Shown here: positions 1-34,497 of the stretch, in pieces
Numbering within the stretch: the stretch's first letter is position 1
How the letters are laid out: each line of letters starts with the position of its first letter
Assembly (NCBI GenBank): GCA_016794805.1
Contig: JAEUJI010000349.1
Location: 1-34,497, forward strand
Source of the DNA: Gemmatimonadota bacterium
GTDB lineage: Bacteria; Gemmatimonadota; Gemmatimonadetes; Gemmatimonadales; GWC2-71-9
Direction: 5' to 3'
Length of the DNA stretch: 34,497 bases
Position numbers and translations under genes: made by a program
Notes under the pieces: generated by a model
The model's database searches: none
What the model saw: the letters and a program-made list of their open reading frames with translations, nothing else
Told to the model about the DNA's origin: nothing

Positions 1-49
1 GCGCCGCGCAACTGGCGGGGGAATTCGGTGACGGAAGGGCGGGGTGGGG

Positions 50-325
50 TCATCCCAGGCTTTCGAGGATCTTCCACAGTTCGATCGGGCTGAATTCGCT
101 GAACCGGTCCACGATCTCCTGTTCGGTCCACTCGCGGAAGATCCACCCGGTGCTCTTGTGCCGGGAGCCTTCCACGAAGTGCAGGCGCCCCTGGGCCAGG
201 GTACCGTACGGACGGGTCTCGAGGTAGACGCCCCAGCGGGTCTGGCTGCGGGCGAGATCACCCAGGTGCCGGGCGGTGGGGGCGTCGGGAAGCGGAACCG
301 GCGGCGGCTGTTGGGGCTGGGCCAT
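50..325 (-). CDS. Small conserved-looking protein of unknown function (91 aa)
   Basis: I do not recognise the family. The protein starts with a proline-rich stretch (residues 4-14), followed by a compact part with many aromatic and charged residues that ends in an amphipathic helix rich in Glu, Ile, Phe and Leu. There is no signal peptide or membrane segment, so it is probably cytoplasmic. The ATG at 325 was chosen over the upstream in-frame start because a good ribosome binding site (GGAGG) lies 6-7 nt before it and the upstream extension is repeat-coded Gly-Thr sequence. A TAGTCT box sits about 19 nt upstream of the start. It is divergent from the zinc-ribbon gene, the two sharing a roughly 100-bp intergenic region. 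The function is unknown; that it is a gene is likely. Confidence 0.6.
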   Translation of the reverse strand: MAQPQQPPPVPLPDAPTARHLGDLARSQTRWGVYLETRPYGTLAQGRLHFVEGSRHKSTGWIFREWTEQEIVDRFSEFSPIELWKILESLG

Positions 326-344
326 GCATCCTCCGGGTTGCTGG

Positions 345-350
345 AGACTA
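345..350 (-). promoter_or_regulatory. Putative -10 box (TAGTCT) for the 91-aa gene
   Basis: TANNNT-type hexamer on the minus strand, 19 nt before the ATG at 325. The predicted 5' leader would just include the GGAGG ribosome binding site. No clear -35 is visible. This is pattern-based inference only. Confidence 0.3.
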
Positions 351-375
351 ACCAAGGGTGGGGGCGGGGGACAAG

Positions 376-410
376 CCGTCCCGCCGGTACCGCCCGTCCC
401 GCCGGTACCG
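376..410. repeat. 18-bp direct tandem repeat, unit CCGTCCCGCCGGTACCG plus one base
   Basis: Two exact 17-bp copies separated by a single C occupy the divergent intergenic region and end one base before the TAGATT box of the rightward gene. GGTACC inside each unit is palindromic. A related GGTACCGTC tandem lies between lemA and htpX, and a degenerate version precedes the gene starting at 20227 on the minus strand. Confidence 0.75.
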
Positions 411-416
411 TAGATT
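411..416 (+). promoter_or_regulatory. Putative -10 box (TAGATT), leaderless-type spacing
   Basis: TAGATT ends 9 nt before the ATG of the zinc-ribbon gene, with no Shine-Dalgarno sequence between them, so a transcript would begin at or within a few bases of the start codon. Seven other genes in the window show the same arrangement. Confidence 0.45.
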
Positions 417-425
417 CCCCGCCCC

Positions 426-1121
426 ATGACCGCCACCGACCCGAGCACCTGCCCCGCCTGCCACGCCCCGCTCACCGAGGGGGCCCGCTACTGCCACCGC
501 TGCGGCCGCGCCGCCGTCGGGGGGAGCGTGGACCGCGCCCCCTGGATCATGGCCTGGGCGCTGGTGGCCCTCTCCCTCGGGGGCATCGGCTGGTTCGTCC
601 TCACCAAGGATGCCCGGGCCACCGCCCCCGACATGGCAAATGCCGGGAACGCCGCGCCGGGCGGCGGGCAGGCCGCGGGCGGCGCGCCCCCGGACATCAG
701 CCAGATGACGCCGCGGGAGCGCTTCCTCCGGCTGCACGACCGGATCATGAGCGCCGTGGGCGCCGGGGATACCGCCACCGCGCAGCGCTTCGCGCCGATG
801 GCGCTCCAGGCCTATGGCATGCTGGACCCGATCGACGCCGATGCCCGCTACCATGCCGGCGCCATCCACATCCAGCTGGGCGAGTTCCCGGCGGCGCTCG
901 CCCTCGCCGACACCATCCAGGCCGGCGCGCCCGAGCACCTCTTTGCCGACTTGCTGCGGCTGGAGGTGGCCCAGGCCCGCGGCGACCAGGCCCAGGCCAG
1001 CCGCGCCGGCCAGACCTTCCTCCGGCATCTCGACAGGGAACTCCAGGCGGGGCGCCCCGAATACGTGGAACACCGCGCCATGCTGGACCAGCTCAAGCAG
1101 CGGCTGTCGGCCCAGCCGTAA
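426..1121 (+). CDS. Membrane-anchored zinc-ribbon protein with helical-repeat C-terminus
   Basis: The N-terminus carries a zinc ribbon with two CxxC pairs (C9/C12 and C23/C26). One transmembrane helix follows at about residues 39-60, then a Gly/Ala-rich linker. The C-terminal region (about 95-231) is alpha-helical and resembles tetratricopeptide-type repeats, with alternating Ala/Leu helices and a recurrent Gly-Asp or Gly-Glu turn. The ribbon is probably cytoplasmic and the helical part outside. Such ribbon-TM-repeat proteins are usually unannotated; I cannot assign a function. The start lies just after a TAGATT box and has no ribosome binding site. The mqnD-like gene follows after 11 nt, so the two are probably cotranscribed. 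Confidence 0.65.
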   Translation: MTATDPSTCPACHAPLTEGARYCHRCGRAAVGGSVDRAPWIMAWALVALSLGGIGWFVLTKDARATAPDMANAGNAAPGGGQAAGGAPPDISQMTPRERFLRLHDRIMSAVGAGDTATAQRFAPMALQAYGMLDPIDADARYHAGAIHIQLGEFPAALALADTIQAGAPEHLFADLLRLEVAQARGDQAQASRAGQTFLRHLDRELQAGRPEYVEHRAMLDQLKQRLSAQP

Positions 1122-1132
1122 GGAACCCGCAC

Positions 1133-1993
1133 ATGGCCCGCACCATTCACGTCGCGCACTCCCCCGACTCCGACGACGCCTTCATGTTCTACGCCCTCGC
1201 CGAGGGGAAGATCGACACCGGCGAGCTGCGCTACGTGCACGAGCTCTCCGACATCGAGTCGCTGAACCGGCGGGCCCTCGGCGCCGAACTCGAGGTGACG
1301 GCGGTCTCGATCCACGCCTACGCCTACCTGACCGACCGCTATGCCCTGCTGAGCAGCGGCTCCTCGATGGGGGACCGCTACGGCCCGCGGCTGGTGGGCC
1401 GTACGCCCCCGCCAACCGGCCGAGCCGGCGAGCCGCCGAGCCGCCAAGCCGCCGCGGGCAAGCGCATCGCCGTGCCCGGCAAGCTCACCACCGCCTATCT
1501 GGCGCTCAAGCTGTTCCAGCCGGACTTCGTGGAGGTGGTGCTGCCCTTCGACCAGATCGAGGACGCCGTGGTGGACGGCACGGTGGATCTCGGCCTGCTC
1601 ATCCACGAGGGCCAGCTCACCTTCCAGGACCGCGGCCTGCACCTCTGGACCGACCTGGGGGAGTGGTGGTTCGGCGAGACCGGGCTGCCGCTGCCGCTGG
1701 GGGGCAACGTGGTGCGCCGGGACCTGGGGCCGGCGGTGGTGGCCCAGGTGGCCCGCGACCTCAAGGCGAGCATCGTCTATGCGCTCGCGCACCGGCGGCC
1801 GGCGCTGGAGCATGCCAAGCAGTTCAATCGCGGCATCGGCGACGAGAAGACCGACCGTTTCGTCGGCATGTACGTGAACGACTGGACGGTGGACTACGGC
1901 GAGCGGGGCCGGGAGGCGGTGCGCGAGCTGCTGCGTCGCGGGCACGCGGCGGGGCTGATTCCCCACGCCGTCCAGGTGGAGTTCGTGGGCTGA
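1133..1993 (+). CDS. mqnD: MqnA/MqnD-family protein, probable 1,4-dihydroxy-6-naphthoate synthase (futalosine menaquinone pathway)
   Basis: The N-terminus HSPDSDDAFMFYAL and the IHEGQ motif (H158) are typical of the MqnA/MqnD family, which has a periplasmic-binding-protein fold. MqnD converts cyclic dehypoxanthinyl futalosine to 1,4-dihydroxy-6-naphthoate in menaquinone synthesis. The 286-residue length fits. The ATG at 1133 is preceded by AAGGAA at a good distance and begins exactly at the family N-terminus; the longer in-frame ORF upstream overlaps the zinc-ribbon gene and is rejected. Residues about 91-109 are a Pro/Ala/Arg-rich insertion coded by an imperfect 8-bp tandem repeat, just before the conserved GKRIAVPG strand. 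It could instead be a related MqnA-like or generic binding protein; the family is clear, the exact enzyme less so. Confidence 0.7.
   Translation: MARTIHVAHSPDSDDAFMFYALAEGKIDTGELRYVHELSDIESLNRRALGAELEVTAVSIHAYAYLTDRYALLSSGSSMGDRYGPRLVGRTPPPTGRAGEPPSRQAAAGKRIAVPGKLTTAYLALKLFQPDFVEVVLPFDQIEDAVVDGTVDLGLLIHEGQLTFQDRGLHLWTDLGEWWFGETGLPLPLGGNVVRRDLGPAVVAQVARDLKASIVYALAHRRPALEHAKQFNRGIGDEKTDRFVGMYVNDWTVDYGERGREAVRELLRRGHAAGLIPHAVQVEFVG
1411..1455 (+). repeat. Imperfect octanucleotide repeat inside the mqnD-like gene
   Basis: About five consecutive 8-bp units of the form GCCRARCC (GCCAACCG, GCCGAGCC, GGCGAGCC, GCCGAGCC, GCCAAGCC) lie inside the coding region and encode a low-complexity surface-loop-like segment. 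Eight is not a multiple of three, so loss or gain of one unit would shift the reading frame. Confidence 0.7.
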
Positions 1994-2000
1994 AGAGCGG

Positions 2001-2106
2001 AGCACGGGGAACGGCGAACGGCGTCCGCCCCCATCACCCGTTCCCCCGTTCACCCCTTCCCCGTTCCTCGTTCCCCGCCCCCGGCTCCCGGCTCCCCGTT
2101 CCCCTT
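2001..2106. repeat. Degenerate CCCCGTTC / GAACGGGG low-complexity block
   Basis: Between the mqnD-like stop and the next promoter. The left part reads ACGGGGAACGGCGAACGG; the right part is a run of CCCCGTTC, CTCGTTC and CCCGGCT variants. The two parts are complementary (GGGGAACGG with CCGTTCCCC), so a large imperfect stem could form and act as a terminator for the upstream gene. No ORF with coding character was seen in it. Confidence 0.5.
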
Positions 2107-2119
2107 TCCTCCTCCCTAG

Positions 2120-2125
2120 TATAAG
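2120..2125 (+). promoter_or_regulatory. Putative -10 box (TATAAG) upstream of the HD-GYP gene
   Basis: CTAGTATAAGC is the only AT-rich patch in this spacer and lies 48 nt before the GTG start. No recognisable -35. It would drive the whole rightward signalling locus. Confidence 0.35.
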
Positions 2126-2173
2126 CTTCCCACCCATAGGGTTAGCTCCTGTCCTCCCGCTCCCGGAGCCCCG

Positions 2174-3238
2174 GTGCCGCTGGCCGACGCCCCGATCAGC
2201 GTCCTCGTCGTGGACGACGAAGAGCCGATCCGGAACGCACTCAAGAAGTTCCTCAACCAGCAGGGCTACGACGTGCTCACCGCCCCGTCGGGCGATGAAG
2301 CGTTGCGCATCCTGCAGCGCCAGAAGATCTCGGTGGTGCTGCTGGACGTGCGGATGCCGGGGAAGAGCGGGATCGACCTGGTGCCGCTGCTGCTGGAGCT
2401 GGAGCCGTCGGTCGCCATCCTGATGCTCACCGCCGTCAACGACGCCACCACGGCGGCGCTGTGCATGCAGCGCGGCGCCATGGACTACCTCACCAAGCCG
2501 ATCGACCTCTCCGACCTCGCCCGCGCCATCCTGCGCGCCATCCGGCGCCGCGACAGCCAGATCGAGCAGGCGAACCTCAACCAGTGGCTCAAGGAAGAAG
2601 TGGCGGTCCGCACCGCCGAGCTGCGGCGGGAGCGGGCCAAGCTGGAGCGGTTGTCGGTGGCCACGCTGGAGGCGCTGGTCAACGCCCTCGAGGCCAAGGA
2701 CCCCTTCATCCGGGGCCACTCCGCCCGGGTCGCCGACCTGGGGGCGATGATCGCCGCCGAACTGGGGATGAACGACGAGCAGGTGGAGCAGGTGCGGATG
2801 GCGGGCCGGCTGCATGACATCGGCAAGATCGGCATCCGGGAGGACATCCTCACCAAGCAGGGGCCGCTCACCGCCGACGAGTACGAACTGGTCAAGCAGC
2901 ACGTGGTGATCGGCTCGCAGATCCTGGCGCCGCTGGCGCACCTCGGGGACGTGATCGCCTTCGTGCGCAGCCACCACGAGCGCTGGGACGGCCAGGGCTA
3001 TCCCGACCGGCTGCGGGGGGAGGAGATCACCCTCGGGGCCCGGGTGCTGGGTGCGGCCGAGATCTTCGACGCCCTCACCACCGCGCGGCCGTACCAGGAG
3101 AAGATGCCGCCGGACGTCGCGGTGGAGCGGATGCGCGACCTCGCCGGCAGCGTCCTGGATCCCGGGGTGTACCAGGCCCTCGAGGCCGCGGTCCGGCGCC
3201 GCCAGGCGCTGGTCTTCCTCGACGACGCCCGCACCTGA
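2174..3238 (+). CDS. Response regulator with HD-GYP output domain, probable cyclic-di-GMP phosphodiesterase
   Basis: Residues about 8-125 are a receiver with acidic residues D14/D15, phosphoacceptor D58, T86 and K108 all present. A coiled-coil linker (about 126-160) leads to an HD-GYP domain (about 160-345) with H182, HDIGK (H214, D215), HHE (267-269) and DGQGYP (272-277), the complete catalytic signature. Known members hydrolyse c-di-GMP to pGpG or GMP, lowering the messenger that promotes exopolysaccharide and biofilm formation. The GTG at 2174 gives a normal N-terminus for a receiver. Its place ahead of a receiver, a HEAT protein and a glycosyltransferase on the same strand suggests it tunes that polysaccharide system. 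No cognate histidine kinase is adjacent. Confidence 0.9.
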   Translation: MPLADAPISVLVVDDEEPIRNALKKFLNQQGYDVLTAPSGDEALRILQRQKISVVLLDVRMPGKSGIDLVPLLLELEPSVAILMLTAVNDATTAALCMQRGAMDYLTKPIDLSDLARAILRAIRRRDSQIEQANLNQWLKEEVAVRTAELRRERAKLERLSVATLEALVNALEAKDPFIRGHSARVADLGAMIAAELGMNDEQVEQVRMAGRLHDIGKIGIREDILTKQGPLTADEYELVKQHVVIGSQILAPLAHLGDVIAFVRSHHERWDGQGYPDRLRGEEITLGARVLGAAEIFDALTTARPYQEKMPPDVAVERMRDLAGSVLDPGVYQALEAAVRRRQALVFLDDART

Positions 3239-3320
3239 CGCGCGGACCGCGCCCGCTGCCTGACATGGAGGTCGGCGCGCCGGCCCCTTCTCGCCGCCAC
3301 CCCTCGTCCCTGGGGGCCTC

Positions 3321-3692
3321 ATGTCCCGCCTCGCACTGATCATCGAGGATGATCCCGACCAGCGCCGGCTGCTGGAGCGGATGCTGGGCGCCTCCGGCTG
3401 GCGGGTGGATACCGCCCCCGACGGCGAGGCCGGCCTGGCCCTGGCCCGGGAGCGGCAGCCGCAGGTGATCGTGCTCGACGTCATGATGCCGCGGCTCAAC
3501 GGCTATCAGGCCTGCCGCCGGCTCAGGGCCGACCCCGCCACGGCGGGGATTCCCATCGTCATCGTCACCGCCAAGGACCAGCCGGCCGACGCCTACTGGG
3601 CGAAGGAGGTCGGCGCCGACGCCTTCCTGGCCAAGCCGGTGGACGTGCGGGAACTGGCCGCCCTCCTCGACCGGCTGGCGGGGACCGCGTGA
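3321..3692 (+). CDS. Stand-alone CheY-like receiver protein
   Basis: A single receiver domain of 123 residues with D10/D11, phosphoacceptor D53, T83 and K105, and a canonical KPVD element before the last helix. It has no output domain, so it should act by protein-protein contact, like CheY or PilH. Its TGA overlaps the GTG of the HEAT-repeat gene (GTGA), so the two are translationally coupled, and the HEAT protein is the obvious candidate partner. This partnership is inference from gene order. Confidence 0.88.
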   Translation: MSRLALIIEDDPDQRRLLERMLGASGWRVDTAPDGEAGLALARERQPQVIVLDVMMPRLNGYQACRRLRADPATAGIPIVIVTAKDQPADAYWAKEVGADAFLAKPVDVRELAALLDRLAGTA

Positions 3693-6600
3693 CGCTGCTC
3701 CGCATCATCCTGATCTTCGCCGCCAGCGTGGTGGCGATCGGGGTACTCGCCATCGTGGCCTGGCTGATCTATGCCGGCTACCTGGCGCGGGTGGAGCGCC
3801 GCCTGGCCCGACGGAAGGGACTCTACCGCGAGGTGGTGGCGGGGCTGGCCCAGCGGGAGCGCGCCCTGCTGGAGCCGGAGCTGCACCAGCTCCGTACCCT
3901 GCGGGACTTCGAGGCCCTCGAGGCCCTGCTGGAGGAACAGGCGCGCGGCTTCACCGAGCGTCCCGCCTGGCTGCTCGACACCTACGACCGCCTCGGGCTG
4001 GTGGACAAGTACGTGGAGCGGATCCGCCACGCCAGGAAATGGCGGGAGCGGGCCTTTGCCGCCGAGCTGCTCGGGCGGGTCGGCAACGCCAAGGCGGTGC
4101 CGGCGCTGCTGGAGACCATCCAGGCCACCCGGAGCGAGGATGGCGACGTCCGGGAGATCGCGCTCCGCGCCCTCGCCCGGATCGGCGACCCGCGCGCGGT
4201 GCTGCCGCTGGTGGAGGCGCTCAAGCTGGCGGAGAACTGGCTCGCGCCCCGCATCGCCGACATCCTGGTGCGCCACGGCGACCCCGTGGTCGAGCCGATC
4301 CTCGCCTTCCTGAGCGATCCCACCCGTCACCCCGCCCGCGCCTGGGCCGCCAACATCCTGGGCGAGCTCAAGGTGCAGCGCGCCTTTCCGGTGCTGGTGG
4401 CCGCGCTCAAGGACCTCGACGACGAGGTCCGGGCCAAGGCGGCCGGCGCCCTCGGCAAGCTGGGCGACCGCCGCGCGGTTACCTACCTCCTCGACCACCT
4501 GCTCTCCGATCCCGCTCCCTTCGTGCGGGCCCGGATCGCCGGCGCGCTGGGGCAGTTCGCCGACGGCGAGGTCATCGACCGGCTGGTGCGGGCGCTGGGC
4601 GATCCCGCCTGGTGGGTGCGGATGCGGAGCGTCGAAGCGCTGGAGCAGATCGGCCCCACCGCGGAGTCGCCGCTCTCCGTGGCGCTGGACGACCCCGATC
4701 CCGAGATCCGCATCCGGGCCGCCGTGGCGCTGGAGCGGCTCGGCGTGCCCACCCGGCTCATGCAGACCATCGAGCGGGGCGAGGACACCCCGGACACCCA
4801 CGCGATGCTGGTCAAGTTCGGGGTCGCGGGCGCCCGCGAGCTGCTGGCCGAGCACCTGCACCATCCCGCGCCGCGGGTCCGGCGGGCCATCATCGCCGCC
4901 ATCCGGGAGGCGGAGCGCCGCGACCTCGGCACCGAGCTGGTGGAGGTCGCCCGGACCGACGCGGACGCCCTCCTCCGCGCCGACGCCTTCGACGCGCTGC
5001 ACGCGCTCGCGGTGCGGGAGGCGGTGCCCGCGGCCCTCGACGCCCTGGGCGACGCCGACGAACGGGTGCGCGCGGCGGCCACCGGCCTGATCGGCGACCT
5101 GGGCGGGAGCGAGCTCGCCGCGGTGATCCTGCCGCGGTCCTCCGACCGCGAGCCGCTGGTCCGCGCGGCCGCGGCGCGCGCGCTGGGGCTGATCCACGCC
5201 AGCGGCGCCGACCGGGAGTTCACCCGGCTGCTCCGCGACCCGGAGGCGATCGTGCGGGCCGCCGCCGCGGAAGGGGTGGCCGAGACCCGCTGGCCCGGCG
5301 CCGCGCCGGTGCTGGTGGACCTGCTCACCGACGCCGACCCCGCAGTCCGCATCGCGGCGGCGCGCGCCCTCGGCGAGCTCGGCGTCCCCGAGACCGTGGA
5401 ACCGCTGGTACGGGTCTATCGCGACGCCGACCCCGCGTTCGCCGACGCCATCACCGGCGCCGTCGCCCGGATCGACCGCGACGCCCTGGGCGCGATCATC
5501 GACATTCTCCTCGAGCGGGAGGACGCGCCGGGGCGCGCCCGCCTGGTGCGCACCATCGGCGGGCTCCGGCCGCCGCATCCGCTGCAGCTGCTCGAGTCGC
5601 TGTTCCGGGACCGCGCGCCCCCCGTCCGCGCCGCCGCCGCCGACGTGCTGGGCCGCACCAACGACGAGCGCGCCGCGGGGCTGCTGCTCCACGGGCTCGA
5701 CGATCCCGACGAGCAGGTCCGGGCCCAGGCCGTGGACGGCCTGGTGCGGCTCGGCCAGCAGGGGGCCTCGCTCCGGCTGCTCACCCTGCTGCGGGAGGAT
5801 CCCTCCCCGCTGGTGCGGGAGCGGGCCGCCCTCGCCACCGGGATCTTCCGGCCACCGGGCGGCGAGGTGCAGCTGCTGGCCATCTGCCACCAGGACCAGC
5901 CGATCGGCGTCCGCGCCGCGTCGGTGCTGGCCCTCGGCTCCTACGACCAGGAGAGCCTGGTGGCGCGGGTGGTGGAGATGGCCGACGAGCACGAGCTGCG
6001 CGAGCTGCTCCGGGACCGCCTCCGGCACGATGCCGAGTTCCGCCTGCTCGGCCTCCGCCTGCGCGAGGCGCGCCACGTCGAGCTCCGCGCCCTGGGCAGC
6101 ACCAGCCGGGAGCAGATGGAGCAGATCCTCGCCGACGGCATGCGCGGGGTGCTCTCGCCCGAGCAGCGGGTGCGGCTGGTGGCCGGCCTCCGGGTGTTCC
6201 AGGGGGAGCGGAGCCGGGGCGCCCTGCTGAGCGTCGTGCGCAGCGACCCGAGCCCCGAGGTCCGGGCCACGGCGCTCACCGCGGTGGGCGGCATGCTGGA
6301 CGCGGACGAGCTGCACCTCACCGCCAGCCGCGCCCTGGCCGATCCCCACCGCAGCGTGCGCCACGCGGCGGTGGCGCTGTTCCAGCGGGTGGCTCCCGAG
6401 AAGGGCCTGGGCGGCCTGCTCCGCCTGCTCCGCTCCGAGGACGATCCGGTGGTGCTCAAGGCCGTGGCGGAACAGGCCGAGGCGGCCTTCCCCGCCTTCC
6501 TCGACCTGGCGCTGGGGATGGACCACGAGGGCCAGGAGGCGGTGCTGCTGGCCCGGATCGCGCGGCACATGCATCACCCCGACCTCAAGCGGGTGATCGC

Positions 6601-7201
6601 CGCCGTGGGCCAGAGCCAGGCGGCGCCGGTCCGGGAGGCGGTGGCGGAGCTCTGGGCCACGCGGCCGGACCTGGTGGATCTCCCGGCCCTGGAGGGCCTC
6701 ACCGTGGACCCCACGGTGAGCGTCCGGCGCGGGGCGGTGGCGGCGTGGGCGGCGGCGGGCCAGTTCGACCGGCTGGCCGCGATGCTCGGCGATCCCGATC
6801 CGGCGGTGCGCCGGGACATCGCGCTGGCCTTCCTCGATGCCCGGGAGACCGCCGCGCTGGAGCCGCTTTTCCTCGATCCGGACGAGGCGGTGCGCGCCGC
6901 GCTCTTCGCTACCCGGCTGCTCCGGGGCGAGTGGCGGGAGCCGCCGGCGAGCTTCGCCATCTCGCGCGCGGCGGCCGCCGACGCCATCCGGCAGGCCCAG
7001 CCGGTCGAGACCCTGCGCGAGATCGCGCGCGAGGAGCGGGACGCCGAGCGGCGGCTGTCGGCCGCGCTGGCGCTGGCGGTGCTGGGCGACGAGGCGGCCT
7101 ACGCCGTGATGCGCGCCGACCCGCTCCGGGCCCTCCGCGACCAGGTGGGCCGGATGCTGGCGGGCTGGCGCGAGCCGCCCGACTCGCGCCACAGCGCATG
7201 A
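3689..7201 (+). CDS. Membrane-anchored HEAT-repeat scaffold protein (1170 aa)
   Basis: One N-terminal transmembrane helix (residues 3-29) is followed by a basic stretch (RVERRLARRK), so the remaining 1130 residues should lie in the cytoplasm. The body is a long array of HEAT/PBS-lyase-like repeats of about 31 residues, with recurrent 'DPxxxVRxxAAxALGxLG' type units; more than twenty can be counted by eye. HEAT solenoids bind other proteins and have no chemistry of their own. The gene begins on the stop codon of the CheY-like gene and ends on the start codon of the glycosyltransferase (ATGA), implying fixed stoichiometry. A plausible job is to link phosphorylated receiver to glycosyltransferase at the membrane. 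The length and lack of any catalytic domain are notable. Confidence 0.85.
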   Translation: MTLLRIILIFAASVVAIGVLAIVAWLIYAGYLARVERRLARRKGLYREVVAGLAQRERALLEPELHQLRTLRDFEALEALLEEQARGFTERPAWLLDTYDRLGLVDKYVERIRHARKWRERAFAAELLGRVGNAKAVPALLETIQATRSEDGDVREIALRALARIGDPRAVLPLVEALKLAENWLAPRIADILVRHGDPVVEPILAFLSDPTRHPARAWAANILGELKVQRAFPVLVAALKDLDDEVRAKAAGALGKLGDRRAVTYLLDHLLSDPAPFVRARIAGALGQFADGEVIDRLVRALGDPAWWVRMRSVEALEQIGPTAESPLSVALDDPDPEIRIRAAVALERLGVPTRLMQTIERGEDTPDTHAMLVKFGVAGARELLAEHLHHPAPRVRRAIIAAIREAERRDLGTELVEVARTDADALLRADAFDALHALAVREAVPAALDALGDADERVRAAATGLIGDLGGSELAAVILPRSSDREPLVRAAAARALGLIHASGADREFTRLLRDPEAIVRAAAAEGVAETRWPGAAPVLVDLLTDADPAVRIAAARALGELGVPETVEPLVRVYRDADPAFADAITGAVARIDRDALGAIIDILLEREDAPGRARLVRTIGGLRPPHPLQLLESLFRDRAPPVRAAAADVLGRTNDERAAGLLLHGLDDPDEQVRAQAVDGLVRLGQQGASLRLLTLLREDPSPLVRERAALATGIFRPPGGEVQLLAICHQDQPIGVRAASVLALGSYDQESLVARVVEMADEHELRELLRDRLRHDAEFRLLGLRLREARHVELRALGSTSREQMEQILADGMRGVLSPEQRVRLVAGLRVFQGERSRGALLSVVRSDPSPEVRATALTAVGGMLDADELHLTASRALADPHRSVRHAAVALFQRVAPEKGLGGLLRLLRSEDDPVVLKAVAEQAEAAFPAFLDLALGMDHEGQEAVLLARIARHMHHPDLKRVIAAVGQSQAAPVREAVAELWATRPDLVDLPALEGLTVDPTVSVRRGAVAAWAAAGQFDRLAAMLGDPDPAVRRDIALAFLDARETAALEPLFLDPDEAVRAALFATRLLRGEWREPPASFAISRAAAADAIRQAQPVETLREIAREERDAERRLSAALALAVLGDEAAYAVMRADPLRALRDQVGRMLAGWREPPDSRHSA

Positions 7202-8760
7202 GCGGCGATACCCTCGCCGCGGTGGCGTCGGCGATCGGCCTGGTGCTGCAGCCGGTCTTCCTGGGGTATTTCCTGCTCTACAACGGCTACATGCTGCTGC
7301 TGATCCTGCTGTCCGCCCGCCAGGTGCGGCGGCGGGTGGCGGGCCATTTCGTCGAGGACCTCGACCTCATCGACGAGAGCGACTACACCAAGCCGCTCAC
7401 GATGGTGGTGCCGGCGTTCAACGAGGAAGTGACCATCGTGGACAGCGTCACCAACCTGGTCCACTGCGATTACCCGCGGTTCGAGGTCGTGGTGGTGAAC
7501 GACGGCTCCAGCGACCGCACCCTCGAAGTGCTGAAGCAGGCCTTCCGGCTCCGCCGCACCGACCTCCCCTACCGCGACGCGATCGGCACCGCGCGGGTGC
7601 GGGCGATGTACGTCGCCACCCTGCCGCTTCCGGCCGGCGTCTCCCAGCTCATCGTCATCGACAAGGAGAACGCCGGCAAGGCGGACGCGCTCAACGCCGG
7701 CATCAACGTCTCCACCGCGCCCTACTTCGTGAGCCTCGACGCCGACAGCATCCTGGACCAGCGGGCGCTCAAGGAGCTGATGCGCATGGTACAGGAGGAC
7801 CCGCGGATCGTGGCGGTGGGCGGCCAGGTTGCCATCGCCAACGGCTGCACCATCCGGGGCGGCCGGGTCGTGAGCGTGGGGCTCCCGACCCACCCCTGGG
7901 CCCGGTTCCAGATGGTGGAGTACCTCCGCTCCTTCACCACCGGCCGTACCGGCCTCGACCGGCTCGACTCGGTCCTGATCCTCTCCGGGGTCTTCGCGGT
8001 GTTCGAGAAGGAGACCGTGATCCGCGCCGGCGGGTACCTGACCCCGCTGGTGCTGCACAAGCTGGTGGGGGAGTACGTCGGCGACCGCGCCGGCACCGTG
8101 TGCGAGGACATGGAGATCATCGTGCGGCTGCAGCGGTTCGTGCGGGACAAGCTCCGCCCCCGGCGGATCGCCTTCCTGCCGCACCCGGTGGCCTGGACCG
8201 AGGTGCCGGAGCGGCTGGAGTCGCTGCGCAAGCAGCGGGGGCGGTGGTACCGCGGCCTGCGGGAGTCGCTGTTCTACCATCGCGACATGCTGTTCCGCCG
8301 CAAGTACGGCCGCATCGGGTGGTTCGCGCTCCCCACCTTCTGGCTCTTCGAGTACTACGGCCCCATGATCGAGGCCGTCGGGTACCTCTTCGTCCTGGTC
8401 TTCCTGCTCATGGAGTGGGTCTTCCAGGTCCCGATCCTCAACGAGCAGTACGCCGTCGCCTTCCTGCTGGCGTCGCTCGGCTGGGGCACGCTGGTCAACA
8501 TCTTCGCGGTGCTGGTCGGGGCGTGGCGCTTCCGCTACGGGCTGGCGGACCGGCTGCAGCGCGGGCTGCTCCCCTTCAACCGCCGGCGGGATGTGCTGAT
8601 CCTGCTGGGCTATGCGGTGCTGGAGAACTTCTTCTGGCGCCCGCTCACCCTCTACTGGCGCCTGCGCGGCCTGTGGGACGCCTGGCGCGGGAAGAGCGGC
8701 TGGGAAAAGTTCGCCCGCCAGGGATTCCAGAAACACCCGGAGGCGCCGCGTGCGGCATGA
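7198..8760 (+). CDS. Processive family 2 glycosyltransferase, membrane-embedded (exopolysaccharide synthase type)
   Basis: The 520-residue protein has an N-terminal transmembrane segment (about 17-40), a GT-A catalytic domain and at least three C-terminal membrane segments (about 375-408, 418-442, 464-488). The D, DxD, ED, QxxRW set of processive GT2 enzymes is intact: D102 in NDGSS, DAD at 181-183, ED at 303-304, QRGRW at 346-350. This groups it with PgaC, BcsA and hyaluronan synthases, which polymerise UDP- or GDP-sugars and export the chain. There is no C-terminal PilZ domain, so c-di-GMP control, if any, must be indirect. The start overlaps the HEAT stop by ATGA. The product polymer cannot be predicted. 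Confidence 0.88.
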   Translation: MSGDTLAAVASAIGLVLQPVFLGYFLLYNGYMLLLILLSARQVRRRVAGHFVEDLDLIDESDYTKPLTMVVPAFNEEVTIVDSVTNLVHCDYPRFEVVVVNDGSSDRTLEVLKQAFRLRRTDLPYRDAIGTARVRAMYVATLPLPAGVSQLIVIDKENAGKADALNAGINVSTAPYFVSLDADSILDQRALKELMRMVQEDPRIVAVGGQVAIANGCTIRGGRVVSVGLPTHPWARFQMVEYLRSFTTGRTGLDRLDSVLILSGVFAVFEKETVIRAGGYLTPLVLHKLVGEYVGDRAGTVCEDMEIIVRLQRFVRDKLRPRRIAFLPHPVAWTEVPERLESLRKQRGRWYRGLRESLFYHRDMLFRRKYGRIGWFALPTFWLFEYYGPMIEAVGYLFVLVFLLMEWVFQVPILNEQYAVAFLLASLGWGTLVNIFAVLVGAWRFRYGLADRLQRGLLPFNRRRDVLILLGYAVLENFFWRPLTLYWRLRGLWDAWRGKSGWEKFARQGFQKHPEAPRAA

Positions 8761-9796
8761 AACCCGGCGGCTCCGGGTCCTGGTGGTCGATGACGACCCG
8801 GACTACGCCCGGCTGCTCACCTCCATCGTGGAGCGGCAGGGCCACGGCTCGGTCCAGGTGGCCGGCACCGTCGCGGAAGCGGTGCGGCTCGCGGGCGAGG
8901 CCGACCTGATCCTGCTCGACCACCAGCTCCCCGACGGCGAGGGGCTGGCGGTGCTGCCCGTGGTGCGCGCCGCGGCCAGCCGCCCGGCCGTCATCCTGGT
9001 CACCGCCCATGGCGGCGAGGCGCTCGCCGCCGCCGCCCTGCGCGCCGGCGCGGATGACTACCTGATCAAGGATGCCTCCCTGCCGAGCCTCCTGCCCGAG
9101 GTGCTGGAACGGCAGCGACGGCAGCGGGCGCTGCGGGAGGCGCTCGCCGCGGCGGAGCGGGACCTGGTGCACGCGGAGCGGCTGGCCGCGATCGGCCAGC
9201 TCAACGTCACCCTGCACCACGCGATCAACAATCCGCTGATGGTCGCCTTCGCGGAGGTGGCGCTGCTGCTCGACGATCCCACCGTGCCGGCGGACCACCG
9301 CCCGTCGCTCCACGCCATCCGGATCCAGCTGGACCGGATCCGCGAGACCCTCGCGCGGGTGGGGAGCCTGGGTCACGACGGCACCACGCCCTACATCGCG
9401 AACATCCCGATGATTGACCTCTCCCGGCGCACCGTGCCGATGCCGGTGTACCTCGGGGAGGCGGTGCTGCACCTGCCGGAGCAGGACACCGAACGGGTGG
9501 TGGCCATGCTGCTGCGGCACGCGGGATTCGGGGTCACCCGGGTGACGGGCGCCACGGAGCTGACCAGCCGCGCCTCCGAGCTCGGGGTCGTGGTGGTGCT
9601 GGTGCACGGCAGCGGCGCCCCCGGCACCCATCCGCTCAGCGGCTTCCGCCCTCCGCGGGAGCGTGGCTACCGGGTGGTGGCCCTGGTCCAGGGGGACCCG
9701 GGGCCCGCCCTCGCGGCGGGCGCGGATCATGTCGTGGCGCTGCCCTTCGACCCCGGCACCCTGACAACCGAAGTGCTCGCCACGCTGCGGGACTGA
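8750..9796 (+). CDS. Receiver - DHp (HisKA-like) - pseudoreceiver protein lacking a kinase ATPase domain
   Basis: Residues 8-120 are a receiver with D14-D16, phosphoacceptor D57, T85 and K107. Residues about 128-205 look like a HisKA dimerisation helix pair, with AERLAAIGQLN followed by an H-box HHAINNPL (H157); the acidic residue that normally follows the histidine is Ala158. No HATPase domain follows. Instead residues about 232-348 form a receiver-like alpha/beta unit without a usable aspartate at the acceptor position (VVVVLVHGS). It may be a phosphotransfer protein, passing phosphate from D57 to H157, or a non-catalytic dimer adaptor. The GTG at 8750 lies within the end of the glycosyltransferase gene, with GGAGG 5-9 nt before it; longer starts extend further into that gene and are rejected. 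Confidence 0.75.
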   Translation: MRHETRRLRVLVVDDDPDYARLLTSIVERQGHGSVQVAGTVAEAVRLAGEADLILLDHQLPDGEGLAVLPVVRAAASRPAVILVTAHGGEALAAAALRAGADDYLIKDASLPSLLPEVLERQRRQRALREALAAAERDLVHAERLAAIGQLNVTLHHAINNPLMVAFAEVALLLDDPTVPADHRPSLHAIRIQLDRIRETLARVGSLGHDGTTPYIANIPMIDLSRRTVPMPVYLGEAVLHLPEQDTERVVAMLLRHAGFGVTRVTGATELTSRASELGVVVVLVHGSGAPGTHPLSGFRPPRERGYRVVALVQGDPGPALAAGADHVVALPFDPGTLTTEVLATLRD

Positions 9797-9830
9797 GCAG
9801 CGCCCGCGGGGCCGCCCCGCTATCTTGCCC

Positions 9831-9836
9831 CCGGCG
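9831..9836 (+). promoter_or_regulatory. Putative -10 box (TATCTT) for the RNA helicase gene
   Basis: CGCTATCTTGCC lies 37 nt before the TTG start of the helicase and matches the box before the smr gene (CGCTATCTTTCG). No -35 is evident. Confidence 0.35.
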
Positions 9837-9873
9837 TCCGCGGTCCCGTTTTCCCCAACATTGGCTGGTCCGT

Positions 9874-11271
9874 TTGCCTTTCAGCACGCTCAAGCTTCAC
9901 CCTACCCTCCTCCAGGCCATCAAGGAACTCGGCTTCGCGCGGCCCACCCCGATCCAGGCCGATGCGATCCCCCCCGCGCTCGCCGGCAAGGACCTCCTGG
10001 CCTGCGCCAGCACGGGGAGCGGCAAGACCGCCGCGTTCCTGCTGCCGATCCTGCATCACCTGCTGGCCAAGCCGCGGCGCACCACCCGCGCGCTGGTGCT
10101 CACCCCCACGCGCGAGCTCGCCGCCCAGATCCTCGAGGACCTGAACGACCTGGCGGTGCACACGCCGATCACCGCCGCCTCCATCTTCGGCGGCGTCGGC
10201 ATGGGGCCGCAGGAGCACGCCTTCCGGAGCGGGGTGGACGTCATGATCGCCACCCCCGGCCGGCTGCTGGATCACCTGAGCCGCCCCTACGCGAAGCTCA
10301 CCGGGATCGAGTACCTGGTGCTGGACGAGGCGGACCGGATGCTCGACATGGGCTTCCTCCCCGAGATCAAGAAGATCCTGCGCCATGTCCCCGCCAGGCG
10401 GCAGACGCTCTTCTTCAGCGCCACCATGCCGGGGCCGATCCAGGCCCTCACCCGCGAGATGCTGCACCAGCCGGTGACGATCAACCTCGAGCGGCAGGCG
10501 GCGCCGGCCGTCGGCATCACCCAGGCCATCTATCCCGTGCCGCAGGAGCTCAAGTCGGCGCTCTTCCTCGAGCTGCTCAAGCGGGGAGAGATGCAGGAGG
10601 CGCTGGTCTTCACCCGCACCAAGCACCGCGCCGACCGGCTGCAGAAGTACCTGGTCAAGGCGGGCATCAAGGCGGAGCGGATCCACGGCAACCGCTCGCA
10701 GCCGCAGCGCACCGAGGCGCTGGCCGGCTTCAAGAGCGGCAAGTACCGGGTGCTCGTCGCGACCGATATCGCCGCGCGGGGCATCGACATCAGCGAGCTC
10801 GGCCACGTGGTGAACTTCGACGTGCCGGCGGCGCCGGAGGACTACATCCACCGCGTGGGCCGCACGGCACGGGCCGAGGCCACCGGGGACGCGTTCACCT
10901 TCGTGGCGCCGGACGAGGAGGGGGACCTGCGCGGCATCGAGCGGGCCATCGGGCGCCGGCTGCCGCGGGTGACGGTGCCGGACTTCGACTATCGCGCCAA
11001 GGCGGAGGCCCAGCTCGAGATGCCTCACGCCGAGCGGATCGCCCAGATCCGGGCCCGGAAGGCGGAGGAGCGGCAGCGGGCCAAGATCAACGCCGAACGC
11101 CGCGCCGCCGCCCAGGCCGCGCGCGAGTCGGGGGAGGCCCGGCGGGCGGCGGGGCATTCCAGCGGCGGCGCTCCGCACCGGCGCCCCGGCACGGGTGGGG
11201 GCGGTGGAGGCGGCGGCCATCATGCCCGCCGCGGGCCCGGGGGTGGCGGGAGCCGCGGCGGGCGCGGCTAG
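9874..11271 (+). CDS. rhlE: DEAD-box ATP-dependent RNA helicase, RhlE type
   Basis: All core motifs are visible: Q motif (PTPIQ, 24-28), Walker A (ASTGSGKT, 45-52), PTRELA (78-83), DEAD (151-154), SAT (182-184), and HRVGRTAR (326-333). The N-terminus FSTLKLHPTLLQAI aligns with the RhlE start, which supports the TTG at 9874. The C-terminal tail (about 395-465) is Ala/Arg-rich and then Gly/Arg-rich, typical of RNA-binding tails in this subgroup. It unwinds short RNA duplexes using ATP in RNA decay, ribosome assembly or cold adaptation. The stop codon TAG shares the palindrome CTAG with the stop of the convergent pepE gene. Confidence 0.92.
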   Translation: MPFSTLKLHPTLLQAIKELGFARPTPIQADAIPPALAGKDLLACASTGSGKTAAFLLPILHHLLAKPRRTTRALVLTPTRELAAQILEDLNDLAVHTPITAASIFGGVGMGPQEHAFRSGVDVMIATPGRLLDHLSRPYAKLTGIEYLVLDEADRMLDMGFLPEIKKILRHVPARRQTLFFSATMPGPIQALTREMLHQPVTINLERQAAPAVGITQAIYPVPQELKSALFLELLKRGEMQEALVFTRTKHRADRLQKYLVKAGIKAERIHGNRSQPQRTEALAGFKSGKYRVLVATDIAARGIDISELGHVVNFDVPAAPEDYIHRVGRTARAEATGDAFTFVAPDEEGDLRGIERAIGRRLPRVTVPDFDYRAKAEAQLEMPHAERIAQIRARKAEERQRAKINAERRAAAQAARESGEARRAAGHSSGGAPHRRPGTGGGGGGGGHHARRGPGGGGSRGGRG

Positions 11272-11975
11272 CCGAGGAGTCCCGTGAGGTCGGCCCCCGC
11301 CGCGATCTCCTCGGGCGGCACGCCGGCGCGGAACAGCTTCATCGGGTGGCGCCCTTCCAGCGTCACCCGTCCCTTTTCCACCCGGAGCCAGCTTCCCTCG
11401 CGGAGCCCCACCACCGGCACCGCCGGATTGAGCAGCAGGAATTCCGCGATCCGGTCCGCCCGGCTCTCGCCGCCGTGGTTCGGGAGAACGTCGTCGGTGT
11501 AGTGCGGGTTGATCTGGAACGGCACCAGCCCCAGCCCCGCGAGCGAGGGCGGCGCCACGATCGGCATGTCGTTGGTGGTGCGGATCGTGGGGCAGGCCAG
11601 GTTGGCGCCCGCGCTCCAGCCCAGGTACGGGATGCCGCCCAGGACCTTCTGCCGGATCCGCTGCAGCAGGTCGGTCTGGTACAGCCGCTCCAGCAGCCGG
11701 AAGGTGTTGCCGCCGCCCACGATCACGCCGGTGGCCTGCCGCAGCACCTCGACCGGGTCGCCTTCGTGCAGTGATTCCACGCTGTGCCCGAGGGGGGACA
11801 GCGCCTCGCGCACCCGCGCCACGTAGGCGTCGGGGGTGATCGTGACCCCGGCGTAGGGCACGAACGCCAGCCGCCGGGGCTCGGCGCCGAGCAGCCCGGC
11901 GATCGCACCCCGCGCGTGGGCCAGGAACTCGCCGCCAGGATTGCGGGAGTTGGAGAGCAGCAGCAGACTGGGCAT
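11268..11975 (-). CDS. pepE: Peptidase E (alpha-aspartyl dipeptidase, family S51)
   Basis: The GWSAGAN nucleophile elbow gives S121, and D136 and H158 complete the triad at the spacing known for Salmonella PepE. GGGNTFRLL at about 87-95 is the usual oxyanion-side loop. At 235 residues the protein is of family length. It hydrolyses dipeptides with N-terminal aspartate in the cytoplasm. The ATG at 11975 directly abuts the TGA of the acyltransferase gene upstream on the minus strand, so the two are almost certainly cotranscribed, though no functional link is obvious. Its 3' end converges on the helicase gene with a 4-bp overlap. Confidence 0.93.
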   Translation of the reverse strand: MPSLLLLSNSRNPGGEFLAHARGAIAGLLGAEPRRLAFVPYAGVTITPDAYVARVREALSPLGHSVESLHEGDPVEVLRQATGVIVGGGNTFRLLERLYQTDLLQRIRQKVLGGIPYLGWSAGANLACPTIRTTNDMPIVAPPSLAGLGLVPFQINPHYTDDVLPNHGGESRADRIAEFLLLNPAVPVVGLREGSWLRVEKGRVTLEGRHPMKLFRAGVPPEEIAAGADLTGLLG

Positions 11976-13493
11976 TCAGCCTTTCCGCTTCAGCACCGGC
12001 AGCTCGCGGGTCATGATGTCCAGCTCCTCGCGCGTCGCCAGGCGCGGCAGGGTGGGATCTGCCTCGCCGGCCGGCGACCAGGCCACCCGGAGACTCGCCG
12101 GGAGCAGGTGGCGGATGGAGTTGGCGTAATACTCGAGCAAGGGGCGGGCGGCGGGAAGGATCACCAGCCGCTCCCCCTCGGCGACGACGAACCGCCGCAA
12201 CGAGAGCATCCGCCAGGCCCGGTCCCACACCTCGGTGAGCGGCAGCTCCTGCCGCACCACCTTGGCGTTCCCCTCGGTCAGCTGGTCCCGGATCTCGTCC
12301 ATCCGTTCCAGCAGCTCCGCCCGCTGCACCACGCTGGCCCCGAACGACAGCAGCGCCGCGGCGGCGAGCGGCACCGGGGTCACCGGGATCACCGCGCCGA
12401 TCCGCCCGAGCATCTCCTCCGCCAGCCGCTGCACATGCGGCAGCCGCTCCGCCTTGGGCAGCGCCAGCACCCCCGCCGGCTGGCCGGCGAGCCACTGGCG
12501 CACCGACACCGGGGTGCCGAACGCCACGGACACCCGGCCGTAGCGCTTGAGCCGGCCGGTGAACAGCCGCACGGTGTTCCACCAGAGGTACGCCAGCACG
12601 TTGCCGAGCTGGGCCAGCCGGGACGGCCGGCGGCCGCCCACGATGCGCTCCCGGATGAGCGAGCGGTCCTCCAGCACCCGGTCGTAGTTGATCCCCACCG
12701 GCACCAGCCAGATGTCGCGGTCGAACCCCGGGTCCTCGAGGGTGCGCACGATGTAGTCGAGCAGCCCCAGCTTCACCGGGCGCAGCGCGCCGTCGCGGGT
12801 GAGCCCCCCCTCCGGGAAGATCCCCTGGGTCACCCCGTTCCGGGTGATCAGCTGCACGTAGCGCTCCAGCACCACGTGGTACAGCGGCTCCCGGAACTGG
12901 CGCCGGATGAAGTAGCTGCCGAAGCTCTTGAACACGAACTCCAGCGGCCACACCCGCGCCCACTCCCCCACCGCGTAGCTGATGCTCACCATCCGCGCCA
13001 TCACGAAGGCCAGCACCACGTAGTCGGCGTTGCTGCGGTGGTTCATCAGGTACACCACCACGTCACGCCGCGGCAGCCGCGCCAGCGCCGCCTGGTCCCG
13101 GTACTCGACCGTGGCCTTGTACAGCAGGTTGATCAGCAGCCGCGAGAGGTTGTAGCCGATGCGGTAATAGGAGAGGACATTGAAGAAGGGGACGATCTCG
13201 TCGATGTACTGGTTGACCCGGATCCGCACCTGCGATTCGGCCATGCTGTAGTCGGCGGCGTGCGCCGCCACCGCCCGCTCGATCGCGGGATCGGCCAGCA
13301 GCGCCTCACGGATCCGGTCCCGTTCCACCAGCTTGTAGCGGTCCACCCGGGAGCGGAACTGCCACAGCGTGTGCTGGGCCCAGCGCCGCAGCCGCTGGCG
13401 CAGCACCGAGCGGGTGGCCAGCAGCACCCAGGCCGTGCCGAGGGCCACGGCCAGGAAGAAGCCGAGCAGCAGGAGCCAGGGGGTGGAGAGCAC
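11976..13493 (-). CDS. PlsB-like glycerol-3-phosphate / lysophospholipid acyltransferase
   Basis: The acyltransferase blocks are in order: NHRSNADY (H152 and D157 of HxxxxD), SYFIRR (193-198), FPEGG (226-230) and VPVGINYDR (264-272). The FIRR and EGG motifs are closer to PlsB and mammalian GPAT/DHAPAT than to PlsC. At 505 residues it is much shorter than E. coli PlsB (about 800), as in shorter bacterial homologues. A hydrophobic N-terminal helix (5-27) anchors it to the inner membrane. It should transfer a fatty acyl group to glycerol-3-phosphate or a lysophospholipid. The GTG at 13493 has no ribosome binding site but sits 7 nt after TAGTCT, the leaderless-type arrangement. Confidence 0.82.
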   Translation of the reverse strand: MLSTPWLLLLGFFLAVALGTAWVLLATRSVLRQRLRRWAQHTLWQFRSRVDRYKLVERDRIREALLADPAIERAVAAHAADYSMAESQVRIRVNQYIDEIVPFFNVLSYYRIGYNLSRLLINLLYKATVEYRDQAALARLPRRDVVVYLMNHRSNADYVVLAFVMARMVSISYAVGEWARVWPLEFVFKSFGSYFIRRQFREPLYHVVLERYVQLITRNGVTQGIFPEGGLTRDGALRPVKLGLLDYIVRTLEDPGFDRDIWLVPVGINYDRVLEDRSLIRERIVGGRRPSRLAQLGNVLAYLWWNTVRLFTGRLKRYGRVSVAFGTPVSVRQWLAGQPAGVLALPKAERLPHVQRLAEEMLGRIGAVIPVTPVPLAAAALLSFGASVVQRAELLERMDEIRDQLTEGNAKVVRQELPLTEVWDRAWRMLSLRRFVVAEGERLVILPAARPLLEYYANSIRHLLPASLRVAWSPAGEADPTLPRLATREELDIMTRELPVLKRKG

Positions 13494-13500
13494 GGTGGAT

Positions 13501-13506
13501 AGACTA
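13501..13506 (-). promoter_or_regulatory. Putative -10 box (TAGTCT), leaderless-type spacing, for the acyltransferase gene
   Basis: TAGTCT on the minus strand is separated by 7 nt from the GTG start, with no Shine-Dalgarno sequence in between. It lies in the 45-nt gap after the htpX stop, so plsB-pepE can be transcribed separately from lemA-htpX. Confidence 0.4.
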
Positions 13507-13538
13507 CACCGGGGCGCGGCCGGCGCCAGTCAGCGGCG

Positions 13539-14567
13539 TCACGGCGCCTGCTGCTTCGCCGCCTGGTACGCCATCCCCTTGAGCCGGATGATCCGCTGCG
13601 CGATCGGCGGGTGGCTGGCGAAGACGTCGCCCAGGAACCCCTCCCGCGCGGACAGCCGGCTGGCGCTCGGGTCCACGATGCAGAGGTGGGCGGCTCCCCG
13701 GGTGATCGCGTGGGTCGGTTCGTGGGCGGCATCGAGCTTCTCGAGCGCCCGCGCCAGCGCCATCGGGTTGCGGGTGAACTGGGCGCCGGTGGCGTCGGCC
13801 AGGTATTCCCGCCGCCGGCTCACCGCCATGGCGAGGAACCGGGAGATGATCGGCGCCAGCACCAGGGTGAGCACCCAGAGCACCAGGACGATCAGCGCCA
13901 GCGGATTGCCCCCGCCCTTCCCGCTGCCGCGAGCGCTCCGCCCACCCCCGCCGCCGCCGATCCGCACCCCGCCCCGGATGATCCGGCCCATCCCGTCCGA
14001 CATGAGCGCGATGGCGCCGACCATCGCGGCGAGCAGGGTCATGAGCCGGGTGTCGAAGTTCTGCACGTGCGCCATCTCGTGCGCCACCACCCCCTGCAGC
14101 TCGTCCCGGTCCAGGCGTTCCAGCAGCCCCTGGGTGACGGCCACCGACGCCTTCCGGGGCTCGATGCCGGTGGCGAAGGCATTGGGGTCGCCGTCCGGCA
14201 CCACGAAGATCCGGGGCCTCGGCTGCCCGCTGGCGATCGCCATTTCCTCCACGACGTTGACCAGCCGCTGCTCCAGCTCGGTCGCCGGCTCGAGCACCTC
14301 CCTGGCGCCGGTGGCCCAGAGCACCCGCTCCGGCCCCTTCCGCCAGGAGTACCAGCAGATCCCGCCGGCAATGAGCGTGGCGACGATCCCGATTCCGGGC
14401 ACGGTATGCCGCGGGACCTCGGGCCCCGCGTCGGCGGTCATCAGGTACCAGGCCAGGTCGCCGCCGAAGCCCACCCACGCGAAGAACAGCACGAACCCGG
14501 TCACCAGCCAGAACGAGCGGCGGCGATTGGATTCCTGCTGTTCGAAGAGATTGGCGGGTGCCGTCAT
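13539..14567 (-). CDS. htpX: Membrane-bound M48 zinc metalloprotease, HtpX type
   Basis: The active site HEMAH (163-167) and downstream zinc ligand E254 in REYLADATGA are present. Transmembrane helices are at about 18-42, 55-72, 172-192 and 222-248, with the catalytic site facing the cytoplasm. A Gly/Ser-rich loop (about 199-220) separates two of them and is unusually long. HtpX degrades misfolded membrane proteins under heat or envelope stress. It follows lemA on the same strand with a 46-nt gap filled by a 9-bp tandem repeat; lemA-htpX is a recurrent gene pair in bacteria. The ATG at 14567 is preceded on the minus strand by CCTCCCCCC, with no ribosome binding site. Confidence 0.9.
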   Translation of the reverse strand: MTAPANLFEQQESNRRRSFWLVTGFVLFFAWVGFGGDLAWYLMTADAGPEVPRHTVPGIGIVATLIAGGICWYSWRKGPERVLWATGAREVLEPATELEQRLVNVVEEMAIASGQPRPRIFVVPDGDPNAFATGIEPRKASVAVTQGLLERLDRDELQGVVAHEMAHVQNFDTRLMTLLAAMVGAIALMSDGMGRIIRGGVRIGGGGGGRSARGSGKGGGNPLALIVLVLWVLTLVLAPIISRFLAMAVSRRREYLADATGAQFTRNPMALARALEKLDAAHEPTHAITRGAAHLCIVDPSASRLSAREGFLGDVFASHPPIAQRIIRLKGMAYQAAKQQAP

Positions 14568-14578
14568 GGGGGGAGGCC

Positions 14579-14605
14579 GGTACCGTCGTTACCGTCGGTA
14601 CCGTC
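14579..14605. repeat. GGTACCGTC 9-bp tandem repeat between lemA and htpX
   Basis: Three consecutive units (GGTACCGTC, GTTACCGTC, GGTACCGTC) followed by CCGACCG fill most of the spacer. The GGTACCG core matches the 18-bp repeat near position 376-410. Confidence 0.7.
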
Positions 14606-14613
14606 CCGACCGC

Positions 14614-15180
14614 TTACTGCCCCATCGAGAGATCCACCTTCGGCACCGCCCGCTCCGCGGCGTCCTCGAGTTCCCACAGGTCGGCCGGGGCGGCCTTGGC
14701 CAGACCCGCCACCAGGTTGGTGGGAAACTGCTGCTGGGCGGTGTTGTAGCTGGTGGCCACGTCGTTGTAGAGCTGCCGCGCGAAGCCCACCTTGTTCTCG
14801 GTGCTGGTGAGTTCCTCCTGCAACTGCTGGATGTTCGCCGTGGCCTTGAGCTGCGGGTAGTTCTCCGACAGCGCGAACAGCCGGCCCAGGGCCTGGGTCA
14901 GCTCCCCCTCCGCCCGGGCCACCTGCGCCACGCCGCCGCCGCTGGCGCTCACCGCCTTGTTGCGGGCGGCGATGACCGCTTCCAGCGTGTTCTTCTCGAA
15001 GTCCATCGCCCCCTTCACGGCGCTGACCAGGTTGGGGATGAGGTCGTGCCGGCGCTTGAGCTGGACGTCAATCTGCTTCCACGCGTTCGCCACCTGGTTC
15101 TTGAGCGCGATCAGGCGGTTGTAGGCGGTGATGACCCACAGCACCACCGCGGCGGCCACCACGAGCAGCAGGATGCCCAT
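14614..15180 (-). CDS. lemA: LemA family membrane protein
   Basis: The N-terminal transmembrane helix (2-18) is followed by the family hallmark YNRLIALKNQV and the RRHDLIPNLV segment, then long antiparallel helices with the ENYPQLKA motif. Its 188 residues match the usual LemA length. LemA proteins are inner-membrane proteins with a long helical domain of uncertain role; they commonly travel with HtpX and may help it in membrane protein quality control. The ATG at 15180 has AAGGAA about 9 nt upstream, and a TACAAT box lies 28 nt upstream. Confidence 0.93.
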   Translation of the reverse strand: MGILLLVVAAAVVLWVITAYNRLIALKNQVANAWKQIDVQLKRRHDLIPNLVSAVKGAMDFEKNTLEAVIAARNKAVSASGGGVAQVARAEGELTQALGRLFALSENYPQLKATANIQQLQEELTSTENKVGFARQLYNDVATSYNTAQQQFPTNLVAGLAKAAPADLWELEDAAERAVPKVDLSMGQ

Positions 15181-15208
15181 GCCAGTTCCTTGTTGGGAGA
15201 CAGCGGGA

Positions 15209-15214
15209 ATTGTA
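15209..15214 (-). promoter_or_regulatory. Putative -10 box (TACAAT) for lemA-htpX
   Basis: TACAAT on the minus strand, 28 nt before the lemA ATG, leaving room for the AAGGAA ribosome binding site. It is a close match to the sigma-70 -10 consensus. Confidence 0.45.
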
Positions 15215-15234
15215 GGGGAGCGCCGGGCCGGGGG

Positions 15235-15873
15235 CTATGGCTCGCCGCCGGCCTGGTCGAGCGCCTGGCGCAGGGCGTCCACGATGGCCTGGTCGTCGAG
15301 CGTGTCGAACAGCGCATGCCGCTCGTCCAGCAGCAGCTCCGCGCCGGGACCGAGGCTGATCCTCCGGAGGAGCTGCCCCTTGCCGCGCCGGCTGCCGGGG
15401 GCGGCCTCACCGGCGGCCCAGGCCAGCAGCGCGCGCCCCACCTTGCCCCGCGGGGCCCCCTCGGGAACCGTCAGGGAGAGCTGGTCCGGGGGTGGCAGCT
15501 TCGGGCCCAGCGCCGCGGCCACCCGCCGCTCCACCACGTCGCCCGGCAGCCCTCCCAGGTCCTTCACCAGCTGGTCGAGCGTCGCCCCTTCCATCTGCTG
15601 CAGCTTGATGGCGAGCACCTGCAGCAGGTGCCGGTACCCGTAGATGGCCGCGGTGCCGCGGCCCTCCGGCGGGCTCACCAGGGTGCGGGCGACGTAGAAC
15701 CGGATGGTGCGCTCGCTCGGGTGGGCGCTGGCGGCGGCGTTGATCGGGTAGATCGCCGAGGCCTCCAGAATTGCCCCGGCCAGGGCGGAGAGGTCGCGCA
15801 GGCTCCACGGCGCCAGCGCCGCATACTGGCGGAGGTTGCTCAGGGCGTCGCTGGTGGGGACGGCAAGGGTCAC
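15235..15873 (-). CDS. MerR-type helix-turn-helix transcriptional regulator
   Basis: The first 90 or so residues contain a MerR-like winged helix-turn-helix (SERTIRFYVARTLVSPPEGRGTAAIYGYRH split over residues about 48-80), with the typical 'IRFYxxxxL..PP.GRG..YGY.H' pattern. The following region (LQVLAIKLLQ-like helix) fits the MerR dimerisation start. The C-terminal hundred residues are unassigned and end in an acidic helix; no metal-binding cysteines are present. The GTG at 15873 was chosen because upstream codons overlap the divergent gspH-like promoter region and lack coding character, and AGGA lies 5-6 nt before it. Its target is unknown; it could regulate itself or the divergent gene. 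Confidence 0.7.
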   Translation of the reverse strand: MTLAVPTSDALSNLRQYAALAPWSLRDLSALAGAILEASAIYPINAAASAHPSERTIRFYVARTLVSPPEGRGTAAIYGYRHLLQVLAIKLQQMEGATLDQLVKDLGGLPGDVVERRVAAALGPKLPPPDQLSLTVPEGAPRGKVGRALLAWAAGEAAPGSRRGKGQLLRRISLGPGAELLLDERHALFDTLDDQAIVDALRQALDQAGGEP

Positions 15874-16007
15874 GGAAGTCCTGGTCGGCGGCGGGTGAGG
15901 AGCCGCTAGTATGCGCCGCCTGAACGGCCAGAGCAAGGCCGCGCAGCACCGCGTATTCCGGCGCCCGTGCGCGTTCCTCCGGTGCCCGTCCCGCCGTGGG
16001 GCCGCCG

Positions 16008-16013
16008 TAGCGT
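16008..16013 (+). promoter_or_regulatory. Putative -10 box (TAGCGT), leaderless-type spacing
   Basis: TAGCGT is followed after 7 nt by the ATG of the pseudopilin gene with no clear ribosome binding site. The match is weaker than at the other leaderless-type sites. Confidence 0.3.
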
Positions 16014-16020
16014 CGGGACC

Positions 16021-16452
16021 ATGCGACGCGGCGTCACCCTCCTCGAACTGCTCCTGGCCCTCGCCATCACCGGGATCCTCGCGGCCCTGGCCCTCCCCGG
16101 CATCTCCGCCCTCCATGACCGTCTGCAGGTGGAGGCCGCCGCGCGCGCCCTGGTCGGCGCCCACCACCGCGCCCGGTTCGTGGCGGTGGCGGAACAGCGG
16201 GTGACCGTGCTGGACCTGACCGCCGCCCGGCTGACCCTTCGGGCCGTCGAGGCCCCCGGTGACACCACCCCGCGCTGGGAGGCGGATGGCCCCGCGGCCC
16301 TCCAGGTGCAGGCGGCGGGCCTCCCCCGCACCGTCAGCTTTGCGCCGAGCGGCGTGGCGCTCGGCGTGAGCAACGCGACCTACACCCTGCGCCGGGGGAA
16401 CGCGGTGCGGCAGGTGATCGTCTCGCGCTATGGCCGGGTGCGAGTGCAGTGA
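16021..16452 (+). CDS. GspH/FimT-like type II pseudopilin
   Basis: The N-terminus MRRG^VTLLELLLALAITG is a type IV prepilin signal: cleavage after G4 and Glu at mature position 5, with Val instead of the usual Phe at position 1. The hydrophobic helix to about residue 27 is followed by a beta-rich globular part as in GspH/FimT minor pseudopilins. It needs a prepilin peptidase (PilD) encoded elsewhere. No other secretion or pilus genes are near, so it is an orphan minor pilin. The ATG at 16021 starts exactly at the leader peptide; the longer in-frame ORF upstream is rejected. Confidence 0.8.
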   Translation: MRRGVTLLELLLALAITGILAALALPGISALHDRLQVEAAARALVGAHHRARFVAVAEQRVTVLDLTAARLTLRAVEAPGDTTPRWEADGPAALQVQAAGLPRTVSFAPSGVALGVSNATYTLRRGNAVRQVIVSRYGRVRVQ

Positions 16453-16550
16453 GGTGACGGCGCAAGGAGGAAACGCCGGTGGGGCCGGAGCGGGCAGGAA
16501 GTCCGGGTGTGAGGCCGGGGCGGAGGGGCGCCGCCCCGTGGCAGGCGGCG

Positions 16551-16958
16551 TTACTCGTCTCCCGCCGCTTCAACGCTCTCCGCCCCGCCATCGAGGCCGT
16601 ACTTCCGCACCTTGGCGAGCAGCGTGGAGCGCGCAATCCCGAGCAGGTGGGCGGCACGGCGCTTGTTGCCGCGGGTGAAGGTGAGGGTCCGGGCAATGTG
16701 CCGCCGCTCGACCTCATCCAGGGGTTCGGGCTCCACCGGCTCACCAGGGGCCAGCGCTTCCCGCAGGTGCCCGTGGTCCAGGCCGGGCGCCGTCAGTTCC
16801 ACCAGCGCCGCATCCAGTCCCGGCACGCCGAGCGCCCGCGCCGCCTCCGCGGCGCTCCCCACCACGACCGGCAGGTGACCCGCGCCCTTCAGCGCCTGCA
16901 CCAGCCCGTCACGCCGCTCCGAATTGAGGTCCAGCACGAGAATATGCGAGGCTTTCAT
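16551..16958 (-). CDS. Fis-type HTH regulator with a truncated pseudoreceiver
   Basis: Residues about 80-122 form a Fis/NtrC-type C-terminal helix-turn-helix (DEVERRHIARTL, NKRRAAHLLGIARSTLLAKVRKYGL split), strongly conserved. Residues 5-65 look like the first half of a receiver (ILVLDLNSERR, then ALVELTAPGLD), but the phosphoacceptor Asp is Glu54 and the second half, with the Thr and Lys switch residues, is missing. No AAA+ domain is present. It probably binds DNA as a dimer without phosphorylation control. The ATG at 16958 follows GGAGAA by about 5 nt; upstream in-frame codons have no receiver similarity. The gene is divergent from yhaM. Confidence 0.72.
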   Translation of the reverse strand: MKASHILVLDLNSERRDGLVQALKGAGHLPVVVGSAAEAARALGVPGLDAALVELTAPGLDHGHLREALAPGEPVEPEPLDEVERRHIARTLTFTRGNKRRAAHLLGIARSTLLAKVRKYGLDGGAESVEAAGDE

Positions 16959-17088
16959 GGAGTTCTCCGCGCCAGCGAGTGCACGAACAACGTACCGCTC
17001 CGGAGGGCCCGCGGCCACGGTGCGCCGATGGTTCTCGAAGCTGGGGGACGCTAGCCCGCCTCGGGCTGACACCGCCCCCCGGCTCCCG

Positions 17089-17094
17089 TATGTT
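17089..17094 (+). promoter_or_regulatory. Putative -10 box (TATGTT) for the yhaM-like gene
   Basis: CGTATGTTTGG lies 21 nt before the ATG, leaving a short leader that includes GGAGG. No clear -35. Confidence 0.35.
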
Positions 17095-17115
17095 TGGCCC
17101 CAACGGAGGCCCGTC

Positions 17116-18132
17116 ATGACCCAGCCCGATCTCACCGCCCTCCCCGTCGGGGCCCGGCTGCAGGACCCGCTCATCGTGCACGACGTGGAAAGCCGCGGCG
17201 GTGATTACCCGCACACCATCCTGGTCCTCGGGAACGCCTCCGGCCGGATCCAGAGCGCCCCCTTCTGGCCCGCCGACACCCCCAAGATCGCGGGGGTGAG
17301 CCGGGGCAACGTGGTCCAGGTGATCGGCACCATCGCCACCTGGCGCGACCGGCGCCAGCTCGCGGTGGATTCCATCCGGGTCCTCCCTCGCGACCAGGTG
17401 GACTGGCGCGCCCTCATGCCCTCGATCGGCGACACCGGCCGCTGGTGGAAGCGGCTGGATGACTGGCGGGCCCGCATCCGGGGGCCGCGCCTGGCCCGCA
17501 CCCTGGCCCTGTTCTTCGATGATCCCGACTTCCGGGAGCGCTTCGAACAGTGCCCTGCCAGCCCCAGTGGCCACCACGCCGAACTGGGCGGGCTGCTCAA
17601 GCATACCGTTGAGGTGGCCCACATCGGGCTCGGCATCGCCCGGCTCTACCCGCAGGCGGACAGCGACCTGGTGCTCGCCGGCGTGCTGCTGCACGACATC
17701 GGCAAGCTGGAGAGCTATCGCTGGGACGGCGCCTTCGAAACCACCGTGCCCGGCTCCGTCATTGGGCACGTCGTGCTCGGCTCGCTGCAGCTGGACCGCC
17801 GGGTCCGCGCCGAAGCGCCGATGCCCTGCACCGAGGAGGAGCTGCTCCTGCTGCAGCACCTGCTGCTGTCGCACCACGGCCGCCAGGAGTTCGGCGCCCC
17901 GGTGCCGCCCATGACCCTCGAGGCGGAGATCATCCACTACGCCGACAACGCCAGCGCCAAGACCGCCAGCATGGACACCGCACTGCGGGAGCCCGAGCAC
18001 TTCAGCGACGGCGCCCCGGTGAGCAGCCGGACCATCTGGCAGCTCGACAAGCGTCGTGCCTGGCGGGTACGCGCCGACTGGGGCCGGCGCGCCGAGCCTC
18101 CCGGTCCGGCGGAGGACAACGGCGGGCCCTGA
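17116..18132 (+). CDS. yhaM: YhaM-type 3'-5' exoribonuclease (OB fold plus HD domain)
   Basis: Residues about 15-90 form an OB-fold nucleic-acid-binding domain (TILVLGNASGRIQ, GNVVQVIGTI). Residues about 155-300 form an HD domain with GGLLKHT (H163), LLHDIGK (H193, D194), LSHHG (H253, H254) and IIHYADN (H274, D277), the full metal-binding set of YhaM/CBF1. The length (338) is close to B. subtilis YhaM (314). The enzyme degrades RNA or single-stranded DNA from the 3' end using Mn2+ and takes part in RNA turnover in the cytoplasm. GGAGG lies 7 nt before the ATG. A GGGCGACC hairpin follows 43 nt after the stop. Confidence 0.9.
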   Translation: MTQPDLTALPVGARLQDPLIVHDVESRGGDYPHTILVLGNASGRIQSAPFWPADTPKIAGVSRGNVVQVIGTIATWRDRRQLAVDSIRVLPRDQVDWRALMPSIGDTGRWWKRLDDWRARIRGPRLARTLALFFDDPDFRERFEQCPASPSGHHAELGGLLKHTVEVAHIGLGIARLYPQADSDLVLAGVLLHDIGKLESYRWDGAFETTVPGSVIGHVVLGSLQLDRRVRAEAPMPCTEEELLLLQHLLLSHHGRQEFGAPVPPMTLEAEIIHYADNASAKTASMDTALREPEHFSDGAPVSSRTIWQLDKRRAWRVRADWGRRAEPPGPAEDNGGP

Positions 18133-18175
18133 CAGGTCGCTGTCCCGGTCTCCTCACACCTCCCGCAACGCCAAC

Positions 18176-18195
18176 GGGCGACCTACTGGTCGCCC
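18176..18195. terminator. Perfect 8-bp stem hairpin (GGGCGACC-TACT-GGTCGCCC)
   Basis: Perfect 8-bp stem and 4-nt loop, 43 nt after the yhaM stop and overlapping the stop of the small leftward ORF. It has no T-tract, so it may end transcription weakly in both directions or be a REP-like element. The sequence resembles the GGGCGGCC hairpins near 20296 and 26746. Confidence 0.55.
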
Positions 18196-18413
18196 GCTTG
18201 TCCCGCCGCCTTCCGCTGCCGCCACAGCCCGCCCAGCCCGTACGCCACGAGCCCGAGTGCGAGAAACATCGGCCCCGGTGGTGGACCCGACGCCTGCGCC
18301 ACGGCGCAGAATCCCGGAAGACACTCCCCGCCGAGCGTCGGGGGTGAACCGCTCCAGGCTTCCGTAGCGGGCAGTGGCCCCAGGAGGAACAGGGCCCTAG
18401 GCAGAAGGTGCAT
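18183..18413 (-). CDS. Possible small secreted/membrane protein (76 aa)
   Basis: A weak candidate. The N-terminus (HLLPRALFLLGPLPATEA) resembles a signal peptide, and the C-terminus has one hydrophobic segment (about 48-62) preceded by PPPGP and followed by WRQRK, an outline like PEP-CTERM or similar sorting tails, though the exact motif is not present. Two cysteines lie between. AAGG is about 10 nt before the ATG. Its TAG lies inside the palindromic hairpin. No family was recognised, and it could be a chance ORF in a gene-poor interval. Confidence 0.3.
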   Translation of the reverse strand: MHLLPRALFLLGPLPATEAWSGSPPTLGGECLPGFCAVAQASGPPPGPMFLALGLVAYGLGGLWRQRKAAGQAGDQ

Positions 18414-18466
18414 GAAGAAACCTTATCGTCCAGCGGGCGGAACCGTCAAGTAGGACACCAACAAAT

Positions 18467-18504
18467 GAAGCGGCCACCGGGCTCGGGGGCTCGGCGGCCG
18501 CTTC
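18467..18504. repeat. Inverted repeat GAAGCGGCC / GGCCGCTTC
   Basis: Nine-base perfect arms separated by 20 nt containing GGGCTCGGGGGCTC. No T-tract follows. Possible terminator stem or part of a structured RNA. Confidence 0.5.
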
Positions 18505-18846
18505 CCACGCCAACCAGACCAGAGGCGGAGCCCGAAGGCCGCCGTTCTCCTCCGTCCATCGCCTCCGGCTGAATCACCGGTGGTGAGATGAGACGGGCCC
18601 TGATCGTCGATCCCCTGGCTGGATGGCCATCCGGCCGGGTTCGTCAACGCGAGCGCTGCGCATCGGATCGGGTCGCGGACCGACCCTGCACACTGCACCC
18701 CGAGGCGCCAGATCGGGGCGGATGAGACGCGCGACTGGTCTCACCTGTCCGGGCCAGTGCGATCACCAGGATCCCGAACCACCGGTGCCCTTGCCGACCT
18801 CGGTGGTCTCCCCTGAATTCCCGCCCGAACTCGCCAGCGGCTGCCA

Positions 18847-18865
18847 ACAGAACCGGGGGTTCTGT
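18847..18865. repeat. Perfect hairpin ACAGAACC-GGG-GGTTCTGT
   Basis: Eight-base-pair perfect stem with a 3-nt loop, about 100 bp before the first DnaA-box-like site. Not associated with a gene end. Confidence 0.55.
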
Positions 18866-18961
18866 CACATCTCGCGCCGACGGTTGCCTCAAGATACCGG
18901 CGTGGAAAAACCGCGCAAGCGCCTGTCTTTATTCGGGTTACGTCACTTCATGTGGCTCTGG

Positions 18962-19052
18962 TGTGGATAGGTAAAGCGTGGCGGGACTGCGGCATCCAGC
19001 GGCTCTCCACAGCGTGTGGAATTGTGTATCCACACGGTGCCTCTTCTCCACA
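18962..19052. other. Cluster of DnaA-box-like 9-mers (possible origin or DnaA-titration/regulatory site)
   Basis: Within 91 bp are TGTGGATAG (18962-18970), CTCTCCACA (19003-19011), TGTGGAATT (19015-19023), GTATCCACA (19026-19034) and TTCTCCACA (19044-19052). Against TTATCCACA, three differ at one base, one at two and one at three. TGTGGA and TCCACA at 19015-19034 also form an inverted repeat. An AT-richer patch (about 18925-18955) lies just to the left. No dnaA, dnaN, gyrB, parA or mnmG gene is in the window, so origin function is unproven. Confidence 0.5.
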
Positions 19053-19055
19053 GCC

Positions 19056-19619
19056 TCAGGGAACCGGGCCCGTTCCGCGACCGGCCTTCGGCATATAGCG
19101 GATGCCGAGGGCATTGGCGAAGTAGAGCCCCAGGGCGACGTCGAAGGCGCGCACCGCCTCCCGCACGCGCGTTCCCCGGCCCACGCCGTAGTCGCGCAGT
19201 TCCTGGCTGCGCGCCGGCGTGGCCAACCCGGCGAATTCGGTGGTGCACTGCGTGAGCTTGAGCTCGAGCGTGTCCAGCGCCGTGGTCAGCTGGGCCCGTG
19301 ACTTCCGCGGGTCCGGCTCCGGCCGCGCCCGCTCGGTCACCAGCGTCCGCGCCGGGCCCACCGTCGCCGCCGCCGCCTGACACCGGTCCGAGACACTCCG
19401 GGCCCGGGAGCGCAGCACCTGATCGCTGCTGGTCTTGAGGTCCCGGGCGATGCGCGCGGTCGCCGACTCCACCAAGGTGAGCGTGTCACGCAGCCGGTAC
19501 AGCTCGTCCCGCAGCTCGACCTGGACCGCGTCGAGGACCGGCTCGCTGACGACGGTCTGCGCGGTGAGGGGCGTGGCGAGAGCGAGCCCGAGGAGGGCAA
19601 GGGTGGCGTATCGATTCAC
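19056..19619 (-). CDS. Secreted helical protein of unknown function (187 aa)
   Basis: A signal peptide (residues 1-20, ALATPLTAQ) directs export. The mature part is mostly alpha-helical with long charged helices (about 25-75 and 100-160) and two cysteines (about 80 and 125) that could form a disulphide. The family is not recognised. The GTG at 19619 overlaps the TGA of the upstream gene (GTGA), so its translation is coupled to the 203-residue protein. The stop lies immediately beside the DnaA-box cluster. Confidence 0.6.
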   Translation of the reverse strand: MNRYATLALLGLALATPLTAQTVVSEPVLDAVQVELRDELYRLRDTLTLVESATARIARDLKTSSDQVLRSRARSVSDRCQAAAATVGPARTLVTERARPEPDPRKSRAQLTTALDTLELKLTQCTTEFAGLATPARSQELRDYGVGRGTRVREAVRAFDVALGLYFANALGIRYMPKAGRGTGPVP

Positions 19620-20227
19620 GATTCGAGTCCGACTTCGATGTAGCGGTAGTTGGGATCACCGTCGGTCGCGGCCAGCAGGCCGCCCGCGGCGGAGGCGGCG
19701 AACCACCCGCCGACCAGTGTCCGGGGGACGTCCAGCTCGCCCAGGATGGGACTGAGCCAGCGCCGGAGGTGGCGGACTTCGGGCGCCCGCCGGCCCAGCA
19801 GGGCCAGGAGGGCGCCGGACCCGCTGGTCGCGCGGAGAAAATGGGCCAGTGCGTGGGCCCGCTGGGAGAACTCGACCGCCTTCACCCCGGGTTCGTCGAA
19901 CAGCACCTTGCCCTCGAACACGTCCATCGGGGGCGCATCGAGCCGGGGCCCGAGATAGATGTACTGCCGGCGCCCCTCGACCTTCCGCTCAATCACCGCC
20001 GCGGCGGTCTCGCTGGTGAGCCGGGCGGCGTGGATCATGTCGTCATCCGGCAGCACCCCGGTCGCCCCGGTCCACTCCAGCGCCGCGAGGGCGATCTCCA
20101 TGGGGCAGCCGATGGTGTCGTCGAATGCCACCAGCCGGGGGGCCTCCCCGGCGCGCAGGATGAAGTGCGACAGGGCCTCCGCCCGGTCACTGAAGGACCG
20201 GATGGTGAGGGTCTGGGGGGTGGTCAT
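19616..20227 (-). CDS. Cytoplasmic protein of unknown function (203 aa)
   Basis: I do not recognise the family. The protein has no signal peptide or membrane helix. It shows alternating helices and strands with a DDTIGCP segment near residue 37 and a conserved-looking ALAHFLRA helix, and ends in YRYIEVGL. The ATG at 20227 is 7 nt downstream of TAGATT with no ribosome binding site, a leaderless-type start. It is coupled to the secreted 187-residue protein by a 4-bp overlap, suggesting a shared though unknown role. Confidence 0.6.
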   Translation of the reverse strand: MTTPQTLTIRSFSDRAEALSHFILRAGEAPRLVAFDDTIGCPMEIALAALEWTGATGVLPDDDMIHAARLTSETAAAVIERKVEGRRQYIYLGPRLDAPPMDVFEGKVLFDEPGVKAVEFSQRAHALAHFLRATSGSGALLALLGRRAPEVRHLRRWLSPILGELDVPRTLVGGWFAASAAGGLLAATDGDPNYRYIEVGLES

Positions 20228-20234
20228 GGGGGAG

Positions 20235-20240
20235 AATCTA
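20235..20240 (-). promoter_or_regulatory. Putative -10 box (TAGATT), leaderless-type spacing
   Basis: TAGATT on the minus strand, followed after 7 nt by the ATG at 20227; only pyrimidines lie between, so no ribosome binding site. Upstream lies a degenerate CCGTCCC...GTAC repeat like the one before the gene at 426. Confidence 0.45.
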
Positions 20241-20291
20241 CATGGAAGTACGGATGGTATGGCAGGGACGGCTCGGCGGGACGGGCGGCCC

Positions 20292-20317
20292 GTAAGGGCG
20301 GCCCTGGTGGCCGCCCG
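20292..20317. repeat. REP-like palindrome GTAAGGGCGGCC-CTGGT-GGCCGCCCG
   Basis: An 8-bp perfect stem (GGGCGGCC/GGCCGCCC) with a 5-nt loop between the LVIVD gene's 3' end and the promoter of the leftward unknown pair. The reverse complement of the element near 26746 differs in the core only at a loop base, so these are two copies of one repeat. Confidence 0.65.
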
Positions 20318-20351
20318 ACCCGCCGCCCGCCCCGCCCAACCCCATACCCGC

Positions 20352-22358
20352 CTACGGCGTCAGCTCACTCTTCCCTTCCACCCGGATGATCCACAGCCCG
20401 CTGTTCATGTCGGGAACGTACACATACCCGTTCCGGTAGATCGCCCCCCAGGCGTTGGCCACGTTGGGGGTCGCCCCCTGCTTGTCGCCGGTGTGCACAT
20501 GAGCCATCTCGCGCCCCTGTCGCAGCAGGTCGCCGCGCAGTTCGCCGGAGACGTCGAGCACCCGGAGTCCCCCCTGGTAGTCTCCCATGTAGAGCGTGTC
20601 GCCGGCCACCCAGACGTTGTGGGCACCGCCGTCCTTCGGCTCGTACCAGGCCACGATCTTGGGCTTGGCGATGTCGCTCACGTCCACCACGTGCAGCCGG
20701 CCGTAGGCCCGCCCCAGGCCGAGCACCCCGCCGGGGGCGTAACCGGTGGCGGAGGGCTTCGCGGCGAAGACCTCGTCGCCCAGGAAGACGTACTTCCCGC
20801 TCCGCCAGGCGGTGTGCGTCCCCCGGATGAACCCCGGTCCGCCCACGGCTTCCACTTCGCGGTAGAGGGCCGGCAGGTCGTACTTGAGCTGGGTGACAAG
20901 CTGCGGGTTCTCCGGGCTGCCCCCCTTCATCCCGTTGCCGACGTCGAGCACCACCAGCCCGTCATTCCAGTAGGAGAGGTACGCCAGGCCGTCCTGCACG
21001 TCGATGTCGTGCAGCATCCGGCCGGCGGGAGTGCGCGGCGTTTCCCACCGCGCCACCTGCCGGGGCTGGTAGGGATCACGAATGTCGATCACCCGCATCG
21101 AGCCGGTGGCGTCGTCGGTGAGGTACACGTAGCCGCGATAGATGAACGTCGAGTGCACGCCGCCGGAGACGGTCTCGGTGAACTCGGCGATGACCTTCGG
21201 GTGGGCCGGATCCTCGAAGGACAGGATCACGATGCCGTTCTTGCGGCTGGAGGCGCCCTCCCGGGTGAGGACGCCGTATTTCCCGTCCTCGGTCGTCATC
21301 AGGTCGTTGATGACCCGGGCATCCACGACCACCGAATCGGTGATCGCCGGCTTGGCCGGATCCGCCAGGTTCACGGCGTAGATCCGGTCCCCGAGGGTGC
21401 CGAGGTAGCCATGCCGGCCGTCAGGGTGGAGCCAGAATTCGGTCGCCACGCTCTTGATCGGCAGCCGGCCCACGATCGTGGTGGGCCGCTTCGCATCCCG
21501 CGGCGCGACGGTCACCACCGCCTCGGTGGTGCGGCCGGCGAAGCTCGCGAGCACCCGGTACGTCCCGGGGAGATCCGCCACGAAGTACCCCTCGTCATCC
21601 ACGCTGCCGTTGCCCGGGCTCAGCGTCCACTCGGGGAGCGCATCCGACAGCGTGCGGCCTCCCGCCCGCGCGGTGAACCGGAACCGGATCACGTCGCCGG
21701 TGCGGATCCGGGCCTCGGCCGGTTCCACCGACACCGCGGTCACCGGGTTGGCAACGACGCTCACCCGGAAACTGCGGCTGGCACGGCCGGCGGTGGCAGT
21801 GATGGTGGCGGTGCCGGCCGCCCGCGCGGTTAGCCGGCCGTCCCGGCTCACGCTCGCCACGGTGGGGCGGTCGGAGGTCCAGGCCACCTCGTCCGAACGC
21901 CGGTCGCCGTTGGCGGCGAAGGCCGTCCCCTCGAGGACGAGGGTTTGCCCGGCGTAGAGCCGCCCAGGTTCCCGGCCCACCTCCACCCGCGCTGCCGGCT
22001 GGGGCAGGATGGTCACCCGGCCGATGGCGGTCGTGGCCCGGCCACCCCCGGCGGGACGCACGAGGGCCGTGACGGTCAGGGTGCCCACCGCGCCGGCGGT
22101 CACCAGCCCGGCACTGTCCACCGCGCCCTCGAAGGTCCCGCCCGTGGCGAACCAGGTGGCGGTGGCCCCGGGAAGCGGGCGACCGGCGGAATCGTAGGCC
22201 GCGACCTTGAGCCGCAGGGTGTCCCCGACCAGCACCGCCGCTTCGGCGGGCTGGATCGCGGCCCGGCTGATCGGCGAGGCGGCGGGACGGGGCGGCGCGG
22301 GAGGAGGCGGCGCAACGGGCTGCTGCGGCAGCAGCGCGAACAGGGCGAGGGCGATCAT
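20352..22358 (-). CDS. Secreted protein with Ig-like domains and an LVIVD beta-propeller
   Basis: A short hydrophobic N-terminus and Pro/Ala-rich linker (1-30) are followed by three Ig-like (bacterial Big-type) domains at about 32-118, 119-205 and 206-288, with motifs such as 'GTATITATAGRAS'. Residues about 290-668 contain repeated 'LxVxDISDPxxPxxV' units (VIDIRDPYQPRQV, VVDVSDIAKPKIV, VLDVSGE) of the LVIVD family, forming a propeller. It is probably exported to the cell surface or periplasm; such proteins are thought to bind ligands or other surface components, but no activity is established. The signal peptide is short, so the true start may differ. An AAACTA/TAGTTT box lies 31 nt upstream. 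Confidence 0.8.
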   Translation of the reverse strand: MIALALFALLPQQPVAPPPPAPPRPAASPISRAAIQPAEAAVLVGDTLRLKVAAYDSAGRPLPGATATWFATGGTFEGAVDSAGLVTAGAVGTLTVTALVRPAGGGRATTAIGRVTILPQPAARVEVGREPGRLYAGQTLVLEGTAFAANGDRRSDEVAWTSDRPTVASVSRDGRLTARAAGTATITATAGRASRSFRVSVVANPVTAVSVEPAEARIRTGDVIRFRFTARAGGRTLSDALPEWTLSPGNGSVDDEGYFVADLPGTYRVLASFAGRTTEAVVTVAPRDAKRPTTIVGRLPIKSVATEFWLHPDGRHGYLGTLGDRIYAVNLADPAKPAITDSVVVDARVINDLMTTEDGKYGVLTREGASSRKNGIVILSFEDPAHPKVIAEFTETVSGGVHSTFIYRGYVYLTDDATGSMRVIDIRDPYQPRQVARWETPRTPAGRMLHDIDVQDGLAYLSYWNDGLVVLDVGNGMKGGSPENPQLVTQLKYDLPALYREVEAVGGPGFIRGTHTAWRSGKYVFLGDEVFAAKPSATGYAPGGVLGLGRAYGRLHVVDVSDIAKPKIVAWYEPKDGGAHNVWVAGDTLYMGDYQGGLRVLDVSGELRGDLLRQGREMAHVHTGDKQGATPNVANAWGAIYRNGYVYVPDMNSGLWIIRVEGKSELTP

Positions 22359-22439
22359 CCAGAAAGTCCGGTGTGAGGAGGTGGGAGAGAAACTAGGGCG
22401 TCCGGGCGGCGGGAGCCAGCGGCGCGTCCCCGGGGCTTC

Positions 22440-22619
22440 TTGACAACTCCAAGGACGGGCTGAACCTTATCGCCATGGCCGCAGCACCCCGCAGCCGTCT
22501 CCCATAACAGCCGCGCACCACGATCCGGGCCAGCGCGGCCCGCGCATTCTGTACTGCCCCGATCATTCGGGTCGGGGGTAATCCGGAGCCGGCGAGCTCC
22601 CACATACGAGGTAGAAGCA
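22440..22619 (+). promoter_or_regulatory. Long 5' leader region of the cold-shock gene
   Basis: A TTGACA hexamer at 22440-22445 is the best -35 match in the window, but no good -10 sits 16-18 nt later (TTATCG is too far). A CCCCGA/TCGGGG stem-loop lies at 22557-22577, about 45 nt before the start, and GAGGTAG acts as the ribosome binding site. A long structured leader is usual for cspA-type genes and can act as a temperature switch; here this is inference. Confidence 0.35.
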
Positions 22620-22820
22620 ATGGCGAAGGGTACCGTGAAGTGGTTCAACGATGCGAAGGGCTTCGGCTTCATCGCCCAGGACGGCGGCAAGGATGTCTTC
22701 GTGCACCACACCGCCATCGCAATGGACGGGTTCCGCTCGCTGGCTGAGGGTGACCAGGTGGAGTTCGACATCGTGGAGGGGCCGAAAGGCCTGCAAGCCG
22801 CCAACGTCCGCAAGGCGTAG
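22620..22820 (+). CDS. csp: Cold-shock domain protein, CspA type
   Basis: A 66-residue single cold-shock domain with both RNA-binding motifs: KGFGFI (RNP1, about 13-18) and DVFVHH (RNP2, about 25-30), plus KWFN and [10 protein letters not shown]. It binds single-stranded RNA and DNA and acts as an RNA chaperone. The N-terminus [10 protein letters not shown] confirms the ATG. It is monocistronic; a long GC-rich inverted repeat follows within 35 nt of the stop. Confidence 0.97.
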
Positions 22821-22850
22821 CCGCCGCTCGCGGTGACCCTTCTCTCCGCC

Positions 22851-22896
22851 CGGCCCCGGGAGCGTTTCAGGCCAGACCTGTGCGCCCCCGGGGCCG
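22851..22896 (+). terminator. Inverted repeat after csp (CGGCCCCGGG / CCCGGGGCCG)
   Basis: Ten-base perfect arms with a 26-nt loop, 31 nt after the csp stop. Very stable but without a T-tract, so termination is only suggested. Confidence 0.4.
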
Positions 22897-22940
22897 GCGC
22901 CATTGGGAACCCCGCTTCACCTTCGTGCGCCGCGCCGCGA

Positions 22941-22946
22941 TACTTC
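22941..22946 (+). promoter_or_regulatory. Putative -10 box (TACTTC), leaderless-type spacing
   Basis: GATACTTC ends 5 nt before the GTG of the secreted 182-residue protein; only a weak CAGG lies between. An offset reading of the box (GATACT) is equally possible. Confidence 0.3.
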
Positions 22947-22951
22947 AGGCC

Positions 22952-23500
22952 GTGCCCCGGTCGCCCTTCCTTGCCCTCGCGCTGACGCTCGCCGCCGCCG
23001 CCCTGCCCGCGCAGGCGCCGCTCCCCCCGCTGGCCTTCCTGGGCTTCGAGGCCGGCGGGCACCTCGCCCCGCTCGCCCGCCAGGTCCAGGCCCTCGGCGG
23101 CAAGGCCCTGCGTTGTGACCGCTCCCGCCGGGACCGCGCGGTCCACGAATGCCGGGCGACGGTCTTCGCCCCGGGCTCGGGCCGCGCCCTCGAGCTGTGG
23201 CTCTCCGCGATCGACAGCGCCGCTGGGGTGATGACCATCTCCAGCGCGCTGACCGGCGTGGAACTGGGCGAATGGAAGGACACGCTGGAGCGGAACTACG
23301 GAGTGGTGGACGCGCGGGTGCAGGGATCGCAGTGGATGCTGCAGTGGATCCGGCAGGGCCGGATGATCCGGCTGACCTGGCGGATCGAGCGCGGGGCCAC
23401 GGTGGCGTCCGTCAGCCTGGTCGATGGCCGGGTGCTCGACGGCTGGGGCCGGCGCCGGGCCGATACGACCAGCACCGCCGCCAGCGGGGGCGCGCCGTAG
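22952..23500 (+). CDS. Secreted protein of unknown function (182 aa)
   Basis: The GTG at 22952 starts a clean signal peptide (PRSPFLALALTLAAAALPAQA) cleaved before about residue 22. The mature domain (about 25-170) has alternating strands and helices, with two cysteines (about 54 and 66) likely to form a disulphide, and ends in a Ser/Gly-rich tail. A longer in-frame ORF begins upstream but its extra residues are basic and would mask the signal peptide. The family is not recognised. It converges with the small smr gene, whose stop lies 5 nt away. Confidence 0.6.
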   Translation: MPRSPFLALALTLAAAALPAQAPLPPLAFLGFEAGGHLAPLARQVQALGGKALRCDRSRRDRAVHECRATVFAPGSGRALELWLSAIDSAAGVMTISSALTGVELGEWKDTLERNYGVVDARVQGSQWMLQWIRQGRMIRLTWRIERGATVASVSLVDGRVLDGWGRRRADTTSTAASGGAP

Positions 23501-23505
23501 GCGCC

Positions 23506-23790
23506 CTACCCCGCCAGCCGCACCAGGAAGCTCCCCTCGCCCCCCTCGAGGACGAAGTCCCGTACCACCTCGCCCCGGTCCCGCAGGGTCCGGAGCAGGG
23601 TCCGCACCCGGGTGCGGATCGGCGCGCCACCGCCGCCGCTGCCGCGGCCGGTGATCAGGCGCACCACGCCGCCACGCCGCACCCGGCATTGGGCGCGCAG
23701 GAAGCGCTCCGCGTTGGCCGCCGCCTCGAGGACACTCTGGCCATGGAGATCGAAGACCATGTCGGGCGCGCGCTCGGTCCAGTCCGGCAT
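23506..23790 (-). CDS. Small Smr-domain protein
   Basis: A stand-alone Smr (small MutS-related) domain of 94 residues with the DLHG motif (about 14-17) and the TGRGSGG loop (about 47-53). Smr domains cut or bind branched DNA or RNA; small stand-alone versions have been linked to RNA cleavage and ribosome rescue in other organisms. No MutS2 portion is present. The ATG follows TATCTT after 5 nt with no ribosome binding site. Confidence 0.85.
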   Translation of the reverse strand: MPDWTERAPDMVFDLHGQSVLEAAANAERFLRAQCRVRRGGVVRLITGRGSGGGGAPIRTRVRTLLRTLRDRGEVVRDFVLEGGEGSFLVRLAG

Positions 23791-23795
23791 GCCGA

Positions 23796-23801
23796 AAGAT
23801 A
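23796..23801 (-). promoter_or_regulatory. Putative -10 box (TATCTT), leaderless-type spacing, for smr
   Basis: CGCTATCTTTCGGC runs directly into the smr ATG, with 5 nt between box and start and no Shine-Dalgarno sequence. Confidence 0.45.
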
Positions 23802-23819
23802 GCGCGACGGGATTGCCCG

Positions 23820-23833
23820 GGAGGGTACCCTCC
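23820..23833. promoter_or_regulatory. Perfect 14-bp palindrome GGAGGGTACCCTCC (candidate operator)
   Basis: It lies in the 84-bp divergent region between smr and the binding-protein gene, immediately before a TACCGT box (23836-23841) and about 19 bp behind the smr box. A perfect dyad in this position could bind a dimeric regulator. No regulator gene is adjacent. Confidence 0.35.
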
Positions 23834-23874
23834 GCTACCGTACGAAGGCTGTTCCAACCCCTCTGGAGTCGCCC

Positions 23875-25014
23875 GTGAATGGTCTCAGGCGCCGGCTCTG
23901 CGCCAGCGCGTTCGTCGTCCTTCCCGTCGCCGCATCACTCCTTGCCTGTTCCCCCCGCACCGGGCCCGTGGTCATCGGCCTCGCGGGACCGTTTACCGAT
24001 TCGGTCGGCGCCCCGATGCGGCGCGCCGCCGCCCTGGCGGTGGAACAGATCAACGCGGCGGGCGGCATCAACGGCCAGCCGGTGCGGCTGCTCATCCGCG
24101 ACGATTACGGCGATCCCGACTCGGCGGTGAACGCGGCCAGCGCGCTCGAGGCGGCCGGCGTCGTCGCGGTGATCGGGCATGTCTACTCCGGCACCAGCCT
24201 CGCCGCCGCGCCGGTCTACAACGGCGCCGCGCGGCCGGTCCTGCAGGTCTCGCCCAGCTCATCGGCACCCGCGCTCACCGGGGCCGGCGACTACACCTTC
24301 CGCACCTGCCCCAGCGACCTGCAGATGGGCGCGGCGCTGGCGCAGTTCGCGGCCAATCGCCTCGGACTCACGCGCGGCACCATCCTCTACTTGAACGACG
24401 AGTACGGCCGCGGCATCCGCACCACCTTTGCCAGCGAATTCTCCCGGCAGGGCGGCCTGATCGAGGACCAGGCGCCGTACCTCGGTGATGCGCCCGACGT
24501 CGGGCCGTACCTCGACCGCATCGTGCGGCGGAAGAGCAGCCAGTTCATCTTCGCCGGCGGCAACCGCAGCGAGGCGGAGGCGATGCTCCGCGCCGCCCAC
24601 GCCCGCGGGCTGCAGCTCCCGTTCCTCGGCGGCGACGCCCTCGAGGGCATCGAGGAAAGTGGCGCGCTGGCGGAGGGGGTCTACGTCTCCAACGCCTACC
24701 TCGCGAGCTTCGACACCCCGAAGAACCGCGCCTTCGTGCTCGACTACCTGCGGAAGTACCCCACTGCGCTCCCGCCCAACCAGCCGGCGGCGGCGACCTA
24801 CGACATTCTCTTCATGCTGCGGGACGTGATCGCGCGGGTGGGCACCGACCGGCGCGCCATCCGCAACGCGGTGGCGGCGATCGGCCAGAGCGCGCCCCCG
24901 TTCGAGGGCGTCACCGGCGAGATCGCCTTCGATGCGGCCGGTGATGTGCCCCGCCAGCGGGTGATCATCGGGCGGGTCACCGGCGGCCGCGTGGTCGCGG
25001 TGGAGGAGCTGTGA
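23875..25014 (+). CDS. Periplasmic ligand-binding lipoprotein, branched-chain amino acid type (Peripla_BP_6)
   Basis: A lipoprotein signal peptide with lipobox SLLAC (Cys25) is followed by a type I periplasmic-binding fold: '[19 protein letters not shown]', '[17 protein letters not shown]', '[17 protein letters not shown]' and 'YLNDEYGRG' are signature segments of the LivJ-like family. The GTG at 23875 has GGAG 7 nt upstream. Its stop overlaps the GTG of a chemoreceptor gene, and no ABC permease or ATPase genes are present. It therefore probably presents a small ligand (amino acid, amide or similar) to the chemoreceptor rather than to a transporter; the ligand is unknown. Confidence 0.85.
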
Positions 25015-26708
25015 ACATCCTCTACCGCAGCCTGCGGCGCCTGAACGCCGTCACCGTGGTCAGCACCATCCTCCTGGTGCTGGGCATGGCGCTCGTCGCG
25101 GTCCTCGCGCTGCGCACCATCACCCGGCGAATGGAAGCGGATATCGCGACCCTCGGCGACGGTGCCCGGCTGAGCAGTTCCCTGGTCTCGGCCGTCCTGA
25201 CCCAGATCCGCTCCGCCGAGCACTACCTGCTCACCCCCAGCAGCGCCACCAAGTCGGAGTTCCTCAGCAGCGGGGACTCCGCCTACACCATCCAGTCCCG
25301 GCTCCGCTCCCTCGCCAATCTCGACAACCGCGACCGGCGCCTCATCAACCTGGTCGGGGCCAGCCAGGCGGAACTCGAGGTGGCCTACGCCACCGCGCAT
25401 GCGCTGGCGGACGTGGGACGCCGGGACGACGCGCTCCTGATCGCCGCCCGCGCCGGCGGCGCCACCGACAGCCTCGTCGCGGTGGTGCGCACCCTGAGCG
25501 ACGCCCAGAGCGCCCATGCGCAGGAGCGCGCGGCGGCCCTGAGCGACCGCGCCGGGTTCTTCCAGAAGCTGCTCATTGCCTGCGCCATCCTGGCGCTCCT
25601 GCTGGCGATCACCGCGGGCCTCGCCCTCATCCGGCTGGTGGACCGCCAGATGAACCGGCTGATCGCCGCGGCGGATCGCTTCGGCGCCGGCGACCTCCGC
25701 CCCATGCAGCTCGGCCACATGCCCGACGAGCTCGCCCGGCTGGGCCGCGCCATGGACGACATGGCCGGCCGGCTGCGGCGGGTGGTGCAGGCGGTGGTCC
25801 AGGAATCCCACCAGCTCTCCGGCAACGCCGGGGATTTTTCCGCCATGAGCGAGGAGATCGCCGCCTCGAGCGGCGAGATCTCGGCCGCGATGGTCCGCAT
25901 CTCCGAGGGCGCCGAGCACCAGGTGCAGGGGATGACCGAGGCGGACCAGCTCCTCGCCCGGCTGCGGGAAGCCTCCGCCTCGAACGCCGAGGCGGCCCAG
26001 AAGGCGGTGCGCCTGGCCGAGGAGATCCGCCGCACGGCGCTCCGCTACCGCGGCGACGTCGGGGCGGCCCGCTCCACCCTGCTCGACATCCGCGAGGTGG
26101 TGCAGACCAGCTCGCAGCAGGTCCGGGCGCTGGTGGCCCAGTCGGAGTCCATCACCGACTTCATCGACCTCATCAAGCAGATCTCCTCCCAGACCAACCT
26201 GCTCGCGCTCAACGCCGCGATCGAGGCGGCCCGGGCCGGTGAGCATGGCCGCGGGTTCGCCGTGGTGGCGGACGAAGTGCGCCAGCTTGCCGACTCAAGC
26301 GCCCGCGCGGCGCGCGAGGTGACCAAGACGGTCGAGTTCCTCCGGGGCCAGATCCGGGAGATCGCCGAGACGATGCAGGTGGGCACCACCAAGGTGGGCG
26401 GGATCGAGTCGGTGGCGCAGGCCGTGGTCGAAGGCCTCGACACCATCGGGGTCGCGATCGGGGAGGTGCAGACCGCGGCCACGACCCTGTCGCAGCAGGC
26501 AGGCCAGAACCGGGATGTGGTCGGGGAGCTGGCCGGCCGCACCGCCCTCGTCGCGCGGGCCGCCTCGGAGCACGCCTCGGCCAGCGAGGAGGTGTCCGCG
26601 GCCGCCGAACAGCAGAGCGCGTCCACCGAGGACATGGCGGCCAACGCCACCGCCCTCCTGGACGCGAGTACCCGGCTGTCGAAGCTGGTGGGAGAGTTCC
26701 GGACCTAG
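25011..26708 (+). CDS. Methyl-accepting chemotaxis protein
   Basis: Two transmembrane helices (about 12-34 and 187-208) enclose a helical periplasmic domain of about 150 residues resembling a four-helix-bundle sensor. A HAMP domain follows (about 209-262), then the long signalling coiled coil with the canonical tip [20 protein letters not shown] (391-410) and [11 protein letters not shown] (413-423). There is no C-terminal pentapeptide for CheR/CheB tethering; it ends GEFRT. The GTG at 25011 overlaps the upstream stop (GTGA) and has GGAGG before it. It should control CheA, encoded elsewhere, using the coupled binding protein as its sensor. Confidence 0.93.
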
Positions 26709-26743
26709 GGCCGGGCGGCGGGATCTGTGGCCTCGAGACACAA

Positions 26744-26768
26744 ACGGGCGGCCACAAGGGCCGCCCTT
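26744..26768. repeat. REP-like palindrome GGGCGGCC-ACAAG-GGCCGCCC
   Basis: Eight-base-pair perfect stem, 38 nt after the chemoreceptor stop and touching the 3' end of the convergent basic-tailed gene. It is the inverted copy of the element at 20292-20317 and could stop transcription from both sides. Confidence 0.65.
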
Positions 26769-27111
26769 ACTTCTTCTTCTTGTGGGCCGGCTTCTTGGCG
26801 GGCGCCTTGGGCTTGGACTTCACCTTGGCCCTGGCCGCCTTTTCCCGCTCGGCAGTCCGCTCAGCCCGGCGCAGCGCCGCCTCCTTCACCTCAGCGAGTA
26901 CCCGCTCGCCTTCGTCGTTCCCCACCAGCCCACGCCGGGTGGCGTAGCGGATCAACTCCTCGGCGTCCGCCTGCTGGAACTCCGCCAGCCGGGCCGCCGA
27001 ACGGATCACGTTGAGCAGGGCGTCGGCCACCGGACTCCGCAGCACGTTCGCGATGCCGGGCAGCGCTTCCAGGAGGGTGGAAATCTGGGAAGCGCCAAGT
27101 TCCGAGGCCAA
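26767..27111 (-). CDS. Small protein with lysine-rich basic tail (114 aa)
   Basis: Residues 1-70 are helical with alternating hydrophobic and charged residues (IANVLRSPVADALLNVIRSA). From about 80 on the protein becomes Lys/Ala/Pro-rich and ends in KSKPKAPAKKPAHKKKK, a tail like those of histone-H1-like or nucleic-acid-binding proteins. The TTG at 27111 has a very strong ribosome binding site (GAGGAGGG) about 5 nt upstream. It may bind DNA or RNA, but the family is not recognised. Confidence 0.6.
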   Translation of the reverse strand: MASELGASQISTLLEALPGIANVLRSPVADALLNVIRSAARLAEFQQADAEELIRYATRRGLVGNDEGERVLAEVKEAALRRAERTAEREKAARAKVKSKPKAPAKKPAHKKKK

Positions 27112-27173
27112 CGGGCCCTCCTCGCGGGATCAGGGAGCGGCAGAGGCGAATACCCCCCCGCATAGCGAGCGGC

Positions 27174-27202
27174 AACGTACCATCCGGGCCCGGGATGGTC
27201 AA
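27174..27202 (-). promoter_or_regulatory. Possible promoter TTGACC-N17-TACGTT overlapping a hairpin
   Basis: On the minus strand TTGACC (27197-27202) and TACGTT (27174-27179) are spaced by exactly 17 nt. The spacer together with the box edges contains an ACCATCC/GGATGGT inverted repeat (27179-27199) that could be an operator. It would serve the basic-tailed gene. The -10 match is poor. Confidence 0.3.
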
Positions 27203-27211
27203 GAATTCCAC

Positions 27212-27246
27212 AAAAAAAGCGGCCGAAACCCGAAGGTCCCGGCCGC
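27212..27246 (-). terminator. Canonical rho-independent terminator for the CsgG-like/beta-barrel operon
   Basis: Read on the minus strand: stem GCGGCCG, a 14-nt loop, CGGCCGC, then seven T. This is the only classic stem plus T-tract in the window. It lies 47 nt after the stop of the outer-membrane protein gene. A smaller GTAGTAG-CCT-CTACTAC hairpin (27256-27272) precedes it. Confidence 0.85.
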
Positions 27247-27292
27247 AACTGGCTAGTAGTAGCCTCTACTACGGACTAAGTGCCCCCTCGGC

Positions 27293-28429
27293 TCAGAATC
27301 CGTAACGGAGGAACCCGGTCAGACCCCAGCCGGTGATGGAGTTGCTCACCCCCGCAGCGTCCTTGATGGACCCGAAATCCACCCGCAGGCCGGGAACGAA
27401 CGCGACCGACGGGCTCAGGTCGATCCGCAGCCCCGATCCCAACCCGACCAGGTAGCCACTGCCGTCTTCCGGGGTCCAGATCCGGGTCTCGGCGAGGGGC
27501 TCGAGGGACATCCGGGTGCCGAGCGGGAACGCGCCGCTCACCCCGAAGGTGAACACGTTTTCCTTGTTGCCGATCGAGGAGCCAGCCGAGTCCCCGGCGG
27601 CGCCGGCGGCGCGGTGGTAGTTCCAGGCATACACCGAGACGATGCCGCCGGCGAGCGGGGACTGGAGCCCGGCATCCACGATGAAGCGGTTGCCCGGGTC
27701 GTAGGCCCCCGACCCGAAGCCGCCGCCGCGCAGCTCGTCGTTGCTGAAGGTGGAGAAGGTGAACCCGAGCGAGAGCCGGCTCTGGCCCACCAGGCGATCG
27801 GCGCCGGCACGAATCCGGGTTTCGACGCCGGGCTGGTACTTCACCGAGTTGCTGGCGCTGTCGCTGAAGGGCTCGTACTCGCCGCTGAACCGCAGGCTGG
27901 CCGCCAGGCCGAGGTTCCAGTTCCCGGCGCTGGTCGCCGCCGCGATGCCGGGGGTGACCGAGGTCCCGGAGCCGTAGGAGTTCACGGGGAACAGCAGGAA
28001 GGTGGACGAGGCGCTGGACGCGACGTTGAACTGCGAGAGCGTGGTTGTCTGCTTGCCGGTGGGGAGGTTCACCAGCACGCTGGCGACGACGGCGTCGGTG
28101 CCGAGGACGTAGGACGCGCGGATCTGGGTATCGGTGAAGCTGGAGAACGAATCGCTGCCGCCGGCGGAATCGGGACGCACCACGGTCGTGATCGCGTAAT
28201 TGGTGCCGACGTCGAACGAGAAGCGCCGCCCGACCGGCACGATGACGCCCATCGGGAATGCCACCTGGCGCAGCTTGTCCACCGCGAACTTCTCACCGAA
28301 GGAATACTGCCGGGCCTCCACGCCGCCGACAAACGCGGCCTGGGGATAGAGATTCTGTTGCGCCCCGGCTGCGGCGGGGAGGGCTGCCACCAGGGCGGCC
28401 AGCGCGACTGCGAAAGTGGGAGTCCGCAT
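27293..28429 (-). CDS. Predicted outer-membrane beta-barrel protein (378 aa)
   Basis: A signal peptide (1-24, ending AAAGAQQ) is followed by repeated amphipathic strands separated by Gly/Ser/Asn turns, and the last residues are LRYGF, the C-terminal aromatic signature recognised by the BAM machinery. No catalytic motif was seen. The region resembles transporter-like or 'outer membrane protein beta-barrel' families with 'VGRRFSFDVGTNYAITTVV'-type strands. Its ATG overlaps the stop of the CsgG-like gene (TGATG), and a strong terminator follows, so the two form a tight two-gene operon. It may be a structural partner of the CsgG-like protein. Confidence 0.75.
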   Translation of the reverse strand: MRTPTFAVALAALVAALPAAAGAQQNLYPQAAFVGGVEARQYSFGEKFAVDKLRQVAFPMGVIVPVGRRFSFDVGTNYAITTVVRPDSAGGSDSFSSFTDTQIRASYVLGTDAVVASVLVNLPTGKQTTTLSQFNVASSASSTFLLFPVNSYGSGTSVTPGIAAATSAGNWNLGLAASLRFSGEYEPFSDSASNSVKYQPGVETRIRAGADRLVGQSRLSLGFTFSTFSNDELRGGGFGSGAYDPGNRFIVDAGLQSPLAGGIVSVYAWNYHRAAGAAGDSAGSSIGNKENVFTFGVSGAFPLGTRMSLEPLAETRIWTPEDGSGYLVGLGSGLRIDLSPSVAFVPGLRVDFGSIKDAAGVSNSITGWGLTGFLRYGF

Positions 28430-29805
28430 CAGGGGCGCGTGATGATGATGATGATGGTGCCGAGCAGCCCGCCTGGGGTGCTGGGATTGTCACTGCTCAG
28501 CGTCTCGGGAAGCGTCGGCCGGGTGGTCGGGGCCTGGGACACCGGGCCGTTGCTGCCCACCCGCGTCGTGAGTGTGGTCCCGACCGATGGGGTGGTGACC
28601 TGGATGCCGGTGCGGAGGATCGGTCCCCGGCCGGTGGTGCCTGGCGACTGGTCCCGTCCCGCGTCAGCGGTCTCCTCACCGCCAAAGCCGGTGCCGGGAA
28701 GGAGTCCGGCCAGGACCCGGGGCGTCACCTGCTGGGCCTGGGCGGCGCGGGCGCTGTTGGCCCGCCGGGCGCGGGCCTGGGCGAAGTTCGGATCCCGGGC
28801 CACGGCCGCGGCGTAGCTCGCCTCGGCGGCGGCGTAGTCCCCGCGGTCCTCCGCCTCGAGGCCGCCGCTGAAGGCCAGGAAGGCCTGCATGTCGGCGGTC
28901 GGGCGCTCGCTGATGGCCCGCCGTTCGGAGGGCGTCAGCACCATGCCCATCTGGTCCAGCAGCCGGAACAGTACCGTCTTCTCCAGCTGGAAGAGCTGCT
29001 GCAGCTGATCGCTCCCGGTGCCGGTGGCGACCACGGAACTGCTGGTCGCGTCCACCACCGCGGCATCGAGTCGCAGGTTGGTGCTTCCCGGCGCCTCGCC
29101 GACGGAGCCCTGGATGACGCGCCCGGCGCGCAGCAGCCGGCCGGAGCGGGCCCCGGTGCCCGGATCCACCCGGCCGGTCTCGTTGAGGGCCAGTTCCTCC
29201 ACCAGCGCCTGCACCCGTTCCCGCTCCAGCAGGGTCAGGCGGCTGAGCTTGGAGAGATCGGTGATCATCAGGTGGGTCAGGCCCCGTCCGAGGGGCGCGT
29301 ATTCGGGATTGCTGCCCACGTAGCGGAAGGGGAACACCGCCACGGCGTTCGCCGTCGGCGGCTGGGCGCTGAGGGCCTGTTCCCGGCCGATTGCCTCGCG
29401 GGCGGCGGCGCGCAGCTCGGCCCGGGTGAGGAGCGTCAGGCGGTTCTCGATCTCACTCCGCTGCCCCGCATTCCTGGCCTGGGCCGACGCGGTGGTATAC
29501 GCCACGCGGGCCGAGTCGTAGCGGCCCAGTTCCTCGAACGTCAGCCCCAGGTAGACGTGGGCCGGGAAGTTCTGCCGGTTGAGGATCAGGGCGCTCGACA
29601 GCACGGCGTGGGCGCGTTCGAAGTTCTTCGCCTCGTAGTAGCCGATGCCGAGCTGGGTCATGAGGCCGGCGTCACGGGGACGCTGCTGGCTCGCCGCCTC
29701 GAGGGCGGAGAGGTCGGCGGGGGCCGGGGCCTGCGGGGCCTGGCCTCCCGCGCAGGCGGCCAGGAGGGCCGCGCCGGCCGCAAGCGTCCTTCTCGTCAGG
29801 TGCAT
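28429..29805 (-). CDS. CsgG/FlgO-like lipoprotein with TPR repeats
   Basis: The ATG at 29805 begins a lipoprotein signal peptide with lipobox LAAC (Cys18). Residues about 35-125 contain tetratricopeptide-type helices (LGIGYYEAKNFERAHAVLSSAL). Residues about 150-290 match the CsgG/FlgO fold (VAVFPF, PLGRGLTHLMITDLSKL, LLERERVQALVEEL). A further helix pair (310-345) resembles another TPR. The C-terminal 100 residues are Gly/Thr-rich and end with five isoleucines from an ATC microsatellite. CsgG proteins form outer-membrane secretion pores, but many relatives have unknown roles. An upstream in-frame GTG at 29832 is possible; AGGGACC precedes the chosen start. Confidence 0.78.
   Translation of the reverse strand: MHLTRRTLAAGAALLAACAGGQAPQAPAPADLSALEAASQQRPRDAGLMTQLGIGYYEAKNFERAHAVLSSALILNRQNFPAHVYLGLTFEELGRYDSARVAYTTASAQARNAGQRSEIENRLTLLTRAELRAAAREAIGREQALSAQPPTANAVAVFPFRYVGSNPEYAPLGRGLTHLMITDLSKLSRLTLLERERVQALVEELALNETGRVDPGTGARSGRLLRAGRVIQGSVGEAPGSTNLRLDAAVVDATSSSVVATGTGSDQLQQLFQLEKTVLFRLLDQMGMVLTPSERRAISERPTADMQAFLAFSGGLEAEDRGDYAAAEASYAAAVARDPNFAQARARRANSARAAQAQQVTPRVLAGLLPGTGFGGEETADAGRDQSPGTTGRGPILRTGIQVTTPSVGTTLTTRVGSNGPVSQAPTTRPTLPETLSSDNPSTPGGLLGTIIIIITRP
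28441..28455 (-). repeat. Trinucleotide repeat (ATC)5 at the 3' end of the CsgG-like gene
   Basis: Five identical ATC codons give a penta-isoleucine near the C-terminus. Unit changes would keep the frame, so length variation would only alter isoleucine number. Confidence 0.8.
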
Positions 29806-29837
29806 AGGTCCCTGGGGGATGGGGTGGGTCACTTTCC

Positions 29838-29843
29838 AATGTA
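29838..29843 (-). promoter_or_regulatory. Putative -10 box (TACATT) for the CsgG-like operon
   Basis: TACATT on the minus strand is 32 nt before the ATG at 29805, giving a leader of about 25 nt that includes AGGGACC. Confidence 0.35.
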
Positions 29844-29880
29844 CCGGCCGCCACTGGATTGGGAAGAGGGGGCCGAAGAG

Positions 29881-30279
29881 CTACCGCACCGTCAGCGTGC
29901 CCTGCATCCGATATGCGGCGTGGGTCACAGTTTCGAAGCGATACCTGCCCGCCGGCAGGCCTGGCAGGGTCACCCGGAAGCTGGCCCCCGCCGCGGCCAG
30001 CACCGGCCCGCGCAGCTCCGTGCTGCCGGGCGGCAGGGCCGCCTGCAGCCGGCCGCGCAGCGCGGGCGGGATGTCCGCAGCCACGAACGCGACCACGTAC
30101 GGGCCGCCCGACTCGACGGTGAACTCGAGGACGTCTCCGCCGGCCACCACCAGCCGGTCCGGGGCAAAGCGGAACACCCCCGCTGCCGGGTGTTCCAGCC
30201 GGACCTCATGCACCCGCTGCGCGGCGAGCGCAGGACTCGCCAGCAGCAGGCCGCCGATGAGCATGAATGCGCGAGTCAC
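29881..30279 (-). CDS. Exported cupredoxin-fold protein that lacks key copper ligands
   Basis: A signal peptide (1-20, ASPALAAQ) precedes a plastocyanin-like beta-sandwich of about 110 residues. In copper-binding relatives the first ligand lies in 'GGPHNVAF' and the last three in 'YYCVPHxxxGMxG'. Here those segments read GGPYVVAF (Tyr61) and FETVTHAAYRMQG (Thr117, H120, M125), so the first His and the Cys are lost. It is therefore unlikely to be a normal electron carrier; it may bind another ligand or partner. The GTG at 30279 is preceded by GGGGGAGGG at 7-8 nt; an internal ATG at 30264 would also keep the signal peptide. Confidence 0.72.
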   Translation of the reverse strand: MTRAFMLIGGLLLASPALAAQRVHEVRLEHPAAGVFRFAPDRLVVAGGDVLEFTVESGGPYVVAFVAADIPPALRGRLQAALPPGSTELRGPVLAAAGASFRVTLPGLPAGRYRFETVTHAAYRMQGTLTVR

Positions 30280-30300
30280 GTTTGCGCCCTCCCCCAGCCA

Positions 30301-30310
30301 ACTTTAGATT
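30301..30310. promoter_or_regulatory. Overlapping divergent -10-like boxes (TAAAGT on minus, TAGATT on plus)
   Basis: ACTTTAGATT reads TAAAGT leftward, 21 nt before the cupredoxin GTG, and TAGATT rightward, 59 nt before the small zinc-ribbon GTG. The two directions could compete for polymerase. Confidence 0.35.
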
Positions 30311-30369
30311 GACGTACGGGCGGGCCGGGGAATCTCACCCCGGCGTTCCTCCCGCCAGAAGGACGACCC

Positions 30370-30609
30370 GTGGGACGTCGCGGGATCAAAGAATACCGGG
30401 CCGCCGAGGCCCTGCTGCTGATCGCGGCCGACCGCGACCACCGGCCGCTGGTATGCCCCTCCTGCTCGACCCCCAGCATCGACCGCAGCCCCAAACGTAA
30501 CGAAGAGCCGGCCGGCCGGGTCACGCTGACCTGCCGCACCTGCAGCCGGACCGCCTCCTACCTGGTGCGCGCCTCGATGAGCTCGCCCGAGGAGCCCCGG
30601 CACGGCTGA
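30370..30609 (+). CDS. Small zinc-ribbon protein (79 aa)
   Basis: Two CxxC pairs (CPSC at about 29-32 and CRTC at about 55-58) form a zinc ribbon with a basic linker (SPKRNEEP). There is no signal peptide or membrane segment. Such small ribbons often bind nucleic acid or proteins; the family is not recognised. The GTG at 30370 is preceded by AGAAGGA at a good distance. Confidence 0.6.
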   Translation: MGRRGIKEYRAAEALLLIAADRDHRPLVCPSCSTPSIDRSPKRNEEPAGRVTLTCRTCSRTASYLVRASMSSPEEPRHG

Positions 30610-30635
30610 GAGTAGGCGGCGCCCCGTGGCGGTTC

Positions 30636-30641
30636 TACATT
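30636..30641 (+). promoter_or_regulatory. Putative -10 box (TACATT), leaderless-type spacing, for the MFS gene
   Basis: TTCTACATTCC is followed after 8 nt by the ATG at 30650, with no ribosome binding site between. It supports this ATG over the GTG at 30626, which would lie upstream of the box. Confidence 0.45.
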
Positions 30642-30649
30642 CCTCCGCC

Positions 30650-31813
30650 ATGTTCTCCCCGCAGCAGCTCATCTTCCTGACGGTCTTCATTGACCTGATC
30701 GGATTCGGAATCGTGCTCCCGCTGCTGCCGAGCTACGCGGCGGCGTTCCGGGTGAGCGACACCGCCATCGGGTTCCTGGTCGCCAGTTTCTCGCTCATGC
30801 AGTTCCTGCTGGCTCACTGGTGGGGCCGCCTCTCCGACCGGATCGGCCGCCGGCCGGTGCTCCTGGTGGGCCTCGCCGGAAGCGCCGTCTCCTACCTCGT
30901 CTTCGCGCTGGCGGGCAGCTTCTGGCTGCTGCTGGTCTCGCGCATGGTCGCCGGCGCGATGGGGGCGACGGTCAACGTGGCCCAGGCCTACCTCGCGGAC
31001 GTTACGGCGCCGGAGCGCCGGGCCAGCGCGATGGGGCTCCTCGGGGCCGCCTTCGGCCTCGGGTTCGTGGTGGGACCGGCGCTCGGCGGGATCTCCAGTC
31101 ACTGGGGAGACGCCGGCCCCGGCCTGATCGCCTCGGGACTCACCGGCATCAATCTCCTCCTGGCGTGGCGCTGGCTCCCCGAGTCGCGCCCCGGCGGGGC
31201 GCCGGCGGCCGTCGCCGTGCCCGTCCACTGGAGCAGATTCCTCGCGCCCTTCGCCGCGGTGGGCCTCTCCACCATCGCCTTCACCGTGCTGTACGTGGTG
31301 TTCCCGCTCCAGGTGGAGCGCGCCCTCGGCCTCGATCGTCACCAGTCGGCCTACCTCTTCGTGCTCATCGGACTGGTGAGCGCCGTGGTGCAGGGCGGCC
31401 TCATCGGGCGGCTGGTGGCGCGGTACGGCGAACGGGTGCTGATCGGCGCCGGGGGACTGGTCCTGGCGGCGGGGCTGGCGCTCCTCCCCGCCGCGCTCGC
31501 GCCGGGCGCCGGATTCGGGCTGCTGCTGCTCGCGCTGGTGCTGGTCGCCGCGGGGTCAGCGACGATCGCGCCCAGCGCCGCGGCCTGCGTGAGCCGGGTG
31601 GCGCCGGCGGATGAGCAGGGACGGGCGCTCGGACTGCTGCAGAGCGTCGGCGCGGTGGCGCGGATCGCGGGGCCGATCGCGGCCGGCAGCCTGGCCGCGG
31701 CCTTCTCCCCTCGCGTGGCGTTCCTGGCCGCGAGCGGCGCCGCGGGGCTGGCGGGGATCTCGGGAATGCTGGGGTGGAAGGAACTGCGCCGGACGGCTAC
31801 CGGGGCTGGGTGA
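30650..31813 (+). CDS. Major facilitator superfamily efflux transporter, TetA/DHA1 type
   Basis: Twelve transmembrane helices can be traced over 387 residues. The start 'FLTVFIDLIGFGIVLPLLP' and loop 2-3 motif A (GRLSDRIGRRPVLL) are typical of the 12-helix drug:H+ antiporter group that includes TetA. The helix 5 motif region 'GLGFVVGPALGG' fits motif C of antiporters. It exports a small molecule across the inner membrane; the substrate cannot be told from sequence, and similar genes often have no role in tetracycline resistance. The 3' end overlaps the convergent signal peptidase gene by 17 bp. Confidence 0.85.
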   Translation: MFSPQQLIFLTVFIDLIGFGIVLPLLPSYAAAFRVSDTAIGFLVASFSLMQFLLAHWWGRLSDRIGRRPVLLVGLAGSAVSYLVFALAGSFWLLLVSRMVAGAMGATVNVAQAYLADVTAPERRASAMGLLGAAFGLGFVVGPALGGISSHWGDAGPGLIASGLTGINLLLAWRWLPESRPGGAPAAVAVPVHWSRFLAPFAAVGLSTIAFTVLYVVFPLQVERALGLDRHQSAYLFVLIGLVSAVVQGGLIGRLVARYGERVLIGAGGLVLAAGLALLPAALAPGAGFGLLLLALVLVAAGSATIAPSAAACVSRVAPADEQGRALGLLQSVGAVARIAGPIAAGSLAAAFSPRVAFLAASGAAGLAGISGMLGWKELRRTATGAG

Positions 31814-32522
31814 AGAAGCGGCGCCATCGGATGGTGGTGAGCAGGGGCAGCGGCCGTTCGCTGGCGGGGTCGTAGCTGAAGTAGATGACCAGTGGCGTGC
31901 CCCGCACGGCGCGGCGCGGCAGGAAGCCCCAATAGCGGCTGTCGTACGAGTTGTCCCGGTTGTCTCCCATCATGAACAGCGAGCCCGCCGGCACCACGAT
32001 CGGCCCCCAGTCCTGCAGGTCGGGGCTGTAGCCGGTGGTGTCCCGCGCCAGGTACCGCACCTGCCAGGCGTACATCCGGTGCCGCGCCTCCACCAGCTCA
32101 GACCGGGTCGGGTCGTCATGGCGCACAAAGGCTTCCTCCACCGGGGCGCCGTTCCGGAACAGGACGCTCCGCCGCATCTCCAGCGTGTCCCCGGGAAGGC
32201 CGACGGCCCGCTTCACCACCTTCATGTCCCGCTCTTCCACCGAATCGAACACCAGCACGTCGCCCCGGGCCGGCTCCCGCCAGGCGGGGAGGCGGATGCC
32301 CAGGACCGGAATCTCCGGGCCGTAGATGGCCTTGTTGACGAACAGGTGATCGCCGGGGCGGAGGGTGTTCTCCATGCTGGAGGACGGGATCCGGAACGCC
32401 TCGAGCAGGAAGGTGCGGAGCAGCAGCCAGGCGGCGATGGCGACCAGGATGGCCTTGGTCCATTCGCGGAGGGCCTCGCCCAGCGTGGCTTCGCGGGGGG
32501 CGGCGCCCGCGGCGTCGGTCAT
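31797..32522 (-). CDS. lepB: Signal peptidase I (second of a tandem pair)
   Basis: One N-terminal membrane helix (about 23-41) is followed by the catalytic domain with S49 in PSSSMENTL, K104 in KVVKRAVGLPGD, and the GDNRDNSYDSR box. This is an intact Ser-Lys type I signal peptidase that removes signal peptides from exported proteins at the periplasmic face. The GTG/ATG region overlaps the preceding signal peptidase stop by 4 bp, so they are cotranscribed. It shares 'GDNRDxSYDxRxWGFLPRR' and the C-terminal 'ASxRPLPLLTxxRWxRxF' features with its neighbour, pointing to a local duplication. Confidence 0.93.
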   Translation of the reverse strand: MTDAAGAAPREATLGEALREWTKAILVAIAAWLLLRTFLLEAFRIPSSSMENTLRPGDHLFVNKAIYGPEIPVLGIRLPAWREPARGDVLVFDSVEERDMKVVKRAVGLPGDTLEMRRSVLFRNGAPVEEAFVRHDDPTRSELVEARHRMYAWQVRYLARDTTGYSPDLQDWGPIVVPAGSLFMMGDNRDNSYDSRYWGFLPRRAVRGTPLVIYFSYDPASERPLPLLTTIRWRRFFTQPR

Positions 32523-33226
32523 CGGGGAACGGTGAAGAGGCGGTTCCAGCGGGTTGCGGTCAGGAGCGGAAGCGGCCGCCAGCTGGCCGGGTCAAAGCTG
32601 TAATAGATGATGAGCGGCGAGCCGCGAAGGTTGCGGCGCGGGAGGAAGCCCCAGAAGCGGCCGTCGTACGAGGAGTCCCGGTTGTCGCCCATGACGAAGA
32701 GGGACTCGGGGGGCACCACCAGCGGGCCCCAGTTGTTGCGATCCGGCTGGTAGGGGCCGGTCCGGGCGCCCACGAGCCGGGGGGCCTGCCACGCCCGCAT
32801 CTGGGCCCGGCTGCCGTTGGGATCGGGATCGTCCGGGCGGGCGCGGCGGACATACGGCTCGGCGAGCGCGACCCCGTTCCGGAGCACGGTACCGGCCTCC
32901 ATCGCCAGGGTGTCCCCGGGCAGCCCGATCACCCGCTTCACGACGTCGAGCCCCGCCGTCTCCACCGACTCGAAGATCACGATGTCCGCGTGGCGCGGCT
33001 CGCGAAAGGCCGGCAGCAGCGAGCGGGTGAAGGGGATCTTGGCCCCGAAGGTCGGGCGGGCCACCCAGAGGACGTCCCCGGTGAGCAGCGTCGGGTCCAT
33101 GCTCTCCGAGGTGATGTGAAACGCCTGCACCACGAACGTCCGCAGGATGAGCCAGGCCACGACCGCGAAGCCGAGGCTCTTGGCCCACTCCTTCAGCGTG
33201 TGGCGGCCCGATTCCGCTCCGGTCAC
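32519..33226 (-). CDS. lepB: Signal peptidase I (first of a tandem pair)
   Basis: A membrane helix (about 17-36) precedes the catalytic domain with S42 in TSESMDPTL, K97 in LDVVKRVIGLPGD, and GDNRDSSYDGR. All active-site elements are intact. The substrate-facing residues near the Ser differ from the paralogue downstream (ITSESMDPTL against IPSSSMENTL), so the two may prefer different substrates. The GTG at 33226 overlaps the TGA of the tolB-like gene (GTGA), tying it to the Tol-Pal operon. Confidence 0.93.
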   Translation of the reverse strand: MTGAESGRHTLKEWAKSLGFAVVAWLILRTFVVQAFHITSESMDPTLLTGDVLWVARPTFGAKIPFTRSLLPAFREPRHADIVIFESVETAGLDVVKRVIGLPGDTLAMEAGTVLRNGVALAEPYVRRARPDDPDPNGSRAQMRAWQAPRLVGARTGPYQPDRNNWGPLVVPPESLFVMGDNRDSSYDGRFWGFLPRRNLRGSPLIIYYSFDPASWRPLPLLTATRWNRLFTVPR

Positions 33227-34287
33227 TCCACCCAGTCCGCGATGAACAGGTTGGTCTCGCCGGCTTCCTTCTGGTTCCGGTTGGAGGCCCAGATCAGCCG
33301 CTTCCCGTCATAGCTGAACATCGGGAAGGAGTCGAAGTCCGGATGGGTGGTGATCTTTTCGAGACCGGTGCCGTCCACGTTGATCAGGAACAGGTCGAAC
33401 TCCCCGCTCCGCGGCTTCTCGAAGTTGGAGGAAAAGATGATCTTCCGGCCATCGGGCGTGAACACCGGCGCGAAGTTGGCCCCGCCCAGGTTGGTGACCT
33501 GGCGCGGATTCCCACCATCGGCGTCGGCCACCCACACCTCGACCCGCGACGGCCGCACCATCCGGTTGCGCAGCAGGTTGAGGTAGTCCGCGGTGTCGGC
33601 GGCGGTCTTCGGGTACCCGGCCCGCCAGACGATCTGCTTCCCATCGGGCGAGAACCAGGCCCCGCCGTCGTAGCCGACCCGGTGGGTGAGCCGGCGCACG
33701 TCGGAGCCGTCCACATTCATCGTGTACAGCTCGATGTCCCCGTCCCGGGTGCTGGTGAAGATGATCCGCTTCCCGTCCGGCGACACCGTGGACTCGGCAT
33801 TGTAGGACCCGTCGCTGGTCAGCTGCCGCAGGTCCGAGCCGTCGAGCTTCGAGGTGTAGATCTCGAGGTTGCCGAGCGGCCAGACATACCCATGAGACTT
33901 GTCGGGAGCGGGCGGGCATTCCGGGGCGTGCCTGAAAGTGGAGCTGTACAGCAGGCGCTGGTCATTGGCGTAGAAGAAGCCGCAGGTGGTGCGCCCCAGC
34001 CCGTTGGACACCCGCCGCACCCCGGAGCCGTCCGCGTTCATGATGTATTGCTGATCGCAGCCGGCGTCCACCCGCTCCTGCCGCTGGAAGATGACCTTCC
34101 GCCCATCCCGGGAGAAATACGCCTCGGCGTTGTTGCCGCCGAAGGTCAGCTGCCGGATGTTCGCGAGATGCCGCTCCCCCGGCTCGGCGGGAACGACGGT
34201 AGTCGAGGCGGGGGTACCCGGCGCTCCGGGGGCGCACCCGAGGACGGCCAGGGAGAGGCCGGCGAGGAGCGGGATCGGAATTCGCAT
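33223..34287 (-). CDS. tolB: TolB-like beta-propeller lipoprotein
   Basis: The ATG at 34287 starts a lipoprotein signal peptide (LLAGLSLAVLGC, Cys17) followed by PD40/WD40-like repeats of the TolB propeller: 'YFSRDGRKVIFQ', 'VSPDGKRIIFTSTRDGDIELYTMNVDG' (split), 'FSPDGKQIVWRAG', 'FTPDGRKIIFSSNF', 'FSYDGKRLIWAS'. The gene upstream ends like Pal, which supports a Tol-Pal role in outer-membrane integrity. E. coli TolB is a soluble periplasmic protein without a lipid anchor, so the lipobox is unusual. A TATTCT box lies 9 nt before the start with no ribosome binding site. An upstream in-frame start would add a proline-rich extension and is rejected. Confidence 0.78.
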   Translation of the reverse strand: MRIPIPLLAGLSLAVLGCAPGAPGTPASTTVVPAEPGERHLANIRQLTFGGNNAEAYFSRDGRKVIFQRQERVDAGCDQQYIMNADGSGVRRVSNGLGRTTCGFFYANDQRLLYSSTFRHAPECPPAPDKSHGYVWPLGNLEIYTSKLDGSDLRQLTSDGSYNAESTVSPDGKRIIFTSTRDGDIELYTMNVDGSDVRRLTHRVGYDGGAWFSPDGKQIVWRAGYPKTAADTADYLNLLRNRMVRPSRVEVWVADADGGNPRQVTNLGGANFAPVFTPDGRKIIFSSNFEKPRSGEFDLFLINVDGTGLEKITTHPDFDSFPMFSYDGKRLIWASNRNQKEAGETNLFIADWVE

Positions 34288-34296
34288 AGGGGTGGA

Positions 34297-34302
34297 AGAA
34301 TA
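34297..34302 (-). promoter_or_regulatory. Putative -10 box (TATTCT), leaderless-type spacing, for the tolB-like gene
   Basis: TTATTCTTCC on the minus strand, 9 nt before the ATG at 34287; no ribosome binding site between. It would let tolB-lepB-lepB be transcribed apart from pal. Confidence 0.4.
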
Positions 34303-34357
34303 ACCGCGGGCCGGGGTGGGGTGGAGGGGAGGAAAGCAGACCGGGGGAGGGTGCGGG

Positions 34358-34379
34358 GGGTGGCGGCCGACGGCCACCC
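34358..34379. repeat. Hairpin GGGTGGC-GGCCGACG-GCCACCC between pal and tolB
   Basis: Seven-base-pair perfect stem with an 8-nt loop in the 159-bp spacer. It could reduce transcription passing from pal to tolB. Its GC-rich palindromic form resembles the REP-like elements elsewhere in the window. Confidence 0.5.
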
Positions 34380-34446
34380 TTCCCCGTACCCTCCCCCGGC
34401 CGCGGGCACGACGCCGGCCGCAGGGGCCGGCGCCGCACGCCGGTAC

Positions 34447-34497
34447 TCAGTTGGTCTTGCTCAGCTCCACCCGGCGGTTCGCCAGCCGGCCGGCCGG
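34447..34497 (-). CDS. pal: C-terminal end of an OmpA-like protein, probably Pal (partial)
   Basis: Only the last 16 codons are inside the window; they read ...RLANRRVELSKTN and stop. NRRVEL is the usual end of the OmpA/Pal peptidoglycan-binding domain (consensus NRRVEI). Together with the tolB-like gene just downstream, this is most likely Pal, the outer-membrane lipoprotein that links to peptidoglycan. The rest lies beyond the window edge, so a different OmpA-family protein cannot be excluded. Confidence 0.65.
   Translation of the reverse strand, partial: PAGRLANRRVELSKTN

Follow-up and report, generated by a model that had tools for sequence, protein, structure and literature searches.

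What controls a polysaccharide synthase that is encoded beside a stand-alone CheY-type receiver and a very large HEAT-repeat protein? In the synthase-dependent exopolysaccharide systems that have been studied most closely, control lies with c-di-GMP receptors. The locus considered here lies in a Gemmatimonadota draft genome (72% GC, 3.9 Mb), and "the window" denotes the whole 34,497-nucleotide stretch of DNA that was analysed. Our reading, which we consider probable, is that CheY, HEAT and GT2 form an exopolysaccharide cassette in which the receiver controls the synthase through a cytoplasmic HEAT adaptor rather than through PilZ.

The locus comprises five genes, all on the + strand. An HD-GYP response regulator (354 aa, 2174..3238; Pfam HD_5 134.8 bits, Response_reg 103.5 bits) precedes the first gene of the cassette, which encodes the stand-alone CheY-type receiver (123 aa, 3321..3692; Pfam Response_reg 99.8 bits). 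The membrane-anchored HEAT-repeat protein, the predicted synthase adaptor, follows (1170 aa, 3689..7201; HEAT_2 314 bits, in 11 stretches), and then come the processive-type GT2 polysaccharide synthase (520 aa, 7198..8760; Pfam Glyco_tranf_2_3 and Glycos_transf_2) and a protein with receiver, DHp and degenerate receiver domains (348 aa, 8750..9796, GTG start at 8750; Response_reg 77.8 bits). Stops and starts overlap at the CheY/HEAT junction (GTGA at 3689-3692), the HEAT/GT2 junction (ATGA at 7198-7201) and the GT2/receiver-DHp junction (11 bp, 8750-8760). The original prediction had described five co-directional genes, the last four joined in this way, and its coordinates, junctions and domains were all confirmed.

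The GT2 has the DxD, ED and QxxRW motifs and the flanking transmembrane helices of a processive membrane GT2, and its catalytic residues (D102, D163, D181, D183, D304, Q346, R349 and W350) are kept in at least 104 of 105 relatives. A Pfam search of the window GT2 found no PilZ domain, bearing out the earlier description of a processive enzyme lacking one. The position held by the regulatory subunit in synthase-dependent systems is occupied here by the HEAT protein, without PilZ; a role for it as c-di-GMP receptor is only putative.

Relatives were taken as the best 80 loci from a GT2-alignment scan with one genome per species, and their record titles place them in about 12 phylum-level groups. 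The HEAT gene lies directly 5' of the GT2 gene on the same strand in 62 of the 69 loci with enough upstream sequence, and within 4.5 kb upstream in 65 of the 69. The spacing between the two has a median of -4 bp, with overlap in 47 of 63. Where still more upstream sequence was available, a receiver-bearing gene directly precedes HEAT in 49 of 60 loci; of these 60, 55 have a receiver in the vicinity and 36 have a GGDEF domain there. The HEAT profile matches 71 of the 856 genes called in the relatives' loci, and most HEAT genes are therefore GT2 partners. No HEAT or receiver gene was found within about 1.5 kb of seven further GT2 loci in the window's genome, nor in the stretch examined around three distant paralogues or at pga and yai of E. 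coli. Since 62 of 69 relatives have HEAT and the control GT2 loci have none, the adjacency is not a matter of chance. HEAT genes were not found nearby for the GT2 loci L071, L072 and L076 of the window's own clade. Conservation of gene order beyond this strain, on which the original prediction depended, thus holds for receiver-HEAT-GT2, which recurs in distant lineages.

The AlphaFold model of the window HEAT protein (mean pLDDT 86.1, pTM 0.61, nine sequences) is all-helical throughout, with one long N-terminal helix followed by an array, as expected of a HEAT-repeat protein. An N-terminal transmembrane helix followed by an Arg-rich stretch is encoded at 3698..3784 (+) and forms the start of the predicted helix 2-55. 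Among HEAT homologues with a detectable N-terminal transmembrane helix, a K/R-rich side follows the helix in 84 of 84, which by the positive-inside rule places the repeats in the cytoplasm, a topology that we read from sequence. Docking of HEAT on GT2 is predicted by an AlphaFold model of the HEAT-GT2 read-through chain of L090 (Rubrobacter marinus; pLDDT 90.6, linker 420-453 disordered). Its pTM of 0.82 comes from one cognate short-HEAT chain, with no non-cognate control and no PAE or coordinates, and is to be read against our own estimate of about 0.55 for a HEAT-GT2 chain with undefined relative placement. The HEAT-GT2 interface envisaged by the original prediction is thus predicted, in a short-HEAT relative. 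The L090 read-through is probably a frameshift rather than a genuine fusion and was used only as a chain to fold.

The window CheY retains D10, D11, D53, T83 and K105, the residues of a CheY-type receiver, and D53 is the phospho-acceptor position, as had been proposed for it and for D57 of the receiver-DHp protein. The phospho-acceptor Asp is kept in 53 of 54 receivers that adjoin HEAT. CheY is missing from several close relatives that retain HEAT and GT2 (L084, L085, L180 and L181) and that therefore do not require it as a stand-alone protein; it is also absent from L045, and the L045 and L180 loci run into the contig edge. Where CheY is missing, a receiver-carrying HD-GYP gene directly precedes HEAT.

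These observations bear on the strongest alternative, that HEAT serves the synthase complex structurally, as a co-polymerase or assembly platform comparable to PgaD, BcsB or Alg44, and that the receiver is a bystander or acts elsewhere. HEAT is indeed the more constant partner (62/69 against 49/60 for the receiver), the CheY-less relatives keep HEAT-GT2, and the confident docking prediction would suit a structural subunit too. A bystander role for the receiver, however, sits poorly both with the receiver-carrying HD-GYP that stands directly before HEAT in the CheY-less loci and with the near-invariant phospho-acceptor, and we regard this alternative, with HEAT as a constitutive co-polymerase, as unlikely but by no means remote. 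A phospho-controlled synthase linked to its receiver by HEAT, as originally predicted, is still the best reading given the conserved order, the cytoplasmic HEAT repeats and the predicted docking; phospho-control and its direction are inferred.

The two outer genes have a history of their own. The HD-GYP protein has intact HDIGKIG and HHERWDGQGYP motifs, in keeping with an HD-GYP phosphodiesterase. In the receiver-DHp protein, D57 is the phospho-acceptor position, and the HisKA match is weak (17.1 bits against a Pfam cut-off of 26.9). A Pfam search found no HATPase domain in it, so the protein is not a histidine kinase. Its C-terminus holds a third, receiver-like domain without the Asp, a point absent from the original prediction; this domain and an HHxINNPLM box are conserved among its relatives. 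Of 102 family genomes, 25 have the receiver-DHp gene, in most cases directly 3' of HD-GYP and downstream of mqnD, without CheY-HEAT-GT2, and the HD-GYP/receiver-DHp pair also occurs in genomes without such a GT2. The gap between the two genes is -8 to +51 bp in 15 relatives with both genes resolved and no insert, and about 5.5 kb in the cassette-bearing loci L176 and L179. Because the pair adjoins without the cassette in relatives and the cassette-bearing loci show this gap, the window locus is, on comparative gene order, a composite in which the cassette lies inside an older adjacent gene pair. By the same comparison, CheY-HEAT-GT2 stands between HD-GYP and receiver-DHp only in the window's lineage, which could reflect a single insertion followed by losses or else transfer on several occasions.

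This history weighs against a second alternative, in which all five genes, from HD-GYP to receiver-DHp, make up a single unit dedicated to signalling and synthesis, and c-di-GMP is integral to its input. The exact five-gene order does recur in L079 and L082, the 11-bp overlap ties receiver-DHp to GT2, and c-di-GMP enzymes are recurrent neighbours, as the GGDEF counts show. Against it, HD-GYP and receiver-DHp adjoin without the cassette in those 15 relatives, and the pair is found in some genomes without such a GT2; the close relatives L084, L085 and L181 have the order HD-GYP - HEAT - GT2, with neither CheY nor, downstream, receiver-DHp. We consider a single five-gene unit improbable, and neither the grouping of HD-GYP and receiver-DHp with the cassette in the original prediction nor receiver-DHp as a cassette member was retained. 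That HD-GYP sets c-di-GMP for the GT2 is plausible by its operon position only. The window's genome has 11 GGDEF and 2 PilZ matches, so c-di-GMP signalling is plausible there.

The GT2 also stands apart from known synthases. The top NCBIfam model is TIGR03937 (PgaC/IcaA), at 117.4 bits against a curated cut-off of 422.3, and assignment as a PgaC/IcaA PNAG synthase was rejected on this score. The GT2 is about 25% identical to E. coli PgaC and to YaiP, and on the GT2 tree the ingroup is separate from both. The nearest solved folds, taken from the L090 model, are hyaluronan, cellulose and chitin synthases, which have the QxxRW motif in common with it but differ in having no HEAT adaptor and only 11-18% identity. 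By sequence, then, the GT2 appears to lie outside the PNAG, cellulose and YaiP families or to be only distantly related to them. That the GT2 is simply a known PNAG, cellulose or hyaluronan-like synthase with HEAT beside it by chance, as the top model and the HAS- and BcsA-like folds might suggest, is largely refuted by these scores, identities and tree positions and by a HEAT adjacency that recurs in about 12 phyla and is absent from controls. The same values answer the concern, raised with the original prediction, that the GT2 might clearly belong to a known self-contained pathway.

Within the family, the GT2 tree places the window, with moderate support (80), in a group of 18 rows together with Myxococcota, Nitrospirota and Krumholzibacteriota, and the other Gemmatimonadota fall in a separate 74-row group. 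In the window's clade, most HEAT proteins that are complete and adjoin GT2 measure about 1,130-1,220 aa, and those of the second group are usually 330-450 aa. The GGY-to-ED spacing in GT2 is 25 residues in all 23 long-clade members examined; among 82 short-clade GT2s it is 9 residues in 78 and 14 in 4. The corresponding 16-residue insertion region of the window GT2, just before the ED motif (8029..8109, +), is diagnostic of the long-HEAT sub-type. Beyond near relatives, the best single-domain matches of the window CheY are the receivers of the Myxococcota long-HEAT-clade loci L071-L073, so that the sequences of GT2 and CheY both point to one long-HEAT clade including Myxococcota.

Neighbouring genes elsewhere hint at the inputs and outputs of the module. 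REC-GGDEF-REC genes, hybrid kinases and TPR genes are frequent additions at the relatives' loci; in L135 (Fidelibacterota) the order is Hpt, receiver, hybrid kinase, Hpt-REC-GGDEF-REC, receiver, HEAT, GT2 and a TPR-YaiO barrel. In the window no kinase gene adjoins the cassette. The absence of a cognate kinase noted originally thus holds for the window but not for the GT2 family, in which hybrid kinases and Hpt genes adjoin the module in several relatives. A TPR gene lies directly 3' of GT2 in 34 related loci, a cluster made by similarity that may chain unrelated TPR genes. YaiO domains were found in all tested cases, namely L135, L064 and, fused to GT2, L121, and one Rubrobacter locus has a GH16 gene two genes 3' of GT2. 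An extracellular polysaccharide is favoured because TPR/YaiO and GH16 genes neighbour the GT2 in relatives. At the window locus we found no exporter, neither a periplasmic TPR protein nor an outer-membrane pore, and a search of its genome gave no YaiO domain. Polymer identity, and any effect of c-di-GMP on the synthase, are matters of inference.

In the mechanism that we propose, GT2 would polymerise sugar at the inner membrane and presumably thread the chain outward through the transmembrane helices of the enzyme itself. A single helix would hold the HEAT protein in the membrane next to it, with the repeats in the cytoplasm and, as predicted, docked on the synthase. A kinase encoded elsewhere would phosphorylate the receiver, which might then bind or release the HEAT array and so start or stop the synthase. 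In the lineage of the window the older pair may co-express a c-di-GMP phosphodiesterase with the cassette.

Five synthase-dependent exopolysaccharide systems have been surveyed, those for cellulose, acetylated cellulose, PNAG, alginate and Pel; the survey makes no mention of HEAT, and the listed systems use other partners (PMC7112194). Like them, the module has an inner-membrane processive synthase, a regulatory partner gene and nearby c-di-GMP enzymes; in relatives it also has a TPR gene, which comes with an outer-membrane barrel in the cases tested. It differs in pairing its synthase with HEAT and a receiver instead of a PilZ, PgaD or PelD c-di-GMP receptor, and its GT2 lies outside the synthase families of those systems. 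The PNAG system (PgaC/PgaD, PgaA) resembles it in GT2 fold class and in the logic of a TPR and barrel exporter, but no PgaB-like deacetylase stands beside the family members examined. The E. coli yaiO-yaiP-yaiS locus likewise combines a YaiO-family barrel with a GT2, yet has neither HEAT nor receiver. We found no description of a receiver-HEAT-GT2 module among open-access papers, in line with the earlier remark that no named system is known to have this exact gene order. Open-access searches that paired HEAT with GT2, with receivers, or with GGDEF or c-di-GMP, and others on YaiO/YaiP, gave nothing relevant; matches to "HEAT repeat" concerned Xanthomonas XopN.

The module appears to be a polysaccharide machine that is widespread yet has no name, with control unlike that of textbook systems. 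It could, though we put this at slightly below an even chance, represent a further, unrecognised class of synthase-dependent secretion, spread over roughly twelve phyla, where a cytoplasmic HEAT adaptor, docked on its synthase, would let a phosphorelay receiver gate synthesis, with or without c-di-GMP enzymes. A conserved receiver-HEAT-GT2 module would offer a second, protein-mediated switch for such synthases, and would flag polysaccharide loci in poorly studied phyla that are now annotated as a generic GT2 and a HEAT protein.

Next to a HEAT gene in one relative (locus L068), a GT2 of the cassette family (7919-9313, minus strand) has lost its catalytic motifs, DxD having become GPN, ED having become VP, and QRxRW having become RTRRAW. 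From these substitutions, this GT2 is probably a pseudo-synthase retained alongside HEAT.

In three relatives the GT2 frame reads as extended or fused. On the finished Rubrobacter marinus chromosome, HEAT and GT2 share a single reading frame (L090, 6594-9401, plus strand), in which the linker between the two looks like a HEAT tail after a frameshift. An in-frame fusion of GT2 to the YaiO outer-membrane barrel domain was identified by domain match in L121 (2614-4911, plus strand), with YaiO scoring 33.0 bits vs. a cut-off of 32; this single chain would have two membranes to serve, perhaps through cleavage, or the fusion may be an assembly error. The L147 GT2 (7962-11693, plus strand) carries a same-frame C-terminal extension of ~770 residues, which starts with an additional transmembrane stretch and gave no Pfam match.

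GT2s of the long clade, to which the window's enzyme belongs, occur in two Myxococcota loci (L071, 6508-11407, and L072) with no HEAT gene nearby; a histidine kinase and a receiver lie downstream, and in L071 a PEGA-domain gene lies upstream.

Elsewhere in the window, overlapping genes for a periplasmic-binding-protein-like protein and a HAMP/MCP chemoreceptor (23968-26708) encode a candidate ligand-receptor pair.

The window's HD-GYP gene (2174-3238) and its receiver-DHp-degenerate receiver gene (8750-9796) form a pair kept within the family, also where the CheY-HEAT-GT2 cassette is absent. This pair is a two-gene system, with a DHp protein unable to autophosphorylate.
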